From positions 186,001-250,000 of the forward strand of contig NVXV01000002.1 of the NCBI GenBank assembly GCA_002734085.1: a stretch of DNA of 64,000 bases, in the 5' to 3' direction. A program made the translations under genes and the position numbers. Below are positions 1-64,000 of this stretch, piece after piece; positions within the stretch are counted from its first letter, which is position 1, and the number at the start of each line of letters is the position of its first letter. The stretch comes from Fluviicola sp. (GTDB taxonomy: Bacteria > Bacteroidota > Bacteroidia > Flavobacteriales_D > Crocinitomicaceae). The notes under the pieces were generated by a model that was given only the letters and a program-made list of their open reading frames with translations, had not been told where the DNA came from and ran no database searches.

Positions 1-510
1 TAGCCATTATAACCCCACGCCCATAGTGTGCCATCGTTTTTAATGCCCAAACTGTAACTGTTTCCCGCATCTATTTGATTCCAATTGGTATCCGTGCCGA
101 TTTGTACGGGGGTGTGTTTATCGGTTGTTGTACCATCACCTAATTGACCATCATAATTATATCCCCATGCCCAGAGCGTGCCATCGTTTTTAATGGCTAA
201 ACAATGATGATTATTTACAGATATTTGGTTCCAATTTGTATTAGTACCGATTTGTATGGGGGTGTGTTTATCGGTTGTCGTACCATCACCTAATTGACCA
301 GAGTTATTCCCTCCCCATGCCCAGAGTGTGCCATCGTTTTTAATGCCCAGACTGTGCGCACCTCCTGCAGCTATTTGACTCCAATTGGTAGCTGTGCCGA
401 TTTGTATAGGGGAGTACCTATCGGTTGTTGTGCCGTCGCCTAATTGACCAGAGTTATTCCATCCCCATGCCCAGAGCGTGCTGTCACTTTTGATTCCCAA
501 GCTGTGTGAT
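1..510 (-). repeat. Tandem 150-bp RCC1-coding repeats
   Basis: The sequence ccatcgtttt recurs at 31, 181 and 331, with a diverged copy at 481, so the period is exactly 150 bp. The blocks at 111-150 and 261-300 differ at one base. This is a protein-coding repeat whose copies are recent or are kept alike by gene conversion. Confidence 0.85.
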
Positions 511-821
511 TGTCCTGCAGCTATTTTTACAAAAGCTGTGTTCACTTCGTAGGTTATATTATGATTTCCCGCCCCTGCAGAGGAAGGGTCAAAGGTGGCT
601 GTTCCGTTACCATTATCCATTACTCCTGGACCACTAAAGATTCCGGAGGCGTTGTTGTCTGCTGTTATTGTAATGGCAGAGGAATTCAAGCAAGTTTCTT
701 GTCCATCTAAAATACCACTAAAGTCCGCTTCCTGAGTATATGAAAGGCTTGTCCAAATTACCCCTAAAAATAGTAAAACAAATTTTGATTTATTTTCCAT
801 CATAATAGTTTGATTTTTCAT
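1..821 (-). CDS. Secreted RCC1-repeat protein, C-terminus cut by window edge
   Basis: An open frame enters from the left edge, so the C-terminus is missing. ATG candidates lie at 821, 803 and 800; all lead into a hydrophobic signal peptide (residues about 14-30) ending near SYTQE. After about 60 residues come RCC1 (regulator of chromosome condensation) repeats, each with a GIKNDGTLWAWG core followed by GQLGDGTTTD. The repeats are exactly 50 residues (150 bp) apart and nearly identical at DNA level. RCC1 repeats fold as beta-propellers; in Bacteroidota such exported proteins are often T9SS cargo, but the C-terminus that would show this is outside the window. The gene starts 11 bp after the WG-repeat gene at 833, so they are probably cotranscribed. 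Function unknown. Confidence 0.85.
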   Translation of the reverse strand, partial: MKNQTIMMENKSKFVLLFLGVIWTSLSYTQEADFSGILDGQETCLNSSAITITADNNASGIFSGPGVMDNGNGTATFDPSSAGAGNHNITYEVNTAFVKIAAGQSHSLGIKSDSTLWAWGWNNSGQLGDGTTTDRYSPIQIGTATNWSQIAAGGAHSLGIKNDGTLWAWGGNNSGQLGDGTTTDKHTPIQIGTNTNWNQISVNNHHCLAIKNDGTLWAWGYNYDGQLGDGTTTDKHTPVQIGTDTNWNQIDAGNSYSLGIKNDGTLWAWGYNG

Positions 822-832
822 TTTAATGAGGT

Positions 833-2434
833 TTATTTAATTCGTTTTCCAGTTTTGTCGATGTAAAAAGTTTTCCCATATATATCGTCCTTATTTTCAT
901 ATAGCTTTACCATTGCCTTGCCATTTGAAAAATCATACGCGTAATCAAACTTTAAAGGTATAGCTACTTTTCCTGTTTTATCGATATAACCGTATTTCTC
1001 TCCTAGTGTTACAACTGCAAAACCTTCATTAAATTCATTAACATGGTCATATTTTAATGGTGTTATTTCTTTTCCATTTTCATCAAGAAACTGCCATTTG
1101 TTGTTATGTTTTACGTTTACAAGACCATCTGAAAAATAACCTACTTCATCATACTTTACAGGAATTACTTCATTTCCGATATTGTCAATAAAACCCCACT
1201 TATTATTGAGTTTTACATATACAAGTCTATTCCCTGTCTTAAAACCATTTTCTTGAATATAGTCGTATTTTATGGGTATGATTTCTTTTCCTGTGGAATC
1301 TATAAATCCTATTTTACCATTTAGGTTTACTTTTGCCACTCCTCTGTAGAAGTAACTCATACTATTATATTTCAGTGGTATCTTAACCTTTCCTGAAGTG
1401 TTGATTACGCCATAATGAGGAACATATTGAAACTCTTCAACGCCATCATAAACCCCCAAACTTATACTGTCTCCTCTTACTGCTACAATAGCTGTCCCTT
1501 TTAAAAAGGAGTCTGCTTTTATATATCTAACTGGAATTACAATTTTTCCTTTTTTATTGATATAACCATGTTTATATCCCCTTTCTCCATCTAAAACAGA
1601 AACCAATGCTAGGCCATCCGGAAAATATTCCTGCATGCCATTCTCATTGATAGTGCCTTCAATATTATCATAAATTAGAGGTATAATTTCTTTACCATTT
1701 GCGTCTATGATTCCCTTTTTTGACACAGAACTGTATAATTCTTTATCATAATATGGCACACTTGCCACTTTTGTAAAACCGTCGGTAAAGGGAATGTAAA
1801 TTGAACTGTATTTAACTGGAGTTATTCTACCGGATTTGTCCACCAAACCATATTTTTTGAAATTATAATATTTTGGCACATTAGGTAGATTATCAGGGTT
1901 ATTTAATAAACTATCCTTAACAGAGACCATCCATATGTTCTCATCAAAATGTTTTACACCATCATAGCTGATAGCTGTTATTTCTTTTCCTTTTCTATTG
2001 ATTAGGCCCTGTTTTCCATCCAACTCTACTGGTATTAGATTTCCGAACCAGCCATGGTCAATGGCGGGGATGTAGTCGTACTTTAATGCGGTAATTTCCC
2101 TCCCGTTTTTGTCGATAATTCCCCATTTGCCATTTTTTATTCCACGATAATCATTCGCTGTTAGTTTGCCACCTATGTTTACAGCTGCCAAACCATTATA
2201 AAAACCTCTGATGAAATCATATTTGAAAGGGACAATTATTGTTCCCGTTGAATCAATAGTTCCACATTTTTTATTGTGACAGAAGGTTAAAAGCCCTTCA
2301 GTAGTTTGTATTTCACCGCCTTGAATTAAAGGCACCCATTCTTCTATTTTTTGCTGTAACGTTTCTTCTTGAGCAGTAGCAAGCGTGCTAAAAAGCAAGA
2401 GAAAACTAAATAATGTTGGATATATGTGTTTCAT
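833..2434 (-). CDS. Secreted WG-repeat protein
   Basis: 533 residues from ATG at 2434 (the codon before it, at 2437, is TTG). A signal peptide of about 21 residues ends at TLATAQ. The rest is about eleven WG repeats of the form KxGxID-x-GKEIxPxKYD, spaced 40-60 residues apart, for example KWGFIDNIGNEVIPVKYD. WG (KWG Leptospira-type) repeats are common in exported Bacteroidota proteins and are thought to form beta-propeller or solenoid surfaces for binding; no catalytic domain is visible. There is no evident T9SS sorting domain, since the last residues are still repeat sequence. Sits 13 bp after the next WG gene upstream in the same direction. Ligand and role unknown. Confidence 0.88.
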   Translation of the reverse strand: MKHIYPTLFSFLLLFSTLATAQEETLQQKIEEWVPLIQGGEIQTTEGLLTFCHNKKCGTIDSTGTIIVPFKYDFIRGFYNGLAAVNIGGKLTANDYRGIKNGKWGIIDKNGREITALKYDYIPAIDHGWFGNLIPVELDGKQGLINRKGKEITAISYDGVKHFDENIWMVSVKDSLLNNPDNLPNVPKYYNFKKYGLVDKSGRITPVKYSSIYIPFTDGFTKVASVPYYDKELYSSVSKKGIIDANGKEIIPLIYDNIEGTINENGMQEYFPDGLALVSVLDGERGYKHGYINKKGKIVIPVRYIKADSFLKGTAIVAVRGDSISLGVYDGVEEFQYVPHYGVINTSGKVKIPLKYNSMSYFYRGVAKVNLNGKIGFIDSTGKEIIPIKYDYIQENGFKTGNRLVYVKLNNKWGFIDNIGNEVIPVKYDEVGYFSDGLVNVKHNNKWQFLDENGKEITPLKYDHVNEFNEGFAVVTLGEKYGYIDKTGKVAIPLKFDYAYDFSNGKAMVKLYENKDDIYGKTFYIDKTGKRIK

Positions 2435-2450
2435 CAAATTATAACTTTAT

Positions 2451-3770
2451 TTAATCAAACCAGGTTTTTTGTTCAAAACTAGGATAAGGTAAATCTTCCG
2501 TAGTTTCATACGTAAATACTGATTTTTCTTTTCCGGTAAGCCAATCTATCCAGGCCCACTTTCCATCTTTTTTCACAGCAAGATATACGCTAGTTGTTAT
2601 TCCATAGTCTGTTCTTTTTTCAACATTAATTCTTTTATAATTTTCATAAAGACAAGGAGTACTCTGTTTAGCTTTATCTTCATATGTCCATTTAGAAAGA
2701 TAAATACCCATCTTACCATTATTGTATACTGCTGTAAAGCTACCGTTGAAAGGAAAAAAAAGTAGACTGTCGTATTGCATAGGAATTAGTTCTTTATCAA
2801 ATTGATACATGCCCCATTTTTGAGTTTCCTTACTCCTTGCTTTAAAAACCCCATCACTATTTCCCTTATCCATTACAATGCTGTCGGCTTTCAGTTTTCT
2901 CATGATTTTTAAAGTTTCCTTATCGTACTGTACCTTCCCCGTTTCGTCAATAATTACTAGCTTTCCATTAAGCTCTACCTTTGCTGTACCATCTTTTGAA
3001 AAACCATCTTCAACATAATCATACTTGGGTCGAATCACCACTTCCCCTTTTTTATTAATAAACCCATATTTACCATTTAACCTCACTGTTAATAATTTAA
3101 CTTTTTCATCAGCGTACTGCTCAACATAACTAAATTTGGGAGATTGAATCTCCTTTCCCTCATTATCAATGAGTCCATACTTCCCATTAAGATTTACAAT
3201 TGCTAACCCACCTAGTCTTTGACTAAAACCATTAATATTATCATATTTTATAGGTGTAACCTCTTTGCCAGAATGATTAATCAAACCAAACTTTCCATTC
3301 AATTTCACTATTCCAAAATCACCATATTCCTCGATAAAATCTCCAATAAAATCGTACTTTACTGGTGTTATCTCTTTTCCTTCTTTACTGATTAAGCCGT
3401 ATTTTTCATTAACTTCTACTAATGAAAAACCGCTATATATTTCAAAAAACCCATCAATATTATCGTATTTAATTGGGGTGATTTCTTCACCGTTTTTATT
3501 AATTAAACCAACTTTATCATCTAATGTTACCATTGCATTACCACCATATTCCTTATAAAAACCACTAATGCGGTCATATTTTATGGGTGTAAGTTGAATT
3601 CCGGACTTATCGATCAAACCCCATTTATCACTGAGTTCAACCCTTGAAATTTTATCTTCTGAGATAACAATAACAGTATCGTATTTATTCAATTTGTTAT
3701 CACTTTGGGCGTATGAATTATTGGTTATTATGCCTAAAAATAAAATTAGTTTTATTATTGGTTGTTTCAT
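2451..3770 (-). CDS. Secreted WG-repeat protein (second copy)
   Basis: 439 residues with a signal peptide ending at NNSYAQ (about residue 22). Six clear WG repeats fill residues 40-290, for example KYGLISKEGKEITPVKYD, followed by more diverged units such as KWGMYQF, and a non-repeat tail with a KWAWIDWLTGKEKS segment. It is a paralogue of the neighbouring product at 833-2434 but has fewer repeats, so tandem duplication followed by repeat gain or loss is likely. 24 bp separate it from the upstream barrel-like gene, consistent with one transcript. Function unknown; probably a periplasmic or surface binding protein. Confidence 0.87.
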   Translation of the reverse strand: MKQPIIKLILFLGIITNNSYAQSDNKLNKYDTVIVISEDKISRVELSDKWGLIDKSGIQLTPIKYDRISGFYKEYGGNAMVTLDDKVGLINKNGEEITPIKYDNIDGFFEIYSGFSLVEVNEKYGLISKEGKEITPVKYDFIGDFIEEYGDFGIVKLNGKFGLINHSGKEVTPIKYDNINGFSQRLGGLAIVNLNGKYGLIDNEGKEIQSPKFSYVEQYADEKVKLLTVRLNGKYGFINKKGEVVIRPKYDYVEDGFSKDGTAKVELNGKLVIIDETGKVQYDKETLKIMRKLKADSIVMDKGNSDGVFKARSKETQKWGMYQFDKELIPMQYDSLLFFPFNGSFTAVYNNGKMGIYLSKWTYEDKAKQSTPCLYENYKRINVEKRTDYGITTSVYLAVKKDGKWAWIDWLTGKEKSVFTYETTEDLPYPSFEQKTWFD

Positions 3771-3794
3771 ATGGCTTAAAGTTTATTCAAGGGA

Positions 3795-6167
3795 TTAAAA
3801 CCCAATAGCAAATTTAAATTGCAGTCCTCTCATTTTGGAATCATATAGTTCCCCAGTAAATCCTTTTGTCCAAATATGATATAACCCTATTCGATATAAT
3901 AATTTATTAGATTTGGCTAAATCTAAACCGAAACCTAATTTGAAATTATTGTTCATTTTTTTTGAAAATCCATTCAGTTCATGATTTGTTTCGTATCCTC
4001 TAAGTCTTGTACCAAGATTGACCGAGGGTTGGTATTGAGTCCCTAGCCAAAAACGATTTACACCTCCTTGTGTTAGATAATAAGTTAAACCCAATGGAAA
4101 GTCAATTTCTGAAATAGAAAACGTGTTGATTGATGAAGGGTGTATTGATGAGTTACTTAGGTGGTATGCTTCGCTATTCTTTTCAAAAAACTCTATGTTA
4201 TTAATGTTTTCTAAATCGAGTTCTCCTTTAAACCCTCTTCCCCAAGCAAGACCAATCCCAGCACTTAAAGAAAAGTTGTTTGAAAGTTGAAGTTCTTTTT
4301 CAATTGTAAACAATGAGATAGCGGTATTAAAATAGGAGTCTAAGGAGGCCTTTGTCTTAGTATTTTGAATTTCACCCCAAGAAATAACTGGATTAATCAT
4401 GGAGATGTACCAGTTATTATTTGACTTTACACTACTTAGTTGATCGAAGGTGTAGTCAAGAGAGCCCGAATTATAAGAATCCCAGGTTCTGTAAAAACCA
4501 AATTGAAAATAGGGTAAAGACTCAGTTGTATTTGATCCTTGATTTTCTGAAGCTAGTCGTGCATATTCAGTAAATATTTTATATCTATTATTAACTTGAA
4601 AAGAGAATCGATAAGATGGATATCTCACGCCATTTCTTTTAAATGAATTGAATCCAAAAAGAAAGTCTAAATATCTGGTTTGGTTTTTCCATGAGAAACG
4701 ACTTCCAATATTAAATCGGTTATATTTCCAAATTATTTTATTTTCGTAATTACTACCAGCATCAATCCATGAACTATGCTTAATCATTCTTCTTGAAAAA
4801 TTAACTTCGGAAATAATTTTAAATACTTTAGAGCCAATTGAACTTTGAATGCCAACTCCATAATCAAGTCGATATTCCTCCAACAGGTGTCCACCTAAGA
4901 CATTTGTAGTAACACCAAAATGACCATGTTTGCTTGTTAAAATATCATATCTATAACCAATGCCTAAATCGATAGTTGCTGTCATACCATCATTTTTGTA
5001 CGGTATAAGACTGAATCCGTATCCAGATTCAAAGTGATGACGCATCCCAGCGCCTTTATTGTTTGATTTATAGGGCGAAACATCAGAAATTTGGTCATAT
5101 ATTATTTTCCCAAATAAATAATGTACCACTATTGCCGCAGCTCCCATTTGTGCCGCAGCTTCGGTATTTTGACGTGTTATTTCATTTTCAAGAGCTTGTT
5201 GTTTTTGTTGCTGTTCGTATTCTTGTTTTCGTTTGTTAAATTCCTGTTCTTGCTTATTATTCCGTTGATTTGAACTCGAACTGCCATTTAAGACTTTATC
5301 TTTTGAGTAAGTTGCTTTATTTTTTTCTCTATCGCACAATGGTTTTAATCGCGCAATTTCTTTTTTAATTTCATCAACTTGCGCCTGGTATTGAGCATCT
5401 CTTAAAGATTGTTGAGCTTCTCTTAAATACTCACAGGAAGACTTTTGATAAGGAGTTGTTCCGTTTTGTTCGTTTTTTTCTTTACTTTTCTCCTTCTCTT
5501 TATTCTCTTCTTCTTCTTCTTCTTTCTTTTCTTTTTCAGCTTCATCTCTCGCTATCACTTCTTTTTCTGCTTCTTCCTTCTCCTTTTTGTCTATATAGCT
5601 ATTTAACTTACTTTTCAATTCATAGGCTAAGCCTCTTATAGAATTGATTTCAATTCCTTTCCATTCTAACCTTGTGTTTTTCCAAATTTCTGAGTCACCA
5701 ACTTCAGCATTGACAGACTTAAAATATTCATTAACTTGTTCATTTCCTTTGGTATCAGAAATAGTTGCTAAAAGTGGAAAAGGAAAGTTGAATTTTCTTC
5801 CGTGGTCGTAGTTATATCCATATTCAGAATAGCTTGGTACTACTATTTTAAAAGTGGCATCCATTAAAGTTACAGAATTTGGGGAGTAGGGGAATTGTAT
5901 GAATTCTTTGGCATCATTCCATGAATCGTCATATAGATTACCTTTGTATCTCACACTTTCTATAATTATGTTTTCAAATTTAGCTTTGATAAAAGCTGAA
6001 CCTAGAGATACAAATTGATACTTTATATTTACTTCCCCCCTCACTTCCATACCATCTTCAATAATAAGAAAAGATGTGTTTTCTTTATGAGTTTCTTGCG
6101 CCTTTAAAACAAAGTTAAAAGCTAAAAAAACGAACGTAGTAAGCAGTATTTGTATTGATTTTTTCAT
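3795..6167 (-). CDS. Secreted protein with charged coiled-coil region and C-terminal beta-barrel-like part
   Basis: Start placed at ATG 6167 (790 residues), because it begins a good signal peptide (MKKSIQILLTTF, cleavage near KAQE) and lies 10 bp after the previous gene; the in-frame start at 6209 would overlap that gene and mask the signal. Residues about 190-330 are very rich in K and E and likely form a coiled coil, with Q-rich runs after it. From about 350 on, alternating polar and aromatic strands (GYGFSLIPY, GIGYRYDIL) continue to a terminal phenylalanine (LQFKFAIGF), typical of an outer-membrane beta-barrel. I recognise no named family; the barrel assignment is inferred from pattern only. 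Confidence 0.75.
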   Translation of the reverse strand: MKKSIQILLTTFVFLAFNFVLKAQETHKENTSFLIIEDGMEVRGEVNIKYQFVSLGSAFIKAKFENIIIESVRYKGNLYDDSWNDAKEFIQFPYSPNSVTLMDATFKIVVPSYSEYGYNYDHGRKFNFPFPLLATISDTKGNEQVNEYFKSVNAEVGDSEIWKNTRLEWKGIEINSIRGLAYELKSKLNSYIDKKEKEEAEKEVIARDEAEKEKKEEEEEENKEKEKSKEKNEQNGTTPYQKSSCEYLREAQQSLRDAQYQAQVDEIKKEIARLKPLCDREKNKATYSKDKVLNGSSSSNQRNNKQEQEFNKRKQEYEQQQKQQALENEITRQNTEAAAQMGAAAIVVHYLFGKIIYDQISDVSPYKSNNKGAGMRHHFESGYGFSLIPYKNDGMTATIDLGIGYRYDILTSKHGHFGVTTNVLGGHLLEEYRLDYGVGIQSSIGSKVFKIISEVNFSRRMIKHSSWIDAGSNYENKIIWKYNRFNIGSRFSWKNQTRYLDFLFGFNSFKRNGVRYPSYRFSFQVNNRYKIFTEYARLASENQGSNTTESLPYFQFGFYRTWDSYNSGSLDYTFDQLSSVKSNNNWYISMINPVISWGEIQNTKTKASLDSYFNTAISLFTIEKELQLSNNFSLSAGIGLAWGRGFKGELDLENINNIEFFEKNSEAYHLSNSSIHPSSINTFSISEIDFPLGLTYYLTQGGVNRFWLGTQYQPSVNLGTRLRGYETNHELNGFSKKMNNNFKLGFGLDLAKSNKLLYRIGLYHIWTKGFTGELYDSKMRGLQFKFAIGF

Positions 6168-6177
6168 ATTAATTACT

Positions 6178-6576
6178 TTACCAATACCCTTCTTCACCTT
6201 CAAACGCAATTTTTGTTAACGACCAGTATTTTACGCCACTATTTTTCTGCGCGCAATTAAAACAGCTTGATTTGTTTGTTTCTGAATTCGCACTAATATT
6301 TGTAGATCCGGTTTGCGTTTTTCCATTATTGAACGTCAGTTTATAACTTATTCGAACAGCTTGATTATTACTGTTTTTAAATTTGATATATCCTGAACCT
6401 CCAGAACTGTATTCACAGATTTTAAGATAAAGAAGTCTTTCTTGACCAGAGGTTCCCCAGGGATCCCAAGAGGTACACCGATTCTCTTTTGAACTGATGA
6501 CCTTGTTACTGTTAGTAGTAAAATCTTTAGTGGTGCTTAGCAACGAGATTAAACTTAAGATGATAAGTATTTTCAT
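6178..6576 (-). CDS. Small exported protein, unknown
   Basis: 132 residues with a short hydrophobic N-terminus (MKILIILSLISLLS) that could be a signal peptide. The mature part is rich in N, S and G and has four cysteines (RCTSW, KICEY, SCFNC), which could form two disulfides. A central segment (YIKFKNSNNQAVRISYKLTFNNGK) reads like one beta-sandwich sheet. No family recognised. It starts the block of secreted genes, and a strong terminator at 6627-6650 separates it from the regulator upstream, so it probably has its own promoter (box at 6600-6607). Confidence 0.7.
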   Translation of the reverse strand: MKILIILSLISLLSTTKDFTTNSNKVISSKENRCTSWDPWGTSGQERLLYLKICEYSSGGSGYIKFKNSNNQAVRISYKLTFNNGKTQTGSTNISANSETNKSSCFNCAQKNSGVKYWSLTKIAFEGEEGYW

Positions 6577-6599
6577 AATTTTTGGTATTTAATTCAAAA

Positions 6600-6607
6600 C
6601 AAAGCTA
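6600..6607 (-). promoter_or_regulatory. -7 box TAGCTTTG before the secreted-protein block
   Basis: Matches the Bacteroidota TAnnTTTG box and would start transcription about 18 nt before ATG 6576. No good -33 box was found at the expected spacing, so this is tentative. Confidence 0.4.
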
Positions 6608-6622
6608 CGGATAGAATAGAAG

Positions 6623-6650
6623 CAAAAAAATACTCACAAATGAGTATTTT
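6623..6650 (-). terminator. Intrinsic terminator of the TPR/LuxR regulator
   Basis: Perfect 10-bp stem (6627-6636 with 6641-6650) with a 4-nt loop, followed on the minus strand by a run of seven T. It starts right after the stop codon of the regulator at 6652 and uncouples it from the secreted genes below. Confidence 0.88.
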
Positions 6651-6651
6651 C

Positions 6652-8895
6652 TTAAAGCCAATTTTTTTTCCTACACGTGTTTAGGAGCTCTGTAACACTA
6701 TTGACCTCTACTTTTCTCAGCATTTTTCTACGGTGAGTGTCTACTGTCGATTTACTAATATTTAATTCGTCTGCAATAATTTTACTTGACTTTCCTTGCT
6801 CTAAAAGCTGTAGAATTTCTCTTTCTCTGCGTGTAAATGGATTGTTTTCTTTTTTAGGGAGTTGTACTCCAATCATACAAACATCCTCTTTGTATTTCTC
6901 TAAGGCCTGATTGAGTTCTTTTTTCTGTTGTGCCATGTTTTTATGACGAATAGCAAGTAAAAGGTTTTTAATCTCATTGGAGTCATTCTTTTTCACTTTT
7001 TCTTTATTTAAGTGGTCGGTTTCTCCATCAGAAAACATATAGATACTATCTCCTCCTTTAATATTCACCGTTTGTGATACAAAAGAATCCTTTTGTTTTT
7101 CCCTTTTTTTAGTCAATTCAACTTCTTCTAAGACATTGTTCTTGTGTCTAACAATCCATAATGGATTTTTTGCCCCTGCCCACACAAGTGTTTCCGTACG
7201 TTCATTGAGTACACAGAGTGTAATATTCATGTTTTCCTTTATTTCATTTACAGAGTTTGAAAATGTATTTTTCATCAAATTGAAAGTAGTATTTAAAATA
7301 TCTGCGGGGTCTGTTTTATTTAATTCTTTAACAGTTTTGTTTAATGAACTTACACAGGATACACTTATCATTGCGCCAGAAGCTGAATTTCCTGTGTAAG
7401 CAGCAACGGCAAATAAGATGACATTTTCTTTCGCTTCCATCCAGTAGAAATTTCCGTTGACAATTTTTTTGGACTTATAAATAACAAAAGACGTATCAAA
7501 GTGCTGCTTCACTAATTTTACGGGAGGTAAAATAGAAGCCCGAAGGCGTTTGGCAGTGTCTATAGACGTGAGGATTTCTGTATTTTTTTCTTCTACAAGT
7601 TGTCGCTGTTGTTTTGCTATTCTATGTTCTTTTTTAGCAAGGTCACGTTGTTTTTCGGCTTCTAACTTTTGTATATTCACTTCGTCTTTTTGCTTTTCGA
7701 TAATTACTTTTTGTTGCTGTGCTTTTCGGAATCGATTGTACATGAATCCGGCAAATAACAATGTTAGACCTAAACCTCCTAAAAGTGCATACTGTTGACT
7801 GCGTTTGGCTTTAATTTCTGCGTCTTTTTTGTCTGATTCAGCTTGGGCTAACTTTTGTTCTTTAGCGTAATCCAAAGAGTCTAATGCTACTTGTTTTTCG
7901 TATTTATATTTGTACTCCTGTTGTATAACCGCCCGTTGATTTTCTTCGCTTTTAATGCTGTCTCTGGTTTGGACGAAAAGTTCGTGCATTTTAAGGGCAG
8001 CTTGATAATTACCTAGGTCTTTATGCGTTTTCCATAGGGATTCTGCTGCATTTTGAATTTCGAGATTGATCCCTAAATTTTGTGCTAAATCGAGTCCTTT
8101 TTTGCTGTAAGTCAATGCTTTTGAGTAGCTTTTCTGTTTGCGATATACATTACCAATATTAGTAAAAGACTTAGCTACTCCTAGTTGATTTCCATATTTT
8201 TTATTTGCTTCTAAACTTTGAAAATGGTAGTCAAGAGACACAGTAAACTCGCCTTTTTTGTCATAAATAATTCCAAGATTATTCAAGGGTTCAGCTACAT
8301 TTGTTTCCCCCTTAGTTCTTAAACTATTAAGACAATAATCGATAGCATCTTGGTATTTTCCTTTTCCAATGTATATGACAGCAATGTTATTTAAGGATTT
8401 AGCGATACCTACAGGGTCCTTTATAGCTTTAAAATAATCAAGACTCTTGGTGAAATTTTCAATTGCTTTATCATCTTCTCCTTTGTTCTGGTATAGAACA
8501 CCAATATTCCCAAGTGTACGAGCAGCGCCATTTTTATCGTTTAACTCTTCAAAAATGTTTAAACTTTTGAAATATATTTCAATGGCTTGTGAATAGTTCC
8601 CTTGAATGGCAAAAGAAATTCCTTGGAGTGTAAGTGCATCAGCTATTTGAGTTTTTAAGTTTCGTTTTTTAGCGAATTGATATGCTTGATTTGCAAAATG
8701 AAATGCACTATCTGGCTTTGAAAATAAATATCCTTTACGTGTGTAATTATATATAGCATCTAGTCTAGCTGTGTCAGGCTGATTTTTGTCTTGCCATACC
8801 GTCCATAAGGAGTCGCTAGTTTTTTTGGTGAGTGTGGGTTGGGCAAATGTAAAATTGAAAGAAATTAAAAGAATTAAAATGTAAAATAAACGCAT
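6652..8895 (-). CDS. Membrane TPR regulator with degenerate SpoIIE-type phosphatase domain and LuxR-type HTH
   Basis: 747 residues from ATG 8895; an in-frame start at 8946 would fall inside the likely -7 box. Order: signal peptide (ends near FTFAQ), about six or seven TPRs (residues 40-290), a coil, one membrane helix (about 370-390), a long coiled coil (390-450), a SpoIIE/PP2C-like domain (about 450-637) and a LuxR/GerE helix-turn-helix (about 682-747, FTRREREILQLLEQGKSSK). The phosphatase domain aligns with the Bacteroidota SpoIIE family, but the usual GGDFYW and VDCTGHG metal motifs read NGNFYW and VAAYTGNS, and MDIALC reads MNITLC; only FSDG remains. It is therefore probably catalytically dead. 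Likely an envelope-sensing transcription factor held in the inner membrane. Confidence 0.88.
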   Translation of the reverse strand: MRLFYILILLISFNFTFAQPTLTKKTSDSLWTVWQDKNQPDTARLDAIYNYTRKGYLFSKPDSAFHFANQAYQFAKKRNLKTQIADALTLQGISFAIQGNYSQAIEIYFKSLNIFEELNDKNGAARTLGNIGVLYQNKGEDDKAIENFTKSLDYFKAIKDPVGIAKSLNNIAVIYIGKGKYQDAIDYCLNSLRTKGETNVAEPLNNLGIIYDKKGEFTVSLDYHFQSLEANKKYGNQLGVAKSFTNIGNVYRKQKSYSKALTYSKKGLDLAQNLGINLEIQNAAESLWKTHKDLGNYQAALKMHELFVQTRDSIKSEENQRAVIQQEYKYKYEKQVALDSLDYAKEQKLAQAESDKKDAEIKAKRSQQYALLGGLGLTLLFAGFMYNRFRKAQQQKVIIEKQKDEVNIQKLEAEKQRDLAKKEHRIAKQQRQLVEEKNTEILTSIDTAKRLRASILPPVKLVKQHFDTSFVIYKSKKIVNGNFYWMEAKENVILFAVAAYTGNSASGAMISVSCVSSLNKTVKELNKTDPADILNTTFNLMKNTFSNSVNEIKENMNITLCVLNERTETLVWAGAKNPLWIVRHKNNVLEEVELTKKREKQKDSFVSQTVNIKGGDSIYMFSDGETDHLNKEKVKKNDSNEIKNLLLAIRHKNMAQQKKELNQALEKYKEDVCMIGVQLPKKENNPFTRREREILQLLEQGKSSKIIADELNISKSTVDTHRRKMLRKVEVNSVTELLNTCRKKNWL

Positions 8896-8943
8896 GCTGA
8901 ATTTAAGGTTAAAATAGCCTGTTTTGCAATAATATGGACTGCT

Positions 8944-8951
8944 CAAAGTTA
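8944..8951 (-). promoter_or_regulatory. -7 box TAACTTTG for the TPR/LuxR regulator
   Basis: Matches TAnnTTTG and lies about 48 nt upstream of ATG 8895; no clear -33 box. It argues for the downstream start codon. Confidence 0.4.
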
Positions 8952-8956
8952 TTTTT

Positions 8957-8977
8957 GATTAATATATTGTATTAAAT
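8957..8977 (+). repeat. 21-bp direct repeat, left copy
   Basis: This 21-mer matches 10048-10068 at 20 of 21 positions (core atatattgtattaaat) in the same orientation. The two copies bracket the orphan membrane gene at 9277-10044. AT-rich, so chance or shared promoter function is possible. Confidence 0.5.
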
Positions 8978-9276
8978 AGTAGCTAAAGAAATTTTTTATT
9001 TGATTAATGTTAATCGAAAAGCTGTATATAACAAAACACTTAGAGTTATTGACTAACTGAAACCACATTTAATTAATCAATAAATATAACAAAATACTTT
9101 AAAAATAAGGAATCTAAGAAGCTACCGAGGATTGTAAGAAATGTATAACACTCTTTATTAGTGTTAAATACAAAAGATCATCCGATTTTCATTTGGTTGA
9201 AGTTGATGATCAAAAAATTAAATTTCTTTAACACCCCACATTACCAATAAACAAAACATTTATTATCTTATCGCAA

Positions 9277-10044
9277 ATGAAAAATACTTTTTTCATGCAA
9301 AAAAGCCTAAGTCAACCTTCTATTGAGGTTGTAGGAACTACAATAACGGAGCCAGTAATTACGCTTACAGATCTTATGATTACGGCAGTATGCGTATATG
9401 CATTTTTTCAATTGAGAAAGCTAAATAGAAAAGGCAAGGTGCATAAATACATTCGCTGGTATTTTGGAATTATGGCGATAGCAACGCTCCTCGGAGGAAT
9501 ATTAGGGCACGCTTTTCAGGAGCAAATAGAATTAGCATGGAAGTTACCTGGTTGGCTCATTAGTATGTTAGCAGTTATGGCAGTTGAACGTGCTTCAATT
9601 ATACATGCAAAACCGCTTTTAAATAAAAAACTGGGAAAGTTCCTGGAAGTTGCTAACGTAATTGAGCTAATCACTTTCGCAGTACTTGCTTTTAGTACTT
9701 TGAATTTTTTCTTTATACAAATTCATTCTGCTTATGGTTTAGGACTGGTTGTTCTACCTATTCATTTTTATGTTTATTGGAAAACGAGAAACGAAGGAAG
9801 CCGTATATTCTTCCTCACTGTGATTTTTGCAACTTTAGCAGCATTTTTCTATACAAGCGAAATAGGTCTGAACAAATGGTTTAATCATTTAGATTTAGCA
9901 CATATAGTGATGGCAATTAGTATGTATTTGTTATATCTAGGGGCGAGGAAACTTGAAGTGTTAAAAAGGGATGATATAATAAAAGGATCGGGTGGTTTAA
10001 TTCAAGTTGTGAAGACTGCTTTGAAAAACACTTTCCATATTTAG
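9277..10044 (+). CDS. Orphan multi-pass membrane protein (paralogue of 17470-18210)
   Basis: 255 residues with about seven hydrophobic segments. Start is ATG 9277; a later Met (MQKSL, codon 7) is also possible. It shares a pattern with the product at 17470-18210: an EP near the first helix (TEPVITLTD), a GH in the second (GGILGHAF), a K-P-W segment (KLPGW) and a C-terminal WFNHLDLAHIVMA block. The spaced invariant E, H, D and H could be catalytic or metal-binding, somewhat like the CREST/alkaline-ceramidase membrane hydrolases, but that is only an idea. Flanked by 21-bp direct repeats. The gene stands alone between two minus-strand signalling genes. No function assigned. Confidence 0.8.
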   Translation: MKNTFFMQKSLSQPSIEVVGTTITEPVITLTDLMITAVCVYAFFQLRKLNRKGKVHKYIRWYFGIMAIATLLGGILGHAFQEQIELAWKLPGWLISMLAVMAVERASIIHAKPLLNKKLGKFLEVANVIELITFAVLAFSTLNFFFIQIHSAYGLGLVVLPIHFYVYWKTRNEGSRIFFLTVIFATLAAFFYTSEIGLNKWFNHLDLAHIVMAISMYLLYLGARKLEVLKRDDIIKGSGGLIQVVKTALKNTFHI

Positions 10045-10047
10045 TCT

Positions 10048-10068
10048 GATTTATATATTGTATTAAAT
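10048..10068 (+). repeat. 21-bp direct repeat, right copy
   Basis: Second copy of the repeat at 8957-8977 (one mismatch), ending one base before the stop codon of the response regulator on the other strand. Confidence 0.5.
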
Positions 10069-10069
10069 C

Positions 10070-10492
10070 TTAGGGAAGTTGAATTGTGTTTGTCCAGTAA
10101 TGTTTTAGAGTTTCAGCTATATCATCTAATTGAAAAATGTCATCTGGCTTGACAATGTAAGAACTAGATTGTTCTTTATAGGATTTTAGAATATCATCTT
10201 TTCTTGTAGAAGTTGTTAAAATAATAATTGGAATGTGCTTCCATTTGGGTACGGATTTTATTTTCTGTAGAGCTTCATGACCATCCATAATTGGCATGTT
10301 AAGATCCATTAAAATAATTGTGGGGGTTTCAACTTTTTGATAAGGCTCTTCTTTTTTTAGAAATTTAATAGCTTCAGCCCCGTTCTCCACATGAAAAAAG
10401 TTCGTAACGAATGACTGCTCTTCAAGAGCCTCCCTAACAAGAAAAGCATCTTCTTTATTGTCTTCTACTAATAAAACGACTAGTTTTTTCAT
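10070..10492 (-). CDS. Single-domain response regulator (CheY-like receiver)
   Basis: 140 residues that make one receiver domain and nothing else. The acidic pair is in LLVEDNKEDA, the phosphorylated aspartate is D63 in LMDLNMP, the conserved Thr/Ser is in LTTST, and the lysine is in YIVKP. The HAE-type insert and short length resemble the Rcp1 group of receivers that pair with PAS/GAF histidine kinases. It begins 2 bp after the stop codon of the histidine kinase gene at 10495, so the two are surely cotranscribed and are likely cognate partners. With no output domain, it probably acts by protein contact or phosphorelay. Confidence 0.93.
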   Translation of the reverse strand: MKKLVVLLVEDNKEDAFLVREALEEQSFVTNFFHVENGAEAIKFLKKEEPYQKVETPTIILMDLNMPIMDGHEALQKIKSVPKWKHIPIIILTTSTRKDDILKSYKEQSSSYIVKPDDIFQLDDIAETLKHYWTNTIQLP

Positions 10493-10494
10493 GA

Positions 10495-13400
10495 TTAAGA
10501 TGTTTTTGGTATGGTAAATATAAAAATAGTTCCTTGAGGTTTATTAGGTTCAAACCAAATTTTTCCACCATAAGCAGAAATAATTTTTTTACAAGTTGCT
10601 AAACCGATGCCTGTTCCAGTGTATTGAGAATTAGAATGTAGTCTTTTAAATATTTCAAAGACTCTTTTCTCATGTCTAGGTTCAATTCCTATACCGTTAT
10701 CTGCAACGCTAAATTTGTAAACTCCTTCATTTTCACTGAAATAAATATCTACCTCAACGTTGTTTCCTTCAGGTTGGTATTTAATCGCGTTATCGATTAA
10801 GTTTGTGAACAACTGTATAAATGTACTTACGTCACCTTTTACCTTTGGTAATTTAGTTTTTGATAATTTTATTGAACCTAAAGTCTCATCTTTTTGGTAA
10901 TTTTCAAAGATTAAGTTTAAGATATTGTCCAGATCTACTTCTTCACTTCCTACAGAACCCGTTTTTGAAAAGTCAAGAATGTCAGAAATAAGATCCTTCA
11001 TTCTAGTTGCATTGTTAGTAGCATTTTCTATGTAGTTGTTAGCTTTATCACTTAGCTCATCCCCATGCCTTTTGAGTAGAATGGATAAATATGTTGTTAT
11101 TCCTCTAAGTGGTTCTTTTAAATCGTGAGCGGCAACATGGGCAAACTGTTCAAGTTCTTCATTTTTTTGCTCTAATTCACGTTGCATTGTTAAAATATGA
11201 CTAATGTCTGAAGCAGTGAATAAATATCCTTTATTATCCGTTTTTATTTCAGATACAGATAAAATTACGGGGAGCAAAGTACCGTTACTCTTCTTCAAGG
11301 TCCATTCTCTAAAACCTTCATCCTCTAAATGAGTTAAAGCGTTAAATAGTTTATAGTCGTTCTTTTCTTCAATTTTATGACCGAGAAGTTGCTTAGAAAC
11401 TATTTCCCATTCACTTTCCAGAAATATGAGATCTCGAATACTTTCTCCAATCACTTTATCCCCTTCAAAACCTAGTAGTTTTTCAGTTCCAATGTTATTA
11501 CTTTTGATAATACCATCTTTATCAGTGGAAATCAGAGCTACTTTAGTTGTAGAATCCATTACGGCTTTGTTTTCCGCCAAAAGAGCCGTTAACTTGAGTT
11601 CAGCTTCCTTTCTTTTTGAGAGATCAACTATTTGTGAGATAAAATAAAGTATATTGTCTTCAGCATCTTTCACCATCGATACTGAGAGAAGAATATATAC
11701 TGTGTGGCCGTCTTTATGGAAATATCTTTTTTCCATCTGATAATGATTCCTTTTGCCTTCAATCATTTCAGTTAATAACGAAACATCTATATCTAAATCA
11801 TCAGGGTGAGTGATATCTTGAAAGGTTAATTTTATTAATTCCTCCCTTGTATACCCAACAATTTTACAAACTTCATCATTTACTTTTAACCATCTTCCTT
11901 CTTTGTCTAGAAGAGCCATTCCTATAGCTGCATTTTCAAAGTTTCCTCGAAACGCTTCTTCACTTATTCTTAGAGCTTCTTCATTCCTTTTTCGTTCCGT
12001 TATCTCTTGATGGATACCAAACATCATAAGTGGAGAACCGTCTTCTTTCCATTCAAATACATTGCCCCTTGAATAAACCCATGCCCAGTTACCAGATTTG
12101 TGTTTCATTCTAACTTCTACTTCATAATAATCTGTTTTTCCTTCAAAACATTCCTGGAGTAATTTATTTGATTTTTTTAGATCCTCTGGATGAACTAGTT
12201 TGTTCCAAGTTTCAATATTAACTGGAGCTAGCTCATCTAGTGTGTAACCTACAATTTCAGCCCATCGATTATTGAATATGGTGTCTCCGGTTTGTATGTT
12301 CCACTCCCAAGTCCCAATATCTGTTCCTTTAATAACGGACTTGAATTTCCGTCTGGCGTATACCAAATCTTGAATGATTCGTCCTTCAGGAATCACATAT
12401 ATCACGTTTCCTTTTTCATCAAAAATTGGTTTTAGGCTAAATAATATAGTAGTTGGTGTTTTATTTGCTACCCAAACGGCTACTTCATAGGATACGGATT
12501 CTCCAGAAAGAGCTTTTTTGAAATTAGCTTTGAGTTCAACTCTAGTCTCTTTTGATATTTGCCACCAATAGCAGTCCCAAAAATACTTGCCAATTACATC
12601 ACTGTGTTTAATTCCTGCAACATCAACAGCAGTATTATTGACATCAAGTAGCACTCCATCTCGGTTAAGAAAACCTATAAATGAAAAGCTTGAATTGAAA
12701 ATACCTTTAAATTTCAATTCATTCTCTTTGATCTCAGTTATATCCTGGAAACTACCAATAACTTTATCTTCGGCTTTCCAACCGGTTGACCTGACCCACT
12801 TTTGATTATTCTTTGCTGTAATAAGAATACAATTTACATCGAAAGGTTCATTTTTCTCTATACAGTTAGTAAGAGCTTCTATAACAATCGGTCTATGTTT
12901 TGGATGATAAAATTCGATTCCTTTTGCTTTGTTATGGTCAAAGTTTAATGGTAATTCATGAATTTCATAAACCATATCGCTCCAGGTTGTTTCTCCGGTC
13001 GCAATAATCATTTCCCAAACACCAATTTGATTTGTTTGTTGAATTTCTTGCAATAACTTATTGTTAGATATGAGTTGCTGATTGGCCAGCTCTAATTTAA
13101 CTTGATTTTTGCTAAGTTCTATTAATTTGATTGTCTGATTGGATAATCCTTCGAGTAGCTCGTATTGTTTGTCATTAATTTTGTTAGGCTTGTCATCGAT
13201 TAAAATCAATGCTCCTAATGGTAAACCATCGTTGTTGACCAAAGGAAATTCGGCATAAAAGACTATAGTAGTGTCCTTAGAGGTATTAGATTGTTTTGTG
13301 AAATCCTGTTCTCTGCGAACATCCTCGATAACCAAAGGATCAATAGGTTCATCAAGCGTCTGGAGGTAAAAAGGAATGTTTTTTAACGTTTCATTTAGCT

Positions 13401-13596
13401 TTTCACCATAAAGTGAAAGTATAAATTCATCGTTATTTGCAATTAAACAGATGAGAGAAGTATTAATATTACAAACTTGAGCAGCAGTAGAGGTTATGAA
13501 ATCATAGTCTTTACTTTTCTTAGCTCCAGATATGAAGTGAGAGTTTGTCTGTTCTAATCCCTCATGTTTATTTAAAAATGACCTTTGTTCTTCCAT
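10495..13596 (-). CDS. Multi-PAS/GAF sensor histidine kinase
   Basis: 1033 residues from ATG 13596; an upstream TTG would add three residues. Order: N-terminal GAF domain (about 15-165), four or five PAS/PAC domains (about 185-800, with motifs such as GTWEWNIQTGD and GYTREELIKLTF), a coiled coil, a HisKA dimerisation helix with the phospho-acceptor His near residue 825 (HVAAHDLKEPLR), and a HATPase domain with N box (IDNAIKYQP), DNGIGI and GTGIGLATCKKI. There are no membrane helices, so it is a soluble kinase that senses cytoplasmic signals, perhaps redox, light or ligand through PAS. Its partner is the receiver encoded 2 bp downstream. Confidence 0.95.
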   Translation of the reverse strand: MEEQRSFLNKHEGLEQTNSHFISGAKKSKDYDFITSTAAQVCNINTSLICLIANNDEFILSLYGEKLNETLKNIPFYLQTLDEPIDPLVIEDVRREQDFTKQSNTSKDTTIVFYAEFPLVNNDGLPLGALILIDDKPNKINDKQYELLEGLSNQTIKLIELSKNQVKLELANQQLISNNKLLQEIQQTNQIGVWEMIIATGETTWSDMVYEIHELPLNFDHNKAKGIEFYHPKHRPIVIEALTNCIEKNEPFDVNCILITAKNNQKWVRSTGWKAEDKVIGSFQDITEIKENELKFKGIFNSSFSFIGFLNRDGVLLDVNNTAVDVAGIKHSDVIGKYFWDCYWWQISKETRVELKANFKKALSGESVSYEVAVWVANKTPTTILFSLKPIFDEKGNVIYVIPEGRIIQDLVYARRKFKSVIKGTDIGTWEWNIQTGDTIFNNRWAEIVGYTLDELAPVNIETWNKLVHPEDLKKSNKLLQECFEGKTDYYEVEVRMKHKSGNWAWVYSRGNVFEWKEDGSPLMMFGIHQEITERKRNEEALRISEEAFRGNFENAAIGMALLDKEGRWLKVNDEVCKIVGYTREELIKLTFQDITHPDDLDIDVSLLTEMIEGKRNHYQMEKRYFHKDGHTVYILLSVSMVKDAEDNILYFISQIVDLSKRKEAELKLTALLAENKAVMDSTTKVALISTDKDGIIKSNNIGTEKLLGFEGDKVIGESIRDLIFLESEWEIVSKQLLGHKIEEKNDYKLFNALTHLEDEGFREWTLKKSNGTLLPVILSVSEIKTDNKGYLFTASDISHILTMQRELEQKNEELEQFAHVAAHDLKEPLRGITTYLSILLKRHGDELSDKANNYIENATNNATRMKDLISDILDFSKTGSVGSEEVDLDNILNLIFENYQKDETLGSIKLSKTKLPKVKGDVSTFIQLFTNLIDNAIKYQPEGNNVEVDIYFSENEGVYKFSVADNGIGIEPRHEKRVFEIFKRLHSNSQYTGTGIGLATCKKIISAYGGKIWFEPNKPQGTIFIFTIPKTS

Positions 13597-13655
13597 TACC
13601 AACAATTATCAGTCATTTTTACATGACTCATTATTTTTTGCTCCTCTATTTATTA

Positions 13656-13663
13656 CAAACTTA
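13656..13663 (-). promoter_or_regulatory. -7 box TAAGTTTG upstream of the histidine kinase
   Basis: Matches TAnnTTTG about 60 nt before ATG 13596; no -33 box at normal spacing. Confidence 0.33.
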
Positions 13664-13700
13664 AGGATAAATATATTTAATAAAAACTTCAAAATTTCCT

Positions 13701-14405
13701 TTAAAAAGGATTTGTCGCATGAACAGTAACCTCTGGAATATAGCCACGATTATCCATTTCAAGCGTACTTACAATAGTGTGAGCAATTTCTACAGGTGTA
13801 AGCTTATTTTGTTCTAACGGTCGTTCTTCACGACTTTCTTCGTCTCCAAAAGCAGTTGGAACTTCACTTGGATTAACTTGTATTACACGAATGTTGTCTT
13901 TTCTCAATTCACCTTGCCAGCATTGTGTCAATCCCCGCAAAGCAAATTTTGAAGAACAATAGATACTTCCAGTTGGGTAGCCTTTTAATGATGCAGTTGA
14001 TGCAATATTTACAATATTTCCTGATTTTTGTTTGAGAAAAAATGGCAGTGCACCTTTTGCTACCATTGTTGCTCCAAGTACATTTACTTCGTATACCTCA
14101 CGCATTTTTTCACGCGTAATTTCGCCGAGACCTAGTCGTTGACCAATACCAGCATTGTTGATCAAGATATCTAAGCGGCCGAATTCTTTGCTGATGAAAG
14201 CGTATAAATCATTAATTTGTTGATCGCTTGTTACGTCGCAATGAAAAGGTGTTGCACCAATTGCACTCGCCACTTTTTCTGTTTTAATCTTATCACGTCC
14301 GGTAATAATAACTTTAGCTCCTTTTTGGATTAGCAATTTAGCCGTTGCTTTTCCCAAACCAGAATTACCTCCCGTTACTAATGCTATGCTATTTTCTAAT
14401 TTCAT
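13701..14405 (-). CDS. Short-chain dehydrogenase/reductase
   Basis: 234 residues, the normal size for a classical SDR. Visible motifs are the TGGNSGLG nucleotide-binding loop at residues 10-17, NNAGIG, and the catalytic Ser with the YxxxK motif (IYCSSKFAL). The sequence resembles FabG-like 3-ketoacyl reductases, but many SDRs with other substrates look the same; the YCSSK form and the EVPTAFGDEE stretch suggest a specialised reductase. It stands alone with long spacers on both sides. Substrate unknown; NADP(H) preference cannot be settled by eye. Confidence 0.88.
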   Translation of the reverse strand: MKLENSIALVTGGNSGLGKATAKLLIQKGAKVIITGRDKIKTEKVASAIGATPFHCDVTSDQQINDLYAFISKEFGRLDILINNAGIGQRLGLGEITREKMREVYEVNVLGATMVAKGALPFFLKQKSGNIVNIASTASLKGYPTGSIYCSSKFALRGLTQCWQGELRKDNIRVIQVNPSEVPTAFGDEESREERPLEQNKLTPVEIAHTIVSTLEMDNRGYIPEVTVHATNPF

Positions 14406-14458
14406 GATATGTGTATTTATATGTTTAACAAAACTGATTTGATATCGTTCACTTATTT

Positions 14459-14558
14459 CTCTGCGTAACTCTGCGATTCTTCGTGTCCTCTGTGCTACAA
14501 CTTTTGCGTACTAGGTCATAGCACAGAGTTCCACTGAGAATCACAGAGGTTCACAGAG
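14459..14558. repeat. About 100-bp imperfect palindrome of CTCTGTG type
   Basis: Left arm 14459-14497 and right arm 14519-14558 are imperfect inverted copies, including a perfect 10-bp inner stem (ctctgtgcta with tagcacagag) around a 21-nt loop, and the repeated unit CTCTG[C/T]G. Similar CTCTGTG-rich intergenic repeats are, as I recall, common in Bacteroidota. It lies between the SDR gene and the sucD terminator. Confidence 0.7.
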
Positions 14559-14569
14559 GTTTAGAAAGC

Positions 14570-14604
14570 AAAAAAGCCATCCCGAACATTCGAGATAGCT
14601 TTTT
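14570..14604 (-). terminator. sucD terminator with GAACATTC octaloop
   Basis: Stem 14571-14583 with 14592-14604 (two mismatches) and loop GAACATTC, ending on the minus strand in a run of T. The loop and flanks match the terminator at 21741-21774. Confidence 0.85.
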
Positions 14605-14622
14605 AAATATGCTAAAAGTAAA

Positions 14623-15501
14623 TTAAGCCGTTACACCAAGTGCTTCTGCCATTTTACTTCCAATGTGAGCAGGACTGTCTACTACGTGGATTCCACAATC
14701 TCTCATAATTTTCTTTTTAGCTTCAGCTGTATCATCAGCACCACCAACGATCGCTCCAGCATGACCCATTGTACGTCCTTTTGGAGCTGTTTCACCCGCG
14801 ATGAAACCTACAACTGGTTTTGTTCCATTTTCTTTAATCCAACGCGCTGCATTAGCCTCAAGATTACCACCGATTTCACCAATCATAACGATTCCTTCTG
14901 TTTCTGGATCGTTCATTAGTAATTCAACAGCTTCCTTAGTCGTTGTACCAATAATTGGATCGCCACCAATACCAATTGCAGTTGTAATACCTAAACCAGC
15001 TTTTACAACTTGATCAGCAGCTTCGTAAGTTAGTGTTCCAGATTTAGAAACAATTCCCACTTTTCCTTTCTTGAATACAAAACCTGGCATAATACCAACT
15101 TTCGCTTCACCTGCAGTAATAACTCCAGGGCAGTTAGGACCAATTAAAGTACAATCAAATGCTTTGATATATTCTTTAACAACAGTCATGTCTTTTACAG
15201 GAATTCCTTCCGTGATACAAACGATAACTTTGATACCTGCGTTAGCTGCTTCCATAATGGCATCAGCTGCAAATGCTGGTGGTACAAAGATGATAGAAAC
15301 ATCAGCACTAGTTTTGTCTACAGCCTCTTGAACTGTATTGAAAACTGGCTTGTCTAGATGTTTTTGTCCACCTTTTCCCGGTGTAACACCTCCTACAACG
15401 TCAGTACCGAATTCAATCATTTGTCCAGCGTGGAAAGTTCCCTCACTACCTGTGAATCCTTGTACGATTACTTTTGAATTTTTATTTACTAATACGCTCA
15501 T
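14623..15501 (-). CDS. sucD: Succinyl-CoA synthetase alpha subunit
   Basis: 292 residues from ATG 15501 ([18 protein letters not shown]). A start further upstream (15564) is ruled out because a good promoter lies between. It catalyses succinyl-CoA to succinate with ATP or GTP formation in the TCA cycle, together with SucB/SucC, which is not in the window. The CoA-binding domain has [10 protein letters not shown] near residue 17, and the phosphorylated histidine is in GHAGAIVGG near residue 250. Length is normal for the family. Alone between a promoter (15534-15565) and its terminator (14570-14604). Confidence 0.97.
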
Positions 15502-15533
15502 GTTCGCGAAATTTGTGCTTTTAAATTGTTGCT

Positions 15534-15565
15534 CAAAAATAGAACTTTGATTGATTAATGACAAG
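15534..15565 (-). promoter_or_regulatory. sucD promoter (-33 CTTG, 20 nt, -7 TATTTTTG)
   Basis: -7 box at 15534-15541 and -33 TTG at 15562-15564, spaced 20 nt, as in Bacteroidota sigma-A promoters. Predicted 5' leader is about 27 nt to ATG 15501. Confidence 0.65.
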
Positions 15566-15618
15566 GAAAATGGAGAAAATAATATGGAGTTATCAGAATT
15601 GAGTTCAACTTTTTCTAG

Positions 15619-16539
15619 TTAACTCCCAAACCGTTCTTCAAATTTAGACTTTTGTTGCTCCCTCAATTCATTCAAGTTCTCAGGGACATCACGCTTCCAC
15701 CTTTTGTGTGACCAAATCCATTGTTCGGGTCTATTTTTAATTACTTCTTCAAGCATTTTGGTGTGCTTTTCAGTGATTTCGCCCCATTTCATTTCTTTAG
15801 GAGACTCGGTGATAGTTTCTAAATGCATGGTATAATGTCCTCTTTTTGTTTGCTCGATATGAAAGAAAACAATAGCTTGCTGGTACTGGTGAGCAAGTAA
15901 CTCTGGACCAAATACAACACCCGTTTTTTGGTTGAGAAAATCCATCCAGTAACATTTTTTAGAGTCTCCAGGGGATTGATCAGCTAGGATCAAAGTAGCC
16001 ACACGATCTTTATTAGATTTGAAAAAATCATGTACAATTTTTGCGTGAATCACCTTCATACCGAAGCGAGAACGACGTGCATTTAATTTTTTATCCCAAA
16101 GACCGTTTGACAAAGGCATTCCAATTCCAACAGCTTGATGTTTGAATAATAAATTTTGTCCAGTAATCAACCATTCCCAATTATTGTAATGTCCAGAAAC
16201 GAGTAAAACGTTCTTTCCTTTTTCATACAATTCATCCATTATTTCGGGATTACTTACTTTGAAACGTCTACGTAATTGTTTTTCAGAAATACTTAAGTTT
16301 TTTGCTCCTTCAGCTAACAGATCTGTTAGGTGGCGATAAAACTTCCTTTCTATTAATCGTTTTTCTTTTGTTGTTTTATCTGGGAATGAATTTTCAATGT
16401 TTGCGCGTACAACGGCTCTTCGATAAGGAATTACTGTAATTAATAAAAGATAGAAAAAGTCGGTAAACAAGTACATAATCGGCAAGGGGAGGAGTGATGC
16501 CGGGTAAATTAGTATATGATATGCGATCCAACTTAACAT
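15619..16539 (-). CDS. Lysophospholipid/lipid A acyltransferase (LpxL/HtrB type)
   Basis: 306 residues. An N-terminal membrane helix (LIYPASLLPLPIMYLFTDFF) is followed by an acyltransferase domain with the catalytic HxxxxE motif in SGHYNNWEW (near residue 117) and the DQSPG segment of the LpxL/LpxM family, where the usual form is DQ..G. It transfers a second acyl chain onto lipid A precursors at the inner membrane, or onto a lysolipid in related members. The C-terminus is polar and charged. A -7 box lies at 16554-16561. Confidence 0.9.
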   Translation of the reverse strand: MLSWIAYHILIYPASLLPLPIMYLFTDFFYLLLITVIPYRRAVVRANIENSFPDKTTKEKRLIERKFYRHLTDLLAEGAKNLSISEKQLRRRFKVSNPEIMDELYEKGKNVLLVSGHYNNWEWLITGQNLLFKHQAVGIGMPLSNGLWDKKLNARRSRFGMKVIHAKIVHDFFKSNKDRVATLILADQSPGDSKKCYWMDFLNQKTGVVFGPELLAHQYQQAIVFFHIEQTKRGHYTMHLETITESPKEMKWGEITEKHTKMLEEVIKNRPEQWIWSHKRWKRDVPENLNELREQQKSKFEERFGS

Positions 16540-16553
16540 TGAGAATCTTTTTT

Positions 16554-16561
16554 CAAAAATA
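16554..16561 (-). promoter_or_regulatory. -7 box TATTTTTG upstream of the acyltransferase
   Basis: Exact TAnnTTTG match 14 nt before ATG 16539; no -33 box recognised. Confidence 0.42.
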
Positions 16562-16741
16562 GGTAATTTTGTTTGACTTTGGTAAATTGGATTTTGATTG
16601 TTTTTACTTCATAACTTAATATGGCTGTATAACCCAATAGACTATCTTCTCCTAATCAAGTTTGAAATTTAGATGAAATGAAAGGTAGTCGAGTATTCCG
16701 ACCGAAACATTGTAAAATTAAAACAGAGACCACCGACTCTC

Positions 16742-17359
16742 TTACTTATGAAATGTAGAATCAAAAGGTAGCCTTTGTAAAATAGAACGACCTAAAGTTA
16801 GCTCATCTGCATAATGCAATTCTGTTCCAACAGCCACGCCGCGCGATAATGTTGTGACATTTATGTTAAAGGCTTTTAATTTTTTATACAAATAAAAGTT
16901 AGTTGTATCTCCCTCCATGGTAGAACTTAGAGCAAAAATAACTTCATTTATATCATCGTTTTGAGCGCGTTCAATAAGCGAAGAAATGTTCAAGTCTTCA
17001 GGACCAAGACCGTCCATAGGAGAAATCACACCTCCAAGAACGTGGTACACCCCCTTATAGCTTCCAGTAGATTCAATTGCAAGTATATCGCGGATGTCTT
17101 CAACGATACAAACGAGTTCTTTTTCTCTAGATGGATTAGCACAAATACTGCATAATTCGATGTCTGAGATATTTCCACATTTTTTACAGAACTTGATATT
17201 TTGTTTCATCTGAGTAAAAGCTTTAGAGAAACGACCTATATCCTCTGGAGACCGTTTTAATAAATCCATGGCCAAGCGTAGGGCACTTCTTTTACCGATA
17301 GAGGGCAAAGAGGCAAGTTGTTCAACCGCTTCGTTCAGATATTTTGAAGGTAAATCCAC
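16742..17359 (-). CDS. recR: Recombination mediator RecR
   Basis: 205 residues, the usual RecR length. Helix-hairpin-helix region at residues 10-45 (LPSIGKRSALRLA), a four-cysteine zinc finger at about 57-72 (CKKCG...CSIC), then a Toprim domain (CIVEDIRDILAIE) and a C-terminal Walker-like loop. RecR forms a clamp and loads RecA with RecF/RecO at gaps. The start codon is GTG at 17359, chosen because the frame opens only with GTG there and the family normally starts near LxxLI/LPSIG. A -7 box ends 4 nt upstream, so the mRNA may be leaderless. The AGAGA/TCTCT hairpin at 16725-16742 may end transcription. Confidence 0.96.
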   Translation of the reverse strand: MDLPSKYLNEAVEQLASLPSIGKRSALRLAMDLLKRSPEDIGRFSKAFTQMKQNIKFCKKCGNISDIELCSICANPSREKELVCIVEDIRDILAIESTGSYKGVYHVLGGVISPMDGLGPEDLNISSLIERAQNDDINEVIFALSSTMEGDTTNFYLYKKLKAFNINVTTLSRGVAVGTELHYADELTLGRSILQRLPFDSTFHK

Positions 17360-17363
17360 TGTA

Positions 17364-17371
17364 CAAAAATA
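17364..17371 (-). promoter_or_regulatory. -7 box TATTTTTG directly before recR
   Basis: Exact box with only 4 nt (TACA) before the GTG start; transcription would begin at or next to the start codon. Confidence 0.5.
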
Positions 17372-17457
17372 GAATAGTTTTATGGATTTACTTCGTCATT
17401 TTATTACTATTTCTGAATGTTTCTTTTGATGAATAGAGGAAATTGATTGGAAAAATT

Positions 17458-17465
17458 TATTTTTG
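17458..17465 (+). promoter_or_regulatory. -7 box TATTTTTG directly before the orphan membrane gene
   Basis: Exact box with 4 nt (TACC) to ATG 17470, a mirror of the recR arrangement; candidate leaderless mRNA. Confidence 0.5.
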
Positions 17466-17469
17466 TACC

Positions 17470-18210
17470 ATGTTTTTGTCAGTTGAATATTTTTGTGAAT
17501 TACCCGTTGAAAAGTTACCCTTTAAAATGTTTGGTTTATGCTTGCAGGAGCCTATGGCGCTGGTAACTAACTGGATTATAGCGATTACAGCTTTAATTAT
17601 TTACCTTAAGTTTAAGCCAGTTCAGAATGAATTCCAACGTCATTGGAAGATGTTTTACCTCACCTTTGGACTGAGTACTTTCTTTGCTGGCTTTGGACAC
17701 GTTTTTTTCAATTACACATTTGTTTACGGCAAATTTCCGACTTGGATTTTAGGTACTTTCGCTGCTTATCACGCATCAAAAGCTATGATTAGTCTTGATG
17801 TGATAAGTCCGATTCTCAAGAAACGACTGAATTATCTTATTTATATAAAAGCTGCCTTATTTTTAAGTTTAGCAATTGTTCTTCAAAGTTTTTTGTTTAT
17901 AATGGCAGATGCAGTGTTGACATATCTGTTTTTCTGCATGGGGTTTGGTGCGCATTATTGGAAGAAAGGTTTAAAATCATTTAAATATACAGTGATTGCA
18001 GTTATCATATTATTCCCGTCCATTTTTATTTTTACACTAAAGTTTAATCCGCACATTTGGTTTAACAAAGATGATTTGAGTCATATTTTGATGGCAGCAA
18101 CAATAATTTTCTTTTACTTTGGGGTCGCGAAACTCAATCAACTTGATTTAGACAGAGTGATAAGCCTTAAAGATTTAAAGTATGTCGAAAAACAATCCAG
18201 TAAACATTAA
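17470..18210 (+). CDS. Orphan multi-pass membrane protein (paralogue of 9277-10044)
   Basis: 246 residues from ATG 17470, with about seven hydrophobic helices. A TTG at 17443 lies upstream of the -7 box and is unlikely to be the start; ATG 17527 (MFGLCLQEP) is an alternative. Shared with the other paralogue: QEP near helix 1, AGFGHVFF in helix 2, KFPTW, and HIWFNKDDLSHILMA near the C-terminus. Conserved E, H, D and H hint at an active or metal site in the membrane. Its end overlaps smpB by 29 bp, so both are probably on one transcript. Function unknown. Confidence 0.78.
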   Translation: MFLSVEYFCELPVEKLPFKMFGLCLQEPMALVTNWIIAITALIIYLKFKPVQNEFQRHWKMFYLTFGLSTFFAGFGHVFFNYTFVYGKFPTWILGTFAAYHASKAMISLDVISPILKKRLNYLIYIKAALFLSLAIVLQSFLFIMADAVLTYLFFCMGFGAHYWKKGLKSFKYTVIAVIILFPSIFIFTLKFNPHIWFNKDDLSHILMAATIIFFYFGVAKLNQLDLDRVISLKDLKYVEKQSSKH

Positions 18211-18640
18211 AAACAAACGTGCTAAATTTGAGTATCAATTGCTCGATAAGTTTGTTGCTGGAATTCAATTGGGTGGAACTGAAATAAAGAGTATTCGCAA
18301 TGGAAAAGCAAGTATTTTAGAGGCTTACTGTGTTGTTGAAGATGGTCAGGTTTTTATAAGAAATATGCACATCACCGAATACGAGAATGCTTCATTTTAT
18401 CAGCATAAACCAAGAGCCGATAGAAAGCTTTTACTTAACAAAAGAGAGATTGATAAACTAGATAAAAAAATCAAACAAAAGGGATTTTCAATTGTACCGC
18501 TTAGACTTTTTATAAACGATAAAGGATTAGCAAAGCTTGAAATAGCGCTTGCTCAAGGTAAAAAGTTATACGATAAACGTCAGGACTTAAAAGCTAAAGA
18601 CGATAAACGCGCTATAGACAGAATTAAGAAAGCATACTAA
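18182..18640 (+). CDS. smpB: SsrA-binding protein SmpB
   Basis: 152 residues, normal size. Family signatures are visible: NKRAKFEYQLLDKFVAGIQLGGTEIKS pattern in short form at residues 10-35, GKASILEAYC, the HITEYENAS segment, and the basic tail KLYDKRQDLKAKDDKR that enters the ribosome decoding site. SmpB delivers tmRNA to stalled ribosomes; ssrA itself is not in this window. ATG 18182 overlaps the end of the membrane-protein gene by 29 bp. Confidence 0.97.
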   Translation: MSKNNPVNIKNKRAKFEYQLLDKFVAGIQLGGTEIKSIRNGKASILEAYCVVEDGQVFIRNMHITEYENASFYQHKPRADRKLLLNKREIDKLDKKIKQKGFSIVPLRLFINDKGLAKLEIALAQGKKLYDKRQDLKAKDDKRAIDRIKKAY

Positions 18641-18650
18641 TCGTTTTTTA

Positions 18651-19529
18651 ATGGATTTACTTTTAGAATACTTACTTCCAGTTTCCATTGGTGTTATTAT
18701 GTTTGGAATTGGTCTTAACCTTGAATGGAAAGACTTTAAACGTGTGTTTATCGCACCAAAAGCAGTTTTGTTTGGGTTGTTTGGCCAACTGATATTACTT
18801 CCATTGGTAGGGTTTTCTATAGCTTTTATTTTTCCTTTAGAGCCAGTGTATCAAATTGGAATTGTTTTAATCGCTGCTTGTCCGGGAGGAACCTCATCAA
18901 ATATTGTTACTTATATGTTGAAGGGGAGAGTAGCTCTATCTGTTTCAATTACCTCTTTTAATAGCTTTTTAATCGTTCTAACTATTCCTATTATTTTGGA
19001 TATAGCCTTTTTAACTTTTTTGAATGCCGATAAAAAGATCAGTTTGTCTATGTTAGAGACTTTTGGAGAGATTTTCTTTACGGTTCTTATTCCAGTGATT
19101 GGAGGACTTTTAGTCCATTATTATTTGCCAAACACAGTAAGTAAAATAAAAAAATCTCTTAGATATATTTTGCCTGGAATTCTTTTTATTGTTTTTTCAA
19201 TTGTGCTACTAGAAGAGCATGGAAGTGGTGGGAAATCTTTTGTTGAATATGGAGATTTACTGATACCAGCCCTTATTTTAAATGTTTTTGTAATGTTCTT
19301 AGGATTCTTCTCTTCTGGAGCTTTAGGAATTAACCATGAAGGAAAATATACAATCGCAATTGAAATGGGGTTACAGAATTCTGCGCTTGCAATCTTCTTG
19401 GCAAATAACGTTATTCAAATGGATGGACTTGCCGTTATGGCTGTTCTATACGGTGGTTTTTCATTCTTCTCAACTTTACTCATCGCTTGGATCATGAAGA
19501 GGTGGATGAAAAAAGCGGAGATTGCTTAA
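18651..19529 (+). CDS. Bile acid:sodium symporter family (BASS) transporter
   Basis: 292 residues with nine to ten hydrophobic helices, the normal size for BASS proteins. Family features are the GLNLEWKDF segment after helix 1 and the CPGGTSSNIVTY motif near residue 83, where broken helices cross at the sodium site, and a second crossing near ALGI...EMGLQNSALA. It probably moves an organic anion with Na+; substrate unknown, since family members carry pyruvate, pantothenate or sterol-like acids. Starts 10 bp after smpB and ends at a bidirectional terminator. Confidence 0.92.
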   Translation: MDLLLEYLLPVSIGVIMFGIGLNLEWKDFKRVFIAPKAVLFGLFGQLILLPLVGFSIAFIFPLEPVYQIGIVLIAACPGGTSSNIVTYMLKGRVALSVSITSFNSFLIVLTIPIILDIAFLTFLNADKKISLSMLETFGEIFFTVLIPVIGGLLVHYYLPNTVSKIKKSLRYILPGILFIVFSIVLLEEHGSGGKSFVEYGDLLIPALILNVFVMFLGFFSSGALGINHEGKYTIAIEMGLQNSALAIFLANNVIQMDGLAVMAVLYGGFSFFSTLLIAWIMKRWMKKAEIA

Positions 19530-19540
19530 TTTGACATACT

Positions 19541-19580
19541 AAAAAAAGCGCCAAACCAGACTAGTTTGACGCTTTTATGT
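19541..19580. terminator. Bidirectional terminator between BASS transporter and serA-like gene
   Basis: Stem AAAAGCG-C-CAAAC (19544-19556) with GTTTG-A-CGCTTTT (19564-19576), one mismatch and a 7-nt loop, between two converging genes; A and T runs on both sides suit use from both strands. Confidence 0.85.
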
Positions 19581-19610
19581 ATTTATATATTGTGGAGTAT
19601 AGTTAGATGC

Positions 19611-20570
19611 CTATTTCAAAGTTGCGATAATTTTATCGGCTAATTCCTCGCCTATTCTCGCTTGGGCTTCTACCGTTGCAGCTCCAATATGTGGAGTACA
19701 AGCGATAGATGAATGTACTAGTAAATCTTTTCTAGGAGTAGGTTCATTATCGTAAACATCAAGCGCGATACTAGCAACTTTTCCGCTATTTAAAGCTTCT
19801 AGTAAATCATTCTCATTAATCACACCGCCTCGTGCAGCATTTACAATTCGAACACCATCTTTCATTTTTGAAAATTCATCCTTTGCAATGACCGCACTTC
19901 CATCACTTTGCTTTGGGACGTGCATTGAAATAAAGTCTGCCTTGTCTAGAACTGAATTCAAATCTGTTACTGTGTGAATCTTAGAATTGACATTTCCAAC
20001 ACCTTGAATGTTTAGAGGAATACTGACTTCTCTAGAACTTGTGTCTACGGGAATCACATTCATACCAGCACCTAAAGCATAACTTGCTAAAGATTGTCCA
20101 ATTCGACCAAACCCAACGATTAGAAGTGTCTTGCCACGAAGTTCAACTCCTTTGGCGTATTTCTTTTTCAACGCTTTAAATTCGTCTGAACCGTTTTTTG
20201 GCATTTCTTTGTAAGAATCGTATGTGGAGCGAGCTATATTAAATAGCGCACCCATTACTAGCTCAGCAACCGATTGAGATGAAGCTGCAGGTGTGTTTTC
20301 AACTGTAATTCCTTTTGAACGAGCGTAGTCAACATCGATGTTATCCATCCCAACTCCACCACGTCCTATGAATTTTAGCCCTGGGCAGTTGTCAATAATT
20401 TCTTTGCGAACTGTAGTTGCTGATCGAACCAATAATCCAACATAATTTTCTGCATTGATGGCTTCAACTAAATCTGATTGCTCCACTTTATCTGTTACAA
20501 CAGTGAATCCAGCGCTTTCTAATTTTGCTATTCCTTCGGGAGAAATCCCATCGTTTGCTAATATTTTCAT
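19611..20570 (-). CDS. serA: D-3-phosphoglycerate dehydrogenase-like 2-hydroxyacid dehydrogenase
   Basis: 319 residues, the short form without a C-terminal ACT or ASB domain. It has the substrate-domain VRSATTV loop, the NAD-binding GFGRIGQS near residue 155, the catalytic arginine in NAARGG, the glutamate in DNEP and the histidine in CTPHIGAAT. It would oxidise 3-phosphoglycerate to 3-phosphohydroxypyruvate, the first step of serine synthesis. That substrate is inferred chiefly from serC ending 4 bp upstream, in the same direction. With no ACT domain, serine feedback through that domain is not expected. Other D-2-hydroxyacid substrates cannot be excluded from motifs alone. Confidence 0.9.
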   Translation of the reverse strand: MKILANDGISPEGIAKLESAGFTVVTDKVEQSDLVEAINAENYVGLLVRSATTVRKEIIDNCPGLKFIGRGGVGMDNIDVDYARSKGITVENTPAASSQSVAELVMGALFNIARSTYDSYKEMPKNGSDEFKALKKKYAKGVELRGKTLLIVGFGRIGQSLASYALGAGMNVIPVDTSSREVSIPLNIQGVGNVNSKIHTVTDLNSVLDKADFISMHVPKQSDGSAVIAKDEFSKMKDGVRIVNAARGGVINENDLLEALNSGKVASIALDVYDNEPTPRKDLLVHSSIACTPHIGAATVEAQARIGEELADKIIATLK

Positions 20571-20574
20571 TTTT

Positions 20575-21627
20575 TTATAAGCTTTTTAATACGTTTACAA
20601 GAACTTTTACATTTTCAATACCGAGTGCATTGTACATAGAGGCTCTATAACCACCAACCGAACGGTGACCTTTCATTCCTACAATGTTTGCGTCGTTCCA
20701 AAGTTTGTCAAATTTTTCTTTTTTTGTTTCGTCAGTAAGTTTGAAAGTAACATTCATTAATGAACGGTCTTCTTTCTTTGTTGCCCCTTCAAAATTTGGA
20801 TTTGAATCTATTTCATTGTAAAGTAGAGCAGCTTTTTCTTCATTTACTTTCTCTATCGCTTTAACACCTCCATTTTTCAAAAGATGCTTTAAGTTTAAGT
20901 TAGAAACAAATACTGAATACACAGGTGGAGTATTAAACATACTATCTTTTTTGGCATGTACGTTTAAATCTAAATAAGAAGGAATGTTGTCTAAACTAGA
21001 CTTCCCTAAAAATTCATCTTTTACAATGTAAAGAGTAGCTCCAGCTGGTCCTAAATTCTTTTGAGCTCCTGCATAAATGAGAGCAAATTTTGAAACATCA
21101 ATTTCCTTAGAGAATATATCAGAAGACATGTCACAAACTAAAGGAACATTCGTTTCAGGGATAGATTTAAATTGAGTTCCAAAGATTGTATTGTTTGAGG
21201 TATAATGTAAAAAATCTATATCTGTAGGGATTTCTGTTATTCTAGGGATATAGCTAAAGTTAACGTCTTCAGAAGAAGCAACTTCAACAACATCTAATCC
21301 AGCATTTTTAGCTTCCTTGATCGCTTTTGTTGACCAGGCTCCCGTATTAATATAGCCCGCTTTCTTGTTTTTACCAGCCATATTCATTGCTGAAATTAAA
21401 AACCCTAGACTAGCACCACCTTGAAGAAATAACACTGTGTAACCAGAAGGCACATTTAATGCTTTCTTAACGTTTTCTCTCGCTTCTTCCATTACTTCAA
21501 CAAAATCGGCGCTTCTATGAGAAACTTCTAAAATTGATAATCCATTAAAATCAAGTACAGCTTCCGCTGCTTGCTTGAATACTTCTTGAGGTAATATACA
21601 AGGTCCTGCTCCAAAGTTATGCTTCAT
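20575..21627 (-). CDS. serC: Phosphoserine aminotransferase
   Basis: 350 residues, a usual length. It has NFGAGPCILP at the N-terminus, the GGASLGF phosphate-binding segment, and the PLP lysine in YAGAQKNLGPAG near residue 190. It converts 3-phosphohydroxypyruvate and glutamate to phosphoserine, and in some bacteria also serves pyridoxal phosphate synthesis. The SerA-like dehydrogenase follows after 4 bp, forming a two-gene serine operon. The phosphatase SerB is not in the window. No exact -7 box was found; AATATTTG upstream differs at one position. Confidence 0.97.
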   Translation of the reverse strand: MKHNFGAGPCILPQEVFKQAAEAVLDFNGLSILEVSHRSADFVEVMEEARENVKKALNVPSGYTVLFLQGGASLGFLISAMNMAGKNKKAGYINTGAWSTKAIKEAKNAGLDVVEVASSEDVNFSYIPRITEIPTDIDFLHYTSNNTIFGTQFKSIPETNVPLVCDMSSDIFSKEIDVSKFALIYAGAQKNLGPAGATLYIVKDEFLGKSSLDNIPSYLDLNVHAKKDSMFNTPPVYSVFVSNLNLKHLLKNGGVKAIEKVNEEKAALLYNEIDSNPNFEGATKKEDRSLMNVTFKLTDETKKEKFDKLWNDANIVGMKGHRSVGGYRASMYNALGIENVKVLVNVLKSL

Positions 21628-21740
21628 GGTCTTTTGTTTTATTTAACTTAATTAATCGAATACAAATATTGAAAAAATAGTTGGCTATTAAAAGTTTATT
21701 ACTTTACTAAAACCTTAATTTTTTTGGAAAGTAGTAAAAT

Positions 21741-21774
21741 AAAAAAAGCCGTCCTGAACATTCGGGACGGCTTT
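21741..21774 (-). terminator. Terminator of the Thx-like gene with GAACATTC octaloop
   Basis: 11-bp stem (21745-21755 with 21764-21774) with loop GAACATTC and a seven-T run on the minus strand. Same loop and very similar flanks as the sucD terminator at 14570-14604. Confidence 0.9.
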
Positions 21775-21790
21775 CAATATGTTTATGCGA

Positions 21791-22111
21791 CTATTTATCG
21801 TCTGATTTTTTTGTTGTTGACTCCTTCTTTTTTGCTGGAGCTTTTTTCTTTGTAGTAGTTGTTTTCTTAGCTGCCGTTTCTTTTTTAGCAGTAGTTTTTT
21901 TAGCTGCTGGCTTCTTCTTAGCTGTTGTTTCTTTCTTAGTTGTTGTTTTAGAAGCAGTTGTTTTTTTAGCCTTGTCGTCATCTTTTTTGGGAGCGGCCTT
22001 CTTTTTCTTTGGAGCAGTTATTTCCGGGGTGTCTTTTTTCTTTTGACGAGTCTTTCCGTATGATCCTCTAAATCGTTTTCCTTTTTTACTTTTGACATCT
22101 CCTTTTCCCAT
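21791..22111 (-). CDS. 30S ribosomal protein Thx-like protein with long Lys/Ala-rich tail
   Basis: 106 residues. The first 25 or so (MGKGDVKSKKGKRFRGSYGK) match the small ribosomal protein Thx, which binds the 30S head in Thermus and is annotated in many Bacteroidota. Thx proteins normally end there; this one continues with about 80 residues made almost only of K, A, T, P, E and D (AAKKTT, KKKAAPKK units), like histone H1-type or HU-tail DNA-binding proteins. The tail is low complexity and intrinsically disordered. Its repeated codons also open a false reading frame of 88 codons in another frame. Terminated by the GAACATTC hairpin. Confidence 0.85.
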   Translation of the reverse strand: MGKGDVKSKKGKRFRGSYGKTRQKKKDTPEITAPKKKKAAPKKDDDKAKKTTASKTTTKKETTAKKKPAAKKTTAKKETAAKKTTTTKKKAPAKKKESTTKKSDDK

Positions 22112-22179
22112 GCGTGTATAATTTTATTATTGGTTTCTGCATAAAGATATAAAAATTAGTTAAATATCCATAGGAATAA

Positions 22180-22875
22180 TTACAAATCAAAGTTAGTTTT
22201 ACCTTCTTTTAACCTTCTTAAAAGGTCCCTTTCTACAATTTCGGGATTTTTAATAATCTTTTTACACCATTGAATTTTTAATTCAACTTGTTCATCTTCT
22301 GAAATTTTCCAATCAAAATCTTCTTGAACTTCTAATCGATTTCTTAAAGTATGCATACATAGTGCAGCGGAAACTGAAATATTAAAACTCTCGGTAAATC
22401 CAACCATTGGTATTTTAACAAAAATATCAGACATGTTTAGAGCTGCTTCTGATAATCCTGTTTGCTCTGTACCAAACAATAAGGCTACAGGTTTGTCTAA
22501 GGGGACTTCGTGAATCGTTACATCGTTTGTGTGAGGTGTAGTGGCAGCAATGACATAGCCTTTTTCTTTGAGGTGATTAATGCATTTACTTGTAGGGTAG
22601 AGTTCATCAGTGTATTGGTAATGGTCTACCCATTGACCTGCGCCCATTGCTATTTCTCTATTGACACTAAACTTATTGGTTTTTTCAATTACATGTAAAT
22701 CTTGAATACCAAAACAATCACATGAGCGCATTACAGCGCTTGCATTGTGTTCTTGGTAAAGGTTTTCTACGACAACTGTTAAGTGTCGCGTTCGTTCGGC
22801 AGCTATTCTGTCAAACTTATCGATCTTGGAAGGAGTGATTATCTTATATAGCTCTTCTAATAGTTTACGTCTCAT
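22180..22875 (-). CDS. trmH: TrmH-family (SPOUT) tRNA 2'-O-methyltransferase
   Basis: 231 residues. The three SPOUT motifs are visible: N-x3-V-x-RSCDCFG (residues about 44-56), LLFGTEQTGLSE (motif 2), and IPMVGFTESFNISVSAALC (motif 3, usually SLNVS). SpoU/TrmH enzymes methylate ribose 2'-OH with SAM; this one looks like the tRNA Gm18 type rather than the rRNA RlmB type because it lacks the N-terminal substrate-binding domain of RlmB. The C-terminal LLRRLKEGKTNFDL is lineage specific. The HU terminator lies just upstream. Confidence 0.88.
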   Translation of the reverse strand: MRRKLLEELYKIITPSKIDKFDRIAAERTRHLTVVVENLYQEHNASAVMRSCDCFGIQDLHVIEKTNKFSVNREIAMGAGQWVDHYQYTDELYPTSKCINHLKEKGYVIAATTPHTNDVTIHEVPLDKPVALLFGTEQTGLSEAALNMSDIFVKIPMVGFTESFNISVSAALCMHTLRNRLEVQEDFDWKISEDEQVELKIQWCKKIIKNPEIVERDLLRRLKEGKTNFDL

Positions 22876-22890
22876 GTTTTAAAAATGAGG

Positions 22891-22919
22891 TAAAAAAAAA
22901 GGGAGCCCTAGAGCTCCCT
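22891..22919 (-). terminator. HU gene terminator
   Basis: AGGGAGC (22900-22906) pairs with GCTCCCT (22913-22919), loop of 6 nt, followed on the minus strand by nine T. Confidence 0.9.
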
Positions 22920-22937
22920 ACAATAACTAAGCTGAAA

Positions 22938-23210
22938 CTAGTTTACAGCTTTAGATAATTCTGCACCAGCTTTAAACTTAACAACGTTTTTAGCTGCGAT
23001 TTGAATTTCTTTACCAGTTTGTGGGTTTCTTCCAGTTCTAGCTGAACGCTTAGAGATAGAAAAAGATCCAAATCCGATTAAAGAAAGACGATCACCTTTT
23101 TTCAACGCTTTAGTTGTTGCGTTAGTAAATCCTTCTAATGCTTTCTTAGCATCTGCTTTTGACAATCCAGCGTGTGAAGCCATTGCTTCAATCAATTCTG
23201 CTTTGTTCAT
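22938..23210 (-). CDS. hup: HU-family DNA-binding protein
   Basis: 90 residues, the normal HU length. It begins MNKAELIEAMASHAGLSKADA, and the DNA-binding arm carries GFGSFSISKRSARTGRNPQTG with the intercalating NP. HU dimers bend and compact DNA without strong sequence preference. The gene has its own clear promoter (23247-23277) and terminator (22891-22919), so it is a single transcription unit, fitting high expression. Whether it is the main HU or an IHF-like paralogue cannot be told here. Confidence 0.95.
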   Translation of the reverse strand: MNKAELIEAMASHAGLSKADAKKALEGFTNATTKALKKGDRLSLIGFGSFSISKRSARTGRNPQTGKEIQIAAKNVVKFKAGAELSKAVN

Positions 23211-23511
23211 AGTTTTGGTTTTTGTTTGTTAAAAAATTTATGTGAACAAATATATAGGAATATCCAGTCCGTGCAAGCTTTTCAGCAAAAAAAAATGAAA
23301 AAATGTTGATAAAACTGTCAAAATGTGGAAAAGTACCCTGTTTTTCGTAGGTTTTACCACATTTCAGAGGGCGTAAAAATTTTGAGAGCCTCATTTTTTT
23401 AAAAGTGAATTGGGGATAAAGTACTAAAATACGTCGATAAATAAACAAAAATGAATGTTCTAAATATTTAAAGCAAGCAATTTGACTATCATCTGATTGA
23501 CGAAAAATTAA
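23211..23511. other. 301-bp intergenic region: HU promoter, otherwise no gene seen
   Basis: Holds the HU promoter (23247-23277) and an A/T-rich stretch up to the fmt stop codon. A frame of 86 codons on the minus strand runs through the promoter but has no protein-like features. No hairpin terminator for fmt was recognised. Confidence 0.6.
23247..23277 (-). promoter_or_regulatory. HU promoter (-33 CTTG, 19 nt, -7 TATATTTG)
   Basis: Textbook Bacteroidota sigma-A layout: -7 box at 23247-23254, 19-nt spacer, -33 TTG box at 23274-23277; about 30-nt leader to ATG 23210. Confidence 0.75.
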
Positions 23512-24477
23512 TCAATTTGATACTACATCCCATTCGTTAGGATTAAAGCCTGTTAAGAATTGCTTAGCATCCATTCTTTTCTTTCCTTCCAGCTGAATAG
23601 TCAGCAGATTCAATACGCCGTTTTTAGTTTTTAGATGGAGTTCGTTGTCGTTCTTTTCAATACGAACCCCATCATTGGGGTGATTATTTTGAATTTGGGC
23701 TCTATAAACCTTAAATATTTTCGGTTGATCTTGGTCTTTCTTCTTAATATGGAACCAAGCTGTTGGAAAAGGAGACATCCCTCGAATGAAATTGTGCAGG
23801 TCTTTAATAGACATGTCAAAATTGAGTAGGCAATCGTTCTTAAATATCTTAGAAGCTGGATTTAATGCAATGCCTTCTGTTTTTTGAGGAATAGCATTGA
23901 TTTTATCTGACTGTATCATCTTAACAGTTTCTAAGACTGTGTCTGCTCCTAAATGCATCATACGATCATGGATTTCTCCAGCTGTTTCATTTTCGCCAAT
24001 CTCCATTTCTTTTTGGAGTAATAAGTCACCAGTATCAATTTTTTCATTAATAAAGAATGTCGTAACTCCAGTTTTCTTCTCTCCATTTATTACCGCCCAA
24101 TTGATTGGAGCAGCTCCCCGATACTGAGGTAATAAAGAACCGTGTAAATTGATAGTTCCTTTTTTTGGTATGCTCCAAATTGACTTAGGTAACATTCTAA
24201 ATGCTACAACAACAAATAGATCTGCATTCAATTGTTGTAATTCGTTTTGGAACGACTCGTCTTTTAAGTTTGATGGCTGCAGAAGTGGTAGCCCATTTTC
24301 AACGGCATATTTCTTCACATCGCTTTCTTGAATTTTCCTACCTCTTCCAGCGGGTTTATCTGTAGCCGTTACAACAGCTTTTATATCAAAATCCTCTATG
24401 TGAAGTTTGTCTAAAATAGTTACAGCAAACTGAGGGGTTCCCATAAAAACAATACTGAAGTTTTTATTATTTGTCAT
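23512..24477 (-). CDS. fmt: Methionyl-tRNA formyltransferase
   Basis: 321 residues from ATG 24477, which shares its A with the TAA stop of the MATE gene (TAATG), a strong sign of translational coupling; the upstream in-frame TTG at 24498 is not needed. The formyl-transfer domain has FMGTPQFAV at the start, and the catalytic Asn, His and Asp are in INLHGSLLPQYRG and KIDTGD. The C-terminal OB-like tRNA-binding domain follows from about residue 210. It formylates initiator Met-tRNA with 10-formyl-THF; the 5-FCL at 55437 belongs to the same folate supply. Confidence 0.97.
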   Translation of the reverse strand: MTNNKNFSIVFMGTPQFAVTILDKLHIEDFDIKAVVTATDKPAGRGRKIQESDVKKYAVENGLPLLQPSNLKDESFQNELQQLNADLFVVVAFRMLPKSIWSIPKKGTINLHGSLLPQYRGAAPINWAVINGEKKTGVTTFFINEKIDTGDLLLQKEMEIGENETAGEIHDRMMHLGADTVLETVKMIQSDKINAIPQKTEGIALNPASKIFKNDCLLNFDMSIKDLHNFIRGMSPFPTAWFHIKKKDQDQPKIFKVYRAQIQNNHPNDGVRIEKNDNELHLKTKNGVLNLLTIQLEGKKRMDAKQFLTGFNPNEWDVVSN

Positions 24478-25808
24478 TAGTATACTTTTTTTCTCCAATT
24501 AAAAATATTCAAGTAAAGAATCGATAATAATCCAATGGTTCCGAAATAGATGTATTCAACGGTCCAAATAATCTGTATTTCAAAATCCCACACTTTGATG
24601 AACAAATATGCAAAAATTAGATAAGCAATAATAGATATCAGTTCAATCATTAAAGTAACCCTTGTATTTCCTGAACCATTAATTGTTTGAAAGTAGGGTG
24701 TAGAAAATCCGAAAATGAGAATGGACCAGAAAATAAGCTGTAAAATATTAGCACTATCTTCAATATAAGCTTCTTTTGGATTTATGATACTAACCAAAAA
24801 TTCAGGATAAAGGATAGCTCCATGAAAAATTAGAATTAAAAAGAGTATTGTTAAAATCTGTATTCGTTTGACAGTAATGCTAATAAGTTTCGGATTTTTT
24901 ACATCCATATACTGAGCCACATAAGTTTTTGTCGTAGCGCCTAGGCCGAAAATAGGTACGAAGGCAAGAAAATATACGGCTCGAATGTTTTGAGAAACAG
25001 TAAGCTCGTAAGTACTCTTTTGTTCGATCCACGTGAAAAAGACGGTCCAGGTTGCCAAGGCAAAAAAGCCTTGAATCACTAGTGGTAATCCTATTTTGAC
25101 TAATTTGAATATCGCTTTTAATTTAATGTCCAAGGTACTGAACAGCTTGAACAATTTTCTTTCCTCGGAGTTCATCAGTATGATAAAAAGTAGAACAATT
25201 GCCAGTCCTTCAGAAATAACAGAAGCAAGTGCAGCTCCTTTTATACCCATAGCTGGTAATCCATCGAATCCGAATATTAAAAGTTGATCCAGTAATATGT
25301 TTGACACCGCAAATACAGCCGTACTCAACATAATTACCCATGTTTTTCCAATAGCCATGAAAAAGGCATTCATGCTGAGCATTATGGCTGCCATAAAAAA
25401 TCCAAATGACCTTATCATCAAAAAGTCGATTTGTTCATTAGCCAGAGGTTGACTTCTCGAATACCCTTTTAACATGTCGGGTACAACAAACATGATTAAA
25501 GAGAAGAAAATAGCTCCAACTACTAAGTTGATCAGAAAAGAAGATTGTAATAATCCATTTACCTGTCCATGTTTCCCTTCTCCGGTTCTACGAGCCATTA
25601 CAATCTGTGCAGCATCACCAAATCCTGTGAGCCCCATAAATAGAGTGACATAGATTAATCCAGCATTCCCACTTGCGTCAAAACTTAACGTACTGAATCT
25701 ACTTAGGAAAGAAGCATCAGTAATCATGACTATAGATTGAATAAAGGTCCCTAACATCAAAGGAAGAGACATCTTTAATAAAGCAGAATATGAATTGTTT
25801 AATCTCAT
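24477..25808 (-). CDS. MATE-family efflux transporter
   Basis: 443 residues with twelve predicted helices in two six-helix halves, the usual MATE architecture (N-half start SLPLMLGTFIQSIVMITDASFLSR, shown here as a pattern, and GLTGFGDAAQIVMARRTGEG). MATE pumps export cationic drugs or metabolites using Na+ or H+. The start codon overlaps the rlmI-like stop by 4 bp (ATGA) and its own stop overlaps fmt, so rlmI-MATE-fmt form one coupled operon. The substrate cannot be read from sequence. Confidence 0.93.
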   Translation of the reverse strand: MRLNNSYSALLKMSLPLMLGTFIQSIVMITDASFLSRFSTLSFDASGNAGLIYVTLFMGLTGFGDAAQIVMARRTGEGKHGQVNGLLQSSFLINLVVGAIFFSLIMFVVPDMLKGYSRSQPLANEQIDFLMIRSFGFFMAAIMLSMNAFFMAIGKTWVIMLSTAVFAVSNILLDQLLIFGFDGLPAMGIKGAALASVISEGLAIVLLFIILMNSEERKLFKLFSTLDIKLKAIFKLVKIGLPLVIQGFFALATWTVFFTWIEQKSTYELTVSQNIRAVYFLAFVPIFGLGATTKTYVAQYMDVKNPKLISITVKRIQILTILFLILIFHGAILYPEFLVSIINPKEAYIEDSANILQLIFWSILIFGFSTPYFQTINGSGNTRVTLMIELISIIAYLIFAYLFIKVWDFEIQIIWTVEYIYFGTIGLLSILYLNIFNWRKKVY

Positions 25809-26974
25809 TCAACTTGAATGATTAATCCTTTTAAGTATTCGCCTTCTGGATGAAAAGCATTGATAGGATGGTCTGCCGGTTGATGGAGTTGTTCCAGTAT
25901 ACGAACTTGACGTCCAACTTTTATAGCCGCATTAACAATTGCTTTCTGGAACTGAAACGGATCAACTACTTGAGAACAAGAAAAAGTAAATATAATTCCT
26001 CCAGATTTTATTTGTCTAATGGCGTTTGCGTTCAACCTTGTATATGCTTTTATTGCTTGATGACGTTTGTTTTTGTGCTTTGCAAAAGCTGGAGGGTCTA
26101 GAACAATAACATCATAGTCACTTTCAATGTTATTCATATATTTTACCGCATCTGCAGTGATAGATTTATGTTTGTCCTTGTGATTTGAGAGTTTAACATT
26201 TTGTTCAACTAGTTCAATTGCTTTTTTAGAACTATCCAATGAATGAACTTCAGTAGCACCTGCTTCCAGCGCATAAATACTAAACCCACCTGAGTAACAA
26301 AAAGTATTTAATACTTTCTTATTCTTAGCGTATTTAGCCAATAAAAGTCTGTTTTCGCGTTGATCTATAAAAAAACCAGTTTTCTGCCCATCAATCCAGT
26401 TTATAGAAAAAGAATGGTTGTATTCTTTTGCGATATGTGGTGTCTCACAAGAACCAAATACGTACTCATTTTCTATGTCTAGTCTTTCTGGGAGTGTTTC
26501 TTTGCTTTTCGAGTAGATAGCTTTTAATTTATCACCTAAAGCTGATTGTAAAGCTAGGCTGATTTTTTGAGTGTTTAAATACATTCCTACTGCGTGTGCT
26601 TGAATGATTGCAACGCCATTGTAGAAGTCTACGATTAATCCTGACAGTTGATCTCCTTCTCCGTGAATAAGTCGACATATATTACTCCCCTCGTTGAGGA
26701 GTCCTAGCTCTTCCCTTAATCTTACAGCTGATGAAACTCGCGTGTTCCAGAATTTCTGATCTATTTCAATCTCTTCAAAAGATAGTATTCTAATGGCTAT
26801 TGATCCAGGTTGGAAAAAACCAATAGCAGCAAAATTATCTTCAGCGTCAGTTAGTTTTATGATTTCACCATCATTGATTTTGGAGGTGTCGGAATAAATC
26901 GCCCCTGAAAAAATCCAGGGATGTTTCCTATATAAAAATGCTTCTTTTCCACGTTTTAATGCAATTGTGTTCAT
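25805..26974 (-). CDS. rlmI: Class I SAM-dependent rRNA methyltransferase, RlmI type
   Basis: 389 residues. N-terminal PUA domain (about 1-75, LKRGKEAFLYRKHPWIFSGA), a linker domain, then a Rossmann methyltransferase with the SAM-binding TFCYSGGFSIYALEAGA and the catalytic-site DPPAFAK. This order is typical of the RlmI/YccW group that makes 23S rRNA m5C1962. The length matches. Its end overlaps the MATE start by 4 bp. A -7 box lies at 27013-27020, giving a leader of roughly 33 nt. Confidence 0.92.
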   Translation of the reverse strand: MNTIALKRGKEAFLYRKHPWIFSGAIYSDTSKINDGEIIKLTDAEDNFAAIGFFQPGSIAIRILSFEEIEIDQKFWNTRVSSAVRLREELGLLNEGSNICRLIHGEGDQLSGLIVDFYNGVAIIQAHAVGMYLNTQKISLALQSALGDKLKAIYSKSKETLPERLDIENEYVFGSCETPHIAKEYNHSFSINWIDGQKTGFFIDQRENRLLLAKYAKNKKVLNTFCYSGGFSIYALEAGATEVHSLDSSKKAIELVEQNVKLSNHKDKHKSITADAVKYMNNIESDYDVIVLDPPAFAKHKNKRHQAIKAYTRLNANAIRQIKSGGIIFTFSCSQVVDPFQFQKAIVNAAIKVGRQVRILEQLHQPADHPINAFHPEGEYLKGLIIQVE

Positions 26975-27012
26975 CTTAAATTGTTCTGGATTCGTTTAAT
27001 CGTCTGAATTTG

Positions 27013-27020
27013 CAAATATA
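27013..27020 (-). promoter_or_regulatory. -7 box TATATTTG upstream of the rlmI-MATE-fmt operon
   Basis: Exact TAnnTTTG match; a CAAA at 27035-27038 is too close (14 nt) to be a normal -33 box. Confidence 0.42.
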
Positions 27021-27193
27021 AACTTTGATTTGAGCAAATGGTGATAATCACACAAATATCATTCAATTGAAAGACCTTGCGTGAGCAAGTTAAACAATAA
27101 ATATTCACTAAGCCGTTATAGGGATGAGCTGGGTTTGAATTGCTAAAAAACATTAAAGTCTCATCTAAATATAGTGTTAAACCATTAAAATTG

Positions 27194-27201
27194 TACTTTT
27201 G
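27194..27201 (+). promoter_or_regulatory. -7 box TACTTTTG directly before bamD
   Basis: Exact box with 5 nt to ATG 27207; candidate leaderless or near-leaderless mRNA. Confidence 0.5.
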
Positions 27202-27206
27202 CATCA

Positions 27207-28199
27207 ATGATGAAAATGAAAATAATATTATTTATCTCGTTCCTGTCCTTATTTCTGATGTCTTGTAGTGACTATCAAAAGGTTGTGAAAAGTGATAATT
27301 ATGAAGAGAAAGCAAATGTTGCGGATAGGTTGTATGACCACGGCTCATATTCAAAAGCGTTAACATTGTATGAACAAGTGTACCAAAGATTCCCTCAAAC
27401 GGGTAGGGGAGAATTGGCTTATTACAGGCTTGCGAAAAGCTATTATGAGATGGGTGATTATTATATGGCGGGTTACTATTTTAATAACTTTCCCAAGAGA
27501 TACCCTTCGAGTGAAAAAGTAGAAGAGTGTTTGTTTATGACGGGAATTTGCTCTGTAAAGAGTAGTCCTGAAGCTTCTCTCGACCAAGAGGAAACTCATC
27601 TTGCCTTGAATGATTTTCAAGTATTTGTTCAACGATTTCCAAATAGTGATCTGATTGATTCGTGTAACAGGGTTATGGATAGATTGCGTTTTAAATTGGA
27701 GACGAAAGATTTTAACTCTGTCAAGTTGTATGATAAAACGGAGCAATATCGCGCTGCACTTGTTTCGGCAGAAACTTTTTTGGAGGAGTATCCGCAATCT
27801 TCATACAAAGAAGATGTGGCGTTTATAGCACTGGATAATGCTTATAATCTTGCAATGAATAGTATCTTTAGTAAGAAGAAAGAACGATTGGAAAAAGTAT
27901 TAGAATTACATGGGAAATATGTTACTGTTTTCGAAAAAAGATCTTATCAAAATCAAGCCACTAAGATTTATGAAAGTATTGGTGAAGAATTGTCAAGAGT
28001 GGATGAGCAGTATGATTACAATGAAATCTTAGCAGCTTACGAAAAATCTAAAACGACCTCAAAAGAGAAAAAAACAACATATCTTAAGGAAACATTAAAA
28101 AGATATGATAACTTTGCAAAAAAATATCCTGAGTCAGAATATCTTAATAAGGTTAAAAACTTGAAAGAGAAAGCTGAGGAGGAATTAATCAATATTTAA
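27207..28199 (+). CDS. bamD: Outer membrane assembly lipoprotein BamD (YfiO)
   Basis: 330 residues. Lipoprotein signal with lipobox LFLMSC, lipidated cysteine at residue 20. TPR-like helical repeats follow (SKALTLYEQVYQRFP, GELAYYRLAKSYYEMGDYYM), as in BamD. BamD works with BamA to insert beta-barrel proteins in the outer membrane. A charged C-terminal coil (KKTTYLKETLKRY...) is longer than in E. coli BamD, as is usual in Bacteroidota. Two adjacent ATG codons exist (27207, 27210). First gene of the run bamD-rpoZ-coaBC-porD-recN. Confidence 0.93.
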   Translation: MMKMKIILFISFLSLFLMSCSDYQKVVKSDNYEEKANVADRLYDHGSYSKALTLYEQVYQRFPQTGRGELAYYRLAKSYYEMGDYYMAGYYFNNFPKRYPSSEKVEECLFMTGICSVKSSPEASLDQEETHLALNDFQVFVQRFPNSDLIDSCNRVMDRLRFKLETKDFNSVKLYDKTEQYRAALVSAETFLEEYPQSSYKEDVAFIALDNAYNLAMNSIFSKKKERLEKVLELHGKYVTVFEKRSYQNQATKIYESIGEELSRVDEQYDYNEILAAYEKSKTTSKEKKTTYLKETLKRYDNFAKKYPESEYLNKVKNLKEKAEEELINI

Positions 28200-28212
28200 T
28201 AAAACGAATATT

Positions 28213-28530
28213 ATGAGCTTTAAAACAAGTAAGGCGCAACGTACGACGATTACTAGAAATACTGTTGACTTAGAAAAAGACACCAACAATATATACGAAT
28301 CTATAGTAATGCTTTCAAGACGTGCAAATCAAATTAATGTTGATTTGAAAGAGGAATTGACGCAAAAGCTTCAAGAGTTTGCTTCATCGACTGATAATTT
28401 AGAGGAGATTTTTGAAAATAGAGAACAGATTGAAATTTCAAGGTTCTACGAAAGATTACCAAAGCCTGTTGCAATGGCTTTAGATGAAATGAAGCACGAT
28501 AAAATTTATCAGCGTAAAATAGAGGAGTAA
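28213..28530 (+). CDS. rpoZ: RNA polymerase omega subunit (RpoZ/Rpb6 family)
   Basis: 105 residues. The omega core is visible as NIYESIVMLSRRANQIN (compare the usual N-RFELVL-A-RA-QI), followed by a C-terminal stretch of acidic residues and a PKPVAMALDEM motif that is typical of Bacteroidota omega. Omega helps assemble and stabilise the polymerase core. It sits 13 bp after bamD and 11 bp before coaBC, the conserved order in this phylum, which supports the call as much as the sequence does. Confidence 0.88.
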   Translation: MSFKTSKAQRTTITRNTVDLEKDTNNIYESIVMLSRRANQINVDLKEELTQKLQEFASSTDNLEEIFENREQIEISRFYERLPKPVAMALDEMKHDKIYQRKIEE

Positions 28531-28541
28531 ATCACTATTTC

Positions 28542-29741
28542 ATGTTGAAAGGAAAGCGCATTATTCTAGGTATTACTGGAGGAATTGCAGCATACAAAAT
28601 TGCTTTCCTTATACGATTATTAAAAAAACAAGGGGCAGAAGTTAAATGTATTTTAACTCCTGCCTCTTCTGATTTTATATCACCCCTAACTGTCTCGACC
28701 TTATCAGAGAACCCTGCATACCAGCAATTTTGGAATAAAGAAAATGGGGAGTGGACAAATCATGTTAGCCTCGGTTTATGGGCAGATCTAATGGTTATTG
28801 CCCCGTTAACAGCGAATTCTTTGGCGAAAATAGCTCATGGTTATTGTGATAATTTACTTCTCGCTACTTATTTATCAGCTAAGTGTCCTGTGATTGTAGC
28901 TCCAGCAATGGATTTAGATATGTATTCTCACGATACCACTAAAAATAACTTAAGTTTAATTGAAAAGCATGGCGTAGAAATTATTCCTGCTGAAAAAGGT
29001 TTTTTGGCAAGTGGTTTAGAAGGCGAAGGGCGGATGGCTGAACCCGAAACTATTTTTAAAAGAATTGAAGAATATTTTGAAGTTGGAGAGCAGCTTAAAG
29101 GGAAGAAAATCATTATCACAGCTGGTCCAACATATGAGTCGATCGACCCAGTAAGGTTTATTGGAAATTATTCCTCTGGTAAGATGGGTTATCAGATTGC
29201 AAAAAAATGTTTGAATCGTGGAGCAGAGGTGATTCTTGTTTCTGGTCCTACACAACAGGTTTTAGTGCATGAAAAGCTAACTTTAATAAATGTAAGATCG
29301 GCTGAAGAGATGTTAAAGGTTGTTCAATCACATTTCGAACTTTGCGATGGAGGAATTTTTGCCGCTGCAGTCTCTGATTATAGGCCCGCTGAAGTGGAAG
29401 GTCAAAAGATTAAGAAGTCAGACGACACCTTGACATTAACACTCACAAAAAATCCAGATATTCTTTTTTGGGCAGGCCAGCAAAAATCTAAAAAACAGTG
29501 GTTAGTAGGATTCGCATTAGAAACAAATGACGCGATTGAAAATGCTACTAAAAAACTTAAAAAGAAAAATCTTGATGCAATTGTCGTGAATACTCTTGAA
29601 GATAAGGGTGCTGGATTTGGTCATGATACAAACAAAATTACCATCTTGGATTTAAACAATAATTCCACTAAATTTGAGTTAACTTCTAAGAAAGAAGCAG
29701 CCAAAAACATTTTGGACTTTATAACGAATAACTTAGTATGA
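28542..29741 (+). CDS. coaBC: Bifunctional phosphopantothenoylcysteine decarboxylase/synthetase
   Basis: 399 residues, normal for Dfp/CoaBC. The N-terminal flavin domain (about 1-180, ILGITGGIAAYK, active-site His in TNHVSL) decarboxylates phosphopantothenoylcysteine, and the C-terminal domain (about 187-399, ITAGPTYESIDPVRFIGNYSSGK) joins cysteine to phosphopantothenate. Two catalytic-site motifs differ from E. coli: PxMN reads PAMD, and the GxxAC loop reads LASGLEGEGRM. I recall the same substitutions in other Bacteroidota, so they are probably lineage-typical. It overlaps porD by 4 bp (ATGA). Confidence 0.94.
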   Translation: MLKGKRIILGITGGIAAYKIAFLIRLLKKQGAEVKCILTPASSDFISPLTVSTLSENPAYQQFWNKENGEWTNHVSLGLWADLMVIAPLTANSLAKIAHGYCDNLLLATYLSAKCPVIVAPAMDLDMYSHDTTKNNLSLIEKHGVEIIPAEKGFLASGLEGEGRMAEPETIFKRIEEYFEVGEQLKGKKIIITAGPTYESIDPVRFIGNYSSGKMGYQIAKKCLNRGAEVILVSGPTQQVLVHEKLTLINVRSAEEMLKVVQSHFELCDGGIFAAAVSDYRPAEVEGQKIKKSDDTLTLTLTKNPDILFWAGQQKSKKQWLVGFALETNDAIENATKKLKKKNLDAIVVNTLEDKGAGFGHDTNKITILDLNNNSTKFELTSKKEAAKNILDFITNNLV

Positions 29742-30640
29742 AATTAGTTTTAGTATTTCTTGTTGTTTTTGTTTCACTAAGTGTTAGTGCTCAAGAATTA
29801 AATTGTCAAGTTTCTGTAGTTTCTAATCCTGCATTAGATGTTAGTACTGTAGAAAAAGAGATCTTTCAAGAACTTGAACAAAAAGTATTTGAACTGATGA
29901 ATGGTACTTCGTGGACACAAGCAGAATTTGAAGTAGAAGAAAGAATTAACTGTATAATGCAAATTTCAATAACGGCTATCCCAAGTACAGGGAATTACGA
30001 AGCCAACCTACAAGTGCAATCTACAAGACCAGCATTCAATACAACTTATAATTCTACACTTTTTAATTTCCTTGATGAGGACGTTCAGTTTTCTTTCCAA
30101 AGAAATGCTCAACTCCTTTTTACAGAGAATCAATTTACAAGTAATCTGACTTCAATCTTAGCGTTTTACGCATATTATTTGATCGGATTAGATGCCGACA
30201 CTTTTTCATTGAAAGGAGGACGAAGCTATTTAAATCAAGCACAAAATATTGTGACACTAGCTCAAAATGGAGGTGGTGCAGGGTGGCGTGCGAGTGAGAA
30301 AGGACGTAGAAATAGATATTGGTTGATTGAAAATGCGTTGCAGGAGCTGTTTGAACCATTACGAGTTTGTTTTTATGAGTATCATAGAAACGGTATTGAT
30401 CAGCTGTATAATGATCAGGATAAAGCAAGACAAGCTATATACGAATCTTTACAGAAATTACTACCTGTTAATAGCGCGCGCCCTGGGTCCGTAAATTTAT
30501 TGAATTTTTTACAGGCAAAATTGAACGAATTGAAAGGGATTTACAAAGACGCTGATCAACGTCAAAAATCAGACGTGGTTAATTTACTTAAACGACTGGA
30601 TCCCGCAAATTCTTCTAAATATCAGGAAATTCTTGAGTAA
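29738..30640 (+). CDS. porD: Type IX secretion protein PorD (DUF4835 family)
   Basis: 300 residues with signal peptide (ends SVSAQ) and mature start ELNCQVSV, typical of DUF4835. Family features seen: FNTTYNSTLFNFLDEDVQFS, LTSILAFYAYYLIGLDADTFS, and GGAGWRASEKGRRNRYWLIE shown as short pieces of the conserved central block. P. gingivalis PorD, needed for T9SS function, is in this family; naming here rests on my recall of that link. Position between coaBC and recN is the conserved one. It would support export of the T9SS cargo genes in this window. It ends in TAATG with recN. Confidence 0.82.
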   Translation: MKLVLVFLVVFVSLSVSAQELNCQVSVVSNPALDVSTVEKEIFQELEQKVFELMNGTSWTQAEFEVEERINCIMQISITAIPSTGNYEANLQVQSTRPAFNTTYNSTLFNFLDEDVQFSFQRNAQLLFTENQFTSNLTSILAFYAYYLIGLDADTFSLKGGRSYLNQAQNIVTLAQNGGGAGWRASEKGRRNRYWLIENALQELFEPLRVCFYEYHRNGIDQLYNDQDKARQAIYESLQKLLPVNSARPGSVNLLNFLQAKLNELKGIYKDADQRQKSDVVNLLKRLDPANSSKYQEILE

Positions 30641-32280
30641 TGTTAACAAAACTAACTGTAAATAATTTCGCTCTCATTCAAAATGCAATTATAGAATTCG
30701 ATAACGGATTTACAGTAATTACAGGAGAAACTGGGTCTGGGAAGTCTATTCTTTTAGGAGCACTTAAATTAATTCTAGGTGAGCGAGCAGATTACAGTGT
30801 GATTCGAGATGAGTCTTCTAAAACGGTAGTAGAAGTAGTTTTTGATATTAAAAGAAGTAATTTGAAATCATTTTTTGATGACAATGATTTAGATTATTGG
30901 GAAGAGACTATAATTCGCAGAGAGATCAATAACAAAGGAAAGTCTAGAGCATTCATAAATGATACACCTGTACAACTCAACCTCTTAAAAGCACTCACAG
31001 AGCATTTAATTCATATTCACTCACAACATCATACACTCGAACTAAAAAATAAATCGTATCAGTTAAATATTCTTGATACCATTGCAGAAAATGATAACTT
31101 TTTAAAAGAATTAAAAGTAAAATTTAATGCATTAAAAGAAGGTAGACGTAAGCTTGAATCCTTGAAGGCAAAGCGCTCGCAAATTCAATTAGAATCTGAA
31201 TTTAATCAGTTTCAGTTGGAAGAATTACAGAAGTTAAATCTGGATCAAAAAGATTATTCCTCAATTGAACAAGAGGTCCAAAGAGGTGAAGAGTTTGAAG
31301 CTATCAAAAGTGGATATCAAATGATTTCTGATGTTATTAATAGCGACAATGGAATAACTTCTAACCTTAACTTGCTCAGAAAAAATATTCAAGTAAAAGA
31401 TGAACGTCTCAATGAATTACTAGAGCGCATTAAAACATCACTCATAGAATTAGATGATATTGCATCCGTAGCTGAAGACGATTTGTCTGGCTTAGATCTA
31501 AATCCAAATAGGTTGGATGAATTGATGAAGGATTTTGATCAGTTTAATGCTGCATTAAGAAAACATCATTTTACAACCCAAGATCAGTTAATTGAATTGA
31601 GAGATAAATTGTCTTCTGAAGTATCCGAGAGTGAGAATATAGACGATAATATTGCAGACTTAGAGATTCAAGTGGGAAATTTATTAGATGAAGCCAATAA
31701 GATTGCTTTGACTATTTCAACTAAAAGAAAAAGTATTTTACCTCAACTAGAAAATGATATAAAGGAGTACTTGACTAGATTGAAAATCAATGATGCTTCC
31801 GTTAAATTTGAACTGAAAGATACAGAACTCTCTGCTCAAGGAAGTGATGAAGTTGCACTATATTTTTCTCCCAATAAAGGGTTATCTCCTCAGTTAATAG
31901 AGAAAGCAGCTTCAGGAGGAGAATTATCTAGACTCATGTTAGTTTTACAATACCTCTTGTCTAAGAAAAAACAATTACCAACTGTGATTTTCGATGAAAT
32001 TGATACTGGTGTTTCTGGTGAAGTAGCTCAAAAAATAGGCGATCATTTAAAACAAATGGGTACACATATGCAACTTTTAGCAATCACTCATTTACCTCAG
32101 GTTGCGAGTCGAGGAACGAACCATATTAGAGTCGAGAAACAAACTGAAAACGGTACGACAAAAACTGTTTTGAATGCTTTACAAAATGATGACCGAGTTG
32201 AGGAGATTGCAAAACTCATGAGTGGATCAGAAATCAACCAAGCAGCCATAGAGAACGCAAAAAATTTAATGTCAGAATAA
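30640..32280 (+). CDS. recN: DNA repair protein RecN
   Basis: 546 residues, normal RecN size. It has the N-terminal ATPase half with Walker A (TGETGSGKSIL near residue 30), a long coiled coil in the middle (about 160-360), and the C-terminal half with the ABC signature ASGGELSRLML and Walker B TVIFDEIDTGVSG. RecN is an SMC-like protein acting in double-strand break repair. ATG 30640 shares a base with the porD stop, and its stop is shared with the start of the DUF423 gene, so translation is likely coupled along the operon. Confidence 0.97.
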   Translation: MLTKLTVNNFALIQNAIIEFDNGFTVITGETGSGKSILLGALKLILGERADYSVIRDESSKTVVEVVFDIKRSNLKSFFDDNDLDYWEETIIRREINNKGKSRAFINDTPVQLNLLKALTEHLIHIHSQHHTLELKNKSYQLNILDTIAENDNFLKELKVKFNALKEGRRKLESLKAKRSQIQLESEFNQFQLEELQKLNLDQKDYSSIEQEVQRGEEFEAIKSGYQMISDVINSDNGITSNLNLLRKNIQVKDERLNELLERIKTSLIELDDIASVAEDDLSGLDLNPNRLDELMKDFDQFNAALRKHHFTTQDQLIELRDKLSSEVSESENIDDNIADLEIQVGNLLDEANKIALTISTKRKSILPQLENDIKEYLTRLKINDASVKFELKDTELSAQGSDEVALYFSPNKGLSPQLIEKAASGGELSRLMLVLQYLLSKKKQLPTVIFDEIDTGVSGEVAQKIGDHLKQMGTHMQLLAITHLPQVASRGTNHIRVEKQTENGTTKTVLNALQNDDRVEEIAKLMSGSEINQAAIENAKNLMSE

Positions 32281-32678
32281 TGTCACAGAAATTAATATTA
32301 GTAGGTTTAATCTTTATTTTCCTATCAATCACTTTAGGTGCGTTTGCAGCTCATGGTTTAGAGTCGATGAACGTATCAACCGATCAAATTGATAGTTTTA
32401 GTGTTGGAGTAAGGTACTTATTTTATAACGGACTCGGCATGTTAGCGATTTCTGGAATACATGATAAATTGGACTTCACTTTAAAACCTCAATATCGTGG
32501 AATTTTATGGGGAACAATAATTTTTTCATCTTCTATTTTTGGATTAGTTCTACTTCCTCAATTGAATATTGATGTCAATAAATACTTGGGACCAGTAACC
32601 CCTGTTGGAGGGTTGATTATGATTTTTGGATGGTTTACTTTGATGGTAAAATACATGAGAACCTATGCTTCACAATAA
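32280..32678 (+). CDS. DUF423 family membrane protein
   Basis: 132 residues and four hydrophobic helices. The N-terminus (LGAFAAHGLE) is the DUF423 signature, and the middle FSVGVRYLFYNGLGML matches the family's second helix. Known only as a small inner-membrane family (E. coli YgdD); no function established. The start codon overlaps the recN stop (TAATG). Confidence 0.9.
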   Translation: MSQKLILVGLIFIFLSITLGAFAAHGLESMNVSTDQIDSFSVGVRYLFYNGLGMLAISGIHDKLDFTLKPQYRGILWGTIIFSSSIFGLVLLPQLNIDVNKYLGPVTPVGGLIMIFGWFTLMVKYMRTYASQ

Positions 32679-32724
32679 AGATTTCAACAATGGAATGTCT
32701 TTTTGTGGAAAAAAGGAAATTTTA

Positions 32725-32758
32725 TTTGATGTCAACCATACAAGATAGTTTAAATTTG
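32725..32758 (+). promoter_or_regulatory. pckA promoter (-33 TTTG, 22 nt, -7 TAAATTTG)
   Basis: -7 box at 32751-32758 and TTTG at 32725-32728; the spacer is slightly longer than the usual 19-21. About 24 nt leader to ATG 32789, with AAGGA about 14-18 nt before the start codon. Confidence 0.55.
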
Positions 32759-32788
32759 TATTAATTATTAAGGAAAAAATAAATTCTC

Positions 32789-34399
32789 ATGAATGAATTT
32801 GGCAAGAGAGGTTCGAATTGTAATTTAAAGGCAGACATTGGTCTTGAAAATCTAAGCAATGTATTTTGGAATTTAAGTCCTGCAGAATTAGTTGAAGACA
32901 CGGTGCTTTTAGGACAAGGTGTATTAACTGATACTGGAGCGATTGCTGTAGAAACTGGTAAGTTTACTGGAAGGTCACCACAAGATCGATTTATAGTTTG
33001 TGATGATAAGACAGAAAGTACAGTTTGGTGGGGAGATATTAATAAAAAATTCGATGCTGATAAATTCGATGTGCTCTACAACAGAATGAAAGCATACTTA
33101 ATTGGGAAGGATATGTATGTGCGTGATGCTTATGCATGTGCTGATGACAATTACAGAACAAATATTAGAGTAGTCACAGAATTCCCGTGGTCAAACATGT
33201 TTGCGAGTAATATGTTCTTGAGACCAACAGATGAAGAAATTCAAAATTTTGATCCTTCCTGGCATATTGTATGCGCTCCAGGTTTTTTAGCAGATCCAGA
33301 ATTAGACGGAACGCGTCAGTCAAATTTTGCAATCATCAACTTTACAAAAAAGATGATCATTATTGGCGGAACTGGTTATACAGGTGAAATTAAAAAAGGG
33401 ATTTTCTCAGTGTTGAATTTTGTCCTTCCTCATGAACATGATGTGTTGTCAATGCACTGTTCTGCAAATGTTGGAGAAGATGGTGATACAGCTATTTTCT
33501 TTGGGCTTTCCGGAACAGGGAAAACAACACTTTCATCTGATCCAAATAGAAGGTTGATTGGTGATGACGAACATGGTTGGGCAAAAGATACTGTTTTCAA
33601 TTTTGAAGGAGGTTGTTATGCAAAGACAATCAATTTATCTGAAGAGAATGAACCACAGATTTTTAATGCAATTAAGTTTGGAGCTATTCTGGAAAACATT
33701 GGTTTTCATGATGGGACTTCTACTCCAAACTATGAGGACGCCACAATAACTCAAAATACAAGGGTTTCTTATCCAATTGACCATATTGATAACATCATGA
33801 AGCCGTCAGTTGGAAAGAATCCTAAGAATATTTTCTTCCTAACGTGTGATGCTTTTGGAGTTTTACCTCCAATTTCAAAATTAACACCTGGACAAGCAAT
33901 GTATCACTTTATTTCTGGATACACGGCAAAAGTAGCAGGAACTGAGGCTGGTATTACAGAGCCACAAACTGTTTTCTCTGCTTGCTTTGGAGCACCATTC
34001 CTACCACTTCATCCAACAAAGTATGCTGAGATGCTTGGAAGTAAAATGGCTGAAAATGAAGTGAATGTATGGTTGATTAACACTGGTTGGTCAGGTGGCG
34101 AATACGGCACAGGAAGTCGTATCAAGTTGAAGTACACTAGAGCAATGATTACTGCAGCACTTAGAGGAGAACTAACAAATGCAGAATTTGTCACTGATGA
34201 TATTTTTGGATTACAAATGCCAGTATCATGTGAAGATGTGCCTGATGAAATACTAAACCCAAAGAATACTTGGTCAGATAAATCAGCGTATGATGCAAAA
34301 GCAAATGAATTGGCAAGATCATTTGTAAAAAACTTTCAAACTTTTGAAAGTAATGCGTCTGAAGAAATTTTAGAAGCAGCTCCTAAAGTGATGGTATAA
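32789..34399 (+). CDS. pckA: Phosphoenolpyruvate carboxykinase (ATP)
   Basis: 536 residues, normal for the ATP-dependent enzyme. It has GRSPQDRFIV near the N-terminus, FGLSGTGKTTLS (kinase-1a/Walker A near residue 237), DDEHGW with the metal-binding aspartates, and the C-terminal NTGWSGGEYGTGSRI. It makes phosphoenolpyruvate from oxaloacetate and ATP, the entry step of gluconeogenesis. A single-gene transcription unit with its own promoter and a strong terminator at 34434-34468. Confidence 0.97.
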   Translation: MNEFGKRGSNCNLKADIGLENLSNVFWNLSPAELVEDTVLLGQGVLTDTGAIAVETGKFTGRSPQDRFIVCDDKTESTVWWGDINKKFDADKFDVLYNRMKAYLIGKDMYVRDAYACADDNYRTNIRVVTEFPWSNMFASNMFLRPTDEEIQNFDPSWHIVCAPGFLADPELDGTRQSNFAIINFTKKMIIIGGTGYTGEIKKGIFSVLNFVLPHEHDVLSMHCSANVGEDGDTAIFFGLSGTGKTTLSSDPNRRLIGDDEHGWAKDTVFNFEGGCYAKTINLSEENEPQIFNAIKFGAILENIGFHDGTSTPNYEDATITQNTRVSYPIDHIDNIMKPSVGKNPKNIFFLTCDAFGVLPPISKLTPGQAMYHFISGYTAKVAGTEAGITEPQTVFSACFGAPFLPLHPTKYAEMLGSKMAENEVNVWLINTGWSGGEYGTGSRIKLKYTRAMITAALRGELTNAEFVTDDIFGLQMPVSCEDVPDEILNPKNTWSDKSAYDAKANELARSFVKNFQTFESNASEEILEAAPKVMV

Positions 34400-34433
34400 T
34401 ATAATAATGAAGTTATTATTATGTATTTAATTT

Positions 34434-34468
34434 AAAACCGATTGTTTTTAGCAATCGGTTTTTTTTGG
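34434..34468 (+). terminator. pckA terminator
   Basis: AAACCGATTG pairs with CAATCGGTTT (7-nt loop) and is followed by a run of T. Confidence 0.92.
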
Positions 34469-34512
34469 TATCATAATTGTTAATATATTCTTAATTACTA
34501 AAAAACTGAGTT

Positions 34513-35979
34513 ATGAAAAAAGCATTACACATTTTGATTTTAACAATTATAATCCCGTTTTCAAGCTTATTTGCTAATGAAAATGATAAAAATGTTTCAT
34601 ATGAAAAAGGACACAGTGATCATATTCAGGAAATATTTGAAGCGTGGAATGAAAACGAAGGTCCTTGGCTTTATGAAAGTATGGGAGCATTAGTGATGGG
34701 AGAACAGCACCCAGAGAGACCCATGGAGGTAAATAATACGACTTTTGAATTACTCCAGAAAATGGATGAAAATCGTATTGAAAGAATAGAGCGCATAGCT
34801 GATACAGAATTGGAGAATGAAAGAAATTCATCTTCTCAAGGTCAGGAAAGCTACTACTGGGAGGAATGGCTAAATTTACTTCGTTCAGCAAAATGTGATA
34901 TGAGTGATTCGCGTTCCAGTGGAGATCCTCATATGACAACATTTGATGGCGAGAAGTACGATTTTCAAACTGCAGGGGATTATTTATTGACCTCCTCGTC
35001 TACTAATAATTTCTTGATTCAAACGCAACAAGTTAGGCACAATGAAAAGATATCAGTAAACGGAGCTGCATTTCTAGATGTAAACGGAGATGAAATCGAA
35101 ATTTTTGCTCAAAATCATCCGGATGAACATAAAGATAAATTAATGCGAATTAATGGAATGGTGATTGAAAATGAAAAATCAGAAGTGATCTTGGAACACG
35201 GAGGAGTTATTCGTTATGAAAATGGAAGAAACATTGTGAGTTGGCCAACTGGAGAGCAACTACATTTTTCTGTGAGAGAATTTCAAAATAGTAAATTGCT
35301 AGACTTAACGGTTTTTGTTCCTGGATGTAGGTCTGATTATACTGGACTTCTCGGTGATAACAATGGAGATAGAACAGATGATACTGCAGTGCGGGATGAA
35401 AACGGAAACATTACTTCATCCGTAGGAGATATTGATCGATCTTTTGATGCTCTCTTTGGAAAAGATAGAAATAATAAAAACACAAGAGATGAACAGTTAG
35501 CTCGCTTAAACTATTTGTCAAAAGATTTTGGTAATCAATATATGCTGGATGAGGAAGTATCTCGTTTTTCAAATCCAATGACTGACTTGACAGATGAAGA
35601 TCGTTATCCTTCTGAAAATTTGACTTTGGCAGAAATGACTGATGAAGAAGTTGAGGAGGCGCTTAATAAATGTCGTTCTGCAGGAGTTCGTGAAGAAGAT
35701 CTGTTTGAATGTGCTTTTGATTATGGTTATGTTGGCTTAAAACCATTGACATACCCTGAATACATTGCTCAGGATGTTATTACCGAAAATTCAGAGCCTC
35801 AAATCAAAAAGGAAAACAATAATAATAACGATAGAAATATCGCTCCAACTATAAGAATTGGAACAGGAGTGTTTAGACCAATCGGAACGCCAAGAACTAC
35901 ACCGAAACCTCCAAACCGAAATGGAGGTAGAGATGTTAGACAGCCCAGAACGGGAGGTTCTCCTAGAGGAGGAAGATAG
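34513..35979 (+). CDS. Secreted protein with von Willebrand factor type D domain
   Basis: 488 residues. Signal peptide ends near FANE. Residues about 130-300 form a VWD domain: GDPHMTTFDGEKYDFQTAGD at the start, then VNGAAFLDVNG, and CRSDYTGLLGDNNGDRTDD near the end. VWD domains in secreted bacterial proteins occur singly and their roles are unknown. The N-terminal part is a charged helix, and the C-terminal 60 residues are an N/P/R/G-rich low-complexity tail ending in RGGR. No T9SS sorting domain is visible. The stop codon abuts the stop of the convergent gene with no gap. Confidence 0.85.
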   Translation: MKKALHILILTIIIPFSSLFANENDKNVSYEKGHSDHIQEIFEAWNENEGPWLYESMGALVMGEQHPERPMEVNNTTFELLQKMDENRIERIERIADTELENERNSSSQGQESYYWEEWLNLLRSAKCDMSDSRSSGDPHMTTFDGEKYDFQTAGDYLLTSSSTNNFLIQTQQVRHNEKISVNGAAFLDVNGDEIEIFAQNHPDEHKDKLMRINGMVIENEKSEVILEHGGVIRYENGRNIVSWPTGEQLHFSVREFQNSKLLDLTVFVPGCRSDYTGLLGDNNGDRTDDTAVRDENGNITSSVGDIDRSFDALFGKDRNNKNTRDEQLARLNYLSKDFGNQYMLDEEVSRFSNPMTDLTDEDRYPSENLTLAEMTDEEVEEALNKCRSAGVREEDLFECAFDYGYVGLKPLTYPEYIAQDVITENSEPQIKKENNNNNDRNIAPTIRIGTGVFRPIGTPRTTPKPPNRNGGRDVRQPRTGGSPRGGR

Positions 35980-36561
35980 TTAGAAATTATAGCAGAGTCC
36001 AATGCCTTGCTTACTCAAGGATAACCCGCTAGATAAATTTCCGCCACTGTTCTTACGATGTTGTTGATGAACCGCAAATTGAATAATATCGAAAACTAGT
36101 AGGAACCCTCCTTGCAAAAGTAAAGAATTACCATAACCCCGATAACGATGATAGTTGTTGGGGTTGTTTTTTGACATCTCTTTGAGTAAGAATCCACTCG
36201 TTACATAAGCAACATCAAGACCAACATTTAATAGTAATACTTTCTCAATAGTATGCTGCTGCTTCACGATTTCTTCATCTGATAAATCTGTTGGATGCTT
36301 TCTTAATAAACTAGGTAGAGCAATTCCTAAATTCACAATATTCCAAGCAACATTCATTTGGTTAAAATATTTACTTTCGTCATTCGTAGTTGCCCAACCT
36401 ATTGAACCTGAAACTATATTTAGCCCTGCCCACCCAGTTAAAGTGGCCATTGATCTTTTTTCAATTTGAATTTTCTTTTCTAAATAGCTTGTTTCAATTT
36501 CTTGAGAATAACCATTTGTTGATAATATTATAGCTAAAGAAATGCGAATGATTCTATACAT
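35980..36561 (-). CDS. Exported or membrane protein, unknown (DUF6992-like)
   Basis: 193 residues from ATG 36561; the alternative start at 36588 overlaps a -7 box. Signal-like N-terminus MYRIIRISLAIILSTNGYSQ. The mature part has three hydrophobic helices with ATLTGWAGLNIVSGSIGWAT, YFNQMNVAWNIVNLGIALP and LLLQGGFLLVFDIIQF. I think this pattern is a conserved Bacteroidota family (DUF6992 is the name I recall, not checked). No function known. Its stop codon abuts that of the VWD gene. Confidence 0.7.
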   Translation of the reverse strand: MYRIIRISLAIILSTNGYSQEIETSYLEKKIQIEKRSMATLTGWAGLNIVSGSIGWATTNDESKYFNQMNVAWNIVNLGIALPSLLRKHPTDLSDEEIVKQQHTIEKVLLLNVGLDVAYVTSGFLLKEMSKNNPNNYHRYRGYGNSLLLQGGFLLVFDIIQFAVHQQHRKNSGGNLSSGLSLSKQGIGLCYNF

Positions 36562-36585
36562 AAAATAATTTGTTTTTAACAACAA

Positions 36586-36593
36586 CAAAACTA
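36586..36593 (-). promoter_or_regulatory. -7 box TAGTTTTG upstream of the 36561 gene
   Basis: Exact TAnnTTTG match, about 25 nt before ATG 36561; no -33 box seen. Confidence 0.35.
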
Positions 36594-36856
36594 AGTATTT
36601 GTTTCACAGTCAGTAAATAGATGATTGTTAAAATTATGCCTGCTTAGCAAATAATCTGTCATTTTTATTTCTTTTTAATCAATTTGTCTTAAAAATAGTT
36701 TTTTCTTCGAATAATTATACTTAAAATTGGAGGACTATGAACAACATGCAAAACGCACATCTAATTATGTTCTACTTTCTCAACGAGATGTAGCGATGTC
36801 CGATTTTATTTTGATTTTTCTTGACCACCCCCTGTTTAAACCAAAACTATAAAACA

Positions 36857-39800
36857 ATGAAACTAAAAGTACTGTCATTATTTTTGACAATCTTCCTTTT
36901 TGGAACGTCATTAATTTCTCAAACGGTTTACAAAGACTATCAAGATGGATTGGTAGTATTTCAGTTAAACCAGAAAGCAAAAATAATTCTATCTGAAGAT
37001 AGGGTTGTTGATTTCACAAATAACGAGTTATTCACTAAAGATTTAAGTGAGTTTGAAATTGAAGAAGTTTTGCAGCTTCATCCTAATAGTAAAAACAACC
37101 TGTTAAACAGAACTTATCAAATTCGTTTAGCCAATATTTATAAGGTTGATGAGGTTGTTTCAAAGCTTTCGCGTCATAAAGATATTGAGTATGCAGAGCT
37201 TAAAGAATTACATTATCTTACTATTGCTCCTAATGATCCAAATTATTCTAATGCAAATCAGTGGAGCCTTTTTCAAATTCAGGCAGAAGACGCATGGGAT
37301 ATTTCTACCGGAGATGCTGGTGTAGTTGTAGCCGTTACGGACAATGCAATTAATGTAGATCATCCAGACCTGACAAGTAAAATGGTTGCAGGCTGGGATG
37401 CTGCAGAAAATGACAATGATCCAAGACCATGTGGTGGTAATAATGGATTCCACGGATCTCATGTTTCTGGAATTGTAGGAGCCGACACGGATAATAACTT
37501 GGGAATAGCTTCTATAGGCTGGGACGTTAGTGTGATGCCAGTGAAAATTGGTAGATGCTCTGATGGTGCATTAATTGCTGGTTACGAAGGTATTGAGTGG
37601 GCAGCATCTAATGGTGCTGATGTTATTAATATGTCTTGGGGTGGCGGAGGCTCAGGTCAATACGGTCAAAATATTTGTAACGATGCCTGGGCTCAAGGTG
37701 CTATTCTAGTTGCTGCAGCGGGTAATGATAATCAGAGTACACAGTTTTACCCAGCAGCTTATAACAATGTTGTCTCGGTAGCATCAACGAATCAAAATGA
37801 TCAAAAATCAAGCTTTTCCCAATATGGAACTTGGATTGATATTTCAGCTCCTGGTTCTAGTATTTTAAGTACTGATCAAAACTCAGGTTATCAAGTGACA
37901 CAAGGAACTTCAATGGCCTCTCCTTTAGTGGCAGGTTTAGTTGGTTTGATTAAATCGCATGCATCTAATGCAACTAACACAGATATAATAAACTGTCTAT
38001 ATAGTGGCGCAGAAAACATTGACGCTCAAAATGGAGGTTATATTGGAGAGTTAGGAGCGGGAAGAATTAATGCTTATAATTCATTAGACTGTGCAAGTTC
38101 CTTCTCTGCTCAAGTAGATGCTGCGATAGTAGATATTAATAGCCCAGGGTCTAGTTTATGTACGAATAACTTTACGCCTGAAGTTGTTTTGAGAAACTTT
38201 GGTTCAAATACGTTGAATTCGGTAACAATAAACTATGAATGGAATGGGACACCCCAAACGTTCAATTGGACAGGAAGTTTGGCTACTGGTCAAACAGAGG
38301 CAATAACTTTACCTGTTCAAACAGCACCTGATGGAAATTATACATTTACTTCTTCAACAAGTCAGCCAAATGGTGTAGCTGATGAAAACCCATCTAATGA
38401 TGAGACATCTATTAATTTTATTGTTGCTGGAAATGGTCAGACGGTTGAATTGGCATTAACATTAGACTGTTTCGGTAGTGAGATAGAATGGGAAATCACC
38501 GACGATGCTTCTGGAAATGTTGTACACTCAGGTGGCGGATACACAAATGTTGCTGGAGGAGAGACAGTAAATGAATCATTATGTATTCCTATAGGATGTT
38601 ATACGTTTACTATAACAGATACTTATGGAGATGGAATGCATGGTAGTCAGTGGCAATCTTGTTCTGTTGATGGTGATTATAATATGGTTGATGCAAATAG
38701 TAATTTACTTTTTCAGATGACTGCTCCAAATGCAGATTTTGGAAGTGAAACTTCACATCAGTTTTGTGTAACAGCACCAAATAATATGAATGATGCTGGT
38801 ATCAACGATATCCTATCACCACAAGGAATTATTTGTGTGAACTCTATTACGCCTGAAGTCGTTTTACGAAACTTTGGGAATGATCCATTGACTTCTGTGA
38901 CTATCAATTACCAAACTACTGGTGGGATACAAACTTTTGCTTGGACAGGTAATTTAGCTTCTAATCAAACTGAGACGGTAGTTCTTCCAGCTATAGCAAT
39001 CGCTAATGGAAATGCAACACTTAACGTTTATACTTCAAACCCAAATGGGGCCATTGATGACACACCAATTAACGATGATGAATCAACCCAATTGAATGTT
39101 TATACAAATACGGTCTCTTTACCATTTGTAGAAACGTTTGAAAATGATGTTTTTGCAAGTGGAGAGTGGTCTTTGGTTAACCCAGATAACTCTATAACTT
39201 GGGAGTTGTTTACTGTTGCAGGGATTACTCCTGGTAATACAGCAGCAAAAATAGATTTCTTTAATTATGAAGAGCAAAGTAGAAGAGATGGTTTAGTCTC
39301 TCCAAAAATCAGCCTGTCTGGTTATACATCAGCTGAAATGACTTTTGATCATTCCTATAGACGATATAACCAAACAGCAGCAGATTCATTGGTGATATTA
39401 GTTTCAACCGATTGTGGACAGACGTATGAAAGAGTATTCCAACAAGCAGAAGATGGAACGGGCTCATTTGCCACGCAGACAACAAATACTGCTGAATTCA
39501 CTCCTGCCATTTCTGATGACTGGTGCTTTGACGGTGGGATTGGTGCAACTTGTTTTACAGTTAATTTAGATGATTATATCGGTCAGGAAATATTTATCAA
39601 ATTTGAATCGTTTAATGCTGGTGCAATTGGAAATAATCTTTATATAGATAATATTAATATTGATGGAGTTCCAGCAGAGGATCCTCCAATTCCAAACTTT
39701 AGCACTGATAATAGTGTGATATGTGAAGGTGGATCGGTGTCATTTACGGATCAATCGACTGCGAATATAACAGATTGGAACTGGTCGTTCCCAGGTGGTA

Positions 39801-41071
39801 CACCTGCAACATCAAATGCTCAGAATCCAACAGTTTCTTATGCTACGTCAGGGACTTATGATGTGATTTTAGAAGTTACAAACTCATACGGTACAGAATC
39901 TATAACGATGACGAATGAAATTACTGTTAATTCTTTACCAACAGTTGCAATCAGTTCTCAAACAGCAGCGATTTGCGAAGGACAGTCGGTACAATTAACA
40001 GCGTCAGGAGCTAATTCCTACGCTTGGAATAACGGTTTAGGTAGTGGAGCAGTGAAAACTGTTTCTCCAATGTCTACGACAACCTATGAGGTAGTTGGAT
40101 CGAATGGAACTGGATGTGACGATATAGAAACAATAACAATCACTGTTGAACCAGCGCCAACTGTTGTCGCAACTACAGTTGATAATTCAATTTGTATAGG
40201 TCAATCTACAACAATTTCTGCAAGTGGTGCAGACACTTATACTTGGAATAATGGCTTAGGAGCTGGTGCAAGTCACTCAGTTTCTCCTACAGCAAATACA
40301 GTATATACAGTTGTTGGCGAAACAACAGCAGCTGGGTGTACAAGTACAACAAGCGTTGTAGTTAATGTTGAAGATGTGCCGGTCATGAATGCTTCCGCTT
40401 CAAATATGGATTTATGTGATGGAGAATCTGCCACTTTAAGTGCTAATGGTGCATCATCTTATACGTGGTCGCCAGGAACAGGACTAAATTCAGTTAGCGG
40501 ATCTAGTGTTGTAGCTACTCCATCCTCAACGACTACATATACAGTTGAGGGGAGTAATAGTTGTGGAACATCTTCGGAATCATTAACAATTAATGTATCT
40601 CCTTCTCCGTCAGCACCAATAATTTCTCAAAGTGGAAATGACTTGAGTGTTACTTTACAATCTGGAGAAAGTGTTGAATGGATGTTGAACGGTAATGTTG
40701 TAGGTACTTCAAGTACTATAACGATGACAGAAAACGGACAGTACACTGCAATAATTACAAATGAGTTTGGTTGTTCAGCAAGTACTTCTGGTAACTTTGA
40801 AATGGATACAACTGGATTAAATGAGAACGACCTTTCAAATCAACTTGTGATTTACCCGAACCCATCAAACGGTATTGTGAACCTTAAAGTTGAAGGTTTT
40901 GACAGTGAAATTAGTTTGACCGTTGTTGATGCTATCGGAAGAGTTGTAGTTACTAGTGGAGTTGTGGAGAATAACTCTAAAATTGATTTATCTCAATTTG
41001 AAACAGGAATCTATACATTTATCTTTGTAACTGACAACGGACAGTTGATTAGAAAAGTAACTCGTAAATAA
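36857..41071 (+). CDS. T9SS-secreted subtilisin-like serine protease with Ig/PKD domains
   Basis: 1404 residues from ATG 36857; the signal peptide MKLKVLSLFLTIFLFG ends near LISQ. After a pro-region (about 25-125) comes an S8 peptidase domain with Asp near 158 (AVTDNAINVDHPDL), His near 199 (HGSHVSG) and Ser near 351 (GTSMASP), so the triad is intact. Then come two similar repeats with FTPEVVLRNFG and ITPEVVLRNFG cores, a jelly-roll-like stretch, a PKD domain (about 945-1023, DWNWSFPGG), three CEGQSVQL-type repeats, and a T9SS type A sorting domain (about 1328-1404, LVIYPNPSNG). Predicted surface or released protease for protein degradation. Terminated at 41094-41128. Confidence 0.95.
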   Translation: MKLKVLSLFLTIFLFGTSLISQTVYKDYQDGLVVFQLNQKAKIILSEDRVVDFTNNELFTKDLSEFEIEEVLQLHPNSKNNLLNRTYQIRLANIYKVDEVVSKLSRHKDIEYAELKELHYLTIAPNDPNYSNANQWSLFQIQAEDAWDISTGDAGVVVAVTDNAINVDHPDLTSKMVAGWDAAENDNDPRPCGGNNGFHGSHVSGIVGADTDNNLGIASIGWDVSVMPVKIGRCSDGALIAGYEGIEWAASNGADVINMSWGGGGSGQYGQNICNDAWAQGAILVAAAGNDNQSTQFYPAAYNNVVSVASTNQNDQKSSFSQYGTWIDISAPGSSILSTDQNSGYQVTQGTSMASPLVAGLVGLIKSHASNATNTDIINCLYSGAENIDAQNGGYIGELGAGRINAYNSLDCASSFSAQVDAAIVDINSPGSSLCTNNFTPEVVLRNFGSNTLNSVTINYEWNGTPQTFNWTGSLATGQTEAITLPVQTAPDGNYTFTSSTSQPNGVADENPSNDETSINFIVAGNGQTVELALTLDCFGSEIEWEITDDASGNVVHSGGGYTNVAGGETVNESLCIPIGCYTFTITDTYGDGMHGSQWQSCSVDGDYNMVDANSNLLFQMTAPNADFGSETSHQFCVTAPNNMNDAGINDILSPQGIICVNSITPEVVLRNFGNDPLTSVTINYQTTGGIQTFAWTGNLASNQTETVVLPAIAIANGNATLNVYTSNPNGAIDDTPINDDESTQLNVYTNTVSLPFVETFENDVFASGEWSLVNPDNSITWELFTVAGITPGNTAAKIDFFNYEEQSRRDGLVSPKISLSGYTSAEMTFDHSYRRYNQTAADSLVILVSTDCGQTYERVFQQAEDGTGSFATQTTNTAEFTPAISDDWCFDGGIGATCFTVNLDDYIGQEIFIKFESFNAGAIGNNLYIDNINIDGVPAEDPPIPNFSTDNSVICEGGSVSFTDQSTANITDWNWSFPGGTPATSNAQNPTVSYATSGTYDVILEVTNSYGTESITMTNEITVNSLPTVAISSQTAAICEGQSVQLTASGANSYAWNNGLGSGAVKTVSPMSTTTYEVVGSNGTGCDDIETITITVEPAPTVVATTVDNSICIGQSTTISASGADTYTWNNGLGAGASHSVSPTANTVYTVVGETTAAGCTSTTSVVVNVEDVPVMNASASNMDLCDGESATLSANGASSYTWSPGTGLNSVSGSSVVATPSSTTTYTVEGSNSCGTSSESLTINVSPSPSAPIISQSGNDLSVTLQSGESVEWMLNGNVVGTSSTITMTENGQYTAIITNEFGCSASTSGNFEMDTTGLNENDLSNQLVIYPNPSNGIVNLKVEGFDSEISLTVVDAIGRVVVTSGVVENNSKIDLSQFETGIYTFIFVTDNGQLIRKVTRK

Positions 41072-41093
41072 TAGTTTCTTTAATAACTTTTAT

Positions 41094-41128
41094 AAGCAGG
41101 GATCATTTTTGATCCCTGCTTTTTTTTG
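41094..41128 (+). terminator. Terminator of the T9SS protease gene
   Basis: Perfect 12-bp stem AAGCAGGGATCA with TGATCCCTGCTT, 4-nt loop, followed by a run of T. Confidence 0.93.
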
Positions 41129-41185
41129 TTATAATTCTGCAAAAGAAATGGAGAATACTTTAATTTACATTATTTTCGTTCTAAT

Positions 41186-44100
41186 ATGTGGAAGAGAAAG
41201 AAATTTTGGAAAAGATTAATTACGATCCTTGTAATTATTCCAATGTTGCTTATTTCTATTCTGATTGGTATACTTTACTACAATCAGGATAGTATTGTTC
41301 AGCACTTTGTTGAAACAGCAAATAAGGATTTTAAAGGTTCAATTACACTTAAGGATTCACATATCGCACCCTTTGCAAACTTCCCATACATTTCAGTTGA
41401 TTTAGAGGAATTTGAAATTTTTGAAGATAAGGATTCTAAAACGCCATTGGTTCACTTAAAAGATCTTTACTTAGGGTTTGATTTTTGGACTTTGATAAAA
41501 GGAGATTTTGATATTAAAATGATTAAACTAAATGAAGGTTTTGTTCATGTTTATCAAGATGAAAATGGGGAATTCGATATCTTAAAAGCTTTTGAAACAA
41601 ATAAAGAGATTGACGATGTTGAAGAAGAGTTTCATATAGATTTAAAAAGATTAGACATCGTAGACGTTGAATTTTCTAAAACAAACTCAGATAGTCTTGC
41701 AATTTCAGGATTTATAAACACCAGTAAAATTAAATTCAGAAATAGATCCGAAGACTTGTTTTTCGGTTTAGAGCTAAATACAAATTTAAGTGTAGTAGAT
41801 AAAGGTGATACAACTTTTTTGAAAAACAAAGAAATAGCTATTGATTCAGACTTAGATTATCAGAAGTTAACGGAGAAATTAATAATCGAACCGAGCTCAC
41901 TCAATATTATGAACTCACTTTTTAATTTTGAAGGAACCATTGATATCCCAAATGACTTTGATCTGGATTTAAATTTGAAAGGAAAGAAATCAGACTTTAG
42001 CTTGTTAATTGCGCTCTCTCCTGATGACATAATTCCACTTTTAAATTCTTTTGAGAATAAGGGAGATGTGTTTTTTGAAGCAACAGTAAAAGGACCTGCG
42101 GCAAATGGGCAGACTCCTGAGATTGTTGCTGATTTTGGGTGTGAAAATGGATTTTTTAAAAACCCAACAACTAACAAAACTCTGGAGAAACTCAACTTTT
42201 CTGGACATTTTCAAAGTGAACAAAATGGAGGGCTTGAGTCTATGAAGGTTTCTTTGACAGACTTTACTGCTAAACCTGAAACGGGTGTTTTTAATATTGA
42301 TTTATCCGTTGAAAATTTTAATTCGCCAGATATTGATTTAAAACTTAATACACTTTTTGAACTCGATTATTTAGCAAAATTTTTAAATGTCGAACAACTA
42401 CAAGAGCTTCAGGGGCGTGTTGAAATGGAAATGAACTTCCATGATGTGATTGATTTAAGTAATCCAGAAAAAAGTATCGAAAAACTCAATGAATCATACT
42501 ATACAAAACTAGACGTAAATAACTTAAGTTTCATTATTCCTGGTTACAAAGAAAAATTTGAAAACATCAATTTGAAAATGCACATGGATGGGCATAGAGC
42601 TATTTTGGATCGATTTACTATTAAAGTTGGGCATTCTGATCTATATATGGATGGTACAATTAGTGACTTACCAGCAATTATTCACCATACAAGTATTCCT
42701 GTAATTGCTAACCTAAACATCAAATCGGATGAAATAGATATAAATCAACTAACGAAAGCAAAAGGGGAAAAAGTTGTTGATGAAGATATTCGTGATTTAA
42801 GTATGAATATTGTGTTTAATAGTTCTGCAAAGGCAATTACTGAATCTCCATACCTCCCAATTGGTGAATTTTTTATTGAAGACTTTCATGCAGATATGAC
42901 AACATATCCACATAGACTACATGATTTTCATGTTGATATACTAATTGATAGTACAAGTTTAAGTGTTGTTGATTTCACTGGAATGCTTGACGAAAGTGAC
43001 TTTCATTTTTCAGGAAAAGTTGAGAAGTATCCAATGTGGTTCCAAGAAAAACTGGAAGGTGATACCAGAATTGAATATGACCTGACGAGTGCTAAATTTC
43101 AACTGGAAGATATATTTTCTTACAATGGCGAAAATTTTGTACCAAAAGACTACAGACATGAAGAATTTAAAAATTTGAAAATACACGGGGATGTAGTGTT
43201 ACATTTTGAAGATCAAAAATTGAAGACAACGGATATATCATTAACTGAGTTAAAAGGTAAAATGAAAATGCACCCACTAAGATTTGAAGACTTTGGTGGA
43301 CGTGTTCATATCGAAAATGAACATTTAACGTTAGAGAAATTCAGGGGTAGGCTTGGTAAATCTTCATTCGTAACGGACCTGAGTTATTACTTTGGTGATA
43401 TGGCTGGACTCAAAGAAAATTATCTTGAGTTTAACTCTCCCTATTTAGATTTTGATGCTTTGTTTAGTTACGAAGAAACTCAAAATGTATCCGCAACAGA
43501 TAGAAATGTGGAACATGATAGTGTTTTTAGTGTTTTTGATATTCCTTTTCCCGACATGAGGTATCATGTTGATATCGGAAAGATGAATTATCATAAATAT
43601 CGTTTGGCGAACATAAATGCCGATTTAAGAACAACGAAAGATCATATGTTGTTTATTGATACACTTCAGATGGATATGGCTGATGGTCATTTGGATGTTG
43701 GTGGATATTTTAATGGGTCGGATCGCTCAAAAATTTACTTCTCTCCAGTTTTAAACATGAAGAATCTCGATCTGGATCAATTGATGGTGAAGTTTGATAA
43801 TTTTGGTCAAGATGAGGTGGTTTCTGATAATATTCACGGACGAATAACCGGGAAACTTTGGGGTAAAATCCATATGCATGCGGATTTGGTGCCAATAATA
43901 GATGACTCAGAAATTCACATGGACATGAAAATAACTGGAGGAAGTGTTGAAAAATATGCTCCATTGGAAGCACTCTCAGGATATTTTGAGGATGAACAGC
44001 TTCATAAAGTCATTTTTGATACGCTCCAAAATCATGTCGATATGACAAATGGTGAAATGACAATACCAGAAATGGTAATTAATTCCAATTTAGGATTTCT

Positions 44101-44326
44101 TAAAGTATCAGGGAAACAAGATATGGATATGAATATGGAATATTACATTAGCGTTCCCTGGAAAATGATAACAAAAGCCGGCGGGAGAAAGCTATTCGGT
44201 AGAAAAGAAAAAGATCCTAATGAATTAGGAGAGTACGATCCAGATAAAAAATATAGGTATGTAAATTTAATTATTAAGGGAGACGCTGAAGATTATTCTG
44301 TATCTTTAGGAAAAAAGAAGAATTAG
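41186..44326 (+). CDS. AsmA-like inner membrane/periplasmic protein
   Basis: 1046 residues. One N-terminal membrane helix (LITILVIIPMLLISILIGILYY in pattern) and then a long periplasmic region of alternating beta strands, as in AsmA/TamB/YhdP bridge-like lipid-transfer proteins. AsmA features are KGSITLKDSHIAPFANFPYI-like opening (NFPYISVDLEEFEIFED) and repeated FDGTIDIPN, GTISDLP, and VGGYFNGSDRS segments. C-terminal part resembles the AsmA C-terminal module (SVPWKMITKAGGRKLFG). A role in phospholipid transport to the outer membrane is inferred from the family. 4 bp separate it from the next gene. Confidence 0.85.
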   Translation: MWKRKKFWKRLITILVIIPMLLISILIGILYYNQDSIVQHFVETANKDFKGSITLKDSHIAPFANFPYISVDLEEFEIFEDKDSKTPLVHLKDLYLGFDFWTLIKGDFDIKMIKLNEGFVHVYQDENGEFDILKAFETNKEIDDVEEEFHIDLKRLDIVDVEFSKTNSDSLAISGFINTSKIKFRNRSEDLFFGLELNTNLSVVDKGDTTFLKNKEIAIDSDLDYQKLTEKLIIEPSSLNIMNSLFNFEGTIDIPNDFDLDLNLKGKKSDFSLLIALSPDDIIPLLNSFENKGDVFFEATVKGPAANGQTPEIVADFGCENGFFKNPTTNKTLEKLNFSGHFQSEQNGGLESMKVSLTDFTAKPETGVFNIDLSVENFNSPDIDLKLNTLFELDYLAKFLNVEQLQELQGRVEMEMNFHDVIDLSNPEKSIEKLNESYYTKLDVNNLSFIIPGYKEKFENINLKMHMDGHRAILDRFTIKVGHSDLYMDGTISDLPAIIHHTSIPVIANLNIKSDEIDINQLTKAKGEKVVDEDIRDLSMNIVFNSSAKAITESPYLPIGEFFIEDFHADMTTYPHRLHDFHVDILIDSTSLSVVDFTGMLDESDFHFSGKVEKYPMWFQEKLEGDTRIEYDLTSAKFQLEDIFSYNGENFVPKDYRHEEFKNLKIHGDVVLHFEDQKLKTTDISLTELKGKMKMHPLRFEDFGGRVHIENEHLTLEKFRGRLGKSSFVTDLSYYFGDMAGLKENYLEFNSPYLDFDALFSYEETQNVSATDRNVEHDSVFSVFDIPFPDMRYHVDIGKMNYHKYRLANINADLRTTKDHMLFIDTLQMDMADGHLDVGGYFNGSDRSKIYFSPVLNMKNLDLDQLMVKFDNFGQDEVVSDNIHGRITGKLWGKIHMHADLVPIIDDSEIHMDMKITGGSVEKYAPLEALSGYFEDEQLHKVIFDTLQNHVDMTNGEMTIPEMVINSNLGFLKVSGKQDMDMNMEYYISVPWKMITKAGGRKLFGRKEKDPNELGEYDPDKKYRYVNLIIKGDAEDYSVSLGKKKN

Positions 44327-44330
44327 TAGA

Positions 44331-46160
44331 ATGAGTAAACCTACCGTATTATTTTTATTTCTTAACATTGCATTTTTCAATATTGCACAAACTAAACTAC
44401 CAACAATTACATTAGATACATCATTAGTTTCAAAAGACTTCGGGCCATTTGGAAATGTTTTTGATGATAAAAAGATGGTGTTTTTCGGCGAGAATCATAC
44501 CTATGAAAACTCCAACCAGCTTCTTAAACTCAAATCCATCCTTCACCTCCACAAAAAAGGCTTTAGATATTTAGCCATTGAATTAGGTGCGGGTGTTGCA
44601 TTTTTAGCAAACGAGTATATTAGAACAGGAAACAAAGAGGTTTTTGATTTGCTCAATGAAGGGTTTGAGAATGGTCAGAAAAATAAAATGTATTATTTGT
44701 TGTTGGCTCTTCGAAAGTTTAACGAGAATAAACCATTAAAAGATCAAATAAAAGTTATAGGTGTCGATTATACACGTTATCCTGTATACTCACTCAAGGC
44801 AATGCAAAAAATTATTGAAATGAAACAATGTCAAAACGATATGGATACGTTTTATGAAGACATTAAAACTGTAGGTACGATTGATTTAAGTGCAAGAGGT
44901 ATCGGTTTTGCTAACCTTAGAGAACCTACAACTGAAAACTTTGATATTAGATTTGGTTTTAAAAGCTATCAAAATAGATTGTTTGAGCTTTCTGTTAGAA
45001 ACATAGTTCAGGACTTTCATAATGACACAATCAAATACAAAGACGCCTTAGGGGAGTATTATGCGCCATTCAAGCATATAACAGATCAACTTGGAGCTAC
45101 GGCAAAATGGTATAAAGGAGAAGGTATAAACGTCCAGATGCATATCGAACGTGAACGGAATATGGTGAATAATATTAAAGCGGTTCTGAAAAAGGATAGT
45201 TTAGCAAAAATCACTGGGCAGTTTGGTAGATGCCATATTAGAACTGAAGAATACGATGATGATTGTTATAGTTTTAATTTGAATTCGATGGTGGAGCGAT
45301 TAGAAAAAGATACAACACTTAGAGATAAAATATTAACAGTCCCCATTTTTTATACTCAAACTGATAATATCGAAATTAACGAAAACAGTGATGTCAAATT
45401 GAGTGATTTAATTTTAAGAAATAATATTTGTATATACAATACAAGCGCGGATTTGCTTTCCATCAAAGGCATGAACTCAGATTCTAAATTTGTACTTATT
45501 AATTCGTATTGGGCATTCACATCTATGAAAGATATTCTTGAAAAAACAGAATTCCAAAAAAATGATCAAACTTCGAAAAGAAAGCAGTTTGGAAATGAAC
45601 TATTAAAATTTGAATCCCATTATTTTCAATATACAAACAATATCAATATAGATTTGGGTGCTGATTTACTCCCATTCCATTATTTATTCAACGGTGTGAG
45701 CTATCAAACCATAACTGAAGATGGAGAACAAAGTAGTTTCTCTTTTAATGCAATCAAACCTGTAAGTGTAGAAACAGACTCTGTTTCTTTTCGATATACG
45801 AATTGGTTTTTAAGAAGTGCTGTGGGATATAACCTTATTTACCGTCACCATTTTGATTTATTTGTAAATTATAATTTCACATACGGAATAGCAAAAGTAA
45901 GGGAAGATAGAGGGTTTGAGAATTCAGAATATACTTATGATTTCAAAGAAAGAGTATCTCAATATCGAAACCCTTATTTTAATATTGGGGCAGATTTAGG
46001 TATGAGACTTAAGTTTGGAGCTGTTGGCCTATTTGCCTTAGGCGGATACCAATTGGATATTACGAATCCAAAATGGAGATTGAAAGGCGTGATACCCCAT
46101 TCCAAAGGATTGCAATTTTCAACATGGTACGTGTCTGGAGGTGTAAGTATCCTTTTTTAA
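44331..46160 (+). CDS. EreA/ChaN-like hydrolase with C-terminal beta-barrel-like region
   Basis: 609 residues with a signal peptide (ends near FNIAQ). The N-terminal half (about 35-400) resembles erythromycin esterase and the ChaN/TIKI superfamily: FFGENHTYENSNQLLKLK with conserved Glu and His, GFRYLAIELGAG, and ANEYIRTGNKE, plus a later His in FGRCHIRTEE. The last 120 residues (RYTNWFLRSAVGYNLIYRHH, FNIGADLGMRLKFG, WYVSGGVSILF) alternate in barrel fashion and end in phenylalanine, like an outer-membrane barrel. I do not know this combination as a described family. It is probably not a macrolide esterase; substrate unknown. 4 bp after the AsmA-like gene. Confidence 0.72.
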   Translation: MSKPTVLFLFLNIAFFNIAQTKLPTITLDTSLVSKDFGPFGNVFDDKKMVFFGENHTYENSNQLLKLKSILHLHKKGFRYLAIELGAGVAFLANEYIRTGNKEVFDLLNEGFENGQKNKMYYLLLALRKFNENKPLKDQIKVIGVDYTRYPVYSLKAMQKIIEMKQCQNDMDTFYEDIKTVGTIDLSARGIGFANLREPTTENFDIRFGFKSYQNRLFELSVRNIVQDFHNDTIKYKDALGEYYAPFKHITDQLGATAKWYKGEGINVQMHIERERNMVNNIKAVLKKDSLAKITGQFGRCHIRTEEYDDDCYSFNLNSMVERLEKDTTLRDKILTVPIFYTQTDNIEINENSDVKLSDLILRNNICIYNTSADLLSIKGMNSDSKFVLINSYWAFTSMKDILEKTEFQKNDQTSKRKQFGNELLKFESHYFQYTNNINIDLGADLLPFHYLFNGVSYQTITEDGEQSSFSFNAIKPVSVETDSVSFRYTNWFLRSAVGYNLIYRHHFDLFVNYNFTYGIAKVREDRGFENSEYTYDFKERVSQYRNPYFNIGADLGMRLKFGAVGLFALGGYQLDITNPKWRLKGVIPHSKGLQFSTWYVSGGVSILF

Positions 46161-46183
46161 CGATCGCTAATCAGTTTATTGGA

Positions 46184-46795
46184 CTAATTTTCCTCTTTGC
46201 CCATTTCCGAAACATTTTTTGTGTTCAACTGAATTTCACCCTCAAATGGAACTAAATTTTCCTTAGTTACAACATCTTTAGGTTTACCACCTTTACCTTT
46301 AAAAGTAGCTTCAATTTGACCTTTAGAGAACTTAGATACATTCAAACTTCCTTCTACCATTGTGATACTGGACAAAGAGCCTTTGCCGTCGCCTGGTATA
46401 AACTGAACATTGGATTTTGTATCAGCACTAGAAAACATAAAGGTTTCTATAGTACCTGAAGGATCCAAAATAAAATCTTCATCACCATAAAACGTTAAAA
46501 GCAGAGCGTCATGAGTTTCTACGTCTCTGAATCTAATAGTGACAAAAGATTTTTCTTTTTTGTAAAGAAATGTCATGTCACAATAATTGTCTTGGAGTTG
46601 TGTGGATTTGTATGAAACTCCGTCGACTTGCAGATCAAAGAAGCCCGATACGCGACCATCACCTTTCATTTTGGTTTGAGATGATTTAGTTTGTTTCTGT
46701 TCCTGTTTCTGTTCTTTGGTGGTCTCGGACGATTGTGGACTTTCACAAGAAATGAAGAATGAAATTGCTAAAATTAGAATGATAATTGTTTTCAT
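46184..46795 (-). CDS. Lipoprotein, unknown
   Basis: 203 residues. Lipobox FFISC with the lipidated Cys at residue 17, then a Q/K/S-rich linker (KEQKQEQKQTKSSQ) and one globular part of beta character: VSGFFDLQVDGVSYKSTQLQ, FVTIRFRDVET, GSLSSITMVEGS, GQIEATFKGKG. This pattern suggests a single sandwich domain found in Bacteroidota lipoproteins, but I cannot name it. Converges with the EreA-like gene, with no clear terminator in the 23-bp spacer. Confidence 0.72.
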   Translation of the reverse strand: MKTIIILILAISFFISCESPQSSETTKEQKQEQKQTKSSQTKMKGDGRVSGFFDLQVDGVSYKSTQLQDNYCDMTFLYKKEKSFVTIRFRDVETHDALLLTFYGDEDFILDPSGTIETFMFSSADTKSNVQFIPGDGKGSLSSITMVEGSLNVSKFSKGQIEATFKGKGGKPKDVVTKENLVPFEGEIQLNTKNVSEMGKEEN

Positions 46796-47039
46796 ACAGC
46801 TTTAATTATTTTTGAAAAAAATACGAAAGTTTCATCTAATTGACAAATTTATTTGCAAACGAACCAAGCTGTTTTTTGGTTAGATGTTTTAACTGAAAAA
46901 CAAGTTAATCAGTACTTTATAACAAGTGATCCTATTATTTAATAATGCAACTTACTTTACAAAGTTCTAAAAGTTATTATTGAGCCTTCCGATTTTAAAA
47001 GCCTCCACAGGTAGTTTTATTTTACATTTTATTTTTACC

Positions 47040-47047
47040 TAACTTTG
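47040..47047 (+). promoter_or_regulatory. -7 box TAACTTTG directly before the tsaC-type gene
   Basis: Exact box with 4 nt (CCAA) to ATG 47052; candidate leaderless mRNA. No -33 TTG found at normal spacing. Confidence 0.5.
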
Positions 47048-47051
47048 CCAA

Positions 47052-47609
47052 ATGAATGTGGATATAATCAAAGCGGTTGAAGGTTTAAAAGAAGGAAAGT
47101 CTTTGCTCTATCCTACCGATACAATTTGGGGACTCGGATGTGATGCAACGAATGAGGAAGCAATTGATAAGGTTTATGAAATTAAAAGTCGCCCAAAAAA
47201 CAAGTCTTTTATTGTATTAGTGAATTCTGTAGCTATGCTTGAAAGATATGTTTCTGAATTTCCGGAAGTATGTTATGATTTGATTGATTTAGCTGAAAAG
47301 CCGCTCACAATTATTTATGATCGCCCAATTGGGCTTTCAAAATCTTTATTGGCTGAGGATGGGAGTATTGGAATTCGTGTGACGAAAGATCTTATCTGTA
47401 ATAGAATAATTCAGGGACTTAGAAAACCTATTGTTTCAACAAGCGCAAACATCTCAGGTGAACCAAATCCAAAATCATTTCACGATATTAACTCTAAATT
47501 AAAAGAGAGTGTGGATATGATTTTAGAAGAAAGATGGGGTGATAACATGAATCAGCCTTCATCAATAATTAAAATTGGAGCGGATCAATCTGTAAAAGTG
47601 ATTCGATAA
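47052..47609 (+). CDS. tsaC: L-threonylcarbamoyladenylate synthase (Sua5/YrdC type)
   Basis: 185 residues, a YrdC domain without the C-terminal Sua5 extension. Motifs: LLYPTDTIWGLGCDA near residue 20, KSRPKNKSFIVLV (the basic KR.R patch), and IVSTSANISGEPNP near residue 125. It makes threonylcarbamoyl-AMP for the universal t6A37 modification of ANN-decoding tRNAs, together with TsaD/B/E elsewhere. ATG 47052 has a -7 box 4 nt upstream. The helicase gene begins 3 bp after its stop. The length and active-site motifs point to TsaC rather than the YciO paralogue. Confidence 0.92.
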   Translation: MNVDIIKAVEGLKEGKSLLYPTDTIWGLGCDATNEEAIDKVYEIKSRPKNKSFIVLVNSVAMLERYVSEFPEVCYDLIDLAEKPLTIIYDRPIGLSKSLLAEDGSIGIRVTKDLICNRIIQGLRKPIVSTSANISGEPNPKSFHDINSKLKESVDMILEERWGDNMNQPSSIIKIGADQSVKVIR

Positions 47610-47612
47610 AGT

Positions 47613-48935
47613 ATGAATGATTTTGAAAACATAAAACTTTCTAAGCAGCTGAAAAGAGCTCTAGACGAACAAGGAATAGCTGAGCCAACTGTAATTCAAA
47701 GGAAATCAATCCCTTCGATGCTTGCGGGACACGATGTCGTGGGAATTGCTCAAACAGGGACGGGTAAAACGATCGCGTATCTTTTACCAATATTACGAGA
47801 CTTAAAATATTCTGATCAAAGACCACCTCGAATTTTAATTTTAGTTCCAACAAGGGAGTTGGTGGTTCAAGTTGCTTCAGAGATTGAAAAGCTGACTACT
47901 TATATGTCGGTTAGAACTTTAAGTATTTATGGTGGAACAAATATTAATACGCAAAAGAAAGCTGTTTACGAAGGTTGTGACATCGTTGTCGCGACACCTG
48001 GTAGGTTATATGACCTTGCAATGACAGGACTGCTTCGCTTGAAAGATATTCAAAAAATAGTAATTGATGAATGTGATGAGATGTTGAATTTGGGTTTTAG
48101 ACCTCAATTACAGCGAATTTTCGATTTACTGCCTACGAAACGTCAAAACTTGATGTTCTCAGCTACGATTACTCAAGATGTCGATGACCTGATTGCAACA
48201 TTTTTTAGAAAAACAGAAAAAATAATAGCTGCGCCTACGGGAACACCACTTTCTAGTATCACACAGTCAGCGTATCGAGCAGAAAACTTTAATACTAAAT
48301 TTAATTTATTGAAGTCCCTTCTTGAGAAGGATGAATCGATTGATAAAACATTCATATTTGTTAAATCAAAAGCTTTAGCTGATCGGCTACACGACTTGCT
48401 CGAAAATGATTTTCCAGAACAATTTGGAGTCATTCACAGTAACAAGTCACAGAATTTTAGGCTGAGAATGGTACGTGAATTTAAAGAGGGTAAATTAAGA
48501 GGCATAGTTGCGACAGATTTGGTATCTCGTGGTATCGATATAGAAAACGTATCACATGTCATTAATTTTGATATTCCAGACCAGTCTGAACAGTATATGC
48601 ATAGAATTGGAAGAACAGGTCGTGTGAACCAGCAGGGAATCGCGATGTCTTTTATTACAGAAAAAGAAGAAGCTGATTTCAATGCGATCGAAAATTATAT
48701 GAATCAAAAAGTCGATATCTTCGATTTACCTGAAGACGTTACCATCTCAAAAGAACTTATTCCTGAAGAAGAGGAAAGAGATATTCACGATGCACCTACA
48801 ATTTTAAAAGCTTCTCATTCTGTCGGAGATGGCCAAAAAGATACACCTTCTACTAAAGTAAAGAAGAAAGAGAATTATCGTCCTCGTGATAAATCCAATA
48901 AAAAGATACGCAAAAAGAGAAAACGACGGAAATAA
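47613..48935 (+). CDS. DEAD-box RNA helicase
   Basis: 440 residues. The motifs in order are Q-motif with VIQRKSIPSMLAG, motif I AQTGTGKT, PTRELVVQV, ATPGRL, motif II DECD (not DEAD), SAT, then the second RecA domain with FVKSKALADRL, ATDLVSRGID and HRIGRTGR. The DECD form is known in some DEAD-box proteins. The last 60 residues are basic (NKKIRKKRKRRK), probably for RNA binding. Likely acts in ribosome assembly, mRNA turnover or cold adaptation. It lies 3 bp after the tsaC-type gene, one operon. Confidence 0.95.
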   Translation: MNDFENIKLSKQLKRALDEQGIAEPTVIQRKSIPSMLAGHDVVGIAQTGTGKTIAYLLPILRDLKYSDQRPPRILILVPTRELVVQVASEIEKLTTYMSVRTLSIYGGTNINTQKKAVYEGCDIVVATPGRLYDLAMTGLLRLKDIQKIVIDECDEMLNLGFRPQLQRIFDLLPTKRQNLMFSATITQDVDDLIATFFRKTEKIIAAPTGTPLSSITQSAYRAENFNTKFNLLKSLLEKDESIDKTFIFVKSKALADRLHDLLENDFPEQFGVIHSNKSQNFRLRMVREFKEGKLRGIVATDLVSRGIDIENVSHVINFDIPDQSEQYMHRIGRTGRVNQQGIAMSFITEKEEADFNAIENYMNQKVDIFDLPEDVTISKELIPEEEERDIHDAPTILKASHSVGDGQKDTPSTKVKKKENYRPRDKSNKKIRKKRKRRK

Positions 48936-49100
48936 GTTTTGTTAGCTTCAATTTCGCCAACAATTGATTAAAATAAGTTAAATCTTCAAAAAAACTGATT
49001 GTTTGACATAATCAGTGAATTCTTTATTTGTATCTTGTAAGTGTATTAAAAGTGCGATTATCTTCGCAAAATAGTATTAATCAGTAAAAAAAATAATAAA

Positions 49101-49415
49101 ATGGAAATTCAATTTAACACAGATAAGAATATTGAAGGAAAAGAAAGACTAGAGGCGTATGTTAAAGAACTAGTTGGAGGCTCTTTAAAAAGGTTTGAAG
49201 ATAGAGTTACTAGATTAGAGGTCTACTTGTCTGATGAAAACTCTCATAAAGAAAGTCAGGATGATAAAAAATGTGTTCTAGAAGCTAGACCAAATGGAAT
49301 GAAACCAATCGCAGTTACTTGTCAGGAGGCTACAATTGAAAAGGCAATTAATGGAGCAATTGATAAAATGAAAGCTTCTCTCACAAAAGTAATTGGTCGA
49401 TTACAGAATCATTAA
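49101..49415 (+). CDS. hpf: Ribosome hibernation promoting factor (HPF/RaiA, short form)
   Basis: 104 residues, the short form with no dimerisation tail. The S30AE fold is visible as MEIQFNTDKNIEGKERLEAY, RVTRLEVYLSDENSH, and CVLEARPNGMKPIAV then a C-terminal helix (EKAINGAIDKMKASLTKVIGR). It binds at the ribosome A/P sites when growth stops. Preceded by a 165-bp spacer and followed by a terminator. The promoter may be TTG-21 nt-TATCTTCG near 49040, with one mismatch to the -7 consensus. Confidence 0.9.
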   Translation: MEIQFNTDKNIEGKERLEAYVKELVGGSLKRFEDRVTRLEVYLSDENSHKESQDDKKCVLEARPNGMKPIAVTCQEATIEKAINGAIDKMKASLTKVIGRLQNH

Positions 49416-49436
49416 TTAGAAGAAGAATATATTTTG

Positions 49437-49466
49437 AAGCACTACCCTGAGGTGGTGCTTTTTTTG
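49437..49466 (+). terminator. hpf terminator
   Basis: AAGCAC-TACC pairs with GGTGGTGCTT across a CTGA loop and is followed by seven T. Confidence 0.9.
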
Positions 49467-49493
49467 CTTTATAATCTAAAATTTAAGGTTATA

Positions 49494-49590
49494 AAAAAAC
49501 CTTCCGTCGCCGACAGAAGGTTTCTTTGTTGTTGTTTGAATTGGTCTATTGACCAGGAAGTGATAACCGATCATGCTCAATCGGTTATCA
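49494..49590. repeat. Three further hairpins after hpf
   Basis: Hairpin A: AAACCTTC...GAAGGTTT with GTCG/CGAC inner pairs (49497-49524). Hairpin B: TGGTC-tatt-GACCA (49542-49555). Hairpin C: perfect 11-bp inverted repeat TGATAACCGAT/ATCGGTTATCA with 8-nt loop (49561-49590). C has no T run, so it is not an ordinary terminator. Confidence 0.7.
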
Positions 49591-49594
49591 GTGT

Positions 49595-49768
49595 TTATAT
49601 TGTGCCGTTTTCAATATGATTTGTTTCTGGGGTTGCTTGCTTAATTTCTTTCGCTTCTTTTTTATATTCGTAATATGAATATGCGTCACATACTCCGTGT
49701 CCACCGCAACTTGCAAGTAGTATTGTAATTGAACTTATGGCGAATATTTTCTTTGATAATTTAATCAT
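49595..49768 (-). CDS. Small lipoprotein
   Basis: 57 residues from ATG 49768; the in-frame start at 49807 would add an unlikely polar leader. Lipobox LLASC gives a lipidated cysteine at residue 20, followed by GGHGVCDAYSYYEYKKEAK. The CGGHGVCDAY opening is one I have seen in other small flavobacterial lipoproteins; no role is known. It converges with hpf. Confidence 0.72.
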   Translation of the reverse strand: MIKLSKKIFAISSITILLASCGGHGVCDAYSYYEYKKEAKEIKQATPETNHIENGTI

Positions 49769-50007
49769 AGCTTTATAGTTTATTGTTGTTGTTACTTTAT
49801 AGGGCAATCACTTCATAATATTCCATAAAAAAAAGTAACAATTTTTGAAACTATTTTTTAAAACTTTGTAAATCAGTAATATATAATTAATATTTTTCTA
49901 TTTTGTGTTAGAGTATAAAGTTGAATCAATTCAGGGGATGTCGAAATATACAATTCTTGATAATCAATTTTTTTCGTAACTTTATTAGTTCAAATAAACG
50001 ACAAGCA

Positions 50008-52092
50008 ATGAGAAGAACTCTGTTTTTATTATTACTATCTCTCTTAAGTGTTAATGCAAATGCGCAAGATTTTAATAAATCAGCTTTCAATATTGAAAAG
50101 AAAAGGACGGTTAATCCAAGGGAAATAGAACCCGATTTCAATGCTACAATTACTCATTTAGAAGCCCCTAATCCTGATGGAAATTCATCAAAGGCATATC
50201 TATTGCAACAGAAAAGAGCATCTCGAGAATATTTTAAAAACTTTAAACCTCAAACGAGTCATGAGCGTCTAAAAACGAATGGACAAATAGAGATAGGCAC
50301 CACTTTTATTCCAACTCGTTGGACTCCGATAGGAACAAGTTTTCCTTTATATGGAGGGATTCCTAGTGATAACACTTTGGCTGTTTCAAATGATGATATT
50401 GTTATGGTTTCAATGAATTCACTTGTTTATGCACATGATTTAAAAGAAGATACAGCTGTTTTTGAAAATTATCAAATCAATTTGCGATCATTTGTTGGAG
50501 GGAGTATGAATAGTTTTTATTACGATCCAAAATTGATTTATGATCCAGTTGAAGATCGTTTTGTTTTGGTACTTCTTAAAGACAACACTCCTGCAAGTAG
50601 TGAGGTTATTGTGTGTTTCAGTACTACAAACGACCCGAGAGATCCATGGAACATTTATAGTTTACCAGGGAATCCTTTAAATAATAATAGATGGACAGAT
50701 TTTCCAGCGATTTCAATTACACAAGATAAGTTGTATTTTACCGGAAATTTAATTGTTCCTAATGAGCCATGGCAAACTGGATTTGATGGTTCTATAATTT
50801 GGGAAATGGATAAAATGGCTGGTTTTTCTGGAGAGTCATCAATAAATGCAACGCTGTATGATGATATTATGTATAATGATACTTTTATAAGGAACCTACA
50901 TACGGTTCAAGGAGGAGATGGTAACGCTAATACTTTATTTCTTCTTTCTAACCGCAATTTTGACATCCAGAATGACACGATATTCTTCCTGGAATTAACG
51001 GATGGAAACTTATATATTGAACCATTGATAACGGATGTACCTTATGGTGTTCCTCCCAATGCTCGTCAGGTTGATACGGATACTTCAGATGCAGACAATG
51101 GGCTTCAAACAAACGATGCAAGAGTGCTTGGTGCAGTTATTATCGATGATGAGATTCAATTCGTTGGTAATACGATCAATCCTCAAACTGGATTCTCCGC
51201 AATTTACCATGGGGTGGTGTCAAATATATATGATTCGGCCTCTGTTTCTGGAAACATTATAGGTGATTCTATTAAAGATTTTGGCTATCCTAATATTGCT
51301 TGGTCTGGAAATGAACCGTGCGACAGAGAAGTTATTATAGGGTTTAATCACACTTCATATACTGATTATCCTGGTGTTTCAGCAGTTTTTTGTAACAATG
51401 ATAGAGCTTATTCTGAAGTATTAGAAGTCCAGCAAGGTCAAAACTACGTTGATCGACTTCCGGGTGGTTATGAACGTTGGGGAGATTATTTTGGACTCCA
51501 AAGGAAATTTAATACAGAAAGCACTACTTACGCATTTGGATACCTAGCAATGGAAAATAAAAAGAATAGTGGTTTCTGTGCTGAGCTGTTTAGCCCTGAT
51601 TCGACCAAAATCTGGCTAAATTTCTCAGTTCAAGAACCTCAAAATTATTGTAATAATACTATAGAGGCAGAAGTTGTCTCAGGTCAAGCCCCATATACTT
51701 TTGTTTGGAATGAGGGTTCTGAAACAAGCGATAACACTTTTTCAGGAGTTTGTGCAAATGACACTATTACTTGCTCAGTAACAGATTCTAGAGGATGTAC
51801 AAGAACAACCAAATACGTGGTTCCAATTTCACCATTGGAAAATGGAAACATCTACCCAAACCCTACAGCTGATGAAGCAGCCGTCCAGTTTGAAGTTACA
51901 ACTGATACAAAAATAACTGCAACACTTTATGATGACAACGGAAGACTTGTCAAAGAGATTGCAACACTTCCCGTTAAAAAGGGGCTGAACGAGTTTAGCT
52001 TTTCATTACAACCATTATCTTCAGGAATATATAACCTAATATTAACAGAAGGAGATAACATTATTGAATCCCTAAAAGTTATTAAGAACTAG
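50008..52092 (+). CDS. T9SS-exported protein with SprB-like domain
   Basis: 694 residues from ATG 50008, which opens a good signal peptide (RRTLFLLLLSLLSVNANAQ); the earlier in-frame TTG at 49921 gives an atypical leader. The main part (about 80-520) is a beta-rich region of unknown family with motifs NRWTDFPAISIT, DPRDPWNIYSLPG and GYERWGDYFG, which may form a propeller. Then a SprB-repeat-like segment (APYTFVWNEGSE...CSVTDSRGCT) and a T9SS type A sorting domain (about 613-694, GNIYPNPTADEA ... IYNLILTEGD). Predicted surface-exposed or released protein. Its stop codon overlaps that of the convergent haem gene by four bases (CTAG). Confidence 0.88.
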   Translation: MRRTLFLLLLSLLSVNANAQDFNKSAFNIEKKRTVNPREIEPDFNATITHLEAPNPDGNSSKAYLLQQKRASREYFKNFKPQTSHERLKTNGQIEIGTTFIPTRWTPIGTSFPLYGGIPSDNTLAVSNDDIVMVSMNSLVYAHDLKEDTAVFENYQINLRSFVGGSMNSFYYDPKLIYDPVEDRFVLVLLKDNTPASSEVIVCFSTTNDPRDPWNIYSLPGNPLNNNRWTDFPAISITQDKLYFTGNLIVPNEPWQTGFDGSIIWEMDKMAGFSGESSINATLYDDIMYNDTFIRNLHTVQGGDGNANTLFLLSNRNFDIQNDTIFFLELTDGNLYIEPLITDVPYGVPPNARQVDTDTSDADNGLQTNDARVLGAVIIDDEIQFVGNTINPQTGFSAIYHGVVSNIYDSASVSGNIIGDSIKDFGYPNIAWSGNEPCDREVIIGFNHTSYTDYPGVSAVFCNNDRAYSEVLEVQQGQNYVDRLPGGYERWGDYFGLQRKFNTESTTYAFGYLAMENKKNSGFCAELFSPDSTKIWLNFSVQEPQNYCNNTIEAEVVSGQAPYTFVWNEGSETSDNTFSGVCANDTITCSVTDSRGCTRTTKYVVPISPLENGNIYPNPTADEAAVQFEVTTDTKITATLYDDNGRLVKEIATLPVKKGLNEFSFSLQPLSSGIYNLILTEGDNIIESLKVIKN

Positions 52093-52970
52093 TTTCTCGA
52101 AATAAATAATTTTTTCGAAAGTGGTTTGTTGTCAATAAATACCGTTGTGATATATATTCCATCCCTAATATCATTAGGTAGTCTAAGCATTTCTGAATAC
52201 ACTCCTGGGGCAAAATGATTTACATTTTTAAAGTAAACGGACTTCCCGTCTAAACTAACAACATTAAAAGAAATGTTTGAGGGACTACTTATTTCAAAAT
52301 CGGTGAGAATAGCATTCTTCTGCGCTGAATATAATACTTCAAGACTTTCACTTATACTTTCTTCATTTACACTTGAAACATCAGGTGCAGAGAAGGTGTG
52401 TTGAGAAAGATAAATAACATCACCTTGATTCGTAGCCGATGAGTTTGTTTTATTAGTAGCAACGTAAAATGTTACATCACCACCTTCTATTGGGGACTCC
52501 CAATCAAACGTCCATGTGTTTAAAGATGTTCCATTTGACGTGTGTGTAACATAATCTCGATTTAATAATCCACTTGCGACAAATTTAGTATTAGTATTAT
52601 CAGTAATAGTAAAAGTACCAGCCATCTCATTGTCACTATGCAAAGCCACTAATTGAAAACCATTTTTTGAGGCATCATCTGTTAGCGTTAATGTCATAGG
52701 AACTGTTTCTCCAGCGGTATAATCAGTTCCACCACCATTAAGAACAAGATCGTTAACTGGGTTGCCATCTTGTGTAGATCCAGAGTGACAAGCTGTACAA
52801 TTCGTTTCACCAGGAGCACCTGTTCGACCAGAAGGAGCACCACCTGTATTCAGTACAGATTGATCGTGATACTTTTTAATGTTTGTTTTTATGTCAGCAC
52901 TAATTAATATAAAGCACAGTATTGAAATTGAGACTACTCCAAAAGTAGTTGTGTATATTTTTTTTTTCAT
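52089..52970 (-). CDS. Exported choice-of-anchor V-type protein with CxxCH motif
   Basis: 293 residues with a signal/anchor helix (VVSISILCFILISADI). Then GAPSGRTGAPGETNCTACHSG, a motif I know from the 'choice-of-anchor V' class (shown here in pieces), whose CTACH is a c-type haem motif. A Reelin-like beta-sandwich follows (GGGTDYTAGETVPMTLTLTDD, GFQLVALHSDN). The C-terminal 80 residues (FEISSPSNISFNVVSLDGK, DGIYITTVFIDNK, LFISRN) look like a T9SS sorting domain of irregular type. Last gene of the cluster of haem-related genes, 10 bp after the next. Confidence 0.82.
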   Translation of the reverse strand: MKKKIYTTTFGVVSISILCFILISADIKTNIKKYHDQSVLNTGGAPSGRTGAPGETNCTACHSGSTQDGNPVNDLVLNGGGTDYTAGETVPMTLTLTDDASKNGFQLVALHSDNEMAGTFTITDNTNTKFVASGLLNRDYVTHTSNGTSLNTWTFDWESPIEGGDVTFYVATNKTNSSATNQGDVIYLSQHTFSAPDVSSVNEESISESLEVLYSAQKNAILTDFEISSPSNISFNVVSLDGKSVYFKNVNHFAPGVYSEMLRLPNDIRDGIYITTVFIDNKPLSKKLFISRN

Positions 52971-52980
52971 GTTTTTTAGT

Positions 52981-53334
52981 TTAATTATTTAATTTTCCTT
53001 GTTTTATCCAACAGTCAAAAGTTTGTATCAGTGAATCAGTAAGTTTTGGAGCTCCTTGTGGCATAGGAGAACTTGTCTCATGACGCATTGCAGCTAGCAT
53101 AATATCAGCATGCTGATCAACTTGTTGGTGTGTTTCAAAAACATATCCTCCAGATTGACTACCTGCATTGTGACAGCCAGATGTTGAACAGTTGGTAGAT
53201 AATATTGGAAGCACATCATCAGAAAAAGATCGCTCTTCTGGACATTCTTCTTCTACAGGTATAATTTCTTCCACCTTGTCTTTTCTGCAACTTAGAGTTA
53301 CAAAAAATAATATGGGTACAATAAGATATTTCAT
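52981..53334 (-). CDS. Lipoprotein with c-type haem motif CX4CH
   Basis: 117 residues. Lipobox VTLSC puts the lipidated cysteine at residue 16. The haem motif is NCSTSGCH, i.e. C-x4-C-H, which is longer than the common CxxCH but known in some Bacteroidota and Planctomycetes cytochromes. A later Met in SPMPQGAPKL could be the second axial ligand, and CWIKQG closes the usual cytochrome helix. A single-haem lipoprotein of the periplasm or outer membrane, likely carrying electrons between the cytochrome at 54210 and the exported proteins. Adjacent genes on both sides lie within 3-10 bp. Confidence 0.83.
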   Translation of the reverse strand: MKYLIVPILFFVTLSCRKDKVEEIIPVEEECPEERSFSDDVLPILSTNCSTSGCHNAGSQSGGYVFETHQQVDQHADIMLAAMRHETSSPMPQGAPKLTDSLIQTFDCWIKQGKLNN

Positions 53335-53337
53335 TTT

Positions 53338-54213
53338 CTAATATTTAAAAGTTCTAGAAATACTAAATCCAAGTCGGAATTCTCCTTCCAACCAATCAGA
53401 TTGGGTTAAAGCGATATATTGAAGTTCTCCAAAACCTCGTGCATTTGTAAAGTTGATTGTGAAATGGTGACCGTTTGTAATCCACTCCATTGCAACTCCA
53501 ATACTATTTGTATAGTCTTGTCTTAAACCACTTTGATTAAATGCGTAAAAGTATTCACCAATTATACCGATGCTTTTACTTAAACGAATTCTCGCTGCAG
53601 CACCAAGTGCTACCAGGCTATTTTGATCATTTTGTTCTACTAAATTTCTATGAACAAAGGAAGGCATAAGCGCCATACTAAAACGTGGGTGAAATTTTCT
53701 AGCGATTGTTAACTGGGATGAATACATTAAACGGTGAGAAAATCTTTCAAAATTTGTTACCGATGTAATATCTTCACTACTATTCATGTATGTTCCATAA
53801 ATGGACGTGGTAAATGAAGCAGAAATTGGCATGCTGTTATCTTCAGTTTGTGTCAAAAATCTATATTTTGCATAACCTTCCAAAAGAGATGTGTAGGGCT
53901 GAGAAGCTCCCTTCATTCGAGCAAAACCAAACATGATTTTATCTGTCAGTGCCATATCAAACCCCATGCGGATATCAGCAGCATTATCAAATCCAAATCC
54001 AGTTTGAACACCTCCCAAATCACCTAACATGTCACCAAATCTATGCGAGATGATGTAACGCCACTCTCTTTTTTGAAGTGTTTCTGTCGAGTGTCCATTG
54101 ATAATGTGAACATTTGAAAAAGTTTCAGAAACAATTTTTTTCTCTTCTTCCTGAGCTCCTAGATTTAAAGTACAGGAAAGTATAGTTCCAATTAATAGTA
54201 ATTCTTTTTTCAT
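53338..54213 (-). CDS. DUF5777 family outer-membrane beta-barrel-like protein
   Basis: 291 residues with a signal peptide ending LNLGAQ. The mature start SETFSNVHIINGHSTETLQK and REWRYIISHRFGDM are typical of DUF5777 proteins of Bacteroidota. The rest is alternating strands (ISASFTTSIYGTY, LMYSSQLTIARKF, FRLGFSISRTFKY) and ends in an aromatic residue, consistent with an outer-membrane barrel. DUF5777 genes often neighbour c-type cytochromes, as here. ATG 54213 overlaps the cytochrome stop by 4 bp (ATGA), so expression is coupled. It could form the outer-membrane channel of the haem cluster; this is inference. Confidence 0.85.
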   Translation of the reverse strand: MKKELLLIGTILSCTLNLGAQEEEKKIVSETFSNVHIINGHSTETLQKREWRYIISHRFGDMLGDLGGVQTGFGFDNAADIRMGFDMALTDKIMFGFARMKGASQPYTSLLEGYAKYRFLTQTEDNSMPISASFTTSIYGTYMNSSEDITSVTNFERFSHRLMYSSQLTIARKFHPRFSMALMPSFVHRNLVEQNDQNSLVALGAAARIRLSKSIGIIGEYFYAFNQSGLRQDYTNSIGVAMEWITNGHHFTINFTNARGFGELQYIALTQSDWLEGEFRLGFSISRTFKY

Positions 54214-55259
54214 TTTTTCGCGAGTTCTTTTATGTACGACATCAAATCTTCTAATTGTTGACTAGACATTTTTTCCTTTGTGTAAAGTGGCATATATTGT
54301 TGTCTGCCAACTATTGGGTAAGTTCCCCATCGAACCACTTGATAAATTGATAAATCATCATATCCTTTTCTATGTTTCCAGAGATATTGTCCAGATAAAA
54401 CATCATCATCTAAATTTAAAAAAGTAACTCGACTGTTTTTATGACAAAACATACATCCACTTTCATAAATCTTTCTTCCATTCTCAACATCTCCTCCTTC
54501 ACCATATTTTCTTTCACTTTCTGCTTTCGATCCTGTAAAGGTAGCTCCATAGGCTTGAACATATTTCGATTGCAATAATTTTAAAGTTTCTTTATCTTGA
54601 CCTCCGTTTTTAATTGATGACTGAATTTTATTAAGCTCGGAATCGCTTAAATTAAGGTCTTTAAGTTTAAGTTCTTGACTTTTGTAATAGTGCATGATAG
54701 CATTTAATTCCCAATCTACTAGAGGTCTACCAGAGGCACAGTATTCGGCACATAATTGAATTGCGTTCTCTAAAGTATCTCGGGCATCTACTACTAAGTC
54801 TCCGTACTTCTTATCATAGTCATCATTGTAATACTTATCTCGATTATAAATCCCATAAAAAGTAGAGCCAGGTGTGTAAGGAAGGCCTTTTTTTACTAAA
54901 TAATCTAATCTATTTTGAGGGTCCAAATCGGTTAAACTCTCTGTTTCCTTAACTAAATTATGACAGTCTGTACAATTGAAATAAGATGAAATTAATGAGC
55001 CGTTTTTCCCGTTGTATGACGCTTTACCTTCTTTAATTAATAATTCTCCAGCCTCTGCCAATTCCGGGTCAAATTCTTTCATATGGTGGTTTGGCTTTTC
55101 ACCACCTAATGCAATTTCAACATCAACCAAATTCTGACTTTTAATTTCTGAAGATAATGCCTCGATTTTTTCAATTTCAGAGCTAGAGCTATATATAAAA
55201 CCATAACCGATTGCAGACGAAACAATCAGTAAAAAAAGTATGTTGTTTTTAAATTTCAT
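54210..55259 (-). CDS. Dihaem c-type cytochrome, membrane-anchored
   Basis: 349 residues from ATG 55259 (MKFKNNILFLLIVSSAIGYGF); the frame extends to 55289 but with a poor leader. N-terminal signal/anchor helix. Two haem c motifs are CTDCH (near 115) and CMFCH (near 280), each in a separate cytochrome domain with a Met that could be an axial ligand (QYMPLYT, MHYYKSQ). The shape resembles sulfur-oxidation or TsdA-like dihaem proteins (c-type with a C-terminal KMSSQQLEDLMSYIKEL helix), but I will not assign a substrate. First gene of the four-gene haem cluster. Confidence 0.87.
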   Translation of the reverse strand: MKFKNNILFLLIVSSAIGYGFIYSSSSEIEKIEALSSEIKSQNLVDVEIALGGEKPNHHMKEFDPELAEAGELLIKEGKASYNGKNGSLISSYFNCTDCHNLVKETESLTDLDPQNRLDYLVKKGLPYTPGSTFYGIYNRDKYYNDDYDKKYGDLVVDARDTLENAIQLCAEYCASGRPLVDWELNAIMHYYKSQELKLKDLNLSDSELNKIQSSIKNGGQDKETLKLLQSKYVQAYGATFTGSKAESERKYGEGGDVENGRKIYESGCMFCHKNSRVTFLNLDDDVLSGQYLWKHRKGYDDLSIYQVVRWGTYPIVGRQQYMPLYTKEKMSSQQLEDLMSYIKELAKK

Positions 55260-55436
55260 AGTTGTTAAAATCAAATACGTAATTGTCATTCAATTGGTTT
55301 GACTAAATTAGAATTTTTATTAAAACAATTTATGTTTAGTCAGTAAATAGTCATAATTATTTCATTAGTAAGACAAAATAAGTGTCAAAACTTTATTTTT
55401 TTGCACTTTTCGAGTCTATAATTATCAAAGCAGGTC

Positions 55437-56000
55437 ATGCAAAAGTTAGATATTCGAACAGAATTTAAAGAGAAAAGAAAGTCTTTGTCACTTGAAGATA
55501 AGACAAATCAATCTAAGAAAATTGCGCAGGTTATTGTAGATAATTTTAATATAGATAATAAGATTGTTAGTGCTTATCTTCCGATAGAGCGATTTAATGA
55601 AATTGATACATCTTTTTTAATTCATAAATTAAAGAAAGCAAAAGCTAAAATTTATATTCCAGTTTCAGATTTTAATACCTTAGAATTAAAGCACCTTAGT
55701 TACGATGACAATACAATTATTAAAAATAATGAATGGGGAATCCCAGAACCAATGAATGGAGAAAGTATTGGACCATTTGGATTTGATATTGTATTTGTCC
55801 CACTACTTGCAGTAGATGTGGAAGGATATCGAGTGGGGTATGGAAAAGGCTTTTATGATCGTTTCTTGTCTCAATGTAGAAGTGATACAATTTTTATTGG
55901 ATTGAATTATTTTGAGAATTTAGTAGAAATAGATGATTTGAACGATAGCGATATACCCATTCACTTCCTCGTTACACCAAATAAAATCTTAAAATTTTGA
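55437..56000 (+). CDS. 5-formyltetrahydrofolate cyclo-ligase
   Basis: 187 residues, normal for the family (ygfA/fau, MTHFS). It starts with IRTEFKEKRKSLSLEDK, the N-terminal helix with the ATP-binding Arg/Lys cluster, and carries the folate/ATP signature GYRVGYGKGFYDRFL near residue 135. It converts 5-formyl-THF to 5,10-methenyl-THF with ATP, recycling folate and feeding purine and formyl-Met synthesis. The cell-division gene zapA follows after a 350-bp gap; in many bacteria 5-FCL and zapA flank the 6S RNA gene. Confidence 0.95.
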   Translation: MQKLDIRTEFKEKRKSLSLEDKTNQSKKIAQVIVDNFNIDNKIVSAYLPIERFNEIDTSFLIHKLKKAKAKIYIPVSDFNTLELKHLSYDDNTIIKNNEWGIPEPMNGESIGPFGFDIVFVPLLAVDVEGYRVGYGKGFYDRFLSQCRSDTIFIGLNYFENLVEIDDLNDSDIPIHFLVTPNKILKF

Positions 56001-56210
56001 ATATTTTAGTATACGTAACACCAACCATATTGGAATTATACTTCTCACTTGGAAGTATTAAAATTTAACATTTCGTAAAATTAGTTCAAAAAATTAACAA
56101 GTAAAACCTTATTTTTTGAATAATAAATAATGATATTTGAGTTGTGATTGTAAGCAAACACATTTGATGTGTAAACTTTATGATTACTCCAATAAGTAGT
56201 TTTAGCAAAT

Positions 56211-56252
56211 CAAAGTCCTGCATTGAAAAATGCAGGACTTTGTATTTTAAAT
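56211..56252 (+). terminator. Terminator hairpin between 5-FCL and the zapA operon
   Basis: Perfect 12-bp stem CAAAGTCCTGCA with TGCAGGACTTTG (56211-56222 and 56231-56242), 8-nt loop, followed by TATTTTAAAT. Confidence 0.85.
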
Positions 56253-56299
56253 AGTTTTTCAGGTCTAAATTTTTCAATTGTAAAATAAGCTTAAAATAA

Positions 56300-56330
56300 T
56301 TGGATTATAATCTTACGAATACTACATTTG
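56300..56330 (+). promoter_or_regulatory. Promoter of the coiled-coil/zapA/rny genes (-33 TTG, 20 nt, -7 TACATTTG)
   Basis: -7 box at 56323-56330 and TTG at 56300-56302, spaced 20 nt. About 13-nt leader to ATG 56350. Confidence 0.62.
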
Positions 56331-56349
56331 TAATCATCGATATTTAAAA

Positions 56350-56643
56350 ATGGAAGAGGTTCGAAAAGTCATAGGAGAAATTGAACAGAAAATCGCTAAA
56401 ATGCGGGGTTCGATGGATGGTATGAAGTCAGAAAATGAAACTCTGAAGTCAGAAATTGATTTGCTAGCGGAGAAATTGAAAATGCGTGAAGAGGAAGCAA
56501 AGGAATTTAAATTGAAATACGATGATTTGTTGCAGAAAAGCGAACATTTAGACTCTCATATTGAAAAGGATGATGATCAAAATGCTCAAATTGATGCACT
56601 TGTTAGGGAAATTGATGACTGTATTGGTCGCTTGAAAGAATAA
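56350..56643 (+). CDS. Coiled-coil protein, likely cell-division partner of ZapA
   Basis: 97 residues, almost entirely one coiled coil (IGEIEQKIAKMRGSMDGMKSENETLKSE pattern, with heptads of I/L/M), and no signal peptide. It starts after the promoter at 56300-56330 and lies 5 bp before zapA. The small size, the coil and the neighbour resemble ZapB, which binds ZapA at the Z-ring in Enterobacteria. That comparison is by shape and position only; no sequence match is claimed. Confidence 0.75.
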   Translation: MEEVRKVIGEIEQKIAKMRGSMDGMKSENETLKSEIDLLAEKLKMREEEAKEFKLKYDDLLQKSEHLDSHIEKDDDQNAQIDALVREIDDCIGRLKE

Positions 56644-56648
56644 TTATT

Positions 56649-56930
56649 ATGGGTAAAACATCTATAAAGGTAATACTTGCCGGTCGTAACTATCCTCTTA
56701 CTATTAACGAGGGAGAGGAGAAGACTGTACAAGAAGCCGTAGATGGTATCAATAATAGTATTAAAAGACTTCAAGAAAACTATGCAGTAAAAGATATGCA
56801 GGATTTATTAGCAATGACTGCTTTACAGTTAGCTACTCGTTCAAACAAATCAACACTATCTAGTGGTGAAAATATGAATGAGGAGATTTTAAGTGAATTA
56901 AAACGCTTATCTGACAGTATAGAGGTATAG
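56649..56930 (+). CDS. zapA: Cell division protein ZapA
   Basis: 93 residues, normal for ZapA. It begins SIKVILAGRNYPLTINEGEEK, matching the ZapA N-terminal domain, followed by EAVDGINNSIKRLQENYAVKDMQDLLAMTALQLA, a coiled-coil dimerisation helix in pattern. ZapA cross-links FtsZ filaments. The C-terminal acidic helix (EEILSELKRLSDSIEV) is usual. Upstream coiled-coil gene 5 bp away; downstream rny after an 89-bp structured spacer. Confidence 0.92.
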   Translation: MGKTSIKVILAGRNYPLTINEGEEKTVQEAVDGINNSIKRLQENYAVKDMQDLLAMTALQLATRSNKSTLSSGENMNEEILSELKRLSDSIEV

Positions 56931-57010
56931 CTCGAACTTGCAAATATTAACACGGTTTCCCATTTGTTTAAAACAATTATGTTTTTAGGCATGTGGGATT
57001 TTTTATTTAA
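56931..57010 (+). ncRNA. Structured zapA-rny spacer: candidate small RNA or attenuator (6S-like by position)
   Basis: The spacer has a long imperfect hairpin: 5' arm 56958-56969 (TCCCATTTGTTT) pairs with 56987-56998 over 11 of 12 positions with three G-U pairs, an inner AAAAC/GTTTT stem and loop AATTAT, then a T run ending about 57004. So it looks like an intrinsic terminator 15 bp before the rny start. Genes zapA and 5-FCL flank the 6S RNA gene ssrS in E. coli and others, so a 6S RNA is one explanation. I cannot confirm any known family by sequence. Confidence 0.35.
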
Positions 57011-57019
57011 AATAGAATT

Positions 57020-58552
57020 ATGGATTTAATAATTGGAATAGGAGTAGGGATTGTTGGAGGTGTCGTTGTTGCGATTATCATACAGAATATTCTTCTCAAG
57101 AAGCGAAAAGAACAAATTCTCAAAGAAGCTGAGACTGAAGGTGAGTCTATCAAAAAAGACAAAATTATTCAGGCAAAAGAAAAGTTTTTACAACTGAAAG
57201 AGAATCACGAAAAAACGATTAAAGATCGAGAACGAAAACTTCAGTCTGCTGAGGATCGTACTAAGAACAAAGAAAAAAGTCTTAATCAAAAGATTGAAGA
57301 AGTTAACCGTAAAGAGAAATCAATTGACGGTCAGAAAAAGACCCTTGAAGACAAGATTGGTTTAATTGAAGTGAAACAACAAGAACTTGAGAAGACACAG
57401 CAAAAACGTGTGTCTGAATTATCAAGAATATCAAGTATGAACCCTGAAGATGCAAAGAAGCAGTTGATGGAAGCATTGAAGGATGAAGCTAGAACGGATG
57501 CAATGGCGCATATTAAAGATATTGTTGATGAAGCAAAATTAAATGCAAACAGAGAAGCAAAGAAAATTATCATACAATCAATTCAGCGTGTTGCTCACGA
57601 GCAAGCAGTTGAAAATTCTGTTTCTGTCTTTAACATTGATTCTGACGAGGTGAAAGGTAGAATCATTGGACGTGAAGGACGAAATATTAGAGCGTTGGAG
57701 GCTGCTACAGGAGTTGAAATTGTAGTAGATGATACACCAGAAGCAATTCTACTTTCATGTTTTGATCCTATCCGAAGAGAAATTGCTCGATTGGCAATGC
57801 ACCAATTGGTTTCTGATGGTAGAATTCACCCTGCGAGAATTGAAGAGATTGTCGCTAAAACAAGAAAAACACTTGAAGAAGAAATAGCAGAAACAGGAAG
57901 AAGAACTTGTATCGATCTTGGGATTCATGGTTTACATCCTGAATTAACACGTATGGTTGGTAGAATGAAATACCGTTCTTCTTATGGACAAAACTTATTA
58001 CAACACAGTAGGGAGGTTGCAAATATGTGTGCAATCATGGCTGCTGAACTTGGGTTAAATGTGAAATTAGCCAAACGAGCAGGTTTGTTACACGATATTG
58101 GTAAAGTGCCAGAAGATGAGCCAGAATTGCCACACGCAATTTTAGGTATGAAGTTGGCTGAAAAATTCGGTGAAAAACCAGATGTGTGTAACGCAATAGG
58201 AGCTCACCATGATGAGGTAGAGATGACAACGTTAATATCTCCAATTGTTCAGGTTGCCGATGCAGTTTCAGGAGCAAGACCAGGAGCGCGTAGAGAAATC
58301 GTTGAATCATACATCAAAAGAATTAAAGATCTCGAAAACTTAGCACTTGGTTATGACGGAGTAGTTAAGGCATATGCAATTCAAGCGGGTAGAGAGCTAA
58401 GAGTTCTTGTAGAAAGTGAGCAGGTTTCGGATTTAAAAGCAGATGAATTGTCGTTTGCGATCTCTCAAAAGATTCAAACAGAAATGACATATCCAGGACA
58501 GGTTAAAGTTACTTTGATTCGTGAGAAAAGATCTGTGACTTACGCTAAGTAG
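57020..58552 (+). CDS. rny: Ribonuclease Y
   Basis: 510 residues, normal length. N-terminal membrane helix (about 1-25, [19 protein letters not shown]), long coiled coil to about 200, KH domain ([21 protein letters not shown] near 214) and HD domain with LLHDIGK near 357 and AHHDEVEM. RNase Y is a membrane-bound endonuclease that starts mRNA decay in many Gram-positive bacteria and in Bacteroidota. Its position next to zapA is conserved in Flavobacteria as far as I recall. A strong terminator ends at 58612. Confidence 0.96.
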
Positions 58553-58581
58553 TGTTAATGTAAATTATTTTCTAGTATTTT

Positions 58582-58612
58582 AATAGCAAGTCGAAAGGCT
58601 TGCTATTTTTAT
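58582..58612 (+). terminator. rny terminator
   Basis: Perfect 9-bp stem AATAGCAAG with CTTGCTATT (58582-58590 and 58599-58607), loop of 8 nt, then a T-rich tail. Confidence 0.88.
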
Positions 58613-58660
58613 TTTAACTGATTTAAAATAAATTAACTTAGCAGACGATTAATTATTCAA

Positions 58661-59944
58661 ATGCTGAAAGGATTAAACATAAAATCTGAGTTTATAAGGT
58701 CAGTTATGGTACTCACTTCGGGTACTGTAATTGCTCAAGTCATTAGTTATGCAGTGACTCCATTGATTACTCGTCTGTTTACACCAGAAGATTTTGGTGA
58801 GATTGGTGTTTTTATGAGAGTTGTAGCCTTCCTTACAGCTTTAGGTACAGCAAGGTATGAGATGACTTTGCCATTACCTAAAAGTGATCATCACGCATTT
58901 CAATTGTTTCGACTTTCTTTAAAAATTTCATTTTATACTGTATTTGCTTCGTTATTCTTTGGGCTTTTATATTGGGTGTTTACGGGTTTAGAGAATTATA
59001 CACTTGTTTTTGTTTTGTTTGTTGCAATAGCCACTTTTTTTATGATCTTTAAAAATATAGGGACTAATTGGGCTATTAGAACAAAGGCTTTTAAATTAAT
59101 CTCTTACTCAAGTGTTTTGACATCAGTAACTTCGAATGGATTGAAGTTGATAACTGGGTCTCTAGGATTTGGAGTAATTGGTTTGATAATGTCAACCGTT
59201 ATAGGCACAATTACAGGAGTTTCTTTTTATTTAATAGACTATTTTAAAAGTAAAAATTCTCCTGCATTTTCAAAATCGAGAGCAAAAATGTATGTTTTAT
59301 CTCAGAAATATAAAGAGTTTCCAAAAGTTAACCTTCCACATACATTAATTGATTCTGCAAGAGAGTTACTTATAGCGTTTTTCCTAACATACTATTTAAG
59401 TACAAGTCTGTTCGGTTCATATGATTTATCTTTTAAAATGCTAAAAATTCCTTTATTGTTAATTGGAACATCTATAGGTCAAGTTCTTTATCAAAGAGCA
59501 TCAGAAAAATTTGCTCGAAATGAAAATATTTATCCTTTGTTAAAAAGAACTGTAGGATCACTTTTTTTAATTTCAATCATACCATTTGGAATTGTTTACT
59601 TTTGGGGAGAACCACTTTTCGTTTTTGTTTTCGGTCCAGAATGGAAACTTGCAGGTCAAATTGCTTCAGTCATTTCACCATGGTTAATGTTTAATTTTAT
59701 TGCTTCAAGCATCTCGATGATTCCTACAGTAATTAATAAGTTACGTTGGTTTTTTTGGATAGGATTAATAACTACGGTAGTACAATTATTGTTTTTTGGT
59801 CTTTACCCACAAATTGTTAGTTCATTTGATTTGTCGCCAATACAGTTTTTTAGTACTACTTCTTGGGTGATGACTGTGATATTTGCTATTGTTATCCTTT
59901 GGGAATTAGCACTGGTAAAGAGAATTGCTTTTAAGGTTGATTAG
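58661..59944 (+). CDS. Oligosaccharide flippase (Wzx-like)
   Basis: 427 residues with about 12 hydrophobic helices, in MviN/MATE-like order; N-terminal half MVLTSGTVIAQVISYAVTPL and RLFTPEDFGEIGVFM is typical of polysaccharide flippases. It would turn lipid-linked sugar repeats to the periplasmic face of the inner membrane. The convergent O-antigen ligase/polymerase gene overlaps its stop codon. First gene of the surface-polysaccharide region. Confidence 0.9.
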   Translation: MLKGLNIKSEFIRSVMVLTSGTVIAQVISYAVTPLITRLFTPEDFGEIGVFMRVVAFLTALGTARYEMTLPLPKSDHHAFQLFRLSLKISFYTVFASLFFGLLYWVFTGLENYTLVFVLFVAIATFFMIFKNIGTNWAIRTKAFKLISYSSVLTSVTSNGLKLITGSLGFGVIGLIMSTVIGTITGVSFYLIDYFKSKNSPAFSKSRAKMYVLSQKYKEFPKVNLPHTLIDSARELLIAFFLTYYLSTSLFGSYDLSFKMLKIPLLLIGTSIGQVLYQRASEKFARNENIYPLLKRTVGSLFLISIIPFGIVYFWGEPLFVFVFGPEWKLAGQIASVISPWLMFNFIASSISMIPTVINKLRWFFWIGLITTVVQLLFFGLYPQIVSSFDLSPIQFFSTTSWVMTVIFAIVILWELALVKRIAFKVD

Positions 59945-61164
59945 TCGTCTACCTCATACCGTTTATTCTGAATACCAAATAAGTCAAGTAGATAAAGAAA
60001 TAGTACGGTGAAAACTATTCCTGCCTGAATTTCAAGAAAAGATTCAAATAGCATATTGACGGTTATAACGATAGCGAAGACTATAAGAACTGGATTGCTT
60101 TCCCTCAATGATTTTTTTATTGTAAAAATGAATATTGAAAGCAACGTAAAAAGACCTAAAAATCCAATGGAAACACCAGTTTGCAAATATTGATTGTGAG
60201 GGTTAAGTTTTTGACGTTCCATTTTTGTTAATCCAACTTCTTTATAGTGTGCTATTAACTGATCTTTAACATCTCCGGTTCCTACACCAAATGGGTGTTT
60301 TATTAATTCTGTTGAAGCAACGTCCCAAATAACTAAACGTGTCAATAAGCTTTCACTATATGTGTTTGCTCTAGAATACAACTCTTCTTTTGAGTTTATA
60401 TCCTTATACATTTGATCATAATTACTGCTGACTTCACTATAAAAAACAACGCCTATAATGGATGATAAAACGACTAAAGCAAAGAGCTTTTTAGAAAAGT
60501 GTTTAATTCTTTTTCTTTCTACAACAACAAAAAATATAAACCCTACAAAAAGTGCGATGTATGCTCCAAGTGAAAGGAAGGCAACAATAAATAATAAAAA
60601 CCATAGTACCAAAATTGTTTTAACCAATTTGGGAATTCTTAAATAGATTAAGGACAGGATGGCTGCCCCATAGTATATTGAAATATGATTAACGTGTAAG
60701 TTATATGTGAAAGAAGAAGAAATAAAACAGGAAGCTTTATTTGTATTGATATAACAACTTAGTCCTTCATAAATATTAAGTAAAGTTGAAGTGAAGCAAC
60801 CTAAAACAAAAAATAATAGAACGAATTGTATGTTTATTTTAAGGTTTTTATATCTGATAAGCGCAAATAGTATAGGAAATAAAATGAATGATAGTTTTGC
60901 TTCAATGTCTTTCCATCCAAAATGTTGATTGGAAGAGTATGTCATTCCAATCAAATAAATAATAAACAATACAACGAATAAATCTTGTGGTCTAAATGAG
61001 AGTTTGTTGGTTGGGCTAGTCTTTCTATTTATTATCGCTTTTACAATAATGGTTAGGCTTAAAATTATGATTATTAAAGGCACTAACTTTGGAATGATCG
61101 GGATAATTAAACAAAGTATGGCAAAAAGATACGATTCAATATTTTGGTTAAGGTACCTTGCCAT
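59941..61164 (-). CDS. O-antigen ligase/polymerase (Wzy/WaaL-like)
   Basis: 407 residues with about 11 hydrophobic helices and a large periplasmic loop (about 255-320, SSNYDQMYKDINSKEELYSRA). The Wzy_C/O-antigen ligase feature NPHNQYLQTGVSIGFLG near residue 320 is clear. Such proteins polymerise O units or attach O antigen to lipid A core; which of the two cannot be decided. It is read against the flippase gene and ends within its stop codon (4-bp overlap), but faces away from the sugar genes to the right. Confidence 0.87.
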   Translation of the reverse strand: MARYLNQNIESYLFAILCLIIPIIPKLVPLIIIILSLTIIVKAIINRKTSPTNKLSFRPQDLFVVLFIIYLIGMTYSSNQHFGWKDIEAKLSFILFPILFALIRYKNLKINIQFVLLFFVLGCFTSTLLNIYEGLSCYINTNKASCFISSSFTYNLHVNHISIYYGAAILSLIYLRIPKLVKTILVLWFLLFIVAFLSLGAYIALFVGFIFFVVVERKRIKHFSKKLFALVVLSSIIGVVFYSEVSSNYDQMYKDINSKEELYSRANTYSESLLTRLVIWDVASTELIKHPFGVGTGDVKDQLIAHYKEVGLTKMERQKLNPHNQYLQTGVSIGFLGLFTLLSIFIFTIKKSLRESNPVLIVFAIVITVNMLFESFLEIQAGIVFTVLFLYLLDLFGIQNKRYEVDD

Positions 61165-61217
61165 AATTCATTCTATTTCGTGCTCTAATCTAAATACAAT
61201 ACTACAAAAAAAATAAT

Positions 61218-61225
61218 TACATTTG
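61218..61225 (+). promoter_or_regulatory. -7 box TACATTTG before the NeuA-PseG fusion gene
   Basis: Exact TAnnTTTG match 20 nt before ATG 61246; no -33 TTG found at normal spacing. Confidence 0.42.
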
Positions 61226-61245
61226 TCTCTATAAGATTTTAATAA

Positions 61246-62877
61246 ATGAGTATACTCGTTGTAATACCCGCAAGGGGAGGTTCTAAAGGTATTCCTCGTA
61301 AAAATTTAAGGAAATTGGGTAACCTACCACTGATCGGTTACTCAATTAACAACGCTCTTAATTCAAAGCATGATCTGGATGTTTATGTAAGCTCTGACGA
61401 TGAAGAAATCCTAAGTATTTCAGAACAGTTAGGAGCTAAATTACATCCTAGATCAAAGAAATTAGCAGAAGATCAAACCACTTTAGACCCTGTAATTTTT
61501 GAAGCGTATGAATTTGCGAAACAAGCAGAAGGCAAGCAGTATGATTTGATCGTTACGTTGCAACCAACATCTCCATTGTTAAGTTCAAACGCTATTGATC
61601 GGGCACTTGATAAAATGATTGAAAGCAGAAACATAGATACAATTATATCTGCAGTTGAAAGTACCCATCTTACTTGGTCGAAAAATGAAAAAGGGTTTTA
61701 TCCTAACTATACGGAGCGCGTTAACCGACAACAACTAACCCCCGTTTATAAAGAAACAGGTGGTTTTTTAATCACTCGCTCTTCAATAATTACTGAAAAG
61801 AACAGAATAGGAGATAAGGTGGAACTTTTTGAGCTTCAAGGCAAGGAAAGTATTGATATTGATACCTATGAAGATTGGAATCTATGTGAGTATTACTTGA
61901 AAAAGAAGAATATTTTATTTGTACTAACGGGTAATAAAACTGTAGGTTTAGGGCACGTTTATAACACCCTCATTTTAGCAAATGAAATTCTAAACCATAA
62001 TGTTTCCTTCCTAGTTGATAAGGATAGCGAACTAGCTTTTCAAAAAATCAAGTCTAGCAATTATTCTGTGAGAATACAGAGTAATGAAGATATTATTGAT
62101 GATATAGAGACGTTCAATCCTGATGTTGTAATTAATGATTGTCTTGATACTAAACAATCATATATAATGTCTCTGAAAGAAAAAAATATACATGTTATAA
62201 ATATTGAAGACCTTGGGGAAGGTGCAAAATATGCGGATTTAGTGATCAACGCTATTTATCCTGAGAAAGTAAAACAGTTAAATCATTATTACGGTCCGGA
62301 TTATTTTTGTGCCAGAGACGAGTTTCTACTTCTCCCACAGAAAGTGATTTCAAGTAATGTTAATAAAGTTTTAATCACTTTTGGAGGGGTTGATCCTAAT
62401 AACTTAACAAAGAAATCTCTAGAGGCTATTTATTCGTTCTGTATAGAGAGAAATATAAAAATAACTGTAATTCTAGGATTAGGTTATCAAAAGGTAGATA
62501 CTCTATCTAAGTTTGAAAAAGTGGTTATAAAGGAAAACGTTTCAAATATAGCTGTCGAAATGCTTGATGCAGATATTTGTTTTACATCTGCTGGAAGAAC
62601 CACCTATGAATTGGCATTAGTGGGCACGCCATCTATTGTTTTAGCTCAAAACGCTAGAGAACTAACCCATTTTTTTGCTGATGAAGCCAACGGATTTGTA
62701 TCTTTAGGTCTGGGCGAAGAAGTAGAGTCAGGGGAAATACTTGTTGCATTTGAAGGACTTCTAAAGGATCCAAACAAGAGGAGATTTATGCACGATAAGA
62801 TGAAAAACAATAACATACGTGAAGGAAAAAGCAAAGTGGTACAACTTATTAAAAGACATATAGAAAATGAAAATTAA
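61246..62877 (+). CDS. Fused NeuA-like cytidylyltransferase and PseG-like hydrolase
   Basis: 543 residues. N-terminal domain (about 1-222) is an acylneuraminate cytidylyltransferase: IPARGGSKGIPRKN, TLQPTSPLL, and SIDIDTYEDW. It would activate a nonulosonic acid with CTP. The C-terminal domain (about 224-543, NILFVLTGNKTVGLGHVYN) resembles PseG, the hydrolase that frees the amino sugar from UDP in pseudaminic acid synthesis; the catalytic His is in GLGHV and the GGVDPNN and TSAGRTTYELALVG loops are seen. Fusion of these two steps is known in pseudaminic acid loci. Overlaps the NeuB-like gene by 11 bp. The exact sugar (Pse or Leg type) is not settled. Confidence 0.87.
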   Translation: MSILVVIPARGGSKGIPRKNLRKLGNLPLIGYSINNALNSKHDLDVYVSSDDEEILSISEQLGAKLHPRSKKLAEDQTTLDPVIFEAYEFAKQAEGKQYDLIVTLQPTSPLLSSNAIDRALDKMIESRNIDTIISAVESTHLTWSKNEKGFYPNYTERVNRQQLTPVYKETGGFLITRSSIITEKNRIGDKVELFELQGKESIDIDTYEDWNLCEYYLKKKNILFVLTGNKTVGLGHVYNTLILANEILNHNVSFLVDKDSELAFQKIKSSNYSVRIQSNEDIIDDIETFNPDVVINDCLDTKQSYIMSLKEKNIHVINIEDLGEGAKYADLVINAIYPEKVKQLNHYYGPDYFCARDEFLLLPQKVISSNVNKVLITFGGVDPNNLTKKSLEAIYSFCIERNIKITVILGLGYQKVDTLSKFEKVVIKENVSNIAVEMLDADICFTSAGRTTYELALVGTPSIVLAQNARELTHFFADEANGFVSLGLGEEVESGEILVAFEGLLKDPNKRRFMHDKMKNNNIREGKSKVVQLIKRHIENEN

Positions 62878-63937
62878 CGAGGTTTTTGAATATTACAACA
62901 AGGAGGAGAAACATGATGGGTTAATTAAACCTTATATTATTGCTGAGGCTGGAGTGAACCATGAAGGAAGTATGGAAATTGCAAAAATGCAAATTGAACA
63001 AGTGGCTGATGCAGGTTGTGATGCAATCAAGTTTCAAACCTATAAAGCAGAGAAAATAGCCTCTAAAGACAGCCCGTATTATTGGGATCTAAATGAGGAG
63101 CCAACAGAATCACAATTTCAGTTATTTAAGAAGTACGACAAGTTTTGGAAGAAGGAGTATGAAGCCTTAAAAGTACATTGTGACAAAAATAATATTGAAT
63201 TTTTATCCACTCCATTTGACACTGAATCATGTGATTTTTTAAGTGATTTAATGCCTGCGATGAAGATTTCTTCTTCGGATTTAAACAACTTACCTTTTAT
63301 CGATTATTTATGTAAAAAAGGAAAACCAATATTACTTTCAACAGGAGCATCTTATCTTTGGGAAGTAAAAAGATCACTAGAGTTGATAGATTCTCATGAC
63401 CTCGAAACTTGTTTGATGCACTGTGTGCTCAATTATCCAACGCCAGATGATCAGGCGAATCTAGGAATGTTGCTTGATTTGAAAAATCATTTTCCTGAAA
63501 CATTATTAGGTTACTCTGACCATACCCTACCTAAAGAAATGGATACTTTGATTACTGCATTTACAATGGGTGCAAAGGTTATTGAAAAGCACTTTACTCA
63601 TGATAAAACTTTAAAAGGTAATGATCATTATCACTCTATGGATGTTGAGGATATGAAATTGTTCAATCGTAAAGTAGAGGATTTAATTGCTAAAGTAGGG
63701 CGTACTAAAAAAACTGTTTTACCATCCGAAGAAAAATCAAGATTAAACGCACGCCGCAGCTTAATCGCTGATGCTGATATTCAAAAAGGAGAGGTTATAA
63801 CAAGAAAACACTTGACATGGAAGAGACCTGCTTCTGGAATTTCACCTGAAAGTATTGAAGAACTGCTTGGCCGAAAAGCTTTATTAAATATAGAGAATGA
63901 CACTGTTCTTCAATGGGACATGTTTAAAAAATCTTAG
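62867..63937 (+). CDS. NeuB/PseI/LegI-type nonulosonate synthase
   Basis: 356 residues. The TIM barrel has IAEAGVNHEGSMEIAKMQI (near 25), KFQTYKAEKI, STPFDTESCDFL, and the metal/PEP-binding region KVIEKHFTHDKTLKGNDHYHS; the C-terminal SAF antifreeze-like domain starts near 290 (RRSLIADADIQKGE). It condenses an N-acyl hexose with phosphoenolpyruvate to a nine-carbon sugar. Which sugar cannot be read from motifs. The start lies 11 bp inside the end of the NeuA-PseG gene, so the two are coupled. Confidence 0.93.
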   Translation: MKINEVFEYYNKEEKHDGLIKPYIIAEAGVNHEGSMEIAKMQIEQVADAGCDAIKFQTYKAEKIASKDSPYYWDLNEEPTESQFQLFKKYDKFWKKEYEALKVHCDKNNIEFLSTPFDTESCDFLSDLMPAMKISSSDLNNLPFIDYLCKKGKPILLSTGASYLWEVKRSLELIDSHDLETCLMHCVLNYPTPDDQANLGMLLDLKNHFPETLLGYSDHTLPKEMDTLITAFTMGAKVIEKHFTHDKTLKGNDHYHSMDVEDMKLFNRKVEDLIAKVGRTKKTVLPSEEKSRLNARRSLIADADIQKGEVITRKHLTWKRPASGISPESIEELLGRKALLNIENDTVLQWDMFKKS

Positions 63938-63945
63938 AATCAAAG

Positions 63946-64000
63946 ATGTCTGAAAACAAGAAATACTACGTCCTTTTAACTGGCGGTAAAAATAACGCTG
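63946..64000 (+). CDS. Gene truncated at the right edge (start only)
   Basis: ATG 63946, 8 bp after the NeuB-like stop, opens a frame reading MSENKKYYVLLTGGKNNA and then leaves the window. The GGKNNA-G pattern recalls an NDP-sugar or pyruvyl-transferase fold, but 18 residues do not allow a call. By position it is probably another nonulosonate or polysaccharide gene. Confidence 0.6.
   Translation, partial: MSENKKYYVLLTGGKNNA

Follow-up and report, generated by a model that had tools for sequence, protein, structure and literature searches.

The 747-aa protein encoded in a 64,000-nucleotide stretch of Fluviicola sp. DNA (the window) carries TPR, SpoIIE and GerE parts, in that order, within one chain, and the metal site of its SpoIIE domain has been lost. 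Comparison with related proteins gives good support to the view that it is a single pseudophosphatase variant of a rare, otherwise intact fusion group. On balance, we lean towards a membrane-tethered one-component transcription regulator that descends from an intact ancestor similar to L141, the nearest fusion found, and whose SpoIIE/PP2C domain is a pseudophosphatase that relays a signal.

Results

Domain layout of the 747-aa protein

The ORF is real and intact, with the ATG at 8895 as its likely start, and its GC and GC3 are alike across the four parts of the gene (Table 1). The TPR, SpoIIE and GerE parts each exceeded the Pfam cut-off: TPR_12 scored 106.1 bits, SpoIIE (PF07228, residues 493–678) 43.6 bits versus a cut-off of 25 (47.5 bits in the genome scan), and GerE 64.5 bits versus a cut-off of 23.5. 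The HTH is intact and sits directly behind the last strand of the SpoIIE domain. An earlier note on this DNA, made from the sequence by eye, had read a SpoIIE-family domain, a C-terminal LuxR HTH and TPRs in this protein; the Pfam matches confirm all three, and for the SpoIIE domain the fold match described below does so too. Response_reg had no Pfam match in the protein, and hence the layout of RssB, with a receiver before PP2C, does not apply. NCBIfam gave partial matches only, far under the equivalog cut-offs (the best was SiaA, 86.7 bits versus 700), so that the protein belongs to no named NCBIfam family. A reading as a defence system was rejected, the PADLOC matches being confined to generic TPR and HTH models.

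The TPR superhelix is probably the periplasmic sensor part. The note had also described one membrane helix and a coiled coil. The latter was recovered as a long modelled helix with 40–60% identity to homologues, but the single membrane helix is only probable: segment 369–386 is of moderate hydrophobicity, under the 1.6 hydropathy cut that equivalent helices of several homologues exceed, and its pLDDT is low in the full-length model.

Table 1. Features of the regulator gene and its upstream DNA (window positions).
Feature	Position	Strand	Basis or remark
Whole gene, 747-aa SP-TPR-TM-coiled coil-pseudo-SpoIIE-GerE protein	6652..8895	-	ORF, Pfam and NCBIfam
Signal-peptide-like N-terminus, residues 1–18, MRLFYILILLISFNFTFA	8842..8895	-	Sequence; hydrophobic segment
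TPR superhelix, residues about 41–294	8014..8775	-	Pfam TPR_12, TPR_1; high-pLDDT helix pairs in full-length model
Membrane helix (probable), residues about 369–386, YALLGGLGLTLLFAGFMY, then NRFRK	7738..7791	-	Sequence
Cytoplasmic long helix/coiled coil linker, residues about 387–465	7501..7737	-	Continuous helix in both models
SpoIIE/PP2C-fold domain with dead metal site, residues about 466–680	6856..7500	-	Pfam; fold match; motif losses
D482N, motif GDFYW (codon AAT)	7450..7452	-	Asp in 62/63 other domains
D499A, motif DCTGHG (codon GCT)	7399..7401	-	Asp in 63/63 other domains
D557N, motif GMD (codon AAT)	7225..7227	-	Asp in 62/63 other domains
D623 of FSDG, retained acid	7027..7029	-	Asp in 63/63 other domains, kept here
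D670E of DD motif (codon GAG), after 6-residue deletion	6886..6888	-	Asp in 62/63 other domains; alignment
GerE/LuxR-type HTH, residues 686–737	6685..6840	-	Pfam 64.5 bits; sequence matches SsrB, EsrB, NarL
TAACTTTG, match to Bacteroidota -7 element, about 49 nt upstream of ATG	8944..8951	-	Weak; near chance frequency in the window
Palindrome GATTAATGTTAATC, named in the earlier note	9002..9015		Exists; chance level

Loss of the metal site

The SpoIIE domain was compared to 63 others from the same genome, family and class. Three of its four expected metal-ligand acids are lost (D482N, D499A and D670E), which leaves the site with just the acids D623 and D671; the other 63 domains all keep the equivalents of D499 and D623, and each other acid is kept in 62 of them. 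The changes extend to C500Y, H503N, G504S, G555N and D557N, QFGG and DGMD, two loops conserved elsewhere, are absent, and six residues are missing before the DD motif, which reads ED (YK------EDVCM versus WKGELEQVDDVCV). Structural residues that are conserved in the family, among them G502, G507, A575 and G624, are kept. Of the 53 columns in which at least 85% of the 63 other domains agree, 22 were changed here; the other domains had 2.2 such changes on average and 15 at most, so that the motif losses exceed chance.

The metal-coordinating side chains of SpoIIE are those of D628, D746 and D795 (PMC5468089), to which D499, D623 and D670, respectively, correspond in motif order, a mapping by motif and not from superposed coordinates. 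By analogy with SpoIIE D628, the D499 position would be that of the bridging metal ligand (PMC5468089).

The motifs that the earlier note had listed (NGNFYW, VAAYTGNSASGAM, NMNITLC and an intact YMFSDG) are all present in the sequence, and its view of the metal site as dead holds when D482N, D499A and D670E are set against 63 relatives that keep the acids. The losses that it named were correct, but the ED motif, the six-residue deletion and the loss of the QFGG and DGMD loops had escaped it. Catalytic death of the domain is well supported by these alignments, and we infer that phosphatase activity is absent.

Predicted fold

An AF2 model of residues 425–747 (pLDDT 80.6, pTM 0.72) has the alpha-beta-beta-alpha arrangement of the PP2C fold and retains the helices after motif 2. 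Fold comparison (Foldseek, VIA-align) matched it to SiaA (Z 25.6, rmsd 3.1, 234 aligned), RsbU of Rv1364c (Z 21.3), P. aeruginosa RssB (Z 20.8) and SpoIIE (Z 17.9). Modelling, which the earlier note had proposed as a check, therefore still builds a PP2C fold from the altered sequence, one that is partly imposed because five intact PP2C relatives were included in the AlphaFold input alignment. In the full-length model (pLDDT 71.6, pTM 0.42) the TPR superhelix is predicted with high confidence, and one long helix passes through the membrane and coiled-coil region, with its middle low in confidence.

Other SpoIIE-GerE fusions

Searches with a profile spanning the SpoIIE tail and the HTH, together with a protein search, yielded 13 other SpoIIE-GerE fusions (L067, L068, L069, L135, L136, L137, L138, L139, L140, L141, L147, L148 and L149). 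The genomes scanned with the profile numbered about 400 from the order, 395 from the class, 240 from the family (all of them), 395 from the phylum and 46 (again all) from the family to which G602, the genome that carries L141, belongs; at the thresholds used (1e-27 to 1e-35), fusions more degenerate than the 747-aa protein (1e-54 to 1e-62) could be missed. All 13 keep the metal-site motifs intact. The fusion is thus rare in these searches, and the dead site is restricted to the 747-aa protein among those found. This speaks against the idea, raised in the earlier note, that a degenerate site joined to an HTH forms a class. The same note had set against its own reading the case in which homologues of the same architecture are intact and this protein carries a lone mutation. 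The first half of that case is correct, as L141 and the others are intact, but the loss is extensive and confined to the SpoIIE domain, with the core intact; as judged from the alignments, the dead site is no lone point mutation.

L141, from the same class but another family, shares with the window protein its domain order, a DSLW N-terminus, the NNWI/KNWL end and 46% identity in the SpoIIE domain, whereas it keeps GDFYW, DCTG, GMD, SDG and DD and its TPR part is only 32% identical. In L141, DCTGHG reads DCTGYG, with Tyr replacing the conserved His (the H503 equivalent), possibly an early step of site change. L067, L068 and L069, of the same family as the window protein (propeller-YYY-TM-SpoIIE-GerE), likewise have GerE after SpoIIE with the same spacing, but their sensor is a beta-propeller (recognised in L067 and L068) rather than TPR, and their metal site is intact.

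No orthologue sharing the dead site was found in the genomes searched. A whole-protein search of nine congeners (E <= 1e-100) returned only intact TPR-SpoIIE proteins without HTH, a scan of genome contigs only five remote TPR-SpoIIE loci (one MAG), and a scan of viral contigs three HTH matches and no SpoIIE relative. Among the open-access papers searched, none joining SpoIIE, TPR, LuxR, phosphatase and Bacteroidetes was found, and a PHLPP review was the only match for SpoIIE with pseudophosphatase.

The searches also brought up L150 (G652:C8), an intact SpoIIE protein followed, past its stop and in the same frame, by an apparent weak GerE remnant with two stops; it is possibly the reverse situation, a fusion that lost its HTH to decay but kept its phosphatase. 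The genome of the window itself holds an unusually large set of about 20 further SpoIIE domains, and a cluster of three TPR-SpoIIE genes (L073, G000:C25:474000-486500).

Origin and rate of evolution

L141 is the nearest relative in architecture (TPR-TM-SpoIIE-GerE) and in the SpoIIE and HTH trees, where it clusters with the window protein with support of 86 and 90, respectively; the TPR part clusters instead with a paralogue from the same genome, own_C25_45 (support 92). Support of this order is moderate, and the window protein, with its long SpoIIE branch, could be misplaced in that tree. The simplest reading of the trees is that an intact SpoIIE-GerE ancestor was inactivated later and that the TPR part has had an independent history.

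At 1.13, the SpoIIE branch of the window protein is the longest in its tree (the next longest is 0.60), whereas its TPR branch (0.57) is the third shortest and its HTH branch is ordinary. In relative-rate tests with L141 as the sister and three outgroups, the SpoIIE domain showed 41–49 window-only versus 11–15 sister-only changes (p 2e-5 to 1e-4; for example 49 to 15, p 2.4e-5), while the TPR part was not faster and the HTH excess was not significant. Other pairs of sister and outgroup gave weaker or no significance, such as own_C25_45 with L141 as the outgroup (p 0.74). The hydrophobic core was retained in 56 of 62 columns, and 17 of the 23 core columns that differ from the consensus are still hydrophobic (p 0.001, background 0.40). 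Fast evolution is thus limited to the SpoIIE domain, with its hydrophobic core kept. A fold that stayed under selection after catalysis was lost would fit this pattern better than free decay, and weak selection on a spacer is possible.

Upstream DNA and neighbourhood

No clear -33 element was found upstream of the gene start. The palindrome at 9002–9015, to which the earlier note had looked as a binding site, was rejected as an autoregulatory site and lends no support: the window contains 274 comparable palindromes, with a 6-bp-arm one about every 234 bp, and elsewhere in the 4.03-Mb genome the sequence recurs just once, within a coding gene of L146.

The regulator gene is flanked on one side by genes for a divergent DUF6962 membrane protein, a lone receiver and a histidine kinase with several PAS domains, and on the other by genes for small proteins that are secreted or carry WG repeats. 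Synteny revealed no orthologue of the regulator in G008, the closest congener, which has the DUF6962 neighbour at 72% identity but no other window gene nearby. The window encodes two DUF6962-like proteins (9277–10044 and 17443–18210; 72% and 26% identity to that of the congener). The lone receiver and the 1036-aa PAS histidine kinase beside it (10070–13605) are probably one signalling pair. A 132-aa protein without a Pfam match is encoded downstream of the regulator gene (6178–6576, minus strand).

Discussion

The SpoIIE domain of the window protein probably works as a mechanical relay and not as an enzyme. In the most likely mechanism, binding of a ligand or partner to the TPR domain would alter the dimeric coiled coil; this change would shift the alpha1/alpha2 switch helices that the PP2C fold has retained, much as happens in SpoIIE and RssB; and the shift would free, block or pair the fused GerE HTHs and so alter transcription. 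The relay, the dimerisation, the ligand, the target genes and DNA binding by the HTH are all postulated here. We propose that the switch passes the state of the TPR and coiled-coil parts to the HTH because a long helix lies ahead of the SpoIIE domain, the helices after motif 2 are kept, the metal ligands are gone and the HTH lies right behind the domain. When SpoIIE dimerises, contact with a long regulatory helix makes its alpha1/alpha2 switch helices rotate, and the M2 metal is recruited; in RssB the PP2C switch governs adaptor function without phosphatase activity (PMC5468089); E. coli RssB retains just one of the three metal Asp residues of RsbX (PMC7226468).

RssB of E. coli and P. aeruginosa thus resembles the window protein in having a PP2C fold without phosphatase function (Z 20.8), a helical linker ahead of it and lost metal Asp (PMC7226468), but it is a soluble ClpXP adaptor for sigma S that has a receiver and no HTH, TPR or membrane helix. 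With this precedent, the allosteric or protein-binding role suggested in the earlier note is plausible by analogy. SiaA, RsbU and SpoIIE share fold and family with the window domain, SiaA being the best match in both sequence and structure; these, however, are active metal-dependent phosphatases on STAS-type partners and have no HTH. PHLPP2 is likewise a PPM/PP2C pseudophosphatase through metal-ligand loss (PMC12002173), but is a eukaryotic LRR/PH protein without a DNA-binding domain.

The relay is favoured because the acids are lost in comparison to 63 relatives, fast change is limited to the SpoIIE domain, the core, fold and HTH are kept, and RssB provides a precedent. Against it stand the failure to find orthologues with the same dead site, the intact relatives that push the AF2 model towards the PP2C fold, the pairs of sister and outgroup for which the rate excess was not significant, and the fast rate of the SpoIIE domain, which also fits decay of an unneeded module. 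Such decay, in which fusion to the HTH made the phosphatase dispensable and the SpoIIE domain is now a drifting spacer, with the signal passing by coiled-coil dimerisation alone, is a possible explanation but one that we doubt. The rate acceleration is confined to that domain, an in-frame deletion falls within a conserved loop and no other dead member was found among the fusions, all of which it would account for; a drifting domain would not be expected, however, to score well over the Pfam cut-off, to keep G502, G507, A575 and G624, and to hold hydrophobic residues at core positions more often than chance.

The dead domain might instead still bind the phosphoprotein, for example a STAS protein, on which the active SpoIIE paralogues work, with binding or titration controlling the HTH. 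Candidate partners exist, as several STAS proteins are encoded in the same genome beside the other SpoIIE domains, and PHLPP2, although no longer catalytic, may still bind substrate (PMC12002173); yet several loops of the active-site face are also changed or deleted, and neither a STAS nor a kinase gene adjoins the regulator gene, which leaves this alternative unlikely. That the domain has remained a phosphatase, its metals held in an unusual way by D623, E670 and D671, is very improbable: acids are present at these three positions, but D499, which is Asp in all 63 relatives and equals SpoIIE D628, is now Ala, the Asp of GDFYW is now Asn, and H503, G504 and D557 are lost.

We put at about even the chances of a more specific form of the relay, in which a PP2C pseudophosphatase would be an allosteric switch linking a TPR sensor anchored in the membrane to a fused LuxR HTH, as a bacterial counterpart of RssB with DNA-binding output instead of proteolysis, catalysis having been dropped after direct transcriptional output was gained.

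SpoIIE-type phosphatases usually act on transcription indirectly, via anti-sigma antagonists. The 14 fusions put the DNA-binding output in the SpoIIE chain, and one of them has lost the catalytic site and kept the fold. A fusion of this kind agrees with the proposal of a PP2C switch that is able to work in the absence of catalysis, and of pseudoenzymes as pre-wired intermediates (PMC5468089). Comparison of the dead protein to the intact L141-type fusions would separate the role of the switch from that of the phosphatase.
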